Shown here piece by piece: positions 1 through 44,316 of a stretch of 44,316 bases of DNA. The position numbers and the translations under genes were made by a program. Origin of the DNA: Labilithrix sp. (GTDB lineage: Bacteria > Myxococcota_A > Polyangia > Polyangiales > Polyangiaceae); the NCBI GenBank assembly GCA_028287065.1, contig JAQBQJ010000378.1, positions 1 through 44,316 on the forward strand, read 5' to 3'. The first letter of the stretch is position 1; every line of letters starts with the position of its first letter. The notes below the pieces were generated by a model, which saw only the letters and a list, made by a program, of their open reading frames with translations, made no database searches and was not told where the DNA came from.

Positions 1-1089
1 GTCATCGGCGACCTCGTGAGCAAGAACCAGGATCCCGGAACGCCGGTCCGCATCGGCTCGGTCGACGTCACGAAGACGAGCCTCAAGGAGACGGTCAAGG
101 GCGGCAAGTACGGCGACGGCGCGCCGCTCGACGTCGCGCTGAAGGACGCCGTGAAGGTCCGCATCATCGAGGGCTTCTCGAGCGAAGGCGCGAAGGGCGT
201 CACGAGGTTCGGCCTCACGATGGACGAAGGCGCCGCCATCCTCGGCGAAGCGAGCGTCTACGCCGACGGAAGCTGGCTCGCGGAGATCCCGCCGTTCGTG
301 CCGGTCCACCTCCAGCCGATCGACAAGTGGGGCATGGCGATCCGCAACCAGCGGCTCTGGATCCAGGGCATGCCCGGCGAGGATCGCCGGTGCGTCGGCT
401 GTCACGAGCAGCGCTCCGGCATCGGCGCGCCGCGCCTCGGCCAGAACCCGACCGTCGCCGAGCAGGCGCAGGCGCAGGCGTTCCTGATGCCGATCGCCGA
501 TCGCATGGAGCTCCCCTGGGCGCTCAACAAGGAGAAGTATCCGGACGCGACCGCGAAGACGGTCGTGCAGGACCTCCTCGACAAGAAGTGCGTGTCCTGT
601 CACTCGGGCGGCCAGAACGACCCGTTCGCCGGCAAGAGCTACACGGTCACGTCGACGACGCCCGCGACGGGCGCATCGCAGGCCTACACGATCCCGTACC
701 TCGACCTCTCGAACCGGCCGGTCACCGTCGTCTACGATCGCAAGGTCGAGACGTACCCGGCCTCGTACGTGTCGCTGTTCTTCCCCGCGACGATGGAGCT
801 CGGAATGGGCAACGCGAAGCCGATCGGCGACATGCCCCCGAAGTGGGCCATCGTGAACAACTCGCGTGAATCGCAGCTGATCAAGAAGCTGAATGTGAAG
901 GCCGCCGATGGCACCTTTGCCTACGGTGTTCCTGCGATGCATCCCGAGGACAAGGGCGTGGCCCTCACGGACGAGGAACGTCAGACCCTCGTACGCTCGA
1001 TCGACGTGGGTGGGCAGTTCTACTCGCGTCAGAACACCGGCTTCGTTCCCTTCGGTGGCGACCCCGTTGCCCCTGGCCAGAAGTACTGA
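1..1089 (+). CDS. HzsA-like multihaem cytochrome, C-terminal part (5'-truncated by the window)
   Basis: The reading frame is open from base 1, so the gene almost certainly begins upstream; the GTG at 16 is only the first possible start inside the window. The visible part matches the C-terminal domain of hydrazine-synthase-alpha-like (HzsA-like) proteins: the IIEGFSSEGAKG and VPVHLQPIDKWGMAIRNQRL segments, then GEDRRCVGCHE. There are two classical CXXCH haem sites, at nucleotides 391-405 (CVGCH) and 589-603 (CVSCH), so at least two c-type haems are expected and the protein should act outside the cytoplasmic membrane. A HEAT-repeat gene starts 16 bp after the stop, and a full-length relative of the same family lies at 2175-5294. 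The HzsA name reflects fold similarity; nothing shows that this protein makes hydrazine, and most family members have unknown substrates. Confidence 0.85.
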   Translation, partial: VIGDLVSKNQDPGTPVRIGSVDVTKTSLKETVKGGKYGDGAPLDVALKDAVKVRIIEGFSSEGAKGVTRFGLTMDEGAAILGEASVYADGSWLAEIPPFVPVHLQPIDKWGMAIRNQRLWIQGMPGEDRRCVGCHEQRSGIGAPRLGQNPTVAEQAQAQAFLMPIADRMELPWALNKEKYPDATAKTVVQDLLDKKCVSCHSGGQNDPFAGKSYTVTSTTPATGASQAYTIPYLDLSNRPVTVVYDRKVETYPASYVSLFFPATMELGMGNAKPIGDMPPKWAIVNNSRESQLIKKLNVKAADGTFAYGVPAMHPEDKGVALTDEERQTLVRSIDVGGQFYSRQNTGFVPFGGDPVAPGQKY

Positions 1090-1105
1090 GGAGCTGAGAA
1101 AAACC

Positions 1106-2035
1106 ATGCGCTCCCTCAAAAACAAGCTCGGTATGAACCTCACGTTCCTCGCGTCCGCGGTCCTCGCGTGCGCGTCCCTCCTGTCCGGCTCGGATGCCAA
1201 GGGCGGCAACGCCACCGAGAACATCGGCGGCACCCAGGCCATCTACGGCAACATCCCGCCGGACCAAGTCGAGTTCCTCTCGACCGGTGACCGCATCAAG
1301 AGCGTCGCCGCATCGGGCTCGATGATGGCGATCTGGGAGACGCTCGAGCACGGCGAGCGCGTCGAGTGCCTCGACTGCATCCCGTCCGTCGAGCCGCTCC
1401 TCTACGACACGAACCCGCGCACGCGCGAGATCGCGGCGTGGTGGCTGCGCCGGCGCATGTTCGGCGTGTTCGGCAAGGGCGAGGTCTACGAGCGCACGCT
1501 CACGACGCTCGCCTCCGATGCGGATCCGAAGCGCCGCGCGTACGCGGCGTATGCCCTCGGCGAGTTCCTCGCTGCTCCCGGCATCGAGGCTTGCGCGACG
1601 GCGATCGATCGCGACGGCGACCCGACCGTGCGCGCGGCGGCAGCGTCGGCGCTCGGCCGGCTCAACGACGACGGACGCGGCGCGCTCACGAAGGCGCTCG
1701 CCGATGCCGACGGTCGCGTGAAGCTCGCGGCGCTCAATTCGGCGGGGCGCGTGAACACGTTCACGGACATCCAGAGCGTCGCGCGTCTCACCGGCGACGG
1801 CGACGTGAAGGTGCGTCGTCGCTCGGCCGAGCTCCTCGGCTCGATGCGCGCGAAGGACGCCGTGGACGGCCTCATCGCGCTCACGACCGACGCCGACCCG
1901 AGCGTCCGCAACTCCGCGGCGCATGCGCTCGGCCAGATCCGCGATGGCCGCGCTCGCGCAGCCCTCGAGGCGATGGCGAACGACCCGGACGGCCTGGTCC
2001 GCGACCAGGCGAAGATCGCGCTCCGCCGCCTGTAA
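1106..2035 (+). CDS. Secreted HEAT-repeat protein
   Basis: This 309-aa protein starts at ATG 1106, chosen because a GAGGAG ribosome site at 1089-1094 precedes it and because a signal peptide (residues about 1-31, ending near LSGSDA) follows at once. From about residue 60 to the end it is built of HEAT-type helical repeats, recognisable from recurring D-P-x-V-R-x-x-A-A-x-A-L-G units such as DPTVRAAAASALGRL and DPSVRNSAAHALGQI. Such repeats form a protein-binding solenoid. A CLDC pair lies in the N-terminal part but is not followed by His, so it is not a haem site. It lies between two HzsA-like cytochrome genes on the same strand, 16 bp after the first, and could be their periplasmic scaffold. 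That role is inferred from position only. Confidence 0.85.
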   Translation: MRSLKNKLGMNLTFLASAVLACASLLSGSDAKGGNATENIGGTQAIYGNIPPDQVEFLSTGDRIKSVAASGSMMAIWETLEHGERVECLDCIPSVEPLLYDTNPRTREIAAWWLRRRMFGVFGKGEVYERTLTTLASDADPKRRAYAAYALGEFLAAPGIEACATAIDRDGDPTVRAAAASALGRLNDDGRGALTKALADADGRVKLAALNSAGRVNTFTDIQSVARLTGDGDVKVRRRSAELLGSMRAKDAVDGLIALTTDADPSVRNSAAHALGQIRDGRARAALEAMANDPDGLVRDQAKIALRRL

Positions 2036-2050
2036 AAGGCGAGACGAAGA

Positions 2051-2153
2051 CCGAGAAGTCCGAGAAAAGCGCGAAAGCGCAAAGGGGATTTATTGTGGGT
2101 TGCCGCACGCCAACGCCACAAACAAATCTTCGCGGTTTTCTCAGACTTCTCGG
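2051..2153. repeat. Long imperfect inverted repeat (element A)
   Basis: Arms 2051-2075 and 2129-2153 are 25 bp each and complementary at 23 positions. Inside them, 2087-2098 pairs again with 2116-2128 with one bulged base, so almost the whole 103 bp can fold into one hairpin. The octamer CAAATCTT (2123-2130) overlaps the start of the right arm. No T-run follows, so a standard intrinsic terminator is unlikely. It lies in the 139-bp gap between the HEAT gene and the large HzsA-like gene. The same design occurs at 5303-5418. Confidence 0.8.
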
Positions 2154-2174
2154 ATCGTGTGTAGGATTTCCCCG

Positions 2175-5100
2175 GTGAAGCGCTTTTTTCCTGTCTTCGT
2201 TGCGGCCGCGGCGGCGTTCGTCGCGCTCGCGCCCGCGTCCTGCAAGACGAAGGAACCCGAGTCGTCGACGTACTTCGAACGGACGATCAGCCCGATCCTC
2301 ACGACGTCGTGCGTGCGCACCAACACCGGCGCCGGCTGTCACGTCGCCGACAACAAGGGCAACGCGCTCGGCAACCTCGACGTCGCGAGCTTCGAGAACC
2401 TCACGAAGCGTCGTGATCTGCTCATCGACTACGGCCCCTACGGCCAGCCTGCGATGCTCGTGAAGAACGTCGACCCGTTCCAGGTCGAGGTGCAGACCTA
2501 CGACGGCAAGAAGGTCGCGATCACGACGGACATCAAGCACGCCGGCGGATCGATCCTCGATCCGACCGGCAGCGCGTACTCGACGCTGCGACGCTGGATC
2601 CAGAACGGCGCGACCGAGAACAACACCGGTACGCCGCCGGTCTCGGTCGAGCGTCAGCCGTGCAACGGCTTCGTTCCGGTGCGCAGCGGCTTCGACGTGT
2701 CGAAGGATCCGACGCGCGCCGACTTCGCGGTCTTCCGCGACCGCGTGAACCCGGTGCTCACGGGCAAGCAGGGCGCTGGACAGAGCGGCGCGAGCTGCGC
2801 GGCCGGGAACTGCCACGGCACGTCGGTCAATTCGTTGTATCTTACATGCGGCGATTCGCCCGAGCAGCTGCGCTGGAACTACCTCGCGGCCGAGGAGTAC
2901 CTCGCGCAGACGCCCGAACAGAGCGAGCTCTTGCGACGACCGCTCTCGCCGGCGGCCGGCGGCGCGTACCACGAAGGCGGCGCGATCTTCTCGTCGCCGA
3001 GCGACGCCGGCTACGGCGCGCTGAACGAGTGGGCCGCAGCGCATGGCCCGCCGGTCGTCGACATCGGCGATCCGGGGTTCCTCTTCTTCTCGCAGAAGGT
3101 GCAGCCGCTGCTCGTGAAGAAGGGCTGCATGATGGTGCAGTGCCACTCGGCGTCGATGTTCCACGACTACCGCCTGCGCGGCGGCTCGGGCGGGAGCTTC
3201 TCGCTTTCGGCGACGCGCAAGAACTACGAGCTCTCTCTCGCGCAGCTCTCGGTCGAGAGCGAGGACCCGAACGCGAGCCGCATCATCCGGAAGAACCTCT
3301 ATCGCCCGGAGCTGTGCGGCGTGGGCGGATGTGACAAGCCGTCGGGCATCGCGCATCGCGGCGGACCGCTCCTCGAGGACTTCAAGACGCAGACCGCGAA
3401 CCCGAAGCTCTGCGCGGACGCGAAGCACGACTACGACAACGGCGACCTCGACAAGATCCCGGCGTACTGCGTGTTCGGCGAGTGGCTGCGCCGCGAGCGC
3501 GAGGTGTACAAGCTCGCGCCGCTCGCCGCGGTCGTCTACGTGCGCCGCCCGCTCGGGACCGTGACGCGCCCGCAGGACTTCGACACGTATTCGCCGGGCG
3601 CCGATCTCCGGCGCGCGGTCGTGACGACCGCCGGCGGAGCGATCGCCGCAGGCGCGGAGACGTCGCTCACCGCGGGATGCGGGCTCTCGGTCGCGAGCGC
3701 GGACATCCGCCGGCCCCAGGTCTCGTGGGATGCGACGAAGATCGCCTTCGCGGCGCGCGCGAGCGCAGGCGAGCCGCTCGCGATCTACGAGATGAACGCG
3801 GACGGCAGCGGCTGTGCGAAGCATGCCGTCATCGGCTCGCATCCGCCGTCGCAGAACGGGCTCCTGATCCACGACTTCGATCCGACGTACGCGCCGCCGG
3901 ACAACGGACAGCCGCGCATCGTGTTCGCGTCGACGCGCGGCAACCTGCAGCCCGAGTCGTACGACTACTCGGGTCCGCAGCGCACGCCCGCCGATCCGAC
4001 GAAGCCGAACGCGAACCTCTACTCGTTCGAGCCCGCGCCGGGCGGCGGCACGCGCGTGAGGCAGCTCACGTACCTGCTGAACATGGAGCGAGCGCCGAGC
4101 TTCATGAGCGACGGCCGCCTGATCTTCACCGCAGAGAAGCGCGCGCCGGGCTTCGCGCAGCTCGCGCTCCGCCGCATCAACCTCGACGGCGGCGACTATC
4201 ACCCGCTCTACGCGCAGCGCGGATCCATCGGATATCCCGAGGCCTCGCAGGTCGTGGAGCTCGCGGACAAGGACTTCGCGGCGATCTTCCGGACGCCCGA
4301 CACCGCGCACGGCGGAGGCGCGCTCGGCGTGATCAATCGGTCGATCGGCATCGACTTCCGCAGCACGAATGCCGCGGACTATCCGATCGACCCGGGCGTC
4401 ATCGACAGCACGCAGCCGCAGTTCCCGGATCCCGCGTTCTTCCTGCATTCGCTGCGCACGCCGGATCCGATGGCCGCGGGCATCTACACGTCGCCTTCGA
4501 CGCTGCCGAACGGCGTCATGCTCGTGAGCTTCGGCGATGCCGGCACGGGCGACTACGACGTGTTCGTGATGAGCCCCACGACGGGCGCGAAGACGAAGCT
4601 GCTCGGCGAGGGCGGCGCGGCCGACGTCGACGCGGTCGGCGTGTACGCCCGGCTGTTGCGCCCGGTGTTCCGCTCCACGCTCGACGAGCCGAACGGGCAC
4701 ACGGTGATCAACGAGGGGAAGTCCGAGTCCGAAGTGACGGTGCTCGACATGCGCGTGCTGTCGTCGCTGCTGTTCCAGAACACGCCGACGGGCCGTCTGG
4801 TCGATCCCGAGCTCGACGCGGTATCCATCTACGAGGACATGCCGCCGCCGCTCGAGGTCGATTCGTTCGAGAAGGGCGGCGCGAACGTCGCCACCGACCC
4901 GTTCGGGCGCGTCTACGTGCGGCGACGCTTGCTCGGAACGGTGCCGCTCGAGAAGGACGGCTCGACGAAGTTCGACATCCCGGGCGGCCTGCCGATCGTC
5001 ATCAAGCTCGGCGACACGGCGCTCTCGCGCGAGAGGAAGCTCCCGCGGTTCCAGCGTGAGGCGATGGTGTTCTCGCCGGGCGAGTACGTGCACCAGTCGT

Positions 5101-5294
5101 TCAAGGCGGAGTTCTTCGACTCGATGTGCGGCCAGTGCCATGGCTCGATCAGCGGCCGCGCGCTGGACATCGCGCTCAAGCCCGACTTCGTCACGCGAGC
5201 GTCGGCGACGCTGTCGCGCGACAAGCCGGCTTATGGGTTGAACAAGGCGCCGGGCGAGCGTGGCGCCCCCGAAGGGCCACCCGCCACGCCTTGA
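2175..5294 (+). CDS. HzsA-like multihaem lipoprotein with beta-propeller
   Basis: This 1039-aa protein starts at GTG 2175, which gives the N-terminus MKRFFPVFVAAAAAFVALAP followed by a Cys in a lipobox-like ASC context. Putative haem sites are mostly non-canonical: C46-x8-C55-H56, C208-x4-C213-H214, C318-x4-C323-H324, a CGVGGCD segment with no His, and a classical C985-x2-C988-H989 near the C-terminus. The middle part carries propeller-type repeats of the HzsA family (YEMNADGSG, HDFDPTYAPPDNGQPRIVFA, STRG). The end (FSPGEYVHQSFKAEFFDSMC) parallels the family's C-terminal haem domain and the gene at 1-1089. It is probably an outer-surface or periplasmic redox protein. Two inverted repeats flank it. 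The substrate is unknown, and haem attachment at the CX4CH sites is an inference. Confidence 0.82.
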   Translation: MKRFFPVFVAAAAAFVALAPASCKTKEPESSTYFERTISPILTTSCVRTNTGAGCHVADNKGNALGNLDVASFENLTKRRDLLIDYGPYGQPAMLVKNVDPFQVEVQTYDGKKVAITTDIKHAGGSILDPTGSAYSTLRRWIQNGATENNTGTPPVSVERQPCNGFVPVRSGFDVSKDPTRADFAVFRDRVNPVLTGKQGAGQSGASCAAGNCHGTSVNSLYLTCGDSPEQLRWNYLAAEEYLAQTPEQSELLRRPLSPAAGGAYHEGGAIFSSPSDAGYGALNEWAAAHGPPVVDIGDPGFLFFSQKVQPLLVKKGCMMVQCHSASMFHDYRLRGGSGGSFSLSATRKNYELSLAQLSVESEDPNASRIIRKNLYRPELCGVGGCDKPSGIAHRGGPLLEDFKTQTANPKLCADAKHDYDNGDLDKIPAYCVFGEWLRREREVYKLAPLAAVVYVRRPLGTVTRPQDFDTYSPGADLRRAVVTTAGGAIAAGAETSLTAGCGLSVASADIRRPQVSWDATKIAFAARASAGEPLAIYEMNADGSGCAKHAVIGSHPPSQNGLLIHDFDPTYAPPDNGQPRIVFASTRGNLQPESYDYSGPQRTPADPTKPNANLYSFEPAPGGGTRVRQLTYLLNMERAPSFMSDGRLIFTAEKRAPGFAQLALRRINLDGGDYHPLYAQRGSIGYPEASQVVELADKDFAAIFRTPDTAHGGGALGVINRSIGIDFRSTNAADYPIDPGVIDSTQPQFPDPAFFLHSLRTPDPMAAGIYTSPSTLPNGVMLVSFGDAGTGDYDVFVMSPTTGAKTKLLGEGGAADVDAVGVYARLLRPVFRSTLDEPNGHTVINEGKSESEVTVLDMRVLSSLLFQNTPTGRLVDPELDAVSIYEDMPPPLEVDSFEKGGANVATDPFGRVYVRRRLLGTVPLEKDGSTKFDIPGGLPIVIKLGDTALSRERKLPRFQREAMVFSPGEYVHQSFKAEFFDSMCGQCHGSISGRALDIALKPDFVTRASATLSRDKPAYGLNKAPGERGAPEGPPATP

Positions 5295-5302
5295 GGTGGA
5301 GA

Positions 5303-5418
5303 ATTTACACGGAAGCTCGGAAGCTCGGAGAGTTCGTCAGGGCGCGTGGACCGCGATCACGCGGTCGCAACCCGAGCGCGCATCAAATCTTTCCGAGCTT
5401 CCGAGCTTCCGTGTAAAT
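5303..5418. repeat. Perfect 27-bp inverted repeat (element B) between convergent genes
   Basis: Arm 5303-5329 is the exact reverse complement of 5392-5418; the 62-bp loop holds a second perfect hairpin, 5349-5355 with 5360-5366. Each arm contains a tandem duplication of GGAAGCTC. The right arm is preceded by CAAATCTT (5384-5391), as in element A. It lies between the convergent ends of the HzsA-like gene (5294) and proB (5427), so it can act as a two-way terminator, but the internal duplication and the matching copy at 2051 suggest a dispersed palindromic element. Confidence 0.88.
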
Positions 5419-5426
5419 AACGCCGG

Positions 5427-6503
5427 TCACCAGACGACGAGGTCGTCGCGGTGAATCAGCACGGCCTGGTCTTGCCCGTGTTTCTCTTTCTTGCCGGCGA
5501 TGACGACGGCTTCGACCGACGAGCAGCGCGCGAGGCCTCGGCCTAGCTCTTCGCCGTCCGGGGCGAGGATGCGGACCGAGTCGCCCGCGCGGAAGTCGCC
5601 GCGGACGCCCGACACGCCGATCGCGAGGAGGCTCTTGCCCTTGCCGCGCACCGCGGCGGTCGCGCCGGCGTCGAGCCACACGTCGCCGCGCGGACGCAGC
5701 GTGAACGCGATCCAATGCTTCTTTGCCGTGAGACGGCGAGCGGCAGCGACGAAGACCGTGCCCTCGTCCTTGCCGGCGAAGATACGCGCGATGACGTCGT
5801 GCTTGCGAGCGTCGGCGATGACCACGTGTGCGCCCGCGAGCGTCGCGCGACGGGCCGCCTCGATCTTGCTCGCCATGCCGCCGGTGCCCACGTCACTCTT
5901 CTTCGCGCGCACGAGCGGCAGCGCCTCGGTCGCGACGTCGTGGATCACCGGGACGCGATCGCCCTGCTTGTCGAGCAGGCCTTCGACGTCGGAGAGGAGC
6001 ACGAGCACGTCGGCGTCGACGAGCGGCGTCACCATCGCCGAGAGCTCGTCGTTGTCGCCGAACTTGATCTCCTCGACGGCAACCGAGTCGTTCTCGTTCA
6101 ACACCGGCACCGCGCGCGCATCGAGCAGCGCGGAGAGCGCCGCACGCGCGTTGTTCGCGCGGACGCGATCGGCGAGGTCGGCGTGCGTGAGGAGCACCTG
6201 CGCGACGGCGAGGCCCTCCTTGGCGAACGCCTCCTCGTAGGCGCGCATGAGCAGGCTCTGGCCTGCGGCGGCCGCTGCCTGGAGGCGCGCCATCTCCTTC
6301 GGACGCGCACGATAGCCCAGTTTTTTCGTACCCAACGCGATCGCGCCGCTCGACACGATCACGACCTGCTTGCCGGCATCGGAGAGCGCGCGGACCGACG
6401 CGGCGAGGCGATCGTAGGCTCCGGCGTCGCGCGCGAGCGTGCTCGAACCGATCTTGACGACGACACGACGCGCCTTCGCGATCGCGCTGCGAGGATCGCT
6501 CAT
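5427..6503 (-). CDS. proB: Glutamate 5-kinase
   Basis: ProB phosphorylates L-glutamate to gamma-glutamyl phosphate, the first step of proline synthesis in the cytoplasm. The 358-aa protein has the amino-acid-kinase fold (about residues 10-255) with VKIGSS (16-21), SSGAIALG (51-58), NEND (136-139), FGDND (148-152) and GTGGMASK (206-213). A C-terminal PUA domain (about 265-355) follows, as in long bacterial ProB, where it takes part in folding and feedback control. Length and motifs are normal. The ATG at 6503 overlaps the stop of the upstream 218-aa gene by four bases (ATGA), so the two are translationally coupled. No proA lies in the window, so the rest of the pathway is elsewhere. Confidence 0.97.
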   Translation of the reverse strand: MSDPRSAIAKARRVVVKIGSSTLARDAGAYDRLAASVRALSDAGKQVVIVSSGAIALGTKKLGYRARPKEMARLQAAAAAGQSLLMRAYEEAFAKEGLAVAQVLLTHADLADRVRANNARAALSALLDARAVPVLNENDSVAVEEIKFGDNDELSAMVTPLVDADVLVLLSDVEGLLDKQGDRVPVIHDVATEALPLVRAKKSDVGTGGMASKIEAARRATLAGAHVVIADARKHDVIARIFAGKDEGTVFVAAARRLTAKKHWIAFTLRPRGDVWLDAGATAAVRGKGKSLLAIGVSGVRGDFRAGDSVRILAPDGEELGRGLARCSSVEAVVIAGKKEKHGQDQAVLIHRDDLVVW

Positions 6504-7156
6504 GCGCGGACGCTGGAGAGCACCTCGTCGAACGCCGCATCGAGGCGGCGGACGAGCCAGCCGGGCATGCTCGCGACCGAGATGAGGACGCCGTCGATGA
6601 GCTGCTCGTTTCCTTCGCGCAGGTCCTCGGGCGCGAAGGGCGCGTCTTCGCGCGAGGGACGAGCCTCGGTCGTGAGCGAGTAGATCAGCGCCTGATCGAT
6701 GGCGCGGCGGACGCGGCGGGCCTCTTCGATGTCGATGCGCACCGATCGCGCCGTACGCGCGGTCTCGAGGTAGCGCTGCAAGAGGTGACCGAGCACGTAC
6801 GTGCCGAGCGCCGAGCGGACCGGCGGGATGAACGCGAACGGCCCGAGTCGACCGAGCACGCGCGTGACGGCGAACGTCGCGCCCTGCTTGAGGAAGCCGC
6901 GCGGTCCCTCGGTGCCGTTCGGCTCGACGAGGATCGTCCGCGCCTCGGGCGTGAGCGAGAGGCCGTGCCGCGACGTGAGGTCGTGGACGAGCGCACCGCG
7001 CACGCGACGCACGGTGGCATCGGGAATCCAGGGCAGCGGGACCACGCCGCAGGCGGCGCCGAGCACGGTGTACGTTCCGAGGCGGCCGCCGCCGAGCTGC
7101 CTCTTGCCGAGCGATTCGCTTCGCTTTGCGGTCAGATCTGCGTCGTCCTTGTCCAT
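6500..7156 (-). CDS. Conserved protein of unknown function (218 aa)
   Basis: I do not recognise a named family. The protein is basic at the N-terminus (MDKDDADLTAKRSESLGKRQ), then has a Gly-rich hydrophobic stretch (GRLGTYTVLGAACGVVPLPW, near residues 24-43), a moderately hydrophobic middle with FAFIPPVRSALGTYVLGHLL, and a charged helical C-terminal half rich in Arg and Glu. This suggests a peripheral or monotopic membrane protein more than a soluble enzyme. It is third in the minus-strand operon, starting 21 bp after the ABC-like gene and overlapping proB by four bases. The coupling to proB suggests co-expression, but no proline-related role can be read from the sequence. Confidence 0.75.
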   Translation of the reverse strand: MDKDDADLTAKRSESLGKRQLGGGRLGTYTVLGAACGVVPLPWIPDATVRRVRGALVHDLTSRHGLSLTPEARTILVEPNGTEGPRGFLKQGATFAVTRVLGRLGPFAFIPPVRSALGTYVLGHLLQRYLETARTARSVRIDIEEARRVRRAIDQALIYSLTTEARPSREDAPFAPEDLREGNEQLIDGVLISVASMPGWLVRRLDAAFDEVLSSVRA

Positions 7157-7177
7157 CGCTCGCAGGTTACCACGCGC

Positions 7178-8053
7178 TCACGTGAGCGGGCGGGCGACGG
7201 GGACCATCTCGACGACGGTCGCCTCGAGCTCGGCGCACATCGCGAGGAGGTCTGCCGTGGTCACGGACGCGCCGAGATCGAGCAGCACCTGCGCGCCCTG
7301 GATATCCATGCGTGCGCCGCGCTCGGAGAGCTTCGCGCCGAGCGCGTCGAGCGGGTGTGCGCTGTGGATGCGGGCCACGAAGCGACGATCCGCCGCGGCG
7401 ATCTCCGCGGGCGCGCCCTGCGCGTCGAGCCGCGAGGACGAGATCATCAGAGCATCGTCGGCGTTCATCGCGAGCGGCGACGTGAGCGAGATGCGCGAAG
7501 CGAACACGATCCACGCGCGATCGCCGAGCGCCTGGACGATGATCCGCGCCCAGCTCCGCGCGATCTCCTCGGGCAGCGAGGCGAGCGGATCGTCGAGCGC
7601 GATCACCGCGGCATCCGTCGCGAGCGCCGCCGCGAGCACGACTCCGCGCCGCGCGTGCGGCGCGATGCGCTCCATCGTCGATCCGCTCATCGCGTCGAGC
7701 TGTACGAGCGCGATCGCTTCCTTCGCGAGCGTGCGCGCGTCGCCGGCGGTATGCCCTGCGAGCCGTGCGCTCCACATGACGTAGTCGAGGACGCTCCACT
7801 TCGGCGGCAGCGGAGGATCGAGCGGCGCACCGGCGACGATGCCGTCGCGGACCGCGGCGTCGGGGGCGCTGCCTCGGATGCGGAGCACGCCGCGCACGAC
7901 CGGGCGCAGTCCGCAGGTGGCCTCGTAGAGGGCGCGCGGACCTCCGAGCACGAGCACGCGCTCGCCGGCCGTCCGCATGGTGAGGCCGTCGCACGTGGGC
8001 ACGCCGTCGATGTCGACGCGCAGATCTTCGACGCGGAGGAGCGGCTCGGTCAC
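7178..8053 (-). CDS. Degenerate ABC-transporter-ATPase-like protein
   Basis: This 291-aa protein aligns by eye along its length with ABC nucleotide-binding domains: LLRVEDLRVDIDGVPTCDGL at the start, ERVLVLGG where Walker A begins, a LRPVVRGVLRIRG loop, and AAVIALDDPLASL at Walker B. The catalytic features are gone. Walker A reads GGPRALYE (37-44) instead of GxxGxGKST, the LSGGQ signature is replaced by IAPHARRG (130-137), and Walker B has Asp-Asp (154-155) where Asp-Glu is usual. ATP hydrolysis is therefore unlikely; a binding or regulatory role is an inference. No permease lies nearby. It starts with GTG, 28 bp after the DUF1223 gene. The frame is intact with normal codon use, so it is not an obvious pseudogene. 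Confidence 0.8.
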   Translation of the reverse strand: MTEPLLRVEDLRVDIDGVPTCDGLTMRTAGERVLVLGGPRALYEATCGLRPVVRGVLRIRGSAPDAAVRDGIVAGAPLDPPLPPKWSVLDYVMWSARLAGHTAGDARTLAKEAIALVQLDAMSGSTMERIAPHARRGVVLAAALATDAAVIALDDPLASLPEEIARSWARIIVQALGDRAWIVFASRISLTSPLAMNADDALMISSSRLDAQGAPAEIAAADRRFVARIHSAHPLDALGAKLSERGARMDIQGAQVLLDLGASVTTADLLAMCAELEATVVEMVPVARPLT

Positions 8054-8081
8054 GTCCCCACGATACCAGAACCGCCGCGTA

Positions 8082-8900
8082 TCACGGCGTCTCGACGTCG
8101 CGCGTGGCCGTTCCCAGCACCTTGCGGCTGCCGCGCTCCTGCACGAACGCGACGACGCGGAGCTCCTTCGTCGACAGGCCGGACGGGACCTTCAGCGACG
8201 TCTTCAGCGATGCGCCCGCCGCGGGGCTCGGACCGGCGATCACGAGCTGCCGAGCGACGGCGGTGTGCTCGAGCGTCTTGCCGGCGTTCTCGCCGCGCGG
8301 CACGGCGACGCGCACGGCGTCCTGCGTGAGCGCGACGAGCACCTCGGCGTCCGATGCTGCCCCGGGCGGCAGCGCGCCGATCTTCAGCGTGACTTCGAAC
8401 GAGCTCTCGATGCGCGGGGGGAGCTCGATCGCGATCGTCGCGTGCGGTCGCTTGGCGGCCTCGCTCACCGCCGACTCGATCATCGCCTTGCGGCTGCCGA
8501 TCGTCTCGGCGCGCCCGTCGATCACGGCTTGAGGCGTGTACGAGCCCGAGCCGAACGCCGCGTAACCGCGCTGCCTTTGCGTCGCCTGCGCGCTCGAGAA
8601 CGGATCGGGCCATCCGATGCCGTCCCAGTAATCGACGTGCAACGCGAGCGGCACGATGCGCGCGCCGGCCACCGACTGCGTGCGCTCGAGGCCGGCGAGC
8701 ACGTTGTCGGCGGGCGGGCAGCTCGAGCAGCCCTCGGAGGTGAAGAGCTCGACGAGCACGGGGACGGCGTTCGGGTTCGGGGGCGCGGCCATCGCATCGG
8801 CCTCCATGCGCATCTTGCCCACGGCCACGCAGGCCAGACACGCGACCCCACCCACCCCGAGCACCAGCCAGCGCGTGTTCACCCGGACGATACGCAGCAT
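8082..8900 (-). CDS. DUF1223 thioredoxin-fold protein, membrane-anchored or secreted
   Basis: The 272-aa product has an N-terminal hydrophobic segment (WLVLGVGGVACLACVAVG, residues 11-28) that could be a signal anchor or a lipoprotein signal. It then has the DUF1223 signature: VLVELFTSEGCSSCPPAD with the Cys pair C58/C61, LALHVDYWDGIGWPDPFS, and YTPQAVIDG. DUF1223 proteins have a thioredoxin-like N-terminal fold and are usually exported; their reaction is not established. The CSSC pair suggests thiol-disulfide chemistry. It is the first gene of the minus-strand operon that ends in proB. Upstream are an 8-bp-stem hairpin and a tandem-repeat array shared with the divergent sigma-54 activator gene. 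The ATG at 8900 is the natural start. Confidence 0.88.
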   Translation of the reverse strand: MLRIVRVNTRWLVLGVGGVACLACVAVGKMRMEADAMAAPPNPNAVPVLVELFTSEGCSSCPPADNVLAGLERTQSVAGARIVPLALHVDYWDGIGWPDPFSSAQATQRQRGYAAFGSGSYTPQAVIDGRAETIGSRKAMIESAVSEAAKRPHATIAIELPPRIESSFEVTLKIGALPPGAASDAEVLVALTQDAVRVAVPRGENAGKTLEHTAVARQLVIAGPSPAAGASLKTSLKVPSGLSTKELRVVAFVQERGSRKVLGTATRDVETP

Positions 8901-8904
8901 AGCC

Positions 8905-8925
8905 GCCGCCGGTTTCGCCGGCGGC
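8905..8925. repeat. Perfect hairpin just upstream of the DUF1223 gene
   Basis: GCCGCCGG (8905-8912) and CCGGCGGC (8918-8925) pair perfectly around a 5-base loop. It starts five bases upstream of the ATG at 8900 and would fold in the leader of that mRNA, so it may hide the ribosome site or be part of an operator. It borders the tandem-repeat array that begins at 8928. Confidence 0.55.
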
Positions 8926-8927
8926 CA

Positions 8928-8999
8928 CCGGGGTTCGAAAACGAACCGGGGTCCGAAAACGAACCGGGGTCCGAAAACGAACCGGGGTTCGAAAACGAA
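8928..8999. repeat. Four tandem 18-bp repeats, each a mini-hairpin
   Basis: There are four contiguous copies of an 18-bp unit, CCGGGGTTCGAAAACGAA (8928-8945, 8946-8963, 8964-8981, 8982-8999), plus a partial fifth to 9007. Copies 2 and 3 carry TCC in place of TTC. Copies 1 and 4 contain the palindrome GGTTCG-AAAA-CGAACC (with the next unit's CC). The array lies in the gap between the divergent DUF1223 and sigma-54-activator genes, a natural place for multiple regulator-binding sites. Confidence 0.9.
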
Positions 9000-9036
9000 C
9001 CGGGGTCAGGGCTGGGGTTTGACGCCTCGGCGGGGA

Positions 9037-9059
9037 GAGTGTCCACTTTTCGGACACTC
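9037..9059. promoter_or_regulatory. Inverted repeat abutting the start codon of the TPR/sigma-54 activator gene
   Basis: GAGTGTCC (9037-9044) and GGACACTC (9052-9059) are perfect 8-bp arms around a 7-base spacer, and the next base is the A of ATG 9060. It may be a dimeric operator (TGTCC-N7-GGACA core). It may also be an mRNA hairpin that brings the purine-rich GGGGAG at 9032-9037 close to the ATG. Confidence 0.6.
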
Positions 9060-11336
9060 ATGACGCCGCGGAATGGGGCTCTGGTCCAGGCTCGGGAGGC
9101 GTTCGACGCCGGCGATTTCGCGCGCGCACGGGCGCTCGCCGAGGAGGCGGTCCGCGTCTCCGATTCCGTACGCGGTCGCAGCGCCGACGGCGGACGCGCA
9201 CGGAGCGAGGAGTCGTCGCGCGCCGAGGCTCGGCGGCTGCTCGCCCTCGCCCTCCTCTACGACGACAAGGGCGACGACGCCGAGCGCCTCGCCGAGGAGG
9301 CGATCCGCATCGCACGCGCGGCGGGGTCGAAGCGCGAGACGGCCCTCGCGGAGCTCGCGCTCGCCGAGGTGCTCCGCGCGCGCGGCGATTACGTCGCGGG
9401 TCTCAAGCACGCCGCGCGTGCCCGCCAGCTCGCCGAGCGCAGCGGAGACGCACGCACCGGCGCCGCCGTGCTCTCCGACTACGCGCTGCTCCTCTCGCGC
9501 GTCGGCGACGACGAGCGCGCACGCGAGGCCTTCGACATCCTGCTCGCCATGCCGCTCGAGGGCGTGCCGCGCGTTCGCGCATTGCGTGTACTCTACAACG
9601 CCGCGATGGCCCACCGCGCGGCGGGCCGCTTCGATCTCGCGCTGCGCATCCTCGACCGCGCCGACGAGCTGCCTTCGCCCCGTCGCGCCGCCGCCAGCGA
9701 GTGGATGATCACGTCGGCGCGCCTCCTCACGCTGATCGATCTCGGCGCCTACGACGACGCCCGCGCGCTGCTCGACGGCTTCGACGAGGACGAATTGAAG
9801 TCGGGTTGGCAGCGCGCGCAGGCCCTCGCCTTCCGCGCCGGCCTGGCCCTCGCGACGGGCGCACGCGGCGAGACCGTCGAGGCGATCGTCGACGAAGGCC
9901 TTGCCATCGAAGGCCTCGAGCCGCCGCTGCGCTTCGCCCTCGAGCGGATCCGCGCGCTCTCGCTGATGCAGCGCGGGCGCCTCCTCGAAGCCGAGCGCGT
10001 CGCGATCGGCCTCACCGCCGGCGCCGCGAAGGGCGGCACGCGCGCACATGCCGCACAGGCCCTCGCGATCGCCGCACGCGCAGGCTCTCCCGATGCATGG
10101 CTGCTCCGCTGGCTCGGCGCGCTCGCATGCGCGACCGGCTCGGCCGCGCGCATCGAGCACGAGGCCTATGCCGCGCTCGTCACCGAGCCCGAGCCCATCG
10201 GGCAGCTCGCGCGCAACTCGCTCGTCATGCTCCGCGCGCGACTCGTCGATCGCACGCCGCCCGAGTACCGGAAGACGCTCCTCCGCACGCTCCGTCAAGT
10301 CGAGCAACGCACCGCCGCGCTGCGGCAGACGAAGCGTGCGGAGACGGAGATAGCCGTCGGCGACGAGGTCATCCAGGCGAAGGACGAGGTCGGCATCGCG
10401 GGCGAATCCCCCGCGCTCATGAAGGCGGTCGCGACGGTCGCGCGCGCCGCGAAGTCGACCGCGAGCCTCGTGCTCACCGGCGAGACGGGCTCCGGCAAGG
10501 AGCTCTTCGCGCGCTTCGGTCATCAGATCTCGCCGCGCGGACGTGCGCCGTTCGTCGCGATCAACTGCGCGGCCATCCCGCAGCCGCTCCTCGAGGCCGA
10601 GCTCTTCGGCCACGAGCGCGGCGCATTCACCGGGGCCGAGCGCTCGCGGCGAGGCCTGTTCGTCGAGGCCGAAGGCGGCACGCTCTTCCTCGACGAGGTC
10701 GGCGAGATGAGCGCGGCCATGCAGGCCAAGCTCCTCCGCGTGCTCGAGGACGGCGAGGTCCGCGCCGTGGGCGGGACGAAGTCGCGGGTCGTCGACGTGC
10801 GCGTGATCGCCGCGACGCACCGCGATCTCTCGCAGATGGTCAGCGAGGGCACGTTCCGCGAGGACCTCTACTACCGGCTCGCGGCGATCACCGTGCGCGT
10901 GCCGTCGCTGCGCGAGCGCCCGGAGGACCTGCCGGCGATCGCACGCGCGCTCCTCGCGCGCGAGGCCGCGACGAAGGACCATCGCCTCGACGTGCCCGCG
11001 ATGACGCTCCTCTCCGAGCATGCGTGGCCCGGCAACGTGCGCGAGCTCGCGAACGTGCTGCGCGTCGCGGCCACGATGGTCGAGGGCCTCGTGATCGGCC
11101 ACTCCGAGCTCGCCGCCGCGATCGGGTCGTCGCTCGCGGCGACACGCGGTGGCGCGCGCGCCAGCGGAGCGGCCGTGGTGAAGGAAACGTCGCTGGCCGC
11201 CCTACGTGCACGCCATCGCGCAGAGCTGAGGGAGCTCGTCGGAAGGGCGGTCGCAGGGGCCGACGGAAACAAGCGAAAGGCCGCGCGGTCGCTGGGTGTG
11301 AGCCGCCAGGGCTTGTATCGCGTGCTGGGCAGCTGA
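9060..11336 (+). CDS. Sigma-54-dependent transcription activator with N-terminal TPR-like sensor region
   Basis: This 758-aa activator has three parts. Residues about 1-400 are Ala/Arg/Leu-rich helical repeats of TPR type, in place of a response-regulator or GAF domain. Residues about 450-680 are the AAA+ sigma-54 domain with Walker A GETGSGKE (474-481), the sigma-54-contacting GAFTGA loop (521-526), Walker B GGTLFLDEVGE and AWPGNVRELANVLR. Residues about 710-758 are a Fis-type helix-turn-helix (NKRKAARSLGVSRQGLYRVL). All motifs for ATP-driven activation are intact. ATG 9060 is used; an in-frame GTG at 9039 inside the upstream inverted repeat is an alternative. The TPR region probably binds a partner protein or peptide as the signal. 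The array and hairpin upstream could be its own binding sites, an inference. Confidence 0.93.
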   Translation: MTPRNGALVQAREAFDAGDFARARALAEEAVRVSDSVRGRSADGGRARSEESSRAEARRLLALALLYDDKGDDAERLAEEAIRIARAAGSKRETALAELALAEVLRARGDYVAGLKHAARARQLAERSGDARTGAAVLSDYALLLSRVGDDERAREAFDILLAMPLEGVPRVRALRVLYNAAMAHRAAGRFDLALRILDRADELPSPRRAAASEWMITSARLLTLIDLGAYDDARALLDGFDEDELKSGWQRAQALAFRAGLALATGARGETVEAIVDEGLAIEGLEPPLRFALERIRALSLMQRGRLLEAERVAIGLTAGAAKGGTRAHAAQALAIAARAGSPDAWLLRWLGALACATGSAARIEHEAYAALVTEPEPIGQLARNSLVMLRARLVDRTPPEYRKTLLRTLRQVEQRTAALRQTKRAETEIAVGDEVIQAKDEVGIAGESPALMKAVATVARAAKSTASLVLTGETGSGKELFARFGHQISPRGRAPFVAINCAAIPQPLLEAELFGHERGAFTGAERSRRGLFVEAEGGTLFLDEVGEMSAAMQAKLLRVLEDGEVRAVGGTKSRVVDVRVIAATHRDLSQMVSEGTFREDLYYRLAAITVRVPSLRERPEDLPAIARALLAREAATKDHRLDVPAMTLLSEHAWPGNVRELANVLRVAATMVEGLVIGHSELAAAIGSSLAATRGGARASGAAVVKETSLAALRARHRAELRELVGRAVAGADGNKRKAARSLGVSRQGLYRVLGS

Positions 11337-11361
11337 GATACGATCCACCGTGGAGGCTGGA

Positions 11362-12180
11362 ATGCGCGCACGCACGCTGATCGGTATCGCGCTCGTCAGC
11401 GCCGCGCTGGGCGCGTGCGCGAACGACGGCGAGACGCAGGTGATTCCGCCGGTCGTCCTCGGCATGACCGAGACGACCGCGCCCGCGTACGACGACGGGC
11501 AGATGCAGATCTACGAGTCGTTCTTGCCGGTGCCTCTCCCGCTGCGCCGTCCGTCGGACGAAGAGCGGCCGAAGGGCGAGGCCGACCCGTATCCGCGTCC
11601 GCCGTTCCATCTCGCGGGCGACACGCGCATCACGGCGCGCTTCACGCTCTCGAACCTCGAGGACAAGCCGCACACCGTCGAGCTCCTGATCGATCCGTGG
11701 AACGAGTTCGTGCGGTACTCGCCGGGCGTCGTGGTCGGTGACGAGGAGACCACGCCGAACTTCAGCGGCATCGATCGCTTCTTCGTCCTTCCGCCGCTCG
11801 GTCGCGTCGAAGGCATCCTCACGCCGGACGACATCCAGGAGCTCGCGACCGATCTCGGCACCGCGATGAAGCTCGACAAGCAGCCGCCCGCGGCCGACAG
11901 CGACTTCGCCGGCCCCGCGCTCTACAACCGCGCGTTCAACATCCAGAACCGCTCGAGCCGCTTCGATCCGCTGCTCGCGCCGTTCATCCCCAGCGTCATC
12001 GCCGGCATCGTCGGCTTCGATCTCGGGCTGCGCACCTACGAGCCGGCGAAGATCGCCGTCGAGGTCATCCTCGACGTCGAAGATCTGAGCGGCGACCGCG
12101 TCCTCCCCGCCGGCGACGACACGCGCCGCGTCGGCCGCCCCGGCGACACACTGACGCCCCCTGCCGCCCCGATGCGCTGA
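11362..12180 (+). CDS. Lipoprotein of unknown function (272 aa)
   Basis: The start at ATG 11362 is preceded by GGAGG (11352-11356). The N-terminus MRARTLIGIALVSAALGAC is a clear lipoprotein signal with lipobox LGAC. The mature part has no recognised catalytic motif; it includes a segment that reads like a beta-sandwich strand pair (RFTLSNLEDKPHTVELLIDP) and an FIPSVIAGIVGFDLGLRTYE region near the C-terminus. It begins 25 bp after the sigma-54 activator and may be co-transcribed with it. A similar arrangement of unknown surface lipoproteins next to activators is common in myxobacteria, but function cannot be assigned here. Confidence 0.82.
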   Translation: MRARTLIGIALVSAALGACANDGETQVIPPVVLGMTETTAPAYDDGQMQIYESFLPVPLPLRRPSDEERPKGEADPYPRPPFHLAGDTRITARFTLSNLEDKPHTVELLIDPWNEFVRYSPGVVVGDEETTPNFSGIDRFFVLPPLGRVEGILTPDDIQELATDLGTAMKLDKQPPAADSDFAGPALYNRAFNIQNRSSRFDPLLAPFIPSVIAGIVGFDLGLRTYEPAKIAVEVILDVEDLSGDRVLPAGDDTRRVGRPGDTLTPPAAPMR

Positions 12181-12192
12181 AGAAGCCACCGC

Positions 12193-12221
12193 TTGACACG
12201 CGGACGCCGATGGACGAATTT
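12193..12221 (+). promoter_or_regulatory. Likely housekeeping promoter of tRNA-Ser
   Basis: A perfect -35 box TTGACA at 12193-12198 is followed after 17 bp by a weak -10 box GAATTT at 12216-12221. The mature tRNA begins at 12229, a fitting distance. The -35 match and spacing support the call; the -10 match is poor. Confidence 0.55.
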
Positions 12222-12228
12222 CCGCGGT

Positions 12229-12313
12229 GGAGAGCTGACCGAGTGGCCGAAGGTGCCTGATTCGAAATCAGGTGTAGTGAAAGCTACCAAGGGTTCGAAT
12301 CCCTTGCTCTCCG
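12229..12313 (+). tRNA. tRNA-Ser, anticodon CGA
   Basis: The acceptor stem pairs GGAGAGC (12229-12235) with GCTCTCC (12306-12312), with G12313 as discriminator. The anticodon arm CCTGA-TTCGAAA-TCAGG gives anticodon CGA, which reads UCG. A long variable arm typical of class II serine tRNAs follows, and the T arm contains GGTTCGAATCC. No CCA is encoded, so the tail must be added after transcription. A strong -35 box lies upstream. Confidence 0.97.
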
Positions 12314-12349
12314 CTAAGACTTCACAAGGGATTCCCGATTGACCCTCGG

Positions 12350-12408
12350 ATGCATCCCCAGCGTCCTGGGGCAATGCGTGGGGCAAACGCGCGAGCTCCG
12401 GGATGCAT
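12350..12408. repeat. Nested inverted repeats downstream of tRNA-Ser
   Basis: ATGCATCCC (12350-12358) is the exact reverse complement of GGGATGCAT (12400-12408). Overlapping its left arm is a hairpin CCCCAG-CGTC-CTGGGG (12356-12371). The hairpin may end transcription of the tRNA, although no T-run follows. The rest of 12314-12491 holds no gene that I can support. Confidence 0.5.
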
Positions 12409-12491
12409 TCGTCGAGCGCGAAGCGAAGCTCCCGCCCTCGGCGCCGCCGTGCCGCGCGCCTCGCAGGCTGGGCGACCAGAAGCGCCCGCCG

Positions 12492-13334
12492 TCACGGGTC
12501 GCGAAGCACGGAGAGGCTCGCCGTGCGGTAGTCCGACGGGGACTTGCCGACGACCGCGCTGAAGTCGCGCGTGAGGTGCGCCTGATCGAAATAGCCGAGC
12601 TCCTGGGCGAAGCGCGCGAGCTCCACCGCTTCGCCCTGCGCGAGGCGATAAGCGACCTCGTGCAGGCGGCAGCGGCGGATCACCCACTTCGGCGAGACGC
12701 CGACGTAGTCCGCGAAGAGCCGCTGCAGATCGCGCACGCCCAGCCCCGCGACCTCGGCGAGGCGATCGACACGCATCATCTCGGGATCGGCGCCGATGCG
12801 ATCGATGATGTCGCCGATCAGGCCGATGGTGGGATCCACGGCCGGTAGCACGGCGCGGAGCATGTGCTCGGCGATCGCGATCATCGCGTTGTCGTCGGCC
12901 GCCTCGAGCACGGCGGTGTTGATGGCCTTGTCGTCGACCGGGAAGAGCGCCGACAGCGGGAGCGCACGGTCGGTGATCGTTCCGACCGGCTTCTTCAGGA
13001 ACCCGCGGAACGCCCCCGCGCGAAAGCGGACGCCGAGCACACGATCGCGGCCCTCGAGGCGCGCTTCGAACGTGCCGCGCATCACGCCGTGGATCGCCGC
13101 GCCCTTGCGCTCGAACACGACGTGCGCGCACGGGTACGGCAGCGTCTTCTGGAAGTGCGGCTCCTGTCCGCGGAGATCCCACGCCACGACCCAGTGGTGC
13201 TCGACGAAGGGCGCGAGGTCGGCGGAGGCATGCACGCGCGCCAGGCGGAGCTTCTCGCGCGCGAGCGCAGGATCGAGCAAGCCCTTCGGCTCCGCCGACA
13301 CCGGGCGATGCGGACCGGCGCCTTCCTTCTCCAT
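12492..13334 (-). CDS. AraC-family transcription regulator
   Basis: The 280-aa protein (from ATG 13334; a TTG at 13349 would add five residues) has an N-terminal sensing domain of the type found in AraC regulators of unknown ligand: FVEHHWVVAWDLRGQEPH, PYPCAHVVFERKG, and VLGVRFRAGAFRGFLKKPVG. The C-terminal third is the double helix-turn-helix of the family: RVDRLAEVAGLGVRDLQRLF, then VGVSPKWVIRRCRLHEVAYR, and GYFDQAHLTRDFSAVVGKSP. It is divergent from a glutathione S-transferase gene with only 65 bp between the starts, so it probably controls that gene and itself. Confidence 0.93.
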   Translation of the reverse strand: MEKEGAGPHRPVSAEPKGLLDPALAREKLRLARVHASADLAPFVEHHWVVAWDLRGQEPHFQKTLPYPCAHVVFERKGAAIHGVMRGTFEARLEGRDRVLGVRFRAGAFRGFLKKPVGTITDRALPLSALFPVDDKAINTAVLEAADDNAMIAIAEHMLRAVLPAVDPTIGLIGDIIDRIGADPEMMRVDRLAEVAGLGVRDLQRLFADYVGVSPKWVIRRCRLHEVAYRLAQGEAVELARFAQELGYFDQAHLTRDFSAVVGKSPSDYRTASLSVLRDP

Positions 13335-13399
13335 GTCGCGTTTGTCCAAGGCCGCTCTACCTGCCGGCGCTAGACAACGGCGTCAAACCGGAGAACCCC

Positions 13400-14062
13400 A
13401 TGAAGCTCTACTCGTTGCCCCTCTCGCCGTTTGCCGCGCGCGTGCGTGGCGCTCTCTACGCCAAGGGACTCGCCGCGGAGATGCTCGCGCCGCCCGAGTC
13501 CTTCGGGACCTCTTCGAGCTTTCGCAAGGTCAGCCCGACGGGCCGCATCCCGGTGCTCGTCCGGGACGACGGCACCACGCTCGTCGAGTCAGGCGTCATC
13601 GTCGAGTACCTCGAGGACGCGTTCCCCGAGCCGTCGCTGCGCCCGAAGAGCGCCGAGGCGCTCGCGCAGGTGCGGCTCATCACGCAGGTGGCCGACGCGT
13701 ACGTGATGAACGCGCTCATGCCGCTCTTCGCTCTCTTCGACACGAAGGAGAAGGACACGAGCGCGATCGAGGCCGGGCTCGCGAGGCTCGACGACGGCCT
13801 CGGCAAGCTCGACGCGCTCCTCGCGCCCAAGGGCTACGCGAATGGCGAGCGCCTCACGACCGCCGACGTGTGGCTCACGCCCATCCGCTTCTCGCTCGAC
13901 GGCTTCATGGCCTTCGCGGGTCGCAAGGAGGTCCTCGCGAAGCATCCGCGCTTCGCCGCCTATCGCGACGTCATCGAGGGCGACCCCGCGCTCGGTCGCG
14001 TGTGGCGCGAGATGAACGACGGCCTGAAGGCGTTCATGGAGAGCAGGGCCTCGGCCAGCTGA
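13400..14062 (+). CDS. Glutathione S-transferase
   Basis: The 220-aa product has the GST two-domain layout: an N-terminal thioredoxin-like domain (MKLYSLPLSPFAARVRGALY at the start, SPTGRIPVLV with the cis-Pro, and TLVESGVIVEYLEDAFP for glutathione binding) and an all-helical C-terminal domain from about residue 85 (LTTADVWLTPIRF near the end). Length is normal. It would conjugate glutathione to electrophiles or act as a related thiol transferase; the sequence does not show the substrate. The start ATG 13400 follows a GGAGA motif at 13391-13395. The divergent AraC-type gene is its likely regulator. Confidence 0.95.
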   Translation: MKLYSLPLSPFAARVRGALYAKGLAAEMLAPPESFGTSSSFRKVSPTGRIPVLVRDDGTTLVESGVIVEYLEDAFPEPSLRPKSAEALAQVRLITQVADAYVMNALMPLFALFDTKEKDTSAIEAGLARLDDGLGKLDALLAPKGYANGERLTTADVWLTPIRFSLDGFMAFAGRKEVLAKHPRFAAYRDVIEGDPALGRVWREMNDGLKAFMESRASAS

Positions 14063-14257
14063 GGCCCTGCAAAAAGCAGTCACGGATCTCGTCGACTGCC
14101 GGTCTGCCTCGCGGTAGGCGTCCTTGCTGGCGTTGCGGCCGATGCGCTACTTCTCTTCGGCTCGTAACCCACGCTTTCCGCCCGGCACGCGACCCCGTAA
14201 TTGGGCGTTCGCTTCAAACGCACAACCACATCGACGACTCGAAAACAGGATTACGAC

Positions 14258-14887
14258 ATGCGCCATCCCTCGAACTCTTGCACGCTGGTCGCGATGGCAA
14301 TGCTTCTTCTCGGGTGCTCGAAGACCGCAGCCGCGGATCCGGTTCCACCGCAGCCCAGTGCCCCGCTCCCTGCGGAGGTTGCTGGTTTTCGATTTGGGAT
14401 GACCGTCCCCGAGTTCGAGGAGCATTGCAAGAAGGTCGGGAAGCCGAACCCGCTCGTCGGCAACGACGCGGACATCCGCAATCACACATGCGATGGCGTC
14501 GAAGTCGAGCCGGGGATGAGGCTCAACGTTTTTCTTGGCTTCTGCCAGGCGGACTCACGCCTCTGCGAGATCGACTACTGGACGGATCGGAACGCAGCAC
14601 TCGCGTTCAGCCTTCTCAATGCGAAGCTCGTCAAGCGTTATGGTCCGCCGACGGACGTGAACGACACTCTTCGCGAAGATGGACTCGAAGACCAATGCGC
14701 CAAGGGCGCAGAGGGCAAGATCCGTCGAACGTGGTGGTGGGGCAAACCCACTGCGGTCACGGGCCGCCTTCTCCTTGCGTTCTCCTGCAAGGCGGGCAAG
14801 CAATCCGTCAACGTCTACGTCGACGACCAACTGGGGGCGGCCGGTCAGATCAAGTACGCCAAGGGAAAGGGGGTCTGGCCGTTTTGA
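14258..14887 (+). CDS. Lipoprotein of unknown function (209 aa)
   Basis: ATG 14258 gives a lipoprotein signal, MRHPSNSCTLVAMAMLLLGC, with lipobox LLGC. The mature part has several Cys residues (HCKK, NHTCDG, GFCQADSRLCE, DQCAKG, FSCKAG) that could form disulfides, and no recognised catalytic motif. Phrases such as FRFGMTVPEFEEHCKKVG and AKLVKRYGPPTDVNDTL resemble small periplasmic proteins annotated as hypothetical. Codon use is less GC-biased than in its neighbours, with many third-position T and A, so it may be a later acquisition or simply a poorly expressed gene. The 14063-14257 gap before it shows no clear promoter or gene. Confidence 0.82.
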   Translation: MRHPSNSCTLVAMAMLLLGCSKTAAADPVPPQPSAPLPAEVAGFRFGMTVPEFEEHCKKVGKPNPLVGNDADIRNHTCDGVEVEPGMRLNVFLGFCQADSRLCEIDYWTDRNAALAFSLLNAKLVKRYGPPTDVNDTLREDGLEDQCAKGAEGKIRRTWWWGKPTAVTGRLLLAFSCKAGKQSVNVYVDDQLGAAGQIKYAKGKGVWPF

Positions 14888-14911
14888 TGATGTTCGGCGA
14901 AGCGTGAACGG

Positions 14912-15544
14912 TCACGGCTTGCCGGCCAGGACGAGGACGTACCGCGCTGCGCTGCACGACCGCAGGCCGCGATTCGTGTCGCACCGGTCGACCGCGAACG
15001 GCGCTCGTTCGCCCGCCGCGCCGCGGAGACCGAGCTCGCTGAGTGGGACCGTCAGCTCGATGACCCATTCCTCGTCGTCGTCGGACGGATCGTCGAGCGT
15101 GCCGTCATGATCATGGCCGACGCGCGTACCCGCCGGCGCACCGACGAGCTCCCCGGTTGCCGAGACCCCGAAGCTCACGGCACCGATCGTCACCCGGAAT
15201 TCGTCGCGGAGCTGGCCTCTCGTCCGGATGTCCGCGTCCGCTGCGTAGAGGGCGATGCTGATCCGGCCCTCTCCCCACACCACGCGGGCGTCGGAGTACG
15301 GCCGCGCCGCGCTGCCGCTCACGTCCAGGAACGCACCGGTGCGCGCGACGGCGCCATGCCACAAAGCGTCGTCGAGCTCCCCGTCCAGCTCGGGAACGGC
15401 GTCGACCTTCGGCACGGTGAGCTCGTGTACTGCCGCCGGCGCCGGGGCGATGGGCGGCCCCGGCTCTTTCCGCCACGTCCACGCCGTGACGCCGACCGCG
15501 ACAGCGGCCGCAGCGACCACGACGTTCGTCCATGGCTTGCTCAC
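14912..15544 (-). CDS. CBM9/DOMON-like secreted protein, membrane-anchored
   Basis: The 210-aa protein has an N-terminal membrane anchor (residues about 7-22, VVVAAAAVAVGVTAWT), then a carbohydrate-binding-module-9-like beta-sandwich. Its hallmark is VPELDGELDDALWHGAVART; WGEGRISIALYAADADIRTR and EEWVIELTVPLSELGL follow. In this superfamily the same fold binds sugars or, in DOMON/ethylbenzene-dehydrogenase relatives, haem. No binding residues can be identified with confidence. The GTG start overlaps the stop of the metallophosphoesterase gene by four bases (GTGA), so the two are coupled. The neighbouring cytochrome operon makes a redox role possible. Confidence 0.82.
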   Translation of the reverse strand: MSKPWTNVVVAAAAVAVGVTAWTWRKEPGPPIAPAPAAVHELTVPKVDAVPELDGELDDALWHGAVARTGAFLDVSGSAARPYSDARVVWGEGRISIALYAADADIRTRGQLRDEFRVTIGAVSFGVSATGELVGAPAGTRVGHDHDGTLDDPSDDDEEWVIELTVPLSELGLRGAAGERAPFAVDRCDTNRGLRSCSAARYVLVLAGKP

Positions 15545-17460
15545 GGGGCGGGGCTGCCGTCGGACTTCACGGCGAAGCGAAACGTCGTGTCGGTCGCGAG
15601 CGTCGCGTAGTCGAGCACGTCGACCTGGATCGCGTTGTCCGATCGCTGCTGGACGACCGCGAAGCCGTAGTTCTTGCTGCCGGTTGCTGGCGCGCCGCCA
15701 TTGCCGATGACCACCTCACGCGACGTCGCGAAGTGCTCGTAGGTATGCGTGTGGCCGACGAACGAGAGCGTGTACGGATGCGCCGCCATGATCTTCTCGG
15801 CCGGTGCGACGCCCGGCGCTTGCGTGACGGAGTGCGACTCGTGGCGGACCAGGAACGTGTACGTCGTCGGGATTGCGAGCTCGGCCTCGAGCCACGCGGC
15901 CTGCGCCGCACTCCAGGCGTTTGCCGCGACGATGACCGTCTTCGACGTCCAGCTGCCGTCGGCCGCGTCGACGCGAACGGCGTAGTACGGGTCGCTCTTG
16001 CCGATCGGGCCGAGCATCCTGTCCACGAACGCGGTGTAGTTGTTGGTGATGCCGTTCGCGCTGCCTGGACCGCAGTTCGACGCCGTCGCGCCGGTACATT
16101 CGTGATTCCCCATCGCGGCGAACGCGACGCCGGAATATTTCGCCCGGGCGCCGAGGTAGAGCTCGAGCTGCGGGCCCGACTGCGCTCCGAAGGGAGAAGC
16201 GAACATGTAGTCGCCTGTCCCGAGGACGAACGCAGGTCGCGGCGAGAGGCTCTCGATGTCCGTGTAGATCTTCTCGATGATCGCGGTCGGATAGCCTGTC
16301 GTGTCATCGATGCCTGCCGGACGCGTATCGCCCACGACGGCGAAATACACGCGGGAGCTCGTCCCGCCAGTGGCTCCGACGTTGCTCGTGACCGGCGCGC
16401 CCCCGTCGAACGCTGCACCGCCAGCCGCGCCGGCAGCGCCTCCGCAGCTCGTCGGCGGAGACTGGCAGCGGTTCGTCGCAGTGTTGCACCACCATCCGCC
16501 GAAGCATCCGTTGGGTTGGCAGGTCGATTTGCCTCTGCACGACGGACAGCTCGCGGCGGTCGGCGGCGGAACGAGCCCCGGACATGCCGCGGGTGTCGTC
16601 GCGCCGCTGTCGGCCATCGCCGGCGGCGTCGCGGCACACTCTCCCGCGCGCGCGACACACGCGTCGACCTGATCACCGGTGACGGTGCTGACGGACGTGC
16701 ACGCGCGGTCCGTCGCGCATTCGTTGCCCGCCGGACACGTGGGAGCGCAGAACGAATCGGAGCCGAGCTGGGCGCACACGCCGCCGTTGCAGTCCTGATC
16801 CGTGACGCACGGCGGACATGCGAGGCTCGCGGAAGCGTCGACACTCGGCGTGCCCGCTCCCGGAGTCGCGCTCGAGTCTCCGCAGCCGACCCATAGTGCC
16901 GTGGCGGCCATCGCGAACATCGCCGGCACCGTCGCGAGTCGGATCATCGGACGCCGTCGAGCGACGAACGCCATCGCACGAGACTGGCTGCGATGCGGTG
17001 ACGCGAACCACAAGACGGCGGCCGACGCACCGACTCCGCGCCACGCGTCCGCCCACGTCCACGACGCGAAGAACGCGGGAACGTGATCGAGCATGGGGAC
17101 CAGGTGCACGAGCGCGAGCAGGAGGCCGAGAGCGCTGGCGACGCGTCGCTCGCGCCAGATCGCGTGGATGAGACGCCGCTGCAGCGCACGGGGAAGCGCG
17201 AGGAGCGCAATGGCAACGACCGCCCCGAATGCTTTCCAGGCTTCGCTGAGCGACGGGGCCTCGAGGAAGAGGACGAGGTGTTTTCGCGCGGGAAACAGAT
17301 GGATGAAAGCCAGGCTGAAACCCAAGAACGTGAGGAGCGAACCGCGCGCGGTCTCGGGCGCTGCGTTGTCTGGCGGATGCATCGCGCCAGAATGTCCAGC
17401 CAGCGCGGGAGTGATCACGAGGGAGGCGGCGATCGGCGAAATGGCCGCGATGCAGATCAT
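15541..17460 (-). CDS. Membrane domain fused to Cys-rich metallophosphoesterase lipoprotein
   Basis: The 639-aa frame from ATG 17460 has two distinct parts. Residues 1-171 hold about five hydrophobic helices with His in FIHLF and LVHLVP, somewhat like small haem-binding reductase membrane domains. At residue 172 (ATG 16945-16947) a complete lipoprotein signal follows, MIRLATVPAMFAMAATALWV then GC. Counting from that Met, 44-104 and 134-168 are Cys-rich (CNGGVC; CQPNGCFGGWWCNT), and about 199-468 are a calcineurin-like phosphoesterase with GD (206-207), GD (245-246), GNHE (280-283), RHES (368-371) and GHTH (398-401), a full metal-binding set. The downstream part may be translated alone as a 468-aa lipoprotein. 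The Cys-rich part is nearly repeated in the gene at 23253. The substrate is unknown. Confidence 0.88.
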   Translation of the reverse strand: MICIAAISPIAASLVITPALAGHSGAMHPPDNAAPETARGSLLTFLGFSLAFIHLFPARKHLVLFLEAPSLSEAWKAFGAVVAIALLALPRALQRRLIHAIWRERRVASALGLLLALVHLVPMLDHVPAFFASWTWADAWRGVGASAAVLWFASPHRSQSRAMAFVARRRPMIRLATVPAMFAMAATALWVGCGDSSATPGAGTPSVDASASLACPPCVTDQDCNGGVCAQLGSDSFCAPTCPAGNECATDRACTSVSTVTGDQVDACVARAGECAATPPAMADSGATTPAACPGLVPPPTAASCPSCRGKSTCQPNGCFGGWWCNTATNRCQSPPTSCGGAAGAAGGAAFDGGAPVTSNVGATGGTSSRVYFAVVGDTRPAGIDDTTGYPTAIIEKIYTDIESLSPRPAFVLGTGDYMFASPFGAQSGPQLELYLGARAKYSGVAFAAMGNHECTGATASNCGPGSANGITNNYTAFVDRMLGPIGKSDPYYAVRVDAADGSWTSKTVIVAANAWSAAQAAWLEAELAIPTTYTFLVRHESHSVTQAPGVAPAEKIMAAHPYTLSFVGHTHTYEHFATSREVVIGNGGAPATGSKNYGFAVVQQRSDNAIQVDVLDYATLATDTTFRFAVKSDGSPAP

Positions 17461-17644
17461 TTTTCTACGCTCCGCCGTCGCTTTTCGTGATCACACCCCC
17501 CGCGAGCGGACCTTCACCGTGGGCATTCACGCCTTCGCTACGGCGACGCGACAACCGACGAGCGAAGCGTAGGCCGATGGCCTCCGGCGCCGGACAGGTG
17601 CGCACGCGCTGCGATCGGTGCTCGAGCCATTTGGAGGCCGCTTC

Positions 17645-18253
17645 ATGTCGATCCGTTCGTCGTTGCTTCTTCTTCTTCCCGTCGTCGGCGTTTGCGTTGC
17701 GACGGAGGCGTGCAGCTCGTCGACCTCGGCTCCGATCGCCTCCGGCGACGCGGGGAGCTCGGGAACCTCGGGCAGCTCCGGTGACGTGATGCACCCCCCG
17801 GATGCCGCCACGACGGACGGTTCCAGCGCCGGAGGAACCGCGTTGACGGGCAAGCTCGGCGCGCTCGGCGACGTGAAGCCGACGGTCTCGTCGCTGTGGA
17901 TTTCGAACAGCGGCGAGACGCTCGTCTACATGAGCTCCGCGCCGCTCACGTGCGAGCAGCTCAAGACATCGCGCTGGCTCGGGGCCGCAACGGCCGGGTC
18001 GCAGGTGATCGAGATCGTGATCCGGGGCGCACCCAAGGTAGGGGACGTCGCCGTGCCTCCGGGCGAGGTCAATTTCGCGCAGGGCGGGAAGTCGTCCTCG
18101 TACGAGGTCAACGCCGACTCGGGCAACATCACGTTCACGAAGGCGGAGGCGACCGGCGTCGTCGAGGGCACCTTGAGTGCGAGCTACGCGGGCGGCGACA
18201 CCGTCAGCGGGAGCTTCCACGCCGACTTCTGCGCCGGCGGACAGGGTTACTGA
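17645..18253 (+). CDS. Lipoprotein with Ser/Gly/Thr linker (202 aa)
   Basis: ATG 17645 is preceded by GGAGG at 17632-17636, and the N-terminus MSIRSSLLLLLPVVGVCVAT leads to a lipobox-like TEAC. A flexible linker (GSSGTSGSSG) follows, then a beta-rich domain of about 130 residues with two Cys (LTCEQLK and DFCAGG) near its ends. The layout resembles the lipoprotein at 43634-44257: signal, GTS linker, small beta domain, Cys near the C-terminus. It opens a tightly packed plus-strand cluster and ends three bases before a dihaem cytochrome gene. No enzymatic motif is visible. The 184-bp gap from 17461 to 17644 holds both divergent promoters but no clear boxes. Confidence 0.82.
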   Translation: MSIRSSLLLLLPVVGVCVATEACSSSTSAPIASGDAGSSGTSGSSGDVMHPPDAATTDGSSAGGTALTGKLGALGDVKPTVSSLWISNSGETLVYMSSAPLTCEQLKTSRWLGAATAGSQVIEIVIRGAPKVGDVAVPPGEVNFAQGGKSSSYEVNADSGNITFTKAEATGVVEGTLSASYAGGDTVSGSFHADFCAGGQGY

Positions 18254-18256
18254 GCG

Positions 18257-19249
18257 ATGACGACGATCCTTCGATCGGTATGCCTCGCGACAGTCGTCTC
18301 GATCTTCGCCGCCTCGGCATGCTCGAGCTCGAGCTCGAGCCCGAGCGGCGCGAACGGCGATGCAGGTGCAGGCGAAGCAGGCGCCGTCCGCACCGCGACC
18401 ACCGGCACGGTGGAGCGCGGTGAGTACCTCGTCGATCACGTCCTCGTTTGCGGCGTGTGCCACACGCCGAACGGTGCGGACGGCAAGCCAGACCTCACGA
18501 AGTACCTCGCCGGGAGCCGGTCCTACGACTTCACCGACAAGGACGGCACCATCGTGACGGTGAACGCGGAGAACCTCACGTCGCACAATCCGGAGGGGCT
18601 CGCCACGTGGACGGACGAACAGATCCGTACGGCGCTGACCGCGGGCATCGACGACGAGCACATCGCCCTCTACCCGATCATGCCGTACCCCGAATACTCG
18701 CTGCTCACGCGCGCGGACGTCGATTCGATCATCCAATACCTCCGCACGATCCCGCCGAACGACAACGTCGTCCCGAGCGACTATCCCTACTTCGACCAGA
18801 ATCCTCCGGCGCCGCCCGTCGACGGCTCGAAGATCCCGCACACCACGTTGCCCACGACCGACCCGGGCTACGCCGCCGCCGAACGCGGTCGCTATCTCGC
18901 GACCGCAGCCTGTCTGAACTGCCACACCGAGCAGCTCTCCGCGGACGTCCCCGACCTCGCCAAGGCGTTTGCCGGAGGCAAGAAGTACACGTTCGTTCGC
19001 GGCGCTCCGGTCAATACCTCCGCCAACATCACGCCGGATGCGACCGGCCTCGCGACGTGGAGCATCGACGACATCGTCGCAGCGTTGAAGACGAACACCG
19101 AGAAGGGCACCGGACGCGCGTTCTGCAACACGCATCCCGGCGGGCCCGAGCTCTACGGAAAGATGGCCGACAGCGACATGCGCGACATCGCGACGTACAT
19201 CCATACGCTCCCGCCTGTCGCGAACGGGCCCTTCAAATGCCTGCCGTGA
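18257..19249 (+). CDS. Dihaem cytochrome c lipoprotein
   Basis: The 330-aa protein has a lipoprotein signal ending at C22 (AASAC), a Ser-rich linker, and two cytochrome c domains. Each has a classical haem site: C65-GV-C68-H69 and C219-LN-C222-H223. Possible axial Met ligands include M142 in YPIMPYPEYS for the first domain and M312 in GKMADSDM for the second. Repeats between the domains (ENLTSHNPEGLATWTDEQIR and ANITPDATGLATWSIDDIV) show that it arose by domain duplication, as in the cytochromes that feed alcohol or aldehyde dehydrogenases. It would carry electrons outside the cytoplasmic membrane. It sits between a lipoprotein gene (3-bp gap) and a monohaem cytochrome gene (4-bp overlap). 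Confidence 0.93.
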   Translation: MTTILRSVCLATVVSIFAASACSSSSSSPSGANGDAGAGEAGAVRTATTGTVERGEYLVDHVLVCGVCHTPNGADGKPDLTKYLAGSRSYDFTDKDGTIVTVNAENLTSHNPEGLATWTDEQIRTALTAGIDDEHIALYPIMPYPEYSLLTRADVDSIIQYLRTIPPNDNVVPSDYPYFDQNPPAPPVDGSKIPHTTLPTTDPGYAAAERGRYLATAACLNCHTEQLSADVPDLAKAFAGGKKYTFVRGAPVNTSANITPDATGLATWSIDDIVAALKTNTEKGTGRAFCNTHPGGPELYGKMADSDMRDIATYIHTLPPVANGPFKCLP

Positions 19250-19680
19250 AGCGTTCCCCCTCGCTGTTCGCGGCCGTCGTCGCCATCGCGCTGGTGCCGA
19301 GCTGCTCGAGCCCGTCGTCCACGCCGGCAGAGCCCGGCACGTTCACGACCATCTATCCGCTCCTCTTCCCGGTGAGCACGAACGCGCGGTGCAACTTCTG
19401 CCACGGCCTGCCGGCGAACGAGACCAGCAACGGCAAGCTGTTCATGGGTACGGACAAGGCGACCGCCTACGCCGCGCTCATCGGCAAGCTCTCGACGGGC
19501 AACAAGTGCCCGAACGAGACGCTCGTCGTCCCGAACGATCCCGAGGGGAGCCTGTTCTACCAGAAGCTGACCGCGAGCCCGCCCTGTGGGAGTCGCATGC
19601 CGCTCGGCGGGACTCCGCTCTCGGGTGAACAGCTCGAGATGGTTCGAAGCTGGATCGCAGCCGGCGCGAAGGACGACTGA
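19246..19680 (+). CDS. Small monohaem cytochrome c lipoprotein
   Basis: I choose GTG 19246, which overlaps the preceding stop as GTGA and gives the signal MKRSPSLFAAVVAIALVPSC with a clear lipobox. An ATG at 19237, three codons upstream, is an alternative. The 144-aa product has one haem site, CNFCH, in NARCNFCHGLP. The C-terminal part, SRMPLGGTPLSGEQLEMVRS then WIAAGA, is typical of small cytochromes where the Met of MPLGG is the distal haem ligand. Two further Cys (NKCPNE and PPCGSR) may form a disulfide. It lies between dihaem cytochrome genes with overlapping starts and stops, so it belongs to one electron-transfer unit with them. Confidence 0.9.
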   Translation: MKRSPSLFAAVVAIALVPSCSSPSSTPAEPGTFTTIYPLLFPVSTNARCNFCHGLPANETSNGKLFMGTDKATAYAALIGKLSTGNKCPNETLVVPNDPEGSLFYQKLTASPPCGSRMPLGGTPLSGEQLEMVRSWIAAGAKDD

Positions 19681-20714
19681 TGCGCCGGCTCACGATCGCC
19701 GTGCTCGTCGCCACGATGGTCGACCTGTCGTGCTCGAGTAAGGCGGCGCCAGCGGACGCGTGCGTCGAGCCCGAGACCGGCTTGCCGACCGACGTCTTCT
19801 GCACGGGCCTCTACGCCAATCACGATCCGACGCAGCACTCGGCCGATGCTCTCGCGTACACGCCGGGCGTCGTGCTGTGGAGCGACGGGGCCGAGAAGCA
19901 TCGGTACCTTTACTTGCCGCCCTCGTCGACGATCGACACGTCGAACCTCGATGCATGGAAGTTCCCCGTGGGAACGAAGGCGTGGAAGGAGTTCCGCGTC
20001 GACGGCGTGCTCGTCGAGACGCGCCTCTTCTGGAAGCGCAGCGAGACGGCGTGGGACTCCGGCACGTATGTCTGGGATGCGGCCGGGACGACGGCGACGC
20101 TGAACACGGACCCGAAGGGAATCGTCCTTCCGAGCGGGTACGAGATCCCGAAGCAGAAGGACTGTGACAAGTGTCACCACGGCGGCTCCGACAGGCTGCT
20201 CGGCGTCGAGGCGGTCGCGCTCGCGTTGCCGGCCGCCGAAGGAGCGACGCTCACCGCTCTCGCGCAGCGCGGCTTGCTGAGCAAACCTCCCGCGACGACG
20301 ACGGTCGCGCTTCCCGAAGAGGCGAGCGGCAAGGCCGGCGCGGCGCTCGGATACCTGCACGCGAACTGCGGGATGCCGTGTCACTCGAGCCGCGGGCTCG
20401 GCGACGAGACCAAGCTCGTCCTCCGACTTCGGGCAGGCGAGCTATGGCCGGATGGCTCGTCGGGCGCCGCCGCGTCGGCCGTGTCGATGACCGACACGTT
20501 CAAGTCCACCGTCAACCAGGACCCTACGACGGCAGCCGTGGCGCAGGCGTTTCCGGGCGCGCATCGGATCACGCCCGGCGCTCACGACAAGAGCCTCGTC
20601 TGGCTGGTGTCGCACCTCCGCGGGAACTACCAGATGCCGCCGCTCGTCAGTCATCGCATCGACGACGTCGGAACTCAGCAGCTCGCGGACTGGATCGATG
20701 CATTGCCCAAGTAG
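19680..20714 (+). CDS. SO_2930-type dihaem cytochrome c lipoprotein
   Basis: The 344-aa protein has a lipoprotein signal (MRRLTIAVLVATMVDLSC). It resembles the SO_2930/HNE_0200 family of dihaem proteins: TPGVVLWSDGAEKHRYLYLP, FPVGTKAWKEF, ETRLFWKRSE and GTYVWDAAGTTATL. The first haem site is C162-DK-C165-H166. The second is C230-GMP-C234-H235, a CX3CH spacing where relatives usually have CXXCH; LGYLHANC before it and NYQMPPLVS near the end agree with a real cytochrome domain. The start overlaps the previous stop by one base (TGATG). The partner and reaction are unknown. The CX3CH site may still bind haem or may have lost it. Confidence 0.88.
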   Translation: MRRLTIAVLVATMVDLSCSSKAAPADACVEPETGLPTDVFCTGLYANHDPTQHSADALAYTPGVVLWSDGAEKHRYLYLPPSSTIDTSNLDAWKFPVGTKAWKEFRVDGVLVETRLFWKRSETAWDSGTYVWDAAGTTATLNTDPKGIVLPSGYEIPKQKDCDKCHHGGSDRLLGVEAVALALPAAEGATLTALAQRGLLSKPPATTTVALPEEASGKAGAALGYLHANCGMPCHSSRGLGDETKLVLRLRAGELWPDGSSGAAASAVSMTDTFKSTVNQDPTTAAVAQAFPGAHRITPGAHDKSLVWLVSHLRGNYQMPPLVSHRIDDVGTQQLADWIDALPK

Positions 20715-20744
20715 AGCGATGCGGATACGCATGCATGAACGTCG

Positions 20745-21830
20745 GTGAACCAACGTAGGCAACCTCGTCGCGCTGCGGTCGCGGTCGGCCTCGTTGCCGT
20801 GGCCTCGACGCTCACGCTCCACGCGGTCCGCGCCGACGACTTCGTGCTGGTGAAGATCGACTACGAGACGCGACCCGGATGTCCGGACGCCGACACGTTC
20901 GTCCGCGAAGTGCTGTCGCGCGCACCGCGCGCCCGCGTGGGCTCCGCGAGCGACGGCGCGCGCTCGCTCGTTGCGCGCGTGCGTGCGGGAGCGCGTGGAC
21001 TCGAAGGAGTGCTGTCGGTCCGCGACGCCGACGGGCACACGACGGAGCGCGCCGTCCATGGACAGCGTTGCGAGGAGCTGGTGACTGCGCTCGCCGTGAT
21101 CGCGGCGCTCGTCATCGACCCGCTCACCGCTCGTGCGGAGCCTTTCGAGCCGGATGCGGCCACCGGCACGACGGACGCAGCGACGACGGACTCTCCGGAT
21201 GCCGCACCGGCGGCGCTCCCGCAGCTCGACGCCGCAGCGCCGGAGGCCGCGCTCTCGGCCCCGACGGCCGATGGTCCGACCGGACATCCCGGCCCGGGCA
21301 CGAACGACGGATGGAAGACGTCCGCGGGGGCGGCGGTCGGCGTCGTCGGAGGCACCGCCCCCTCCGTGCTCCTCAGCATGCCCGTGTTCGTCGAGGTCTC
21401 GCGGCGCGCGGAGGCGATCGTCGAGCCGACCGCGCGGCTGCGCTTCGAACGCACGGCGGTCGGTGTGACGCGCAAGGGCGGCAGCGGCGGTGCGAGCTTC
21501 GTGAGGACCGTGGGAGCCGCCGATCTCTGCGCGATCGCGCTCCGCGGCCGTTCGATCCGCGCGCAGCCGTGCGCGCGGGCCGAGCTCGGCGGCGTCTATG
21601 CGAAGGGCCTCGAGATCGTACCGGCGCGCGGCGAGATGCGCCCTTGGCTCGCGCTGGGTCCGGTGGCACGTGCGCGCGTCGACGTCATCGGGCCGCTCTT
21701 CGTCGAGCTCGAGGCCGCTCTCCTGTTCGCGGTCGTCCGCGACAGCTTCTACGTGGAGCCGGGCACGCTCCTCTATCGTCCGCCCGCGCTCGGCGCTACG
21801 ACCGCTTTCGGCGCGGGACTGGCGTTTTGA
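20745..21830 (+). CDS. Exported protein of unknown function (361 aa)
   Basis: GTG 20745 gives a signal peptide (MNQRRQPRRAAVAVGLVAVA to about residue 30). A short domain follows with two Cys, TRPGCPDADTFVREVLSR and VHGQRCEELVTALAVIAALV, a pattern repeated in many myxobacterial secreted proteins. A Pro/Ala/Asp-rich linker (about 125-185) leads to a beta-rich C-terminal half whose alternating pattern (TARLRFERTAVGVTRKGGSG; ATTAFGAGLAF as last residues) suggests an outer-membrane barrel ending in Phe. It lies 30 bp after the cytochrome genes and overlaps the ECF sigma gene by one base (TGATG), so it belongs to the sigma-factor unit. The barrel is an inference. Confidence 0.78.
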   Translation: MNQRRQPRRAAVAVGLVAVASTLTLHAVRADDFVLVKIDYETRPGCPDADTFVREVLSRAPRARVGSASDGARSLVARVRAGARGLEGVLSVRDADGHTTERAVHGQRCEELVTALAVIAALVIDPLTARAEPFEPDAATGTTDAATTDSPDAAPAALPQLDAAAPEAALSAPTADGPTGHPGPGTNDGWKTSAGAAVGVVGGTAPSVLLSMPVFVEVSRRAEAIVEPTARLRFERTAVGVTRKGGSGGASFVRTVGAADLCAIALRGRSIRAQPCARAELGGVYAKGLEIVPARGEMRPWLALGPVARARVDVIGPLFVELEAALLFAVVRDSFYVEPGTLLYRPPALGATTAFGAGLAF

Positions 21831-22489
21831 TGATCAATCAGCCTCCCGACGAACATTGCACAGTGCACGGGATGGTTTCCGTCGCCGCGCCCACCGTCGT
21901 GATCGATGGACCTTCCGATGGCAGCCCCGTCGTGAGCGCGCCGGAGCGTCGACGTGCATTGTCGAGAGAGGACGCGACGCGCTTTCGGAGCATGGTGGAC
22001 GGTCACTTCGATTTCATCTGGCGCTCTCTGCGCGGCCTCGGAGTCCCTTCTGCGATGATCGACGATGCGGCACAGCAGGTCTTCTGGACGGCTTCGCAGA
22101 AGCTCGACACGATCGTCGTGGGGAGCGAGCGGTCCTTTCTGTTTGCAACGGCACGTGGCGTCGCGGCCAACGCGCGGCGCTCGCGACTGCGCAGTCGCGA
22201 GCTGCCCGACGAGGAAGCGGTCGCAAGCTATGCCGACCACTCTCCGGATCCGGAGCAGGTCGCGGCCTCACGCCAGGCGCGCCGGCTCCTCGATCGGATC
22301 CTCGACGGTCTCCCCGAGGAGCTGCGGGAGGTCTTCGTCCTGTACGAGCTCGAGGGACAGACCATGGCCGAGATCGCGACGCTGCTCGCGACCCCCACGG
22401 GAACGATCGCGTCGCGCCTCCGCCGCGCACGAGAGGAATTCCACACGGCGGCACGCCGTCATCAAGCCAACCGGGGGAACGAGACATGA
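21830..22489 (+). CDS. ECF-family RNA polymerase sigma factor
   Basis: This 219-aa sigma-70 family protein has region 2 around residues 50-110 (FRSMVDGHFDFIWRSLRGLG and DDAAQQVFWTA) and region 4 around 150-210 (LPEELREVFVLYELEGQTMA and TIASRLRRAREEF, the promoter-binding helix-turn-helix). Regions 1 and 3 are absent, as in ECF factors. An N-terminal extension of about 40 residues precedes region 2. The start overlaps the preceding stop by one base, and the stop overlaps the next gene by four bases (ATGA). The next gene encodes a membrane protein, the usual position of a cognate anti-sigma factor. Confidence 0.93.
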   Translation: MINQPPDEHCTVHGMVSVAAPTVVIDGPSDGSPVVSAPERRRALSREDATRFRSMVDGHFDFIWRSLRGLGVPSAMIDDAAQQVFWTASQKLDTIVVGSERSFLFATARGVAANARRSRLRSRELPDEEAVASYADHSPDPEQVAASRQARRLLDRILDGLPEELREVFVLYELEGQTMAEIATLLATPTGTIASRLRRAREEFHTAARRHQANRGNET

Positions 22490-23226
22490 GCGAGCCGCCG
22501 CGTCTTCTGGGCGATCCATCGGCAACGCCCTTCGAGCGTGATCTGCTTGCGTCGTGGGACACGGAGCAGCCGTCTGCGAGCGCTCGCGCGCGAGCGCTTG
22601 CGGTCGCGGGCGCCGCCGCGGGAACGCTTGCGGCCGCGGCGGGCACGGCCGCAGGGACGGCACCGAAGGCGGCGGCCGCCGGCGCCGGGGCGCTCACGAA
22701 GTGGGCCGTGGTCGGTGCGGTGATCGCCTCGACCGTCGGCGCCGGCGTGGTCGTGGCTCTGACGCGCGCGCCGCAGAGCGAGACGGCCGCTCCCGCAAAG
22801 GCGCCGGCAACGACGCTCGCCGTGCCCGTCGTCAGCACTCCGATCGCAGAGCCTCCGACGGTATCGCCCGCCGATCTCCCTACGGCGCCTGCGTCCGTGT
22901 CCATCACCCCAGCACCGTCGACGCCTCGTGCTCGCGCCTCGGCCGGGGAGTCGACGCTCAGCGAGGAGATCGCATCGTTCGATCGCGCGCGCGCCGCGTT
23001 CGATGCCGGGAGCGCCGACCAGGCGATTGCGCTCGTCGACGCCTATGAGAAGCGATTTCCTTCCGGGACGTTCATCCAAGAGGCCGAGGTCCTCCGGGTC
23101 GAAGCGCTCACACGCAAGGGCGATCGTGACGGCGCTCATCGCGTCGGACAGCGGTTTCTCGCCGCCCACCCCACCAGTCCGCATGCTGCGCGCATCCGCG
23201 CTATCCTGCACGCATCGACTCCGTAA
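22486..23226 (+). CDS. Putative anti-sigma factor with TPR-like periplasmic domain
   Basis: The 246-aa protein has a cytoplasmic N-terminus of about 70 residues, a single membrane helix (about 73-94, WAVVGAVIASTVGAGVVVAL), a Pro/Ala linker, and a C-terminal helical domain. The last part is TPR/YbgF-like: FDRARAAFDAGSADQAIALV, YEKRFPSGTFIQEAEVLRVE and GQRFLAAHPTSPHAARIRAI. It is coupled to the ECF sigma gene by ATGA, and its one-helix topology fits an anti-sigma factor that senses an envelope signal. The N-terminus lacks the HxxxCxxC zinc motif of ZAS anti-sigma factors, so the call rests on context and topology. Confidence 0.75.
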   Translation: MSEPPRLLGDPSATPFERDLLASWDTEQPSASARARALAVAGAAAGTLAAAAGTAAGTAPKAAAAGAGALTKWAVVGAVIASTVGAGVVVALTRAPQSETAAPAKAPATTLAVPVVSTPIAEPPTVSPADLPTAPASVSITPAPSTPRARASAGESTLSEEIASFDRARAAFDAGSADQAIALVDAYEKRFPSGTFIQEAEVLRVEALTRKGDRDGAHRVGQRFLAAHPTSPHAARIRAILHASTP

Positions 23227-23252
23227 CGCATTCCTCGGCTGCGCGTATCTTC

Positions 23253-23768
23253 GTGGTCGTCGCGGCAGCGGCGGTCGCGTCGTGCTCGTGGATCGCCTGT
23301 GGCACGAACGTCGACCTCGGCGGCACGGCGGACGCCGGCGAGGCGGACGGTTCGCAGAGCGCAGAGGAGCTCGTCGACGTGTGCGAGCCGTGCGCGACCC
23401 CTTCGGCGTGCCCGATGGGCGCCACATGCGTGCAGATCGCAGGCAAGAACACGTTCTGCGCGACGGTCTGTCCGAGCGCCGCCGAGTGTGACGGCGACGA
23501 CACGTGCGAGCTCGTCCGGACCACGACCGCCGAGACGATCCGCGCGTGCGTGCCGAAGGTCGGCGCTTGCGCGCCCGCGAAGGCGCCCGTCGTCGACAGC
23601 TCCGTCGTCGACCGGTGCGGAGGCCTCGACGGACCGACGCTCGCCTCCGTGTGCAGATCCTGCGACAGCGACGATCAGGGCTGCCAGCGCAACGGATGCT
23701 ACGGCGGATGGTGGTGCAACACGACGTTGCAACGCTGCGAGAGGCCACCCGCGACGTGTCCGTCCTGA
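23253..23768 (+). CDS. Cys-rich lipoprotein, free-standing copy of the phosphoesterase Cys-rich domain
   Basis: The 171-aa product is almost entirely the Cys-rich region also found in the phosphoesterase at 15541-17460. Cys positions match closely: CxxC at 44-47, C53, C69, C73, C79, C85, C99, C106, then C134-x2-C137, C144, C149, C155, C162 and C169, with NGCYGGWWCNT shared almost unchanged. A hydrophobic N-terminus with VASC suggests a lipoprotein, but GTG 23253 leaves no positive charge before the hydrophobic core, and Arg codons lie just upstream in frame; the true start may be a rare codon before 23253. The stop overlaps the PAP2 gene by one base (TGATG). Disulfide-bonded extracellular folding is likely. 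The function is unknown. Confidence 0.8.
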   Translation: MVVAAAAVASCSWIACGTNVDLGGTADAGEADGSQSAEELVDVCEPCATPSACPMGATCVQIAGKNTFCATVCPSAAECDGDDTCELVRTTTAETIRACVPKVGACAPAKAPVVDSSVVDRCGGLDGPTLASVCRSCDSDDQGCQRNGCYGGWWCNTTLQRCERPPATCPS

Positions 23769-24661
23769 TGGCCCGCGCCAGGCGCGCGGCGAGATTTCGC
23801 TCCGTCTTCGCCCTCGCGATTCTCTGCTTGGCGACGCGCGCCGAGGCCGACGACGAGGTCGAGTGGCACGAGGACTGGCCGCGCTTCCGCTGGACCGAGG
23901 GCGTCGCGACGGCGGGGTTCCTTGCCGCATCGTATGTCGAAGAACGTTACCTGCCCGGGCCTTCGTCGCCGAACTGGAGCGGCGGCATACTCCTCGACAA
24001 CCAGATCCGCGGCGTCCTTCGCGGCCGCTCGTTCCATGTCCAGACCGTCGCGACGAAGTACGCGGACGTCGGGTTCGCCACGCTCACGCTCTTTCCATAC
24101 TTCGACATCGCGCTCGTGCTCGGAGTGCATCGCAATCTCGACGTCGCAGCGCAGATGCTCCTCATCGACGCCCAGTCTCTCAGCTTCACGAGCAGCTTCA
24201 CGCTCTTCACAAAGTGGCTCGTCGGCCGCCAGCGTCCGTACGCGCGCGACTGCATGCCGGGCGGCACCGTCGGAGTCCACGCGTGCGGCACGACGTACGA
24301 CAACATCGGCTTCTTCAGCGGCCACACCTCGGCGACGTTCACCGGCGCGGCGCTCACGTGCGTGCACCACAAGCACCTGCCGCTCTACGGCGGCGGGCTT
24401 CCCGACACCTGGGCGTGCATCTGGGCGATGACGGGCGCGTCGGCGACAGCCGTGCTGCGCATCGTCTCGGACGATCATTACGCCTCCGACGTGATCGTCG
24501 CCGCCGGCGTTGGATTCCTCTCCGGCTACGTGTTGCCCTCGCTCCTGCACTACGGCTTCGGCCGAAAGACGCCGCCACCCCGACCCGGCTCGATGTACAT
24601 GGTGCCCACGCTGCTTCCCGTCGAGGGCGGGCTCGGCGTCGGGCTCGCAGGATCGATGTGA
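23768..24661 (+). CDS. PAP2-family phosphatase, exported
   Basis: The 297-aa protein has a signal peptide (residues about 1-27) and the three phosphatase motifs of the PAP2/acid-phosphatase superfamily: K149-x6-R156-P157 (KWLVGRQRP), S184-G185-H186 (FFSGHTSATF) and R231-x5-H237-x3-D241 (RIVSDDHYASD). Hydrophobic segments between them suggest a membrane-embedded lipid-phosphate phosphatase with the active site on the periplasmic face. The start overlaps the stop of the Cys-rich lipoprotein gene by one base, so the two are coupled. The equivalent Cys-rich domain at 15541-17460 is fused to a different phosphatase fold. The gene ends 10 bp before the convergent TolC-like gene. Confidence 0.93.
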   Translation: MARARRAARFRSVFALAILCLATRAEADDEVEWHEDWPRFRWTEGVATAGFLAASYVEERYLPGPSSPNWSGGILLDNQIRGVLRGRSFHVQTVATKYADVGFATLTLFPYFDIALVLGVHRNLDVAAQMLLIDAQSLSFTSSFTLFTKWLVGRQRPYARDCMPGGTVGVHACGTTYDNIGFFSGHTSATFTGAALTCVHHKHLPLYGGGLPDTWACIWAMTGASATAVLRIVSDDHYASDVIVAAGVGFLSGYVLPSLLHYGFGRKTPPPRPGSMYMVPTLLPVEGGLGVGLAGSM

Positions 24662-24671
24662 TCGGCCGCGC

Positions 24672-26015
24672 CTACTGCGCCGCCAGCTTCTCCGCGGTCG
24701 TCCCCATCGCCCGCTTCAACGCCGCTCGCGCCACCAGCTGGTCGTACAGCGCGGTCTGCATCTGGCCGCGTGATTGCGTCAGCAGGCCCTCGGCGTCGAT
24801 GACGTCGAACGACGTCGCTGCGCTCGCTTCGTAGCGCTTCTTCACCAGGCGGAAGTTCTCCTCCGCCGACGCGACCGACGCCTGCGCCACGACCATCGCC
24901 TCCGAGGCCGCGCTCAGCTCGAGGAACGCGCGGCGCACCTCGAGGCGGACCTGGTCCGAGATCCGCGTTCGCGCGAGCGTCGCCTGGTGGGCACGCGTCT
25001 TCGCCTCCGAGATGGCACTCGTGTTCGTGCCCCAGTCCCACACGTCCCACGATGCCTGCGCGCCGACGTACGCCGAGTTCGTTTGCACGAACTGCGAGCC
25101 CTCGTTGTGGATGTACGCGCCGACCACGTTCACCTGCGGCGCGAGCCTCAGCCACGCGACCTTCACCTCTCTGTTCGCCTGGTCGATCCGCTTGTCGACC
25201 TCGACGAGCTCGATGCGCTGCGCCTCCGCCGTCTTCTGCGCCTGATCGACCGTCACGGCTTCGCGCGACACGGAGCCCGTCTCCGGCGCGATGGGCTGCG
25301 GCTCGATCGACACGTCCGGAAGGCCGACGAGCACCGCGAGCCGTGCTTGCTCGAACAACACCCGCGCGCGCGCCTGGATCAGGCGCTGCTCCGCGTTCGC
25401 GACGGCGAGCTGCGCGCGGAGGACGTCGTCCTGGCTCACGACGCCGTTGTTGTGGAACGAGTTCGACTGCTTGAGCTGCGCCTGCAGCTGCTCGACCGAC
25501 GCCGCCGCGACCTCGACGAGCCGCTGTCCCTGCACGATGTGGTAGTAGCTCTCGACGACCCGGAACGCCGTGTCGCGGCGCGCCACCTCGCGCCGGATGT
25601 TCGCGATGTCGACGCCGAGGTTCCGCACCTTCAGCGCATCGACGATCGCGAAGAGCCCCGTGACCGGCTGGCTCGCCGACACCGTCACGTTCCACTCGAA
25701 CTGGTCGCGCACGGGGAAGGACTCGGCGCCGAACGGGATCTTGTAGGGCGAGTTCCACTCGTGCGCATACCCGTCGACGCGCACCGAGGGGCCGATGCGC
25801 CCGCGCGCGCCGGAGCGCTGAGCCTCGCTCACCGCGACCTCGTCCGCGGCGGACTGGACCTCGACGTTGTTCTTGAGCGCGAGCTCGACGCACTCGTCGA
25901 GGCGCATCCGGCGGGCGCTTGGATTGGCCTGCGCGTGGGCGGAAGACTCGGCCGAAGCCAGGGAAAAGACGGCGAGAAGTGCGGCTGCAACGCGGGGGAT
26001 CGTTCGACTGCGCAT
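24672..26015 (-). CDS. TolC-like outer-membrane efflux protein
   Basis: The 447-aa protein starts at ATG 26015, giving the signal peptide MRSRTIPRVAAALLAVFSLA; an upstream start at 26057 would prepend a tail with no signal features. Two outer-membrane-efflux-protein repeats follow: RRMRLDECVELALKNNVEVQ and SFHNNGVVSQDDVLRAQLAV in the first, and RISDQVRLEVRRAFLELSAA with LVKKRYEASAATSFDVIDAE in the second. Both have long coiled-coil stretches. As a trimer it would form the outer-membrane channel of the MFS/EmrA-like system coded divergently at 26066-29516. The promoter region is shared with the TetR gene and contains a palindrome. Confidence 0.93.
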   Translation of the reverse strand: MRSRTIPRVAAALLAVFSLASAESSAHAQANPSARRMRLDECVELALKNNVEVQSAADEVAVSEAQRSGARGRIGPSVRVDGYAHEWNSPYKIPFGAESFPVRDQFEWNVTVSASQPVTGLFAIVDALKVRNLGVDIANIRREVARRDTAFRVVESYYHIVQGQRLVEVAAASVEQLQAQLKQSNSFHNNGVVSQDDVLRAQLAVANAEQRLIQARARVLFEQARLAVLVGLPDVSIEPQPIAPETGSVSREAVTVDQAQKTAEAQRIELVEVDKRIDQANREVKVAWLRLAPQVNVVGAYIHNEGSQFVQTNSAYVGAQASWDVWDWGTNTSAISEAKTRAHQATLARTRISDQVRLEVRRAFLELSAASEAMVVAQASVASAEENFRLVKKRYEASAATSFDVIDAEGLLTQSRGQMQTALYDQLVARAALKRAMGTTAEKLAAQ

Positions 26016-26040
26016 GGAATCTGGTAGACAGTATACACAG

Positions 26041-26058
26041 GATGAATCAATATTCATC
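26041..26058. promoter_or_regulatory. Palindromic operator in the tolC-tetR promoter region
   Basis: GATGAAT (26041-26047) and ATTCATC (26052-26058) are perfect 7-bp arms around a CAAT spacer. A TATACT -10-like box reading towards the tolC-like gene lies at 26030-26035. A TetR dimer at this site could repress both divergent transcripts. The palindrome overlaps the ATG at 26042, which favours the internal ATG 26066 as the TetR start. Confidence 0.65.
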
Positions 26059-26065
26059 TTGCAAC

Positions 26066-26659
26066 ATGTCGGCTCATTCGCTGCGCGCGAGATTCAAGGA
26101 GACCGTCACCGGCGCGATCCTCGATGCCGCCGAAGAGCTCGCGGCCGAGGTCGGCGTTCCGGGCACGAATCTCCAGGCGGTCGCGAAGCGAGCGGGCGTC
26201 GCGGTCGGGACGATCTACAACCACTTCGAAGATCGCAACGAGCTGTTCGTCGAATTGTTCACGCGCCGGCGCGAGGGGCTCCTCGCCGCCGTCGACAGCG
26301 CGACGAAGGGTGCGTCGCGCAGCGGCTTCGATACGCAGCTCGAGGCGTTCGTGCACGCCGTGCTCTCGTACTTCGATACCAGGCGTACGTTCCTGCGCCT
26401 CGCGCTCGACGGGCAGACGCCGAAGCCGAAGGCGGGAAGCGCCTCCAACGCGATGGAGCAGCTCGCGCTCCGCGCCCAGCGCATCGTGAAGCAGGGCGTG
26501 AAGGAGAAACGTCTCCGCGCGGAAGCCGCTGGTCTCGCGCCGTACTTCCTGACGTCCGCGATCAAGGCGATCCTCATGACCCGCGCCGATTCAGCGGCGC
26601 CGCTCGCCGGGGAGACCGCCCGCGTCATCGACCTCTTCCTGAACGGGTCGGCACGATGA
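26066..26659 (+). CDS. TetR-family repressor of the efflux operon
   Basis: The 197-aa protein (ATG 26066; ATG 26042 would add eight residues) has the TetR helix-turn-helix in AILDAAEELAAEVG and NLQAVAKRAGVAVGTIYNHF followed by EDRNELF. The C-terminal part is a helical ligand-binding and dimer domain (about residues 70-197). It is divergent from the TolC-like gene and overlaps the MFS gene by four bases (ATGA), so it is the natural local repressor. The palindrome at 26041-26058 is its most likely operator. The ligand is unknown but is expected to be a substrate of the pump. Confidence 0.93.
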   Translation: MSAHSLRARFKETVTGAILDAAEELAAEVGVPGTNLQAVAKRAGVAVGTIYNHFEDRNELFVELFTRRREGLLAAVDSATKGASRSGFDTQLEAFVHAVLSYFDTRRTFLRLALDGQTPKPKAGSASNAMEQLALRAQRIVKQGVKEKRLRAEAAGLAPYFLTSAIKAILMTRADSAAPLAGETARVIDLFLNGSAR

Positions 26660-28275
26660 GCGCGGCATCGCCCACGTTCGACGCGCAGGCCCTGGCGGCA
26701 CCGGCGCCGGTCAACAAATGGCTGGTCACTGTCTCGATCGCCTTCGGCTCGCTCATGGCGTCGATCGACTCGTCGATCGTCAACGTCGCGCTGCCGCAGA
26801 TCCGCGGCGCCGTCGGCGCGACCATCGAGGAGATCACGTGGGTCTCGACGGCGTACATCATCGCGACCGTCCTCGTGATGCCGCTCACGGGCTTTCTCGG
26901 CACGTTCTTCGGTCAGAAGCGCGTGTACCTCGCGAGCCTCGTCCTCTTCGTGCTCGGCTCGGCGCTCTGCGGCCTCGCGCACTCCCTGCCGACCCTCGTC
27001 TTCTTCCGCGCGCTACAGGGCTTCGGCGCCGGTGCGCTCCAACCTACGCAGCAGGCGATCCTGCGCCAGACGTTCCCGCCGAAGGAGCAGGGCATGGCGA
27101 TGGCGATGTTCGCCATGGTCATCATGGTCGGTCCGGCCGTCGGTCCCACGCTCGGCGGATACATCGTCGACAACTACAGCTGGCAGTGGATCTTCTACAT
27201 CAACGTCCCGATCGGCGTGGTCGGCACGTTCATGACCTGGCGTTACGTCATCGAGCCGCCGGACGTCCTTCGCGCGAACCGCGAGCGCGCCGCAGCGCAG
27301 CGCAAGCACCTCGACATCGCTGGAATCGTGCTCATGTGCATCGGTGTCTCGACGCTGCAGTACGTGCTCGAGGAAGGCCCACGCGACGACTGGTTCGACT
27401 CGCCCGTCATCACCGGGCTATCGGCGCTCGCCGCCGTGTCGCTCGGCGCGTTCATCATCCGCGAGCTCACCGCCGTGGCGCCGGTCGTCAACCTGCGCCT
27501 CTTCCGCGACAAGACGTTCGCGTCCGGAACGGCGATCGGCGGCGTCATGTTCGCGATGCTCATGGGCAGCATGTTCCTCCTGCCGGTCTTCATGCAGGAG
27601 CTCCTCGGCTTCGACGCCACGCAGTCCGGCACGACGCTCATGCCGCGCACGCTCGCGATGATGGTCGTCACGCCCATCATCGGCCGTCTCTACAACCACG
27701 TACCGCCGGCGATCACCGTCGCGATCGGCGGGCTCTTCTTCGCGCTCGGCTCGTACCAGCTCAGTCACATCACGCTGATGAGCTCGTCCGCCGACATCGT
27801 CGTCCCGTTGCTCGTCACGGGCGTCGGCTTCGCGTGTCTCTTCATCCCGCTCACCACCGCCGCGCTCACGTTCATTCCGCGTCCCGAGCTCGCCGATGCC
27901 GCCGGCCTCAACTCGTTCGTGCGTCAGATCGGCGGCTCGTTCGGCCTCACGATCTTCGCGACGATGCTCTCCAACTACGGCAAGCGCGCGACCGCGTCGG
28001 TGGGCTGGCACGTGTCGAGCCTCCGCCCGGAGGTCGTCGCCCGCGCCGATGCGATGGCCAAGAGCTTCCAGGCCCACGGCATGAGCGCGATCGACGCGAA
28101 GCAGACGGCGCTGCGCGCGCTCGCGGGCCAGGTCGCTCGGGAGGGCACGGTCCTCGCGTTCGAGAAGACGTTTCTCCTCCAGGGGATCATCTTCCTCGCG
28201 GTGCTTCCTCTCCTCTTCTTCCTTCGCGTCGGCAGCGGTCCCAAGGCCGAGCACATCGAAATGACTATGGAGTGA
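26656..28275 (+). CDS. DHA2-family drug:H+ antiporter (EmrB/QacA type)
   Basis: The 539-aa protein has about 14 membrane helices with the motifs of the 14-TMS DHA2 group: DSSIVNVALPQI (motif D1) in the first helix, GFLGTFFGQKRVYLASL (motif A), RALQGFGAGALQPTQQAILR (motif B) and GPAVGPTLGGYIVD with WQWIFYINVPIG (motif C region). It would use the proton gradient to pump hydrophobic compounds from the inner membrane through an EmrA-like adaptor and a TolC-like channel, both coded here. The start overlaps tetR by four bases, and the adaptor starts two bases after its stop. Confidence 0.95.
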   Translation: MSAASPTFDAQALAAPAPVNKWLVTVSIAFGSLMASIDSSIVNVALPQIRGAVGATIEEITWVSTAYIIATVLVMPLTGFLGTFFGQKRVYLASLVLFVLGSALCGLAHSLPTLVFFRALQGFGAGALQPTQQAILRQTFPPKEQGMAMAMFAMVIMVGPAVGPTLGGYIVDNYSWQWIFYINVPIGVVGTFMTWRYVIEPPDVLRANRERAAAQRKHLDIAGIVLMCIGVSTLQYVLEEGPRDDWFDSPVITGLSALAAVSLGAFIIRELTAVAPVVNLRLFRDKTFASGTAIGGVMFAMLMGSMFLLPVFMQELLGFDATQSGTTLMPRTLAMMVVTPIIGRLYNHVPPAITVAIGGLFFALGSYQLSHITLMSSSADIVVPLLVTGVGFACLFIPLTTAALTFIPRPELADAAGLNSFVRQIGGSFGLTIFATMLSNYGKRATASVGWHVSSLRPEVVARADAMAKSFQAHGMSAIDAKQTALRALAGQVAREGTVLAFEKTFLLQGIIFLAVLPLLFFLRVGSGPKAEHIEMTME

Positions 28276-28277
28276 GC

Positions 28278-29516
28278 ATGGCAACGGCAGACGCAACGAT
28301 GGAACGTGCAACCAACGCGGGGACGGCCAACGCCGTTGCGCCCGCCGCCAGGAAGAAGAACGCCGCTCGGCCGTACATCATCTTCGGCGTGATCGTCGTG
28401 CTCGCAGCCGCGGGGTACCTGCTCTTCCAGATGCTCACGAAGGGCAAGGAGAGCACCGACAACGCGCAGGTCGGCGCCGACATGGTGCCGATCGCCGCGC
28501 GTGTCGGCGGCATGCTCGTCGCCGTGCCGGTCACGGACAATCAAGCCGTGAAGAAGGGTGATCTGCTCGCGCAGATCGATCCGAGCGACTACGAGAACAA
28601 GGTCAAGCAAGCCGAGGCCGAGCTGAGCGCCGCGCAGGCGCAGGCCGCCGCCGCGGACGCGCAGATGAAGATCGTGGCCGCCAGCTCGAAGGGCGGACTG
28701 TCGACGGCGCGCGCGCAGCTCTCCGGCTCGACGGTGTCCGTTGCCGGTGCGGACGCGCAGGTCGCCGCGGCCGAGGCGATGGTCGCGAAGGCTCGCGCGG
28801 ATGCCGAAAAGGCCGAGAACGATCTCCGTCGCGCGCAGTCGCTCCGCAAGGACGACGCGATCCCGCAGGCGCAGGTCGACAACCTCACTTCGCAGGCCGC
28901 GGCGATGCGCGCCGCCGTCGCGCAGGCCCAGGCGAACCTCGCGGCAGCACAGGAAGCGAAGAACAGCGCGCGCACGCGCATCGCGGAGGCCGCGGGCCGC
29001 GTCGAGCAGAGCGCCCCCGTCGACGCGCAGGTGGCGGTCGCGAAGGCGAACGCGGATCTCGCGGCCGCTCGCGCCGCCGCCGCCGAGGTCGCGCTCGCGC
29101 AGGCGAAGCTGAACCTCTCGTACACGAAGGTCGTCGCTCCGCAGGACGGCCATCTCTCGAAGCTCGGCGTCCACGCCGGCCAGCTGGTCCAACCTTCGCA
29201 GACGATCACCAACGTGCTGCCCGACACGACGTACGTCGTCGCGAACTTCAAGGAGACGCAGGTCGGCGACATGAAGGTCGGCCAGACGGCCGAGGTCTCG
29301 GTCGACGCATTCCCCGGGCGGACCTTCCACGCGAAGGTGGAGAGCATCTCGTACGGCACCGGCGCCCAGTTCTCGATGCTGCCGCCCGACAACGCGTCCG
29401 GAAACTTCGTGAAGGTCGTGCAACGCGTTCCCGTGAAGCTCGTCTGGACCGATTTGCCGCCGGATGTGCATCCCGAGGCCGGACTCTCGGCCGACGTGAC
29501 GGTGAGGCTGAAGTGA
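28278..29516 (+). CDS. EmrA/HlyD-family membrane-fusion protein
   Basis: The 412-aa protein has a short cytoplasmic N-terminus, one membrane helix (about residues 33-51, [19 protein letters not shown]), a biotinyl-lipoyl-like half ([20 protein letters not shown] and [20 protein letters not shown]), a long Ala/Gln-rich coiled-coil hairpin (about 105-270), the second lipoyl half ([20 protein letters not shown]) and a beta-barrel region ([20 protein letters not shown]). It bridges the DHA2 pump and the TolC-like channel. Its last codons overlap the next gene (GTGA), which is unusual because that gene is a nucleotide-kinase-like protein. Confidence 0.94.
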
Positions 29517-30145
29517 CTGGGCCCGCGAAGCTCGAGGTCGTCACCATCGCGCGCCAGTTCGGCGCTGGCGGCAGCGACCTCGCGCTCGCGCTCGGAGAGA
29601 CGCTGGGCTGGCCCGTCCTCGACCGAGAGATCATCCATACGGCCGCGGAGCGCCTCCACGCGGACGAGGCGCGCGCCGCGAGCGTCGACGAGTACGTCAC
29701 GGGCGCACTCCAGAAGCTCGCGAAGGGCTTCGCGCTCTCCGTTCCGGAGTATGCGATCGAGCCCGCGTACGAGCTCGATCCCGACGACGTCGCGCGCGTC
29801 ACGCATCAGGTCGTCCTCACGGCCGCGAAGAGCGCGCCGCTCGTCGTCGTGGGTCACGGCGTGCAGTGCCTCCTCGCGTCGCAGCCGAACGTGCTGCACG
29901 TGCGCGTCGTCGCACCGGTCGAAAAGCGCGTCGCGTGCATCGCCACGCGCCTGAAGATGGACACTGCGACCGCGACCTCGGAGGTGCATCGGCGCGACGC
30001 GCAACGGGCGCGCTACCTGCGGCATCACTTCGGTGCAGACAACAACGATCCCACGCTCTACGACGTGCAATTCAACACCGCCCATCTCTCCGTCGCCGAG
30101 GTCGCGAGCGCCATCGCGCAGATCGTGCGCGGCCGGACAGGCTGA
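29513..30145 (+). CDS. Cytidylate-kinase-like P-loop protein
   Basis: The 210-aa protein matches the cytidylate-kinase-like family: [20 protein letters not shown] is the family's P-loop form, then [37 protein letters not shown] leads to a core strand, [18 protein letters not shown] carries the lid-type Arg, and [20 protein letters not shown] is the conserved RDxxRxxYxxxxy segment. Members of this family are poorly characterised and not all are nucleotide kinases. The GTG start overlaps the EmrA-like stop by four bases, so it is part of the efflux operon. No membrane segment is present. It may modify or sense a nucleotide-like pump substrate, which is only a guess. Confidence 0.85.
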
Positions 30146-30159
30146 TCGGTCCCCTGCCG

Positions 30160-31143
30160 ATGGTCCCGCTCTCGATCCTCGATCTCGTCCCGGTCGTGCA
30201 GGGCTCGACGCCGCGCGAGGCGTTGCATCGGAGCCTCGACCTCGCGCAGCACGTGGAACGCCTCGGGTACGACCGATACTGGGTCGCGGAGCACCACAAC
30301 ATGGCGGGCATCGCGAGCGCCGCGACCGCGGTCGTCATCGGCTACCTCGCGGGCGGAACGAAGACGATCCGCGTGGGCGCCGGCGGCATCATGCTGCCCA
30401 ACCACGCGCCGCTCGTGATCGCCGAGCAGTTCGGGACGCTCGAGTCACTCTATCCCGGCCGCATCGACCTCGGGCTCGGCCGCGCGCCGGGCACCGATCA
30501 GATCGCCGTACGCGCGATGCGACGCGACCCGAACGCGTCCGACGATTTCCCGCGCGACGTGCAGGAGCTGCAGGCGCTGTTCCGGCCGGTCCGCGAAGGA
30601 CAGCGCATCCAGGCGGTGCCGGGCGCAGGTCTGCGTGTACCTTTGTGGATCCTCGGTTCGAGCTTGTTCGGCGCGCAGCTCGCGGCGCTGCTCGGCCTGC
30701 CGTACGCGTTCGCCTCGCATTTCGCGCCCGCGGCGATGGACGACGCGCTCGCCGTGTACCGCGAGAAGTTCGAGCCTTCGGAGCAGCTCGAGCGACCGTA
30801 TGCGATGGCCGGCGTGAACGTCATCGCCGCCGACACGGATGCCGAGGCGCGGCGCCTGTTCACGACGCTGCAGCAGGCGTTCACCGATCTGCATCGAGGC
30901 ACGCGCGGCCTGCAGAAGCCGCCGATCGACGACATCGACGCGTACTGGACGCCCGCGGAGAAGCACGCGGCGTCGGCGATGCTCACGCACTCGATCGTGG
31001 GCTCGCCGAAGACGGTTCGCGAGGGGCTCGAGCGCTTCGCCGCGCGCACCAAGGCCGACGAGCTGATGGTGGTGACGACCGTGTTCGACCACGAGGCGCG
31101 AAAGCGCTCGTACGAGCTCGTGGCCGAGCTGTTTCGATCGTAG
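30160..31143 (+). CDS. Luciferase-like (LLM class) flavin monooxygenase
   Basis: The 327-aa protein belongs to the bacterial-luciferase-like group: [20 protein letters not shown] at the start, [20 protein letters not shown] (the typical WxxEHH motif), [35 protein letters not shown] and [15 protein letters not shown]. This is the pattern of the YvbT/MsnO8 type that uses reduced flavin (FMNH2) from a separate reductase. No reductase lies nearby. It follows the kinase-like gene by 14 bp and ends the efflux operon, so it could oxidise compounds handled by the pump. It converges with the PEGA-like gene; the 44-bp gap holds no strong terminator. Confidence 0.93.
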
Positions 31144-31187
31144 ACGGGCGGTTCGTTCCTCCAAGATCGCGCGCGCCGTGGCTCGCG

Positions 31188-32051
31188 CTAGAACCGCACG
31201 CGCAGGTCGAGCGGTACCGCGCGTCCGCCCGCGCGCGCGGTGGATTGCGCGCCATCGCGCGCGAGCCAGAGCCACGTCGCGGCTGCGAGCGACACCACGC
31301 CAACGCCCAGCGCGACGTCGGCGAGCGCGAACCGCGTACGCACGGAATCGACGTCGGACTGCGCGCACGTCCTGCGGATCGCGCACGGATCATCCTCGAG
31401 CGCGCGGAGATCGCTCTTCGCCGAGAGGCCGAGGTACGCGAAGCTGCCGAGCGCGACGACGCCCACGGCGCCGAGGACGATGGGCAGCACCGGCACCGCT
31501 GCGGACGGCTGCGTCGCCGGCGCAGCTGCGCCCGAAGCCGGCGGCGCGGGCGTGCTCGCTCCGATCGGATCCATCGTGACCGGCAAGACGCGGTTCTTCT
31601 CGGTCGTTCGCGCGAGCACGCTCACGCGCTGCTCGCGATACCTCGGTCCCGCCGTGAACGTGAAGACGTGCGAGCCCACGTCGACGTTGACGGGCTTGCC
31701 GTCGAGCCGCTCGACGAGGAGCTCGCCGTCCACCAGCACACGCACCTCGCTCATGTCCGCGCCGCGCTCGTCGCGGACGGCGAACACGAAGCTCGGCTGC
31801 AGCTGATCGAGCTCGGTGAGTGACGTCACGCAGTCGCGACGCACGATCGCCGGGCACGACTCGGCCACGCAGGCGAGGAACGACTTTCGTGCGTCGCGAT
31901 AGCGGCCCTCGCTCCGCAGCGCCGTGGCGCGATCGGACGACGAGAGGCACTCTTGCACGGTCGGATCGGCGGCGTGCGAAGGCGATGCCGCCACCGCGAT
32001 CCACGCCGGTGCACCGAGCAACACGCAGGCCCACCTCGTGAGAGGACGCAT
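31188..32051 (-). CDS. PEGA-like exported protein with C-terminal membrane helices
   Basis: ATG 32051 gives a signal peptide (MRPLTRWACVLLGAPAWIAV to AHA near residue 27). The 287-aa protein then has a Cys-containing helical region (QECLSSSDRATALRSEGRYR, FLACVAESCPAIVRRDCV), a PEGA-like beta region (VRVLVDGELLVERLDGKPVN and VDVGSHVFTFTAGP), a Pro/Ala linker and two hydrophobic helices (VLPIVLGAVGVVALGSFAYL and LGVGVVSLAAATWLWLA). This layout is common in Polyangiales next to Ser/Thr kinase genes. It starts 17 bp after the kinase stop and is probably the last gene of that operon. Its role is unknown. Confidence 0.85.
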   Translation of the reverse strand: MRPLTRWACVLLGAPAWIAVAASPSHAADPTVQECLSSSDRATALRSEGRYRDARKSFLACVAESCPAIVRRDCVTSLTELDQLQPSFVFAVRDERGADMSEVRVLVDGELLVERLDGKPVNVDVGSHVFTFTAGPRYREQRVSVLARTTEKNRVLPVTMDPIGASTPAPPASGAAAPATQPSAAVPVLPIVLGAVGVVALGSFAYLGLSAKSDLRALEDDPCAIRRTCAQSDVDSVRTRFALADVALGVGVVSLAAATWLWLARDGAQSTARAGGRAVPLDLRVRF

Positions 32052-32068
32052 TCGACGGCGCGAGCGTA

Positions 32069-33451
32069 TCAGAAGCACTGCCGCTTCCAGGTCCTCACGC
32101 CCTGGCTGTCGATCGTGAAGGGCGGATCACACGCCGTCGACCGCGGCCGGCGCGGTCGGCGATCGGTGCGCGGGCGGTTCGTCGAGCCCGCAGGCGTGGG
32201 CTGCGACGTCGCCTCGTCGAGCGGCGGCTCCGACGCAGGCAGCTCCGAGCCGACAGGCAAAGACGACGGCGACGGCGTGCGCGCCGGCGACGCGCTCGAC
32301 GTCGTTGCTGCGCCTTGCGCAGGCGTTTCGTCTCGACCCGCCATGGCTGCGAGGACGAGCAGCACGAGGACCACACCGCCGGCGAGAGCGGCGCTCACGA
32401 GCCCTCGCCGGCGCTGGACGAGGCTCTCCTCGTCGCGCGTTCGCGCGCGGTGCTCGGGCGCATCCCCGCTCCTGGCGCTTGGCTCGCCCTCGGCGCGCTC
32501 GATCGCGGCGACCTCGCGATGTTGGGCCTCGAGCGTTTCGGCGAGCAGCTCGTGCAGCCAGCTCGCGACCTCCGACGCGGAGGCGACCGTGATGCTCGAC
32601 TCGATCGCGATCGCCATGTCGAGCGCCGTTGCGTGGCGCGCGACGGGCATGCGAGCGAGGCTCTTCACGAGCACGTCCTCGAGCGCCGGCGGCACCTTCA
32701 CACGACGCGCGCTCGGCCGCGGGACGCGCGCGGTCAGCACCGCCGCCAGGATCTCGCCGTCGTAGCTTCCGTCGAACAGGCGAGCCCCTACGAGCATCTC
32801 CCAGAGAACGACGCCCATCGCGAACACGTCGCTGCGCCGGCTCGTGTTGCCGTGCACCTGCTCCGGCGCCATGTACCGGAGCTTCCCCTTCAGGCCGCCG
32901 GGCTGCGTGGCCTGCTGCAACCTCCCTCTCGCCTTCGCCACGCCGAAGTCGGCGACGCGGGCGATGCCGCTCTCGTCGACGAGGATGTTGTCCGGCGAGA
33001 GGTCTCGATGAATGAGCTCGAGGAGCTCGCCGCGCTCGTCCCTCGCCTCGTGCGCGGCGTGGACGCCGTGGAGAGCCCCGACGACGATCGCCGCGGCGAT
33101 CGCGGGCGGCATGCGCTCCCCACGTTCCGCGAGCGTCCGCTGGATCCGCCCGACCGATGCACCATGCACGTATTCGAGGACGAGCAGTACCTCGCTGCCC
33201 TCGCGGATGACGTCGAGCGTCTGGACGACGTTGGGATGCTGGATCCGCGCGGCGAGGCGCGCTTCGTCGACGAACATCGTCACGAACCCGGGGTCGACGG
33301 CGAGCTCTGGGAGCAGGCGCTTGATCGCCACGGTCCGCGCGAAGCCAACGTCGTTGGTGAAGCGGCCGTAGTGGATGGTCGCCATCCCGCCGCGGGCGAT
33401 CGCGCCGTGCAGCGTGTAACGCCCGATGTGCGAAGGCTCGTCGGCGGGCAT
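32069..33451 (-). CDS. Hanks-type Ser/Thr protein kinase, membrane-anchored
   Basis: The 460-aa protein has an N-terminal kinase domain (about residues 11-290) with all catalytic residues: ARGGMATIHYG loop (19-29), K44 in VAIKR, E63, HRDLSPDN (148-155) and DFG (168-170), then APEQVHG (195-201). A membrane helix follows at about 350-371 (GLVSAALAGGVVLVLLVLAA), and the C-terminus is a short Pro/Ser/Arg-rich periplasmic tail with two Cys. It should be an active kinase. It starts 16 bp after an FHA-domain sigma-54 activator gene, and FHA domains bind phosphothreonine, so that activator is a likely partner. Confidence 0.95.
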   Translation of the reverse strand: MPADEPSHIGRYTLHGAIARGGMATIHYGRFTNDVGFARTVAIKRLLPELAVDPGFVTMFVDEARLAARIQHPNVVQTLDVIREGSEVLLVLEYVHGASVGRIQRTLAERGERMPPAIAAAIVVGALHGVHAAHEARDERGELLELIHRDLSPDNILVDESGIARVADFGVAKARGRLQQATQPGGLKGKLRYMAPEQVHGNTSRRSDVFAMGVVLWEMLVGARLFDGSYDGEILAAVLTARVPRPSARRVKVPPALEDVLVKSLARMPVARHATALDMAIAIESSITVASASEVASWLHELLAETLEAQHREVAAIERAEGEPSARSGDAPEHRARTRDEESLVQRRRGLVSAALAGGVVLVLLVLAAMAGRDETPAQGAATTSSASPARTPSPSSLPVGSELPASEPPLDEATSQPTPAGSTNRPRTDRRPRRPRSTACDPPFTIDSQGVRTWKRQCF

Positions 33452-33467
33452 CCGGGTCCGCGCTCGG

Positions 33468-34874
33468 CTAGAGATCGTGCTTGCGCAAGAGCCGATGGAC
33501 GTAGCTGCGGTCGAGCGAGGCGGCGTCGGCGATCGCTCCCACGTCGCGACCGTGCGTGCGGAGGAGCGCGGCCATGTACTCGCGCTCGAGGTGATCGACC
33601 AAGCGCTCGCGCAAGACCTTGAACGGGACGTCGGTCGGCACCGGCGGGAGCGCCGCGGTCCAGGAGTCGGGCGACCAATGCGAGGACGGCGCGCCGTGCG
33701 CGGACGGCGGCACCGACGGCGGCAGGGGAATGCGCGTGGGTACCTCGGCGCCGCGCGTCATCGCCCATGCGACCTGCGGTCCGACGGCGATGGCTCGCTC
33801 CGCGAAGCTGCGTAGCTCGCGCACGTTGCCTGTCCAGGCATGCGTGGCCAGCTCGGCGCGCAGGGTCTGATCGATGTTCAGGCCCGGCTTCTTCGAGAGA
33901 AAATGCTCGAGCAGGAGCGGGAGGTCGTCGGCACGCGCGCGCAGCGCCGGAATGAACACCGGCAGCACGGCGAGGCGGAAATACAGGTCCTCGCGGAACG
34001 AGCCGTTGCCGACCATCGAGTGCAGATCGCGGTTCGTCGCCGAGACGAACCGCACGTTCACACGCCGGTGCTCGGTCTCGCCGATGCGGCGCAGCGTCTG
34101 CGACTCCAGGATGCGCAGCAGCTTCGGCTGCATCGCGAGCGGCAGCTCGCCGATCTCGTCGAGGAACACGGTGCCGCCGTCGGCGGCCTCGAATGCGCCC
34201 GCTCGCGCGCGTTCGGCTCCTGTGAACGCGCCCTTCGCATGACCGAAGAGCTCGCTCTCGAGCAACGTCTCGGGCAGCGCGGCGCAGTCGACGACGATGA
34301 ACGGTCCGTCGGCGCGCGACGACATCTCGTGGAGCGCTTGCGCGACGAGCTCCTTGCCGGTCCCCGTCTCGCCCTGGATCAATACCGGCGACTCGGTGGC
34401 GGCGTAGTGCGACAGGCGCAAGAACATCTCGCGCATGATCTCGGAGCGAGCGATGAGCGGACCGAACCTGTCGTGCGGCCAGAGCGGGACGGACGTCGCG
34501 GCGCCGGACAGCGAGACGGTGAGCGTGGTCGCACCGACCTTGAGATGGCCATGGCTCGGGACGCGTGCGCTCTGCACGAGCACACCGTCGACCCAGGTGC
34601 CGTTGCGGCTCCCGAGATCGCGCACCCACACGCCGTCGTTCTTGACCTCGAGCTCCGCATGAAGGCGCGAGACCGCACGATCCGCGATCGAGAGCGGCAG
34701 GTGCGACGACGAGCCGATCAGCAGGCGGCCCTCGATCTCGATCGAATGCGAGCCGGCGGCGTCGGCCCACTCGAGCCTCGGCCTCTGGCGGAGAGCCGTG
34801 AGATTCAGCTCGAAACGCGGCTCGACGTCCGTCGGCGTCGATGGTGAGTCGTGGTCGCTGGGAGGAGCCGCCAT
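33468..34874 (-). CDS. FHA-domain sigma-54-dependent activator
   Basis: The 468-aa protein starts at ATG 34874, giving [10 protein letters not shown]. An FHA domain (about residues 40-125: [20 protein letters not shown] and [15 protein letters not shown], with the Ser/Arg/Asn that bind phosphothreonine) replaces the usual receiver domain. The AAA+ part has Walker A GETGTGKE (from 168), GAFTGA (215-220), [17 protein letters not shown] and [17 protein letters not shown] Fis-type helix-turn-helix ends the protein ([20 protein letters not shown] then HRLLRK). It is a complete activator whose signal is probably a phosphorylated protein. It lies directly upstream of a Ser/Thr kinase gene, a pairing well known in myxobacteria. 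Confidence 0.95.
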
Positions 34875-34925
34875 GCACGGTGAGAATACCAAAGGCGTCG
34901 CGCTGATTCGTGGCAACCTGCGTTC

Positions 34926-35756
34926 GTGGCGACGACGCGACGAATCGCGCTGTTGGGGACGATCGCGGCGACCGCGCTGGCGTGCTCGCTCACGACCATC
35001 CCCGATCTGACGAGCGGAACCGGCGACGGAAAGGACGGCGCGGACGGAGGTGGCCCCGGCGACGGCGGAGCCGAAGCTGCCATCGACGCCACGGCGGGAG
35101 GCTTCTGCAACGGCCTCGGCCGTCAGCCGAGCTTGTGCGACGACTTCGACGGCCTCGATGCGCTCGGCAAGCGCTGGAGCATCGTGCGGCCGTTCGACGG
35201 CACGTTCGGGGTCGCGATCGATCCGAGCGTGTCTCGGTCGGCGCCGAATTCGCTGCTCGCGCGCGTCGAGCAGCCGGCGCCCGATTGCACGTACGCGACA
35301 CTCGAGAACAGCGTGCCCGGCGCGTTCACCGGCACACGGCTCGCCTACTCGGTCATGATCGCGAGCGCGAACCAGCTCCCGGGCAAGAGCACGATCTCGG
35401 CGCAGAGCTTCGGCAAGGGCTCGTCGTTGTGTCAGGCGTTCTTGACGGTCGTTTCGCCGACCTCCATGTCGATCGGCGAGCAGATCATCCACGAGGACGG
35501 CGGACGCGAAGAGGCCGATTACGACCTGCCGGCGCTCCCGATCGGAAGCTGGGTGAGCGTGGTCGTCGATTACGACGTCATGGCCAAGAAGCTGAAGGTC
35601 ACCGTCGACGAGAAGAACGTCCTCGACGTCGCCACGGCGCTCGCGTGTCCGTACGCTCCCGGCGACACGTCCGTGCGGGTCGGTTTGTTCTGCGAGCCCA
35701 AGGGCGGGACGTCGCGCCGACTGCACTACGACGACGTCGTCTTCGACGCGCGCTGA
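34926..35756 (+). CDS. Lipoprotein with lectin/LamG-like fold
   Basis: GTG 34926 gives the lipoprotein signal [20 protein letters not shown] (lipobox LAC). A Gly/Asp-rich linker leads to a beta-sandwich domain of about 200 residues that reads like concanavalin/LamG-type sheets: [20 protein letters not shown] at the start, then [11 protein letters not shown], and [20 protein letters not shown] and [13 protein letters not shown] at the end. Cys pairs (FCNG and LCDD; DCTY and LCQA; ACPY and FCEP) may form disulfides. It may bind a polysaccharide. It is divergent from the FHA activator, with 51 bp between starts. The lectin fold is inferred from the strand pattern. Confidence 0.8.
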
Positions 35757-35757
35757 C

Positions 35758-35845
35758 CGTCGACGGCCGTCGACGACAGTCGTCCACGACGCGCCATGTG
35801 CGCGGATCCCGCACCCAGAACAATGACGAGCCTTCGTGGGATCCG
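35758..35845. promoter_or_regulatory. Palindromes between the lectin-like and GH16 genes
   Basis: An 18-bp perfect palindrome (35758-35775, CGTCGACGGCCGTCGACG) begins one base after the stop of the lectin-like gene. A second inverted repeat has arms CGGATCCC (35803-35810) and GGGATCCG (35838-35845). They may be a terminator-like structure and an operator for the downstream GH16 gene. No T-run is present. Confidence 0.45.
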
Positions 35846-35889
35846 ACGCGATCCACGGACGCGGCATGTGACGTGCTGTTGCATGACGC

Positions 35890-37179
35890 ATGAAGATCGT
35901 CACCGTCCTGCCGTTCCTGTTCGTCCTCACGTCATCGGCGTGCGGCGACTACCAGAGCAGCGAAGAGGCCGCCGAAGGGCAGTCCGCGAAGCTCGTTCCT
36001 ACCGCCGCGGCCGTCACGGTCGTCGCGAAGCACTCGAGTCAGTGTCTCGACGTGCGCGGTGGTCCCGCGGCAACGACCGACGGCGCGCGTCTCGAGCAAT
36101 GGGGCTGCAGCGGAGAGCTCAACCAGGCGTTCACCTTCAAGGACATGGGCAGCGGACGCTACGAGATGATCGCGAAGCACAGCGGCAAGTGCGTGTCGCT
36201 CGTCGGCGGCGGCCTCGCGAACGGCACGCAGATTCAGCAGGCCGCCTGCACCGGCGGGGCGGCGCAGCTGTGGAAGCCGCAGGACAGCGCGAGCGGCGGG
36301 ACCCAGCTCGTGTCCGTCGCGAGCGGCCGTTGCCTCGACGTGATCGGCGGACCGTCGGCGACGAGCGAAGGCGTGCTCGCGGAGCTGTGGGATTGCACGG
36401 GCCAGGCGAACCAGTCGTGGACGATCGGCGGCGCTGCGCCGGCGCCCGCACCCGCACCGAGCACACCGTCGACGAGCGGTACCGGTCCGTTCGGACAGGA
36501 CGCGTCCGCGTACACGCTCACGTTCTCCGAGGAGTTCGACGGCGCCCTCGACAAGACCAAGTGGGTCGATCACCTCTGGTACGAGCCCGCGGACGCGACC
36601 CCGAACTACGCGGTGAGCAACGGCAGCCTGAAGATCTGGCCCGTCGCGGGCACGAGCTTCACGCGCAACTACCGGCACCTCACGACGGACGGCACGTACT
36701 ACCAGACGTACGGCTACTTCGAGATCGAGGCGAAGCTTCCTTACGGCAAGGGCCCGTGGCCCGCGTTCTGGCTCTACAACCACGACAACGGCGACGACCG
36801 CCCCGAGATCGACATCATGGAGGCGTACTCCGGCGGCGGTCCGAACAGCGGATGGTCCGACGCGAACCTCCATCCGACCGCATTCGCGGCGACGATCTGG
36901 ACCGGCAAGCCCGGCGTCGAAGGCGGACACAAGACGCTCGTCACGCCCGATCTCTCGGCCGGCTTCCATCGCTACGCCGTGAAGTGGGAGCCGAACAAGC
37001 AGACGTACTTCTTCGACGGAAAGCCTTTCTTCACTGCGAACGTGAGCATGAGCTCGCGCATGTACATCCTTCTCAGTTTCCAGTTCGGCAGCGCGAGCGG
37101 CGCGGGCGACAGCTCGACGCCGACGGGCCCGGGCAACGCGTACGAAGTCCGTTACGTGCGCGCCTGGAAGATGAAGTGA
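35890..37179 (+). CDS. Ricin-lectin/GH16 endo-glucanase lipoprotein
   Basis: The 429-aa protein has a lipoprotein signal ([18 protein letters not shown], lipobox Cys at 18). A ricin-type beta-trefoil (about residues 42-180) follows with three QxW-like units (NQAFTF, AQLWKP, NQSWTI) and paired Cys. A Pro/Ala linker leads to a GH16 catalytic domain (about 205-429): [32 protein letters not shown] and the catalytic EIDIMEAY (nucleophile E306, D308, acid/base E311). It probably cuts beta-1,3- or mixed-linkage glucans on the cell surface or in prey or plant material. Length is normal for a lectin-GH16 fusion. Start ATG 35890. Confidence 0.94.
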
Positions 37180-37185
37180 TGCGCG

Positions 37186-37412
37186 CTACGCGCTGTGCGT
37201 GAAGCACATCGTGCAGACCTTGCCTCGCTTGGCGAGCGTGAGCTCCGGTTCATCGGGGGCGAGGAGCTTTGGACGATGCGCGCCGCACGCTCGACGACGC
37301 GCCGGTCGTCACTCGTGAGCGCGCCGGACCGAACGAGGACGTCGGTGAGCATGGCGACGGTGCGCTCGAGCGCAGCGACCTGACGCGTGAGGCGAGTGAT
37401 CGGATCGAGCAT
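37186..37412 (-). pseudogene. Small zinc-ribbon protein gene with apparent frameshift
   Basis: From ATG 37412 the frame reads MLDPITRLTRQVAALERTVA, MLTDVLVRSGALTSDDRR and VVER (37412 to about 37287), a coiled-coil-like start. Just after, a different frame on the same strand (from about 37290 to stop 37186) reads ACGAHRPKLLAPDEPELTLA and then KRGKVCTMCFTHSA. Joined, they give about 74 residues ending in a CGAH...CTMC pattern, which fits a zinc ribbon, and the stop lies seven bases from the convergent GH16 stop. Without the shift, the first frame runs on into the GH16 gene with poor codon use. One missing or extra base near 37287-37290 is enough. It may be a sequencing error or a true mutation. 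Confidence 0.5.
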
Positions 37413-37553
37413 GCGCCGGATGATGACATACGAATCGGTGACCCGTGCGGCTCAGCGGACCTGCCGCACGCGTCGCGTGAAGCTCGGCACGTCCTGACGG
37501 CGCAGCTCACGAGCTGGTTCACGGCCTGCACGGTTTCGTGGTGGAGGCCGGCC

Positions 37554-38063
37554 ATGCGTCACGCTCACGCTCTCGCGCTCTCGCTGCTCGGCGGCGCGCT
37601 CGCCGTCACGGTTCTGTGCGGCGCGTGCGCGCAGACCAACCAACACGGCAAGATGCAGCCCGATCCCGGCGAGGGCTACACGCTGCAGACGACCGGCGCC
37701 GAGGTGGGTCGCGACGACCCAGCACAGGGGGCGAGCGAGCCGAACCTCACCGTCGAGCAGGCGGCGGTCCGGCTCGCGGGTCAGATCTGTGCGCGCGAGG
37801 TGCGATGCCACGGAGATGCATCGCTGGCAGGCGATTGCATGCATAGGTACGTGGGCCGCATGCACGCCGAGCTCGCGAGCTGGACCTGCCCGCCCGCCGG
37901 ATGGCGCGCGCGTGCGAAGGAGTGCCTCGCGACGGTAGGCACCGAGCCATGCACCTTCGACCTCGCCATGCGGGGAAGGATATGTGAGAGCAACGACGAG
38001 TGCCCTCCGGTCGGTCGAGGGCTGATCCCGCCCGGCGCCGCGCTGGCCGACGCAGGGTTGTGA
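37554..38063 (+). CDS. Cys-containing lipoprotein of unknown function (169 aa)
   Basis: ATG 37554 is preceded by GGAGG at 37543-37547, and the N-terminus MRHAHALALSLLGGALAVTV leads to a lipobox Cys at LCGAC. The mature part has evenly spread Cys (ICAREVRCHGD, GDCMHRYVG, WTCPPAGW, KECLATVG, EPCTFD, RICESNDECPP) in a short helical context. This is a pattern seen in many Polyangiales lipoproteins of unknown function. It has no CXXCH site. It is followed 42 bp later by the MBOAT gene. The 142-bp gap before it, 37413-37553, shows no further gene. Confidence 0.8.
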   Translation: MRHAHALALSLLGGALAVTVLCGACAQTNQHGKMQPDPGEGYTLQTTGAEVGRDDPAQGASEPNLTVEQAAVRLAGQICAREVRCHGDASLAGDCMHRYVGRMHAELASWTCPPAGWRARAKECLATVGTEPCTFDLAMRGRICESNDECPPVGRGLIPPGAALADAGL

Positions 38064-38105
38064 CGGTCGAGCCTTCCGCGCCGCACACTGCGGCAACGAC
38101 GACGT

Positions 38106-39512
38106 GTGATAGCCTCGCGCCGCGTCGTGGCGTTCACCGGGTACGCATTCGTCCTATTTTTCTTCGGTATCGTGCTGCCGGCCCGGTGGCTGCTGCCGTC
38201 CCGCGCGACGCAGACGGTGCTGCTCGTCGCAAGCGTCGTCTTCTACCTGTCGTGGGGGTGGAAGCTCGCGATCCTCCTCGCGGCGCTCACGCTCTTCACC
38301 TACGGCGCGGGGCACCTGCTGCGGACGCGCAAGACGGGTCGCAAGGGAATCCTCGCCGGCTCGATCGTCGTCATCCTCGGCACGCTCGCGGTCTTCAAGT
38401 ACGCCGCGTTCTTCGCGTCGTTCGTGCCGGGGCTGCACGTCACGCAGCTCCCGCTCCCGCTCGGTATCTCGTTCTACGTGTTCGAGATGATCAGCTACGT
38501 CGTCGACGTCTATCGCGGCGACGCGGGCGCGAGGTCGCTGCCCGAGTTCGCGCTCTACGTCTCGTACTTCCCGCACCTGATCGCGGGGCCGATCGTCCGT
38601 GCGTCCGAGCTCTTGCCGCAGCTCCGCGAGGAGAAGGACTTCGACTCGGGCCGCGTGTCCGAGGGCATGTTCGTCATGCTCACCGGCTTCGTGAAGAAGA
38701 TGGTGATCGCAGACAACCTCGCGGTCTACGCCGACGCGGTCTTCAAGAAGCCCGACGCGTACAACTCGATCGAGCTCGCGGTCGGCGTGCTCGCGTACAC
38801 CGGGCAGATCTTCTGTGACTTCTCCGGCTACACGGACATCGCCCGCGGCGGCTCGCAGATGCTCGGCTTCGATCTGCCGGAGAACTTCGACTACCCGTAC
38901 CTGAGCAAGTCGATCACCGAGTTCTGGCGGCGCTGGCACATGACGCTGTCGCGCTGGCTGCGCGACTACCTGTACATCCCGCTCGGCGGCAATCGTGGCG
39001 GGGAGCTCGCGACGTATCGCAACTTGTTCCTCACGATGACCCTCGGCGGGCTGTGGCACGGCGCGCGGATCACGTTCGTGATCTGGGGCGCGTACCACGG
39101 CGTGCTGCTCGCGCTGCACAAGCTTTTCAGCGGCGCGACGCGCACGCCGGGCTGGAAGGCGGCGCGCGAGCACGTCGCCTACAAGGCGGTCGCGATGCTC
39201 GGAACGCTCGTCCTCGTGATGATCGGATGGGTGTTCTTCCGCGCGCAGACGTTCGGCGACGCGATGGCGATCTTCAAGCGGATCTACGTGGCGCGGCCGG
39301 TCGCGGGGTGGAAGCCGAGCGTCTCTCTCGACACGGCCACGTGGTATCTCGTCGCCCTCGTCGCGCTGCACGCGGCGGGTGCATCGAAGCTCGGTCTCCG
39401 CACGCAACGCGTCCTGCCGCCCGCCGCGCGCGGGCTGATGTGGGCGAGCATGGTGCTCGTCCTCTACTGGTTCGCGACCACGTCGCCCACGTTCATCTAC
39501 TTCTATTTCTGA
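38106..39512 (+). CDS. MBOAT-family membrane O-acyltransferase (AlgI-like)
   Basis: The 468-aa protein has about ten membrane helices and the MBOAT hallmarks of the AlgI group: YFPHLIAGPIVRASELLPQL, CDFSGYTDIARGGSQMLGFD, FWRRWHMTLSRWLRDYLYIP followed by LGGNR, and the catalytic-His segment TMTLGGLWHGA (H318). Relatives move acyl groups across the membrane to acetylate exopolysaccharides or cell-wall sugars, usually with a periplasmic partner of AlgJ/X or SGNH type. No such partner lies in the window, so the acceptor is unknown. The GTG at 38106 is used; GTG 38127 is possible. The 152-bp gap to the SDR gene shows nothing clear. Confidence 0.95.
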   Translation: MIASRRVVAFTGYAFVLFFFGIVLPARWLLPSRATQTVLLVASVVFYLSWGWKLAILLAALTLFTYGAGHLLRTRKTGRKGILAGSIVVILGTLAVFKYAAFFASFVPGLHVTQLPLPLGISFYVFEMISYVVDVYRGDAGARSLPEFALYVSYFPHLIAGPIVRASELLPQLREEKDFDSGRVSEGMFVMLTGFVKKMVIADNLAVYADAVFKKPDAYNSIELAVGVLAYTGQIFCDFSGYTDIARGGSQMLGFDLPENFDYPYLSKSITEFWRRWHMTLSRWLRDYLYIPLGGNRGGELATYRNLFLTMTLGGLWHGARITFVIWGAYHGVLLALHKLFSGATRTPGWKAAREHVAYKAVAMLGTLVLVMIGWVFFRAQTFGDAMAIFKRIYVARPVAGWKPSVSLDTATWYLVALVALHAAGASKLGLRTQRVLPPAARGLMWASMVLVLYWFATTSPTFIYFYF

Positions 39513-39664
39513 GCCACGCGCGCATGACCTCCGCAGCGAAAGCAGCCGCGACCGACACGCGTTCACCCAGTACGTCGCGAGAGAGCTCGTCGCGCCGCTG
39601 GTCCCTTAGAAGACGACGACACGTCGGACGAGATTGACGGCGCGCGAGTTGCTTGCGGTCGGTC

Positions 39665-40681
39665 ATGGCAACGACAGCGCCGCGCGTGGTGGTCGTGACT
39701 GGGGCTTCGGCCGGCGTGGGGCGCGCGATCGCGCGCGCATTTGCCCAGCGTGGGTCCAGCGTGGCGCTTCTGGCACGCGGGATCGACGGGCTCGAGGGGG
39801 CTCGCCGCGACGTCGAGAGCCTCGGCGCACGCGCCGTCGTCATTCCTTGCGACGTCGCCGACGAGGAGCAGGTCGAGGACGCCGCGGATCGCGCCGAGCT
39901 CGAGCTCGGTCCCATCGACGTCTGGGTCAACAACGCGATGGTCTCCGTCTTCTCGCCCGCCGATCGCATCACTCCCGACGAGTACCGGCGCGTCACCGAC
40001 GTCACCTATCTCGGATTCGTGTGGGGGACCCTTGCCGCGCTCCGTCGCATGAAGCCACGCGATCGCGGCGTCGTCGTGCAGGTCGGCTCGGCGCTCGCGC
40101 ATCGCAGCATCCCGCTCCAGTCCGCATACTGCGCGGCGAAGCACGCGGTGAAGGGCTTCACGGAGTCCGTCCGCACCGAGCTCATCCACGATCGCAGCAG
40201 CGTGAAGATCTCGATCGTCGAGCTGCCGGCCGTGAACACCCCGCAGTTCGACTGGACCCGCTCGCGGATGCCTCGTCGCGCGCAGCCGGTCCCGCCGATC
40301 TTCCAGCCCGAGGTGCCGGCCGAGGCCGTCGTGAACGCCGCGATGCATCCGCGGCGCGAGATGCTCGTCGGCTGGCCGACCGTGAAGGCGATCCTCGCCG
40401 AGAAGCTCGCGCCGGGCATCGCGGACTGGTACCTCGGTCGAACGGGCTACGATGCGCAGCAGACCCACGAGGCCGAGCGCCTCGGCCGTCGCGACAACCT
40501 CTTCGCACCGGTGCCGGGCGATCACGGCGCGCACGGTCGCTTCGACGATCGCGCGCGTCCGAGGAGCATGCAGCTCTGGATGAGCCTGCATCGTGGGCTC
40601 GTCGCGCTCGGACTTCTCGCGCTCGGAACGGCCGCGGCCTTTGGCGCGCTCGGCGTGCGACGTCGCGCGCTCCGCTGGTAG
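39665..40681 (+). CDS. SDR-family oxidoreductase with C-terminal membrane tail
   Basis: The 338-aa protein has the short-chain dehydrogenase core (residues about 5-200): the cofactor loop TGASAGVG, a CDVAD segment, WVNNAM, VGSAL with the Ser, and the catalytic YCAAK (Tyr-x3-Lys). It would use NAD(P)H. After the core, a tail of about 140 residues unusual for classical SDRs includes VGWPTVKAILAEKLAPGIAD and ends in one hydrophobic helix (SLHRGLVALGLLALGTAAAF) near the C-terminus. Similar long SDRs with this tail are annotated as hypothetical in myxobacteria. Its substrate is unknown. It converges with the PAP2 gene, with 11 bp between. Confidence 0.93.
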   Translation: MATTAPRVVVVTGASAGVGRAIARAFAQRGSSVALLARGIDGLEGARRDVESLGARAVVIPCDVADEEQVEDAADRAELELGPIDVWVNNAMVSVFSPADRITPDEYRRVTDVTYLGFVWGTLAALRRMKPRDRGVVVQVGSALAHRSIPLQSAYCAAKHAVKGFTESVRTELIHDRSSVKISIVELPAVNTPQFDWTRSRMPRRAQPVPPIFQPEVPAEAVVNAAMHPRREMLVGWPTVKAILAEKLAPGIADWYLGRTGYDAQQTHEAERLGRRDNLFAPVPGDHGAHGRFDDRARPRSMQLWMSLHRGLVALGLLALGTAAAFGALGVRRRALRW

Positions 40682-40692
40682 CCGCCGCCCCG

Positions 40693-41478
40693 TCAGCGAC
40701 GCCGCGCGATTGCATACGCCGCCAACCCCGCGAGCACGACGCCCGCGGCGACGTCCGCGAGGTAGTGCTGCTTCGTGAGGATCGTCGATGCGCAGATCGC
40801 GACGGCGGTCGCGATCCCCCATAGGAAGAGCCTCCGCGATGTGAACCGCAGGCCGATCGCCGCGTAGACCGCCACCGAGCAGTGCGCCGACGGAAAGCAG
40901 TTCGTGACCGGATCGCCGGCGTACACGAGCCGGAGCAGCCATGCACCGAAGCCGGGCAGCTCCGCGGCGAGCGGCGGACGATCGAGGCGCACCGGCAGCG
41001 TCACCCACGCGACCGCCGAGAGCGAGACGATGAGCAGGTTGCCGAGCAGATAGCGGCGCAACAGTCGGGGCTCCGGCAGCGAGCAGTACGGCACGACGCT
41101 GAAGACGTGCACACCGAGGTAGATCGGCGTGAACGCAGGACGGAGCGGCAGGCGCGCGAGGATGGTGTCCTCGAAGACGCGCGCGGTCGGCGCGTCCGTG
41201 ATGTGGGCCGCGCCGAAGTAGAGGAGCCCCCATACGAACCACGCGCCGAAGCCGATCGCCGCCCAGCGCCCGAGCTCGTCCGGCTCGGGTCCGCCGCGCA
41301 GGGCGAGGAGCATCGCGGTCACGACCACCACGCTCTCGGCACCGAGCACGAGCGGAGGCGGCCAGAGCGGCACGTGCATCAGCTCGAGCACGGAGAGCAC
41401 CTGCCCGCACGCGACCAGGGCGACAACGGCGTGGAGTGCAACGCGACGCGAGTGAGTCGTCCGCTTCACGTCGGTCAT
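40693..41478 (-). CDS. PAP2-superfamily membrane phosphatase (inositolphosphotransferase-like)
   Basis: The 261-aa protein starts at ATG 41478 (a GTG at 41487 would add three residues). It has about six membrane helices and the two C-terminal PAP2 motifs: CFPSAHCSVAVYAA (P196-S-A-H199) and TKQHYLADVAAG (H238, D242). The first motif (KxxxxxxRP) is replaced by LPVRLDRPP, as in the subgroup related to inositol-phosphorylceramide synthases. It could remove or move phosphate head groups of membrane lipids. It converges with the SDR gene and is divergent from the NlpC/P60-like gene. Confidence 0.9.
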   Translation of the reverse strand: MTDVKRTTHSRRVALHAVVALVACGQVLSVLELMHVPLWPPPLVLGAESVVVVTAMLLALRGGPEPDELGRWAAIGFGAWFVWGLLYFGAAHITDAPTARVFEDTILARLPLRPAFTPIYLGVHVFSVVPYCSLPEPRLLRRYLLGNLLIVSLSAVAWVTLPVRLDRPPLAAELPGFGAWLLRLVYAGDPVTNCFPSAHCSVAVYAAIGLRFTSRRLFLWGIATAVAICASTILTKQHYLADVAAGVVLAGLAAYAIARRR

Positions 41479-41551
41479 CGCACACACGAGAGTACTGCGG
41501 GACCCGCCGGCATCGCGTTTTGCCGACGCCCGGGATGACGATTCCTCGCGG

Positions 41552-43591
41552 GTGCGTTATTCACGCATCGTGAGAAGTGCCTGGGTCGCCGCAACATTCG
41601 CCCTCGCATGCGCATCTTGCACCGCGTGCACGCGCGAAGGCGAGAACGCTCCCGCGAGCCACGCCACCGGCGATGCGTCGTCCAGCCCGGCAGACCGCCT
41701 CGCCAACCGCGATGCCGGCAGCGCGACGTCCGCCGAGCCGAGCACGCTCTTCGGAGCGCCGACCGCGCCGATCGATCTGCCGCCCGACGCGCCGCCGAAA
41801 TGCGAGGACACGAAGGACGTCTTCCTGTTCGTGACGCCCGGCACCGCGTGGACGGGCGCGCCGCTCCGCGTCATGGCCGTGAGCGAGAAGCCGATCGCGG
41901 GCGAGCTCAGAATCACCGCCGCGGCGAAGGGTCGAGCAGCGTCTGCCGACGCCGCGCCGCTCGTCACGAGCGACGTACGTCACGGCGGTCCTCCGTACTT
42001 CTTCGTCGCGGAGATCGAAGCTCCCCGCGCGGGCACCTACGACGCAGCGCTGACACAGACCGCGTGCGATGCGGGCAAGGGGATCGCCTCGAAGAAGGTG
42101 ACCGTGGCGGCCTTCAAGCCGACCGCGCCCAACGCGCCGGCGGAGACCGAGGGTCTCTGGCCCATCCATCGGACCTGGAACCGCAATCTCGAAAACGTGT
42201 ATTCCGCATGGATCGAGGAGCTCTTCGACGCGCCCGACGGCGAGATGCCGAGCTGGCCGGCGCTGCACGAGGTGCTTCGCGACAAGAAGCGGAACTTCCT
42301 CTTCGATCATCTCGCCGCCGGCGAGGACTCGGTGAACGCGCCGATCGTCCGCCCGGACTGCGCCGATCTCCCGTACTTCCTGCGCGCCTACTTCGCGTTC
42401 AAGCTCCGGCTGCCGTTCGGGCTCTCGGAGTGCAATCGCGGCGGCGGCGGAGTCGCGCCTTCGTGCAAGGCGGGCGTGATGATCACGAACGAGGAGCCGC
42501 CGCCGAAGTTCGACGAGAAGGCGACGGCCGTGAAGGTCTTCGGCACCTTCCTGAAGGGCACGCTGGCCGACAAGGCGCACAGCGGCTCTGCGCGACAGCC
42601 GTTCGACGAAGAGAACAGCGACTACTACCCGGTCCCGCTCACGCTCGAGAGCATGCGCCCGGGGACGATCTTCGCCGACCCGTACGGCCACGTGCTGATG
42701 ATCTCGAAGCGCCTTCCGCAGACGCCGGAGCGCAGCGGCGTGCTGCTCGCCGTCGACGGTCAGCCCGACGGGACCGTCGCCCGGAAGCGGTACTGGCGCG
42801 GCAACTTCCTCTACGCGACGCAGCGTGAGCTCGGCGGCCCTGGATTCAAGCGGTTCCGGCCCGTCATGCGCCGGTCCGGCAAGCTCGTTCGCCTCGACGA
42901 CGACGCGATCCGCAAGCACCCCGACTACGGCGACGTCTCGCGCGACGCGGCGAAGCTCGATCTCGAGGGCTTCTACGACAAGATGGAGGACGTGCTCTCG
43001 CCGCGTCCGCTCGATCCGCAGCGTGCGATGATGGAGACCATCTCCGCGCTCGAGGAGCAGGTCCGCACGCGCGTGAAGTCGGTCGAGAACGGGCGAAAGT
43101 GGCTCGACTCGGCAAAAACGACGGCGTCGATGCCCGACGGCCCGGAGATCTTCGAGACGAGCGGAGCGTGGGAGGACTTCTCCACGCCGTCGCGCGACCT
43201 GCGGATCCTCATCGCGGTCGACGTCGTTCGCGGCTTTCCGGCGCGCGTTGCGCGGCGTCCCGAGCGCTTCGCGATGCCAGGAGGCCACACCGCCGAAGAG
43301 GTGAAGGTCGAGCTGGAGCGCATTTTGCGTCACGAGCTCGAGACGCGAAGCGTGGAGTATACACGCACCGACGGGACGCCGTTCAAGCTCCCACTCGCGG
43401 AGGTGCTCGCACGCCACGCCGCGCTCGAGATGGCGTACAACCCGAACGACTGCGTCGAGTCGCGGTGGGGCGCGCCGGCGGGCAGCGAGGAGCTCGCGAC
43501 GTGCCGTGCGCACGCGCCGGCCGAGCAGCGCGCGCGGATGGAGACGTACCGCGCGTGGTTCCACGAGCGACGACGCCCTCCGCGGAAGTGA
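41552..43591 (+). CDS. Large lipoprotein with NlpC/P60-like Cys-His peptidase region
   Basis: The 679-aa protein (GTG 41552; GTG 41570 is possible) has a hydrophobic N-terminus with Cys in ALACASCTAC, fitting a lipoprotein. A beta-rich N-terminal domain (about 90-190) is followed by a region with RPDCADLPYFLRAYFAFKLR (C270) and RPGTIFADPYGHVLMISK (H380). This Cys-then-His order and PG...GHV pattern resemble NlpC/P60 cell-wall peptidases or amidases. The C-terminal 200 residues are helical and charged and unlike known domains. It may trim peptidoglycan or a prey cell wall. The family match is weak, so the enzyme call is tentative. Confidence 0.75.
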   Translation: MRYSRIVRSAWVAATFALACASCTACTREGENAPASHATGDASSSPADRLANRDAGSATSAEPSTLFGAPTAPIDLPPDAPPKCEDTKDVFLFVTPGTAWTGAPLRVMAVSEKPIAGELRITAAAKGRAASADAAPLVTSDVRHGGPPYFFVAEIEAPRAGTYDAALTQTACDAGKGIASKKVTVAAFKPTAPNAPAETEGLWPIHRTWNRNLENVYSAWIEELFDAPDGEMPSWPALHEVLRDKKRNFLFDHLAAGEDSVNAPIVRPDCADLPYFLRAYFAFKLRLPFGLSECNRGGGGVAPSCKAGVMITNEEPPPKFDEKATAVKVFGTFLKGTLADKAHSGSARQPFDEENSDYYPVPLTLESMRPGTIFADPYGHVLMISKRLPQTPERSGVLLAVDGQPDGTVARKRYWRGNFLYATQRELGGPGFKRFRPVMRRSGKLVRLDDDAIRKHPDYGDVSRDAAKLDLEGFYDKMEDVLSPRPLDPQRAMMETISALEEQVRTRVKSVENGRKWLDSAKTTASMPDGPEIFETSGAWEDFSTPSRDLRILIAVDVVRGFPARVARRPERFAMPGGHTAEEVKVELERILRHELETRSVEYTRTDGTPFKLPLAEVLARHAALEMAYNPNDCVESRWGAPAGSEELATCRAHAPAEQRARMETYRAWFHERRRPPRK

Positions 43592-43633
43592 GCATCGATT
43601 GACGTACTGGGCGGCGTCACGTACGCCACCCGG

Positions 43634-44257
43634 ATGACGTCCTCCTTTCTTCGCGTGCTCGGTGTGCTCTCGCTCCTCGCAGCCGCATGCTCGTCGGGCA
43701 CGACGAGCAACACGGGCGACGGCGGGACCAGCGGAGCGAGCGGGACGAGCGGAACGAGCGGAACGAGCGGGACAAGCGGCGTGACCGCGGCGACACCTCA
43801 GGCGATCGTGGACGCGAAGCTCTCCGCCGGCGCTGCCGGCCCCGCGAAGTGTCCGCAGGCGGGCACCAAGCTCGTCGTCGGCAGCTTCGAGCCGCCGCGC
43901 CCGGTGAAGAAGGGCGAGGTCGACGGCGCCGACACCGTCAACATGTCGTGCAGCGTCGCCGCGGCCGCTTCGGGGTTCAATGTAAACGTCACGGTCGACC
44001 GGAGCAACGGCGCGGGCGGCGCGATCACGCTCGTCGCGACGACGGACGCGAGCGGCGCTGCGAGCAACGCGACGATGAGCTTCACGACGGGCGGGGTGAC
44101 GTTCGGCGGGATGTCGTGCGTGCTCGACGCGGTCGAGCCCGCGGGCATCGCCGCGGGGCGCTACTGGGTGAAGTTCAAGTGCAACGATGCGCGCCCGAGC
44201 GGCGCCGCGCAGTCTTGCGACATCGACGGCACGCTGCGCGTGGAGAATTGTCTGTAG
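43634..44257 (+). CDS. Lipoprotein with GTS-repeat linker (207 aa)
   Basis: The product has a lipoprotein signal (MTSSFLRVLGVLSLLAAAC), a linker of GTS/GAS tripeptides, and a beta-rich domain from about residue 60 with Cys residues in PAKCPQAG, NMSCSVA, GMSCVLD, FKCNDA, QSCDIDG and VENCL. Disulfides are likely, with the last Cys next to the C-terminus. The layout matches the lipoprotein at 17645-18253, so the two are probably distant relatives. The start ATG 43634 lies 42 bp after the NlpC-like gene. Function is unknown. Confidence 0.83.
   Translation: MTSSFLRVLGVLSLLAAACSSGTTSNTGDGGTSGASGTSGTSGTSGTSGVTAATPQAIVDAKLSAGAAGPAKCPQAGTKLVVGSFEPPRPVKKGEVDGADTVNMSCSVAAAASGFNVNVTVDRSNGAGGAITLVATTDASGAASNATMSFTTGGVTFGGMSCVLDAVEPAGIAAGRYWVKFKCNDARPSGAAQSCDIDGTLRVENCL
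43724..43777 (+). repeat. In-frame 9-bp tandem repeats coding the GTS linker
   Basis: Six consecutive 9-bp units (consensus GGNACGAGC) encode Gly-Thr-Ser or Gly-Ala-Ser. The units differ by single bases. Copy number can change by slippage without breaking the frame, so linker length may vary between strains. Confidence 0.85.
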
Positions 44258-44258
44258 C

Positions 44259-44316
44259 GCGAACGCGAACGCGAAGGCGAAGGCGAAGGCGGACGCGAAG
44301 GCGAAGGCGAAGGCGA
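44259..44316. repeat. Hexamer tandem repeats at the window edge
   Basis: Nine 6-bp units (GCGAAC twice, GCGAAG three times, GCGGAC, GCGAAG three times) and a partial tenth begin one base after the stop of the lipoprotein gene and run to the end of the window. All are frame-preserving. The true length is unknown because the array is cut by the window. Confidence 0.85.

Follow-up and report, generated by a model that had tools for sequence, protein, structure and literature searches.

Two Cys-rich lipoprotein genes in a contig of Labilithrix sp. may encode the two ends of a single signalling circuit in the cell envelope, with a module and a regulon in common, a reading on which we consider the balance to be about even. 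The stretch analysed, 44,316 nucleotides and here termed the window, is one entire contig of a 7.09 Mb assembly of 577 contigs that is 72% complete. In the circuit envisaged, a small surface or periplasmic lipoprotein would be encoded together with CL3 (a putative outer-membrane protein), an ECF sigma factor and CL5 (a putative membrane-bound sigma partner), and the sigma factor would read GATCA-N15-GACAT promoters upstream of its own gene as well as of a metallophosphoesterase (MPE) operon. The MPE operon encodes a fusion of the same N and C modules with a purple-acid-phosphatase-like hydrolase; the modules would probably bind the same ligand in both settings, bringing the hydrolase to its substrate. 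The small protein would report the ligand through CL5, presumably an anti-sigma factor, so that the signal would run from lipoprotein to CL5 to sigma factor.

The named relatives used for comparison are Myxococcales and Polyangiaceae MAGs, including one labelled Byssovorax and one labelled only 'delta proteobacterium', and the order is taken to be Polyangiales because of these labels. C-module and MPE genes were surveyed in 377 genomes, and paired by position; the CL5 survey covered 193 genomes.

A Cys-rich region in two copies

An earlier note on this DNA had reported about 18 Cys in the same order in both proteins, and 18 Cys together with the lipobox Cys do align in register. The CxxC pairs that it had placed at 44/47 and 134/137 are there in both, counting from the ATG at 16947 (reverse strand) and the GTG at 23253 (forward strand), as is the near-identical segment CQxNGC[FY]GGWWCNT. 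The proteins are 39% identical over 166 columns (BLASTP, E 9e-27). Since the Cys-rich parts score 291, far above 1000 shuffles in which the Cys were held fixed (mean 85, sd 18, maximum 155), the likeness exceeds mere Cys richness. The region consists of two modules, N with 10 Cys and C with 8 Cys and the sequence NGCYGGWWC. It was said to belong to no named family, and all Pfam families are indeed below cut-off on both Cys-rich parts. One candidate identity, Dickkopf_N (PF04706), was rejected: with an E limit of 10 the Pfam scan listed no match to it for either of the two window proteins, 1 of 28 relatives matches at E 0.0035, and all matches are below any threshold of trust.

One copy of the region begins the Cys-rich MPE lipoprotein (15541..16947, reverse strand; N module 16633-16818, C module 16444-16584, MPE domain 15544-16359). 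Its fusion to a calcineurin-like phosphoesterase, as the note had it, is supported at family level: the window protein matches PF00149 (Metallophos) at E 0.0021, its 18.9 and 19.8 bits being below the curated cut-off of 21.5, and 26 of the 28 members of its family do so at E 0.01 or lower (best E 6.8e-10). In the predicted model the domain has a purple-acid-phosphatase fold with conserved metal-ligand motifs, the ligands being assigned by motif. The usual motif of purple acid phosphatases is DxH, and the Tyr ligand of their purple iron site lies in GDxxY. The window family has DTR in place of DxH and is without the Tyr, having GDYxF with Phe 249 invariant in 28 of 28 members, an assignment made by alignment to GDNFY of the rat enzyme in a weak part of that alignment. 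The window family also differs from purple acid phosphatases and PF00149 metallophosphoesterases (1ute, Rv0805, GpdQ) in its Cys-rich lipoprotein N-terminus.

The MPE reading frame is open up to 17460. A lipobox Cys matches residue 22 (from 16947) in 28 of 28 aligned homologues, which supports the start at 16947 in part, because homologue starts were picked to give a lipobox. In frame with it, across a stop-free junction, is a small membrane protein (16948..17382, reverse strand; several hydrophobic stretches by eye), which in both L065 and L066 has a homologue (phmmer 3e-23 and 4.7e-22) encoded separately, directly 3′ of the MPE gene; the in-frame run is either a genuine fusion or due to loss of a stop codon. 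On the other side CL2 (14912..15544, reverse strand; no Pfam match) overlaps the MPE stop, and a CL2 homologue adjoins the MPE gene in six other loci (L050, L055, L058, L061, L063 and L070).

The small lipoprotein and its sigma operon

The second copy is on the small lipoprotein (23253..23768, forward strand; predicted model with pLDDT 77), with a lipobox and the tag CGTNVDLGG at 23298-23324, the N module at 23382-23573 and the C module at 23616-23759. The start is uncertain: the closest homologue, that of L049, has its start farther upstream, where an ATG overlaps the stop codon of CL5, and the matching stretch of the window (23200-23260 region) is without ATG, GTG or TTG. In seven genomes (G000, G007 with L049, G020 with L051, G072 with L052, G045 with L059, G058 with L060 and G044 with L072) the small lipoprotein ends an operon of CL3, ECF sigma factor, CL5 and lipoprotein. 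The first gene, CL3 (20745..21830, forward strand), has, by eye, a signal peptide and a barrel-like C-terminus, and gives no Pfam match; the family is present in 7/7 of the small-protein operons and upstream in 59 of 71 CL5 loci. The product of the second (21872..22489, forward strand; start placed from the dyad described below) is identified as an ECF sigma factor by homology to the L049 orthologue, in which Pfam gives Sigma70_r4_2 at E 1.7e-15, above cut-off, and region 2 at E 0.0041, below it.

CL5 (22486..23226, forward strand) consists of an N-terminal segment, one hydrophobic stretch and a YfiO/TPR-like C-terminus, the Pfam values (YfiO 1.3e-4, TPR 4.2e-4) both being below cut-off; a Pfam scan of the whole protein gave no anti-sigma match and no RsgI anti-sigma domain. 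The CL5 family is present in 143 of the 193 genomes, at up to 13 places per genome (13 being the number scored), and its seven best places there (at least 249 bits, the next having 180) are the seven small-protein operons.

The small proteins of L059 and L072 (2 of the 7) have the C module only. C-module genes at L081, L082 and L088 have no sigma operon nearby, and the locus at L067 is interrupted by a contig end. The gene after the small protein is CL1 (no Pfam match; propeller-like by eye) in L049, L052 and L072, unrelated in L051 and L060, and a Cys-rich MPE gene in L059, where sigma operon, C-module lipoprotein and MPE gene are consecutive. In L052 the MPE gene is divergent from CL3. A Cys-module MPE occurs in 6/7 operon-bearing genomes as against 8/186 others (Fisher p 3e-7); G020 has the operon and no MPE match.

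All seven small proteins have C-x3-V-x-LGG after the lipobox. In the form C-x(2-4)-[VI]-x(0-2)-LG the tag is present at 28 of 68 other CL5 loci as against 9 of 478 control genes (p 9e-21), and in a looser form at 45 of 68 as against 22 of 478, a tagged start being sought between 63 bases upstream and 250 bases downstream of the CL5 stop and the loci being the best-scoring places plus those of the own genome, a non-random set with some closely related members. With the seven small ones, the tagged proteins number 35 and fall into 17 body groups (BLASTP). Pfam scans of 10 + 5 tagged bodies gave GH8, Endostatin/DUF1554, DUF7305/adhesive, Stig1, Peptidase_S74, PD40 and a weak SBBP propeller, with no match in 8. 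One tagged body group is directly after ECF sigma/CL5 operons in L170, L176, L179, L192, L195, L202, L203 and L206; L170, the sole member of it scanned, is GH8 by Pfam. A wider reading, toward which we are tentative and on balance disinclined, is of a plug-in sensor platform of Polyangiales present in many copies (CL3, ECF sigma factor, CL5 and tagged lipoprotein), in which the tag would dock exchangeable bodies to a trans-envelope sigma switch; the Cys-rich protein would be one such plug-in, with its module shared by a sigma-controlled hydrolase.

A promoter-like dyad before both operons

The dyad GATCA-N15-GACAT was discovered by comparing regions upstream of CL1, MPE and CL3 genes, where it sits a few bases before start codons. 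An exact copy in the window (17392..17416, reverse strand) is 9 bases before the ATG at 17382 of the operon of small membrane protein, MPE and CL2, and a copy with one mismatch, GATCA-N15-AACAT (21832..21856, forward strand), precedes the sigma gene; the start at 17382 and the stretches searched before sigma genes were placed after the dyad had been seen. GATCA-N15-GACCT (17489..17513, forward strand), also with one mismatch, is a weak candidate about 134 bases from the ATG at 17648 of a lipoprotein gene ending at 18253.

In 41 loci a spacing of 15 gives 14 matches, where base shuffles predict 0.15; the remaining spacings from 8 to 25 give 0 to 5. Sigma genes, which like the start of the window MPE operon were outside the discovery set, have the dyad with at most one mismatch in 7/7 cases (5 exact, 2 with one mismatch). 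Within the discovery set it is exact before 5 of 8 CL1 genes, and in the seven genomes it precedes 4 of 9 MPE genes, the window being counted (exactly in the window and L052, with one mismatch in L059 and L057). Among 350 other genes serving as control, 5 have it with at most one mismatch, 3 of these being sigma genes counted from called starts. Exact half-sites at spacings of 15, 18 and 12 number 42, 23 and 15 in the seven genomes and 3, 3 and 3 in the own genome; as the dyad is there no more numerous than the controls, the evidence is one of position and not of number. By simple arithmetic, 3 x 120 / 14.2 million strand positions, the chance of one of three dyads being within 120 bases before the MPE operon comes to about 3e-5, for a start chosen post hoc.

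The other 5 of the 9 MPE genes in the seven genomes are without the dyad, as are all of the MPE genes of other genomes (0/21), and the MPE family is therefore independent of this sigma factor. Neither was the dyad found before the C-module cytochrome genes dealt with below. Additional exact dyads lie 9 to 75 bases upstream of lipoprotein-like genes at L240, L244, L251, L257 and L258, which are possible further regulon members. The dyad is plausibly the ECF promoter of this sigma factor and, given its presence before sigma genes and its exact occurrence before the window MPE operon, both Cys-rich copies probably belong to one sigma regulon. Taken together, the module and dyad in common, the neighbouring genes in L059 and L052, and the co-occurrence across genomes point to one regulon with the module on both a lipoprotein and a hydrolase.

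Even with a common regulon, the small lipoprotein could be the main product of the sigma operon and not its sensor, its tag being a putative surface address, perhaps via CL3, and the MPE another product of the same sigma factor. We judge this rather unlikely, and it draws on the presence of likely enzymes such as GH8 among the tagged lipoproteins after CL5, on 10 of the 30 distinct exact dyads that were read in context preceding lipoprotein-like genes (7 are inside genes), and on a post-lipobox export signal of Bacteroidetes which is likewise a short conserved motif near the lipoprotein N-terminus. However, that signal (PMC5080379) is acidic (K-(D/E)2 or Q-A-(D/E)2), whereas the window tag, C-x3-V-x-LG, is without an acidic motif near the lipid-bearing Cys.

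Other partners of the modules

In relatives the modules come apart. The commonest arrangement is N+C+MPE, and there are also N+MPE (L068, L070), C+MPE (L097, L104) and N+2C+MPE (L095, L101, L103). C modules are alone on small proteins, e.g. in L059 and L072; in L071, L074, L077 and L078 the C module is part of a cytochrome c fusion (by CxxCH; Pfam was run for L077 only). N-like modules were seen by eye on trypsin-like and alpha/beta-hydrolase-like proteins; L123, in the own genome, is a trypsin-like lipoprotein with an N-like Cys module at its C-terminus by eye. Between the two Cys-rich genes of the window (18257-20714, forward strand) are a cytochrome c gene (Pfam, 18257-19249) and, by eye, two more haem-motif or related genes.

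The varied partners of N-like modules, together with 8 places in the own genome at which a looser N-module search gives E 0.1 or better (both window copies included) and the low-confidence linkers that flank the modules in predicted models, is what a generic Cys-rich stalk or adhesion module without specific ligand might look like, the two copies being spacer paralogues and the dyad reflecting common envelope control only. We find this a little more doubtful still, as the C module is at only two places in this genome (72% complete), both within the window, and residues besides Cys, NGC-[YF]-GGWW, are also kept between the two copies.

The small lipoprotein was also described as coupled by a TGATG overlap to a PAP2 phosphatase, and the overlap of stop and start is present at 23766-23770 (PAP2 gene 23768..24661, forward strand; Pfam E 2e-10, above cut-off). 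Its standing as an independent second pairing was not supported by comparison: PAP2 is beside the small protein in 0/6 other operon genomes, the PAP2 homologues of all six being on other contigs, and the conserved neighbour is the ECF sigma operon, so that the PAP2 next door looks incidental. What stands of the phosphatase link is that a phosphatase fold is the usual companion of the C module, MPE fusions accounting for 26 of the 35 genes that carry it; that most hits in the survey do have a phosphatase partner is because of this one fusion lineage. The proposed place at the cell surface is upheld to the extent that both proteins look like lipoproteins. Beside the region, at 24672-29516, are by eye outer-membrane efflux, TetR-like, MFS and HlyD-like genes. 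That the domain itself assists phosphate-ester hydrolysis, as the MPE fusions, the predicted fold and the PAP2 overlap would suggest, is improbable, given the unconserved PAP2 pairing, C modules on cytochrome c or alone, N-like modules on proteins of other kinds and 16 of 42 MPE places without a C-module match.

Relation to known systems and implications

For a circuit in which lipoprotein and hydrolase share module and regulon, the nearest working model, by analogy, would be biomass sensing by SigI/RsgI, whose sensors share (binding) modules with the enzymes they control, as sensor and controlled enzyme would do here. A further likeness is in several sigma factors per genome with their own promoters, as described for Clostridium thermocellum (PMC6056542). 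Unlike SigI/RsgI, the module is here on a separate tagged lipoprotein, the envelope is Gram-negative, the sigma factor is of ECF type and CL5 is not RsgI-like.

Myxobacteria have many ECF sigma factors, and to our knowledge few of the signals for them are known. In the present case the shared promoter-like dyad suggests that both lipoprotein genes, neighbours in a soil-type myxobacterium, belong to a single sense-and-respond system. Where a promoter dyad, a lipoprotein tag and a module common to lipoprotein and target enzyme occur together, signal and regulon would become guessable from sequence, and the guess testable, for a whole group of sigma factors.
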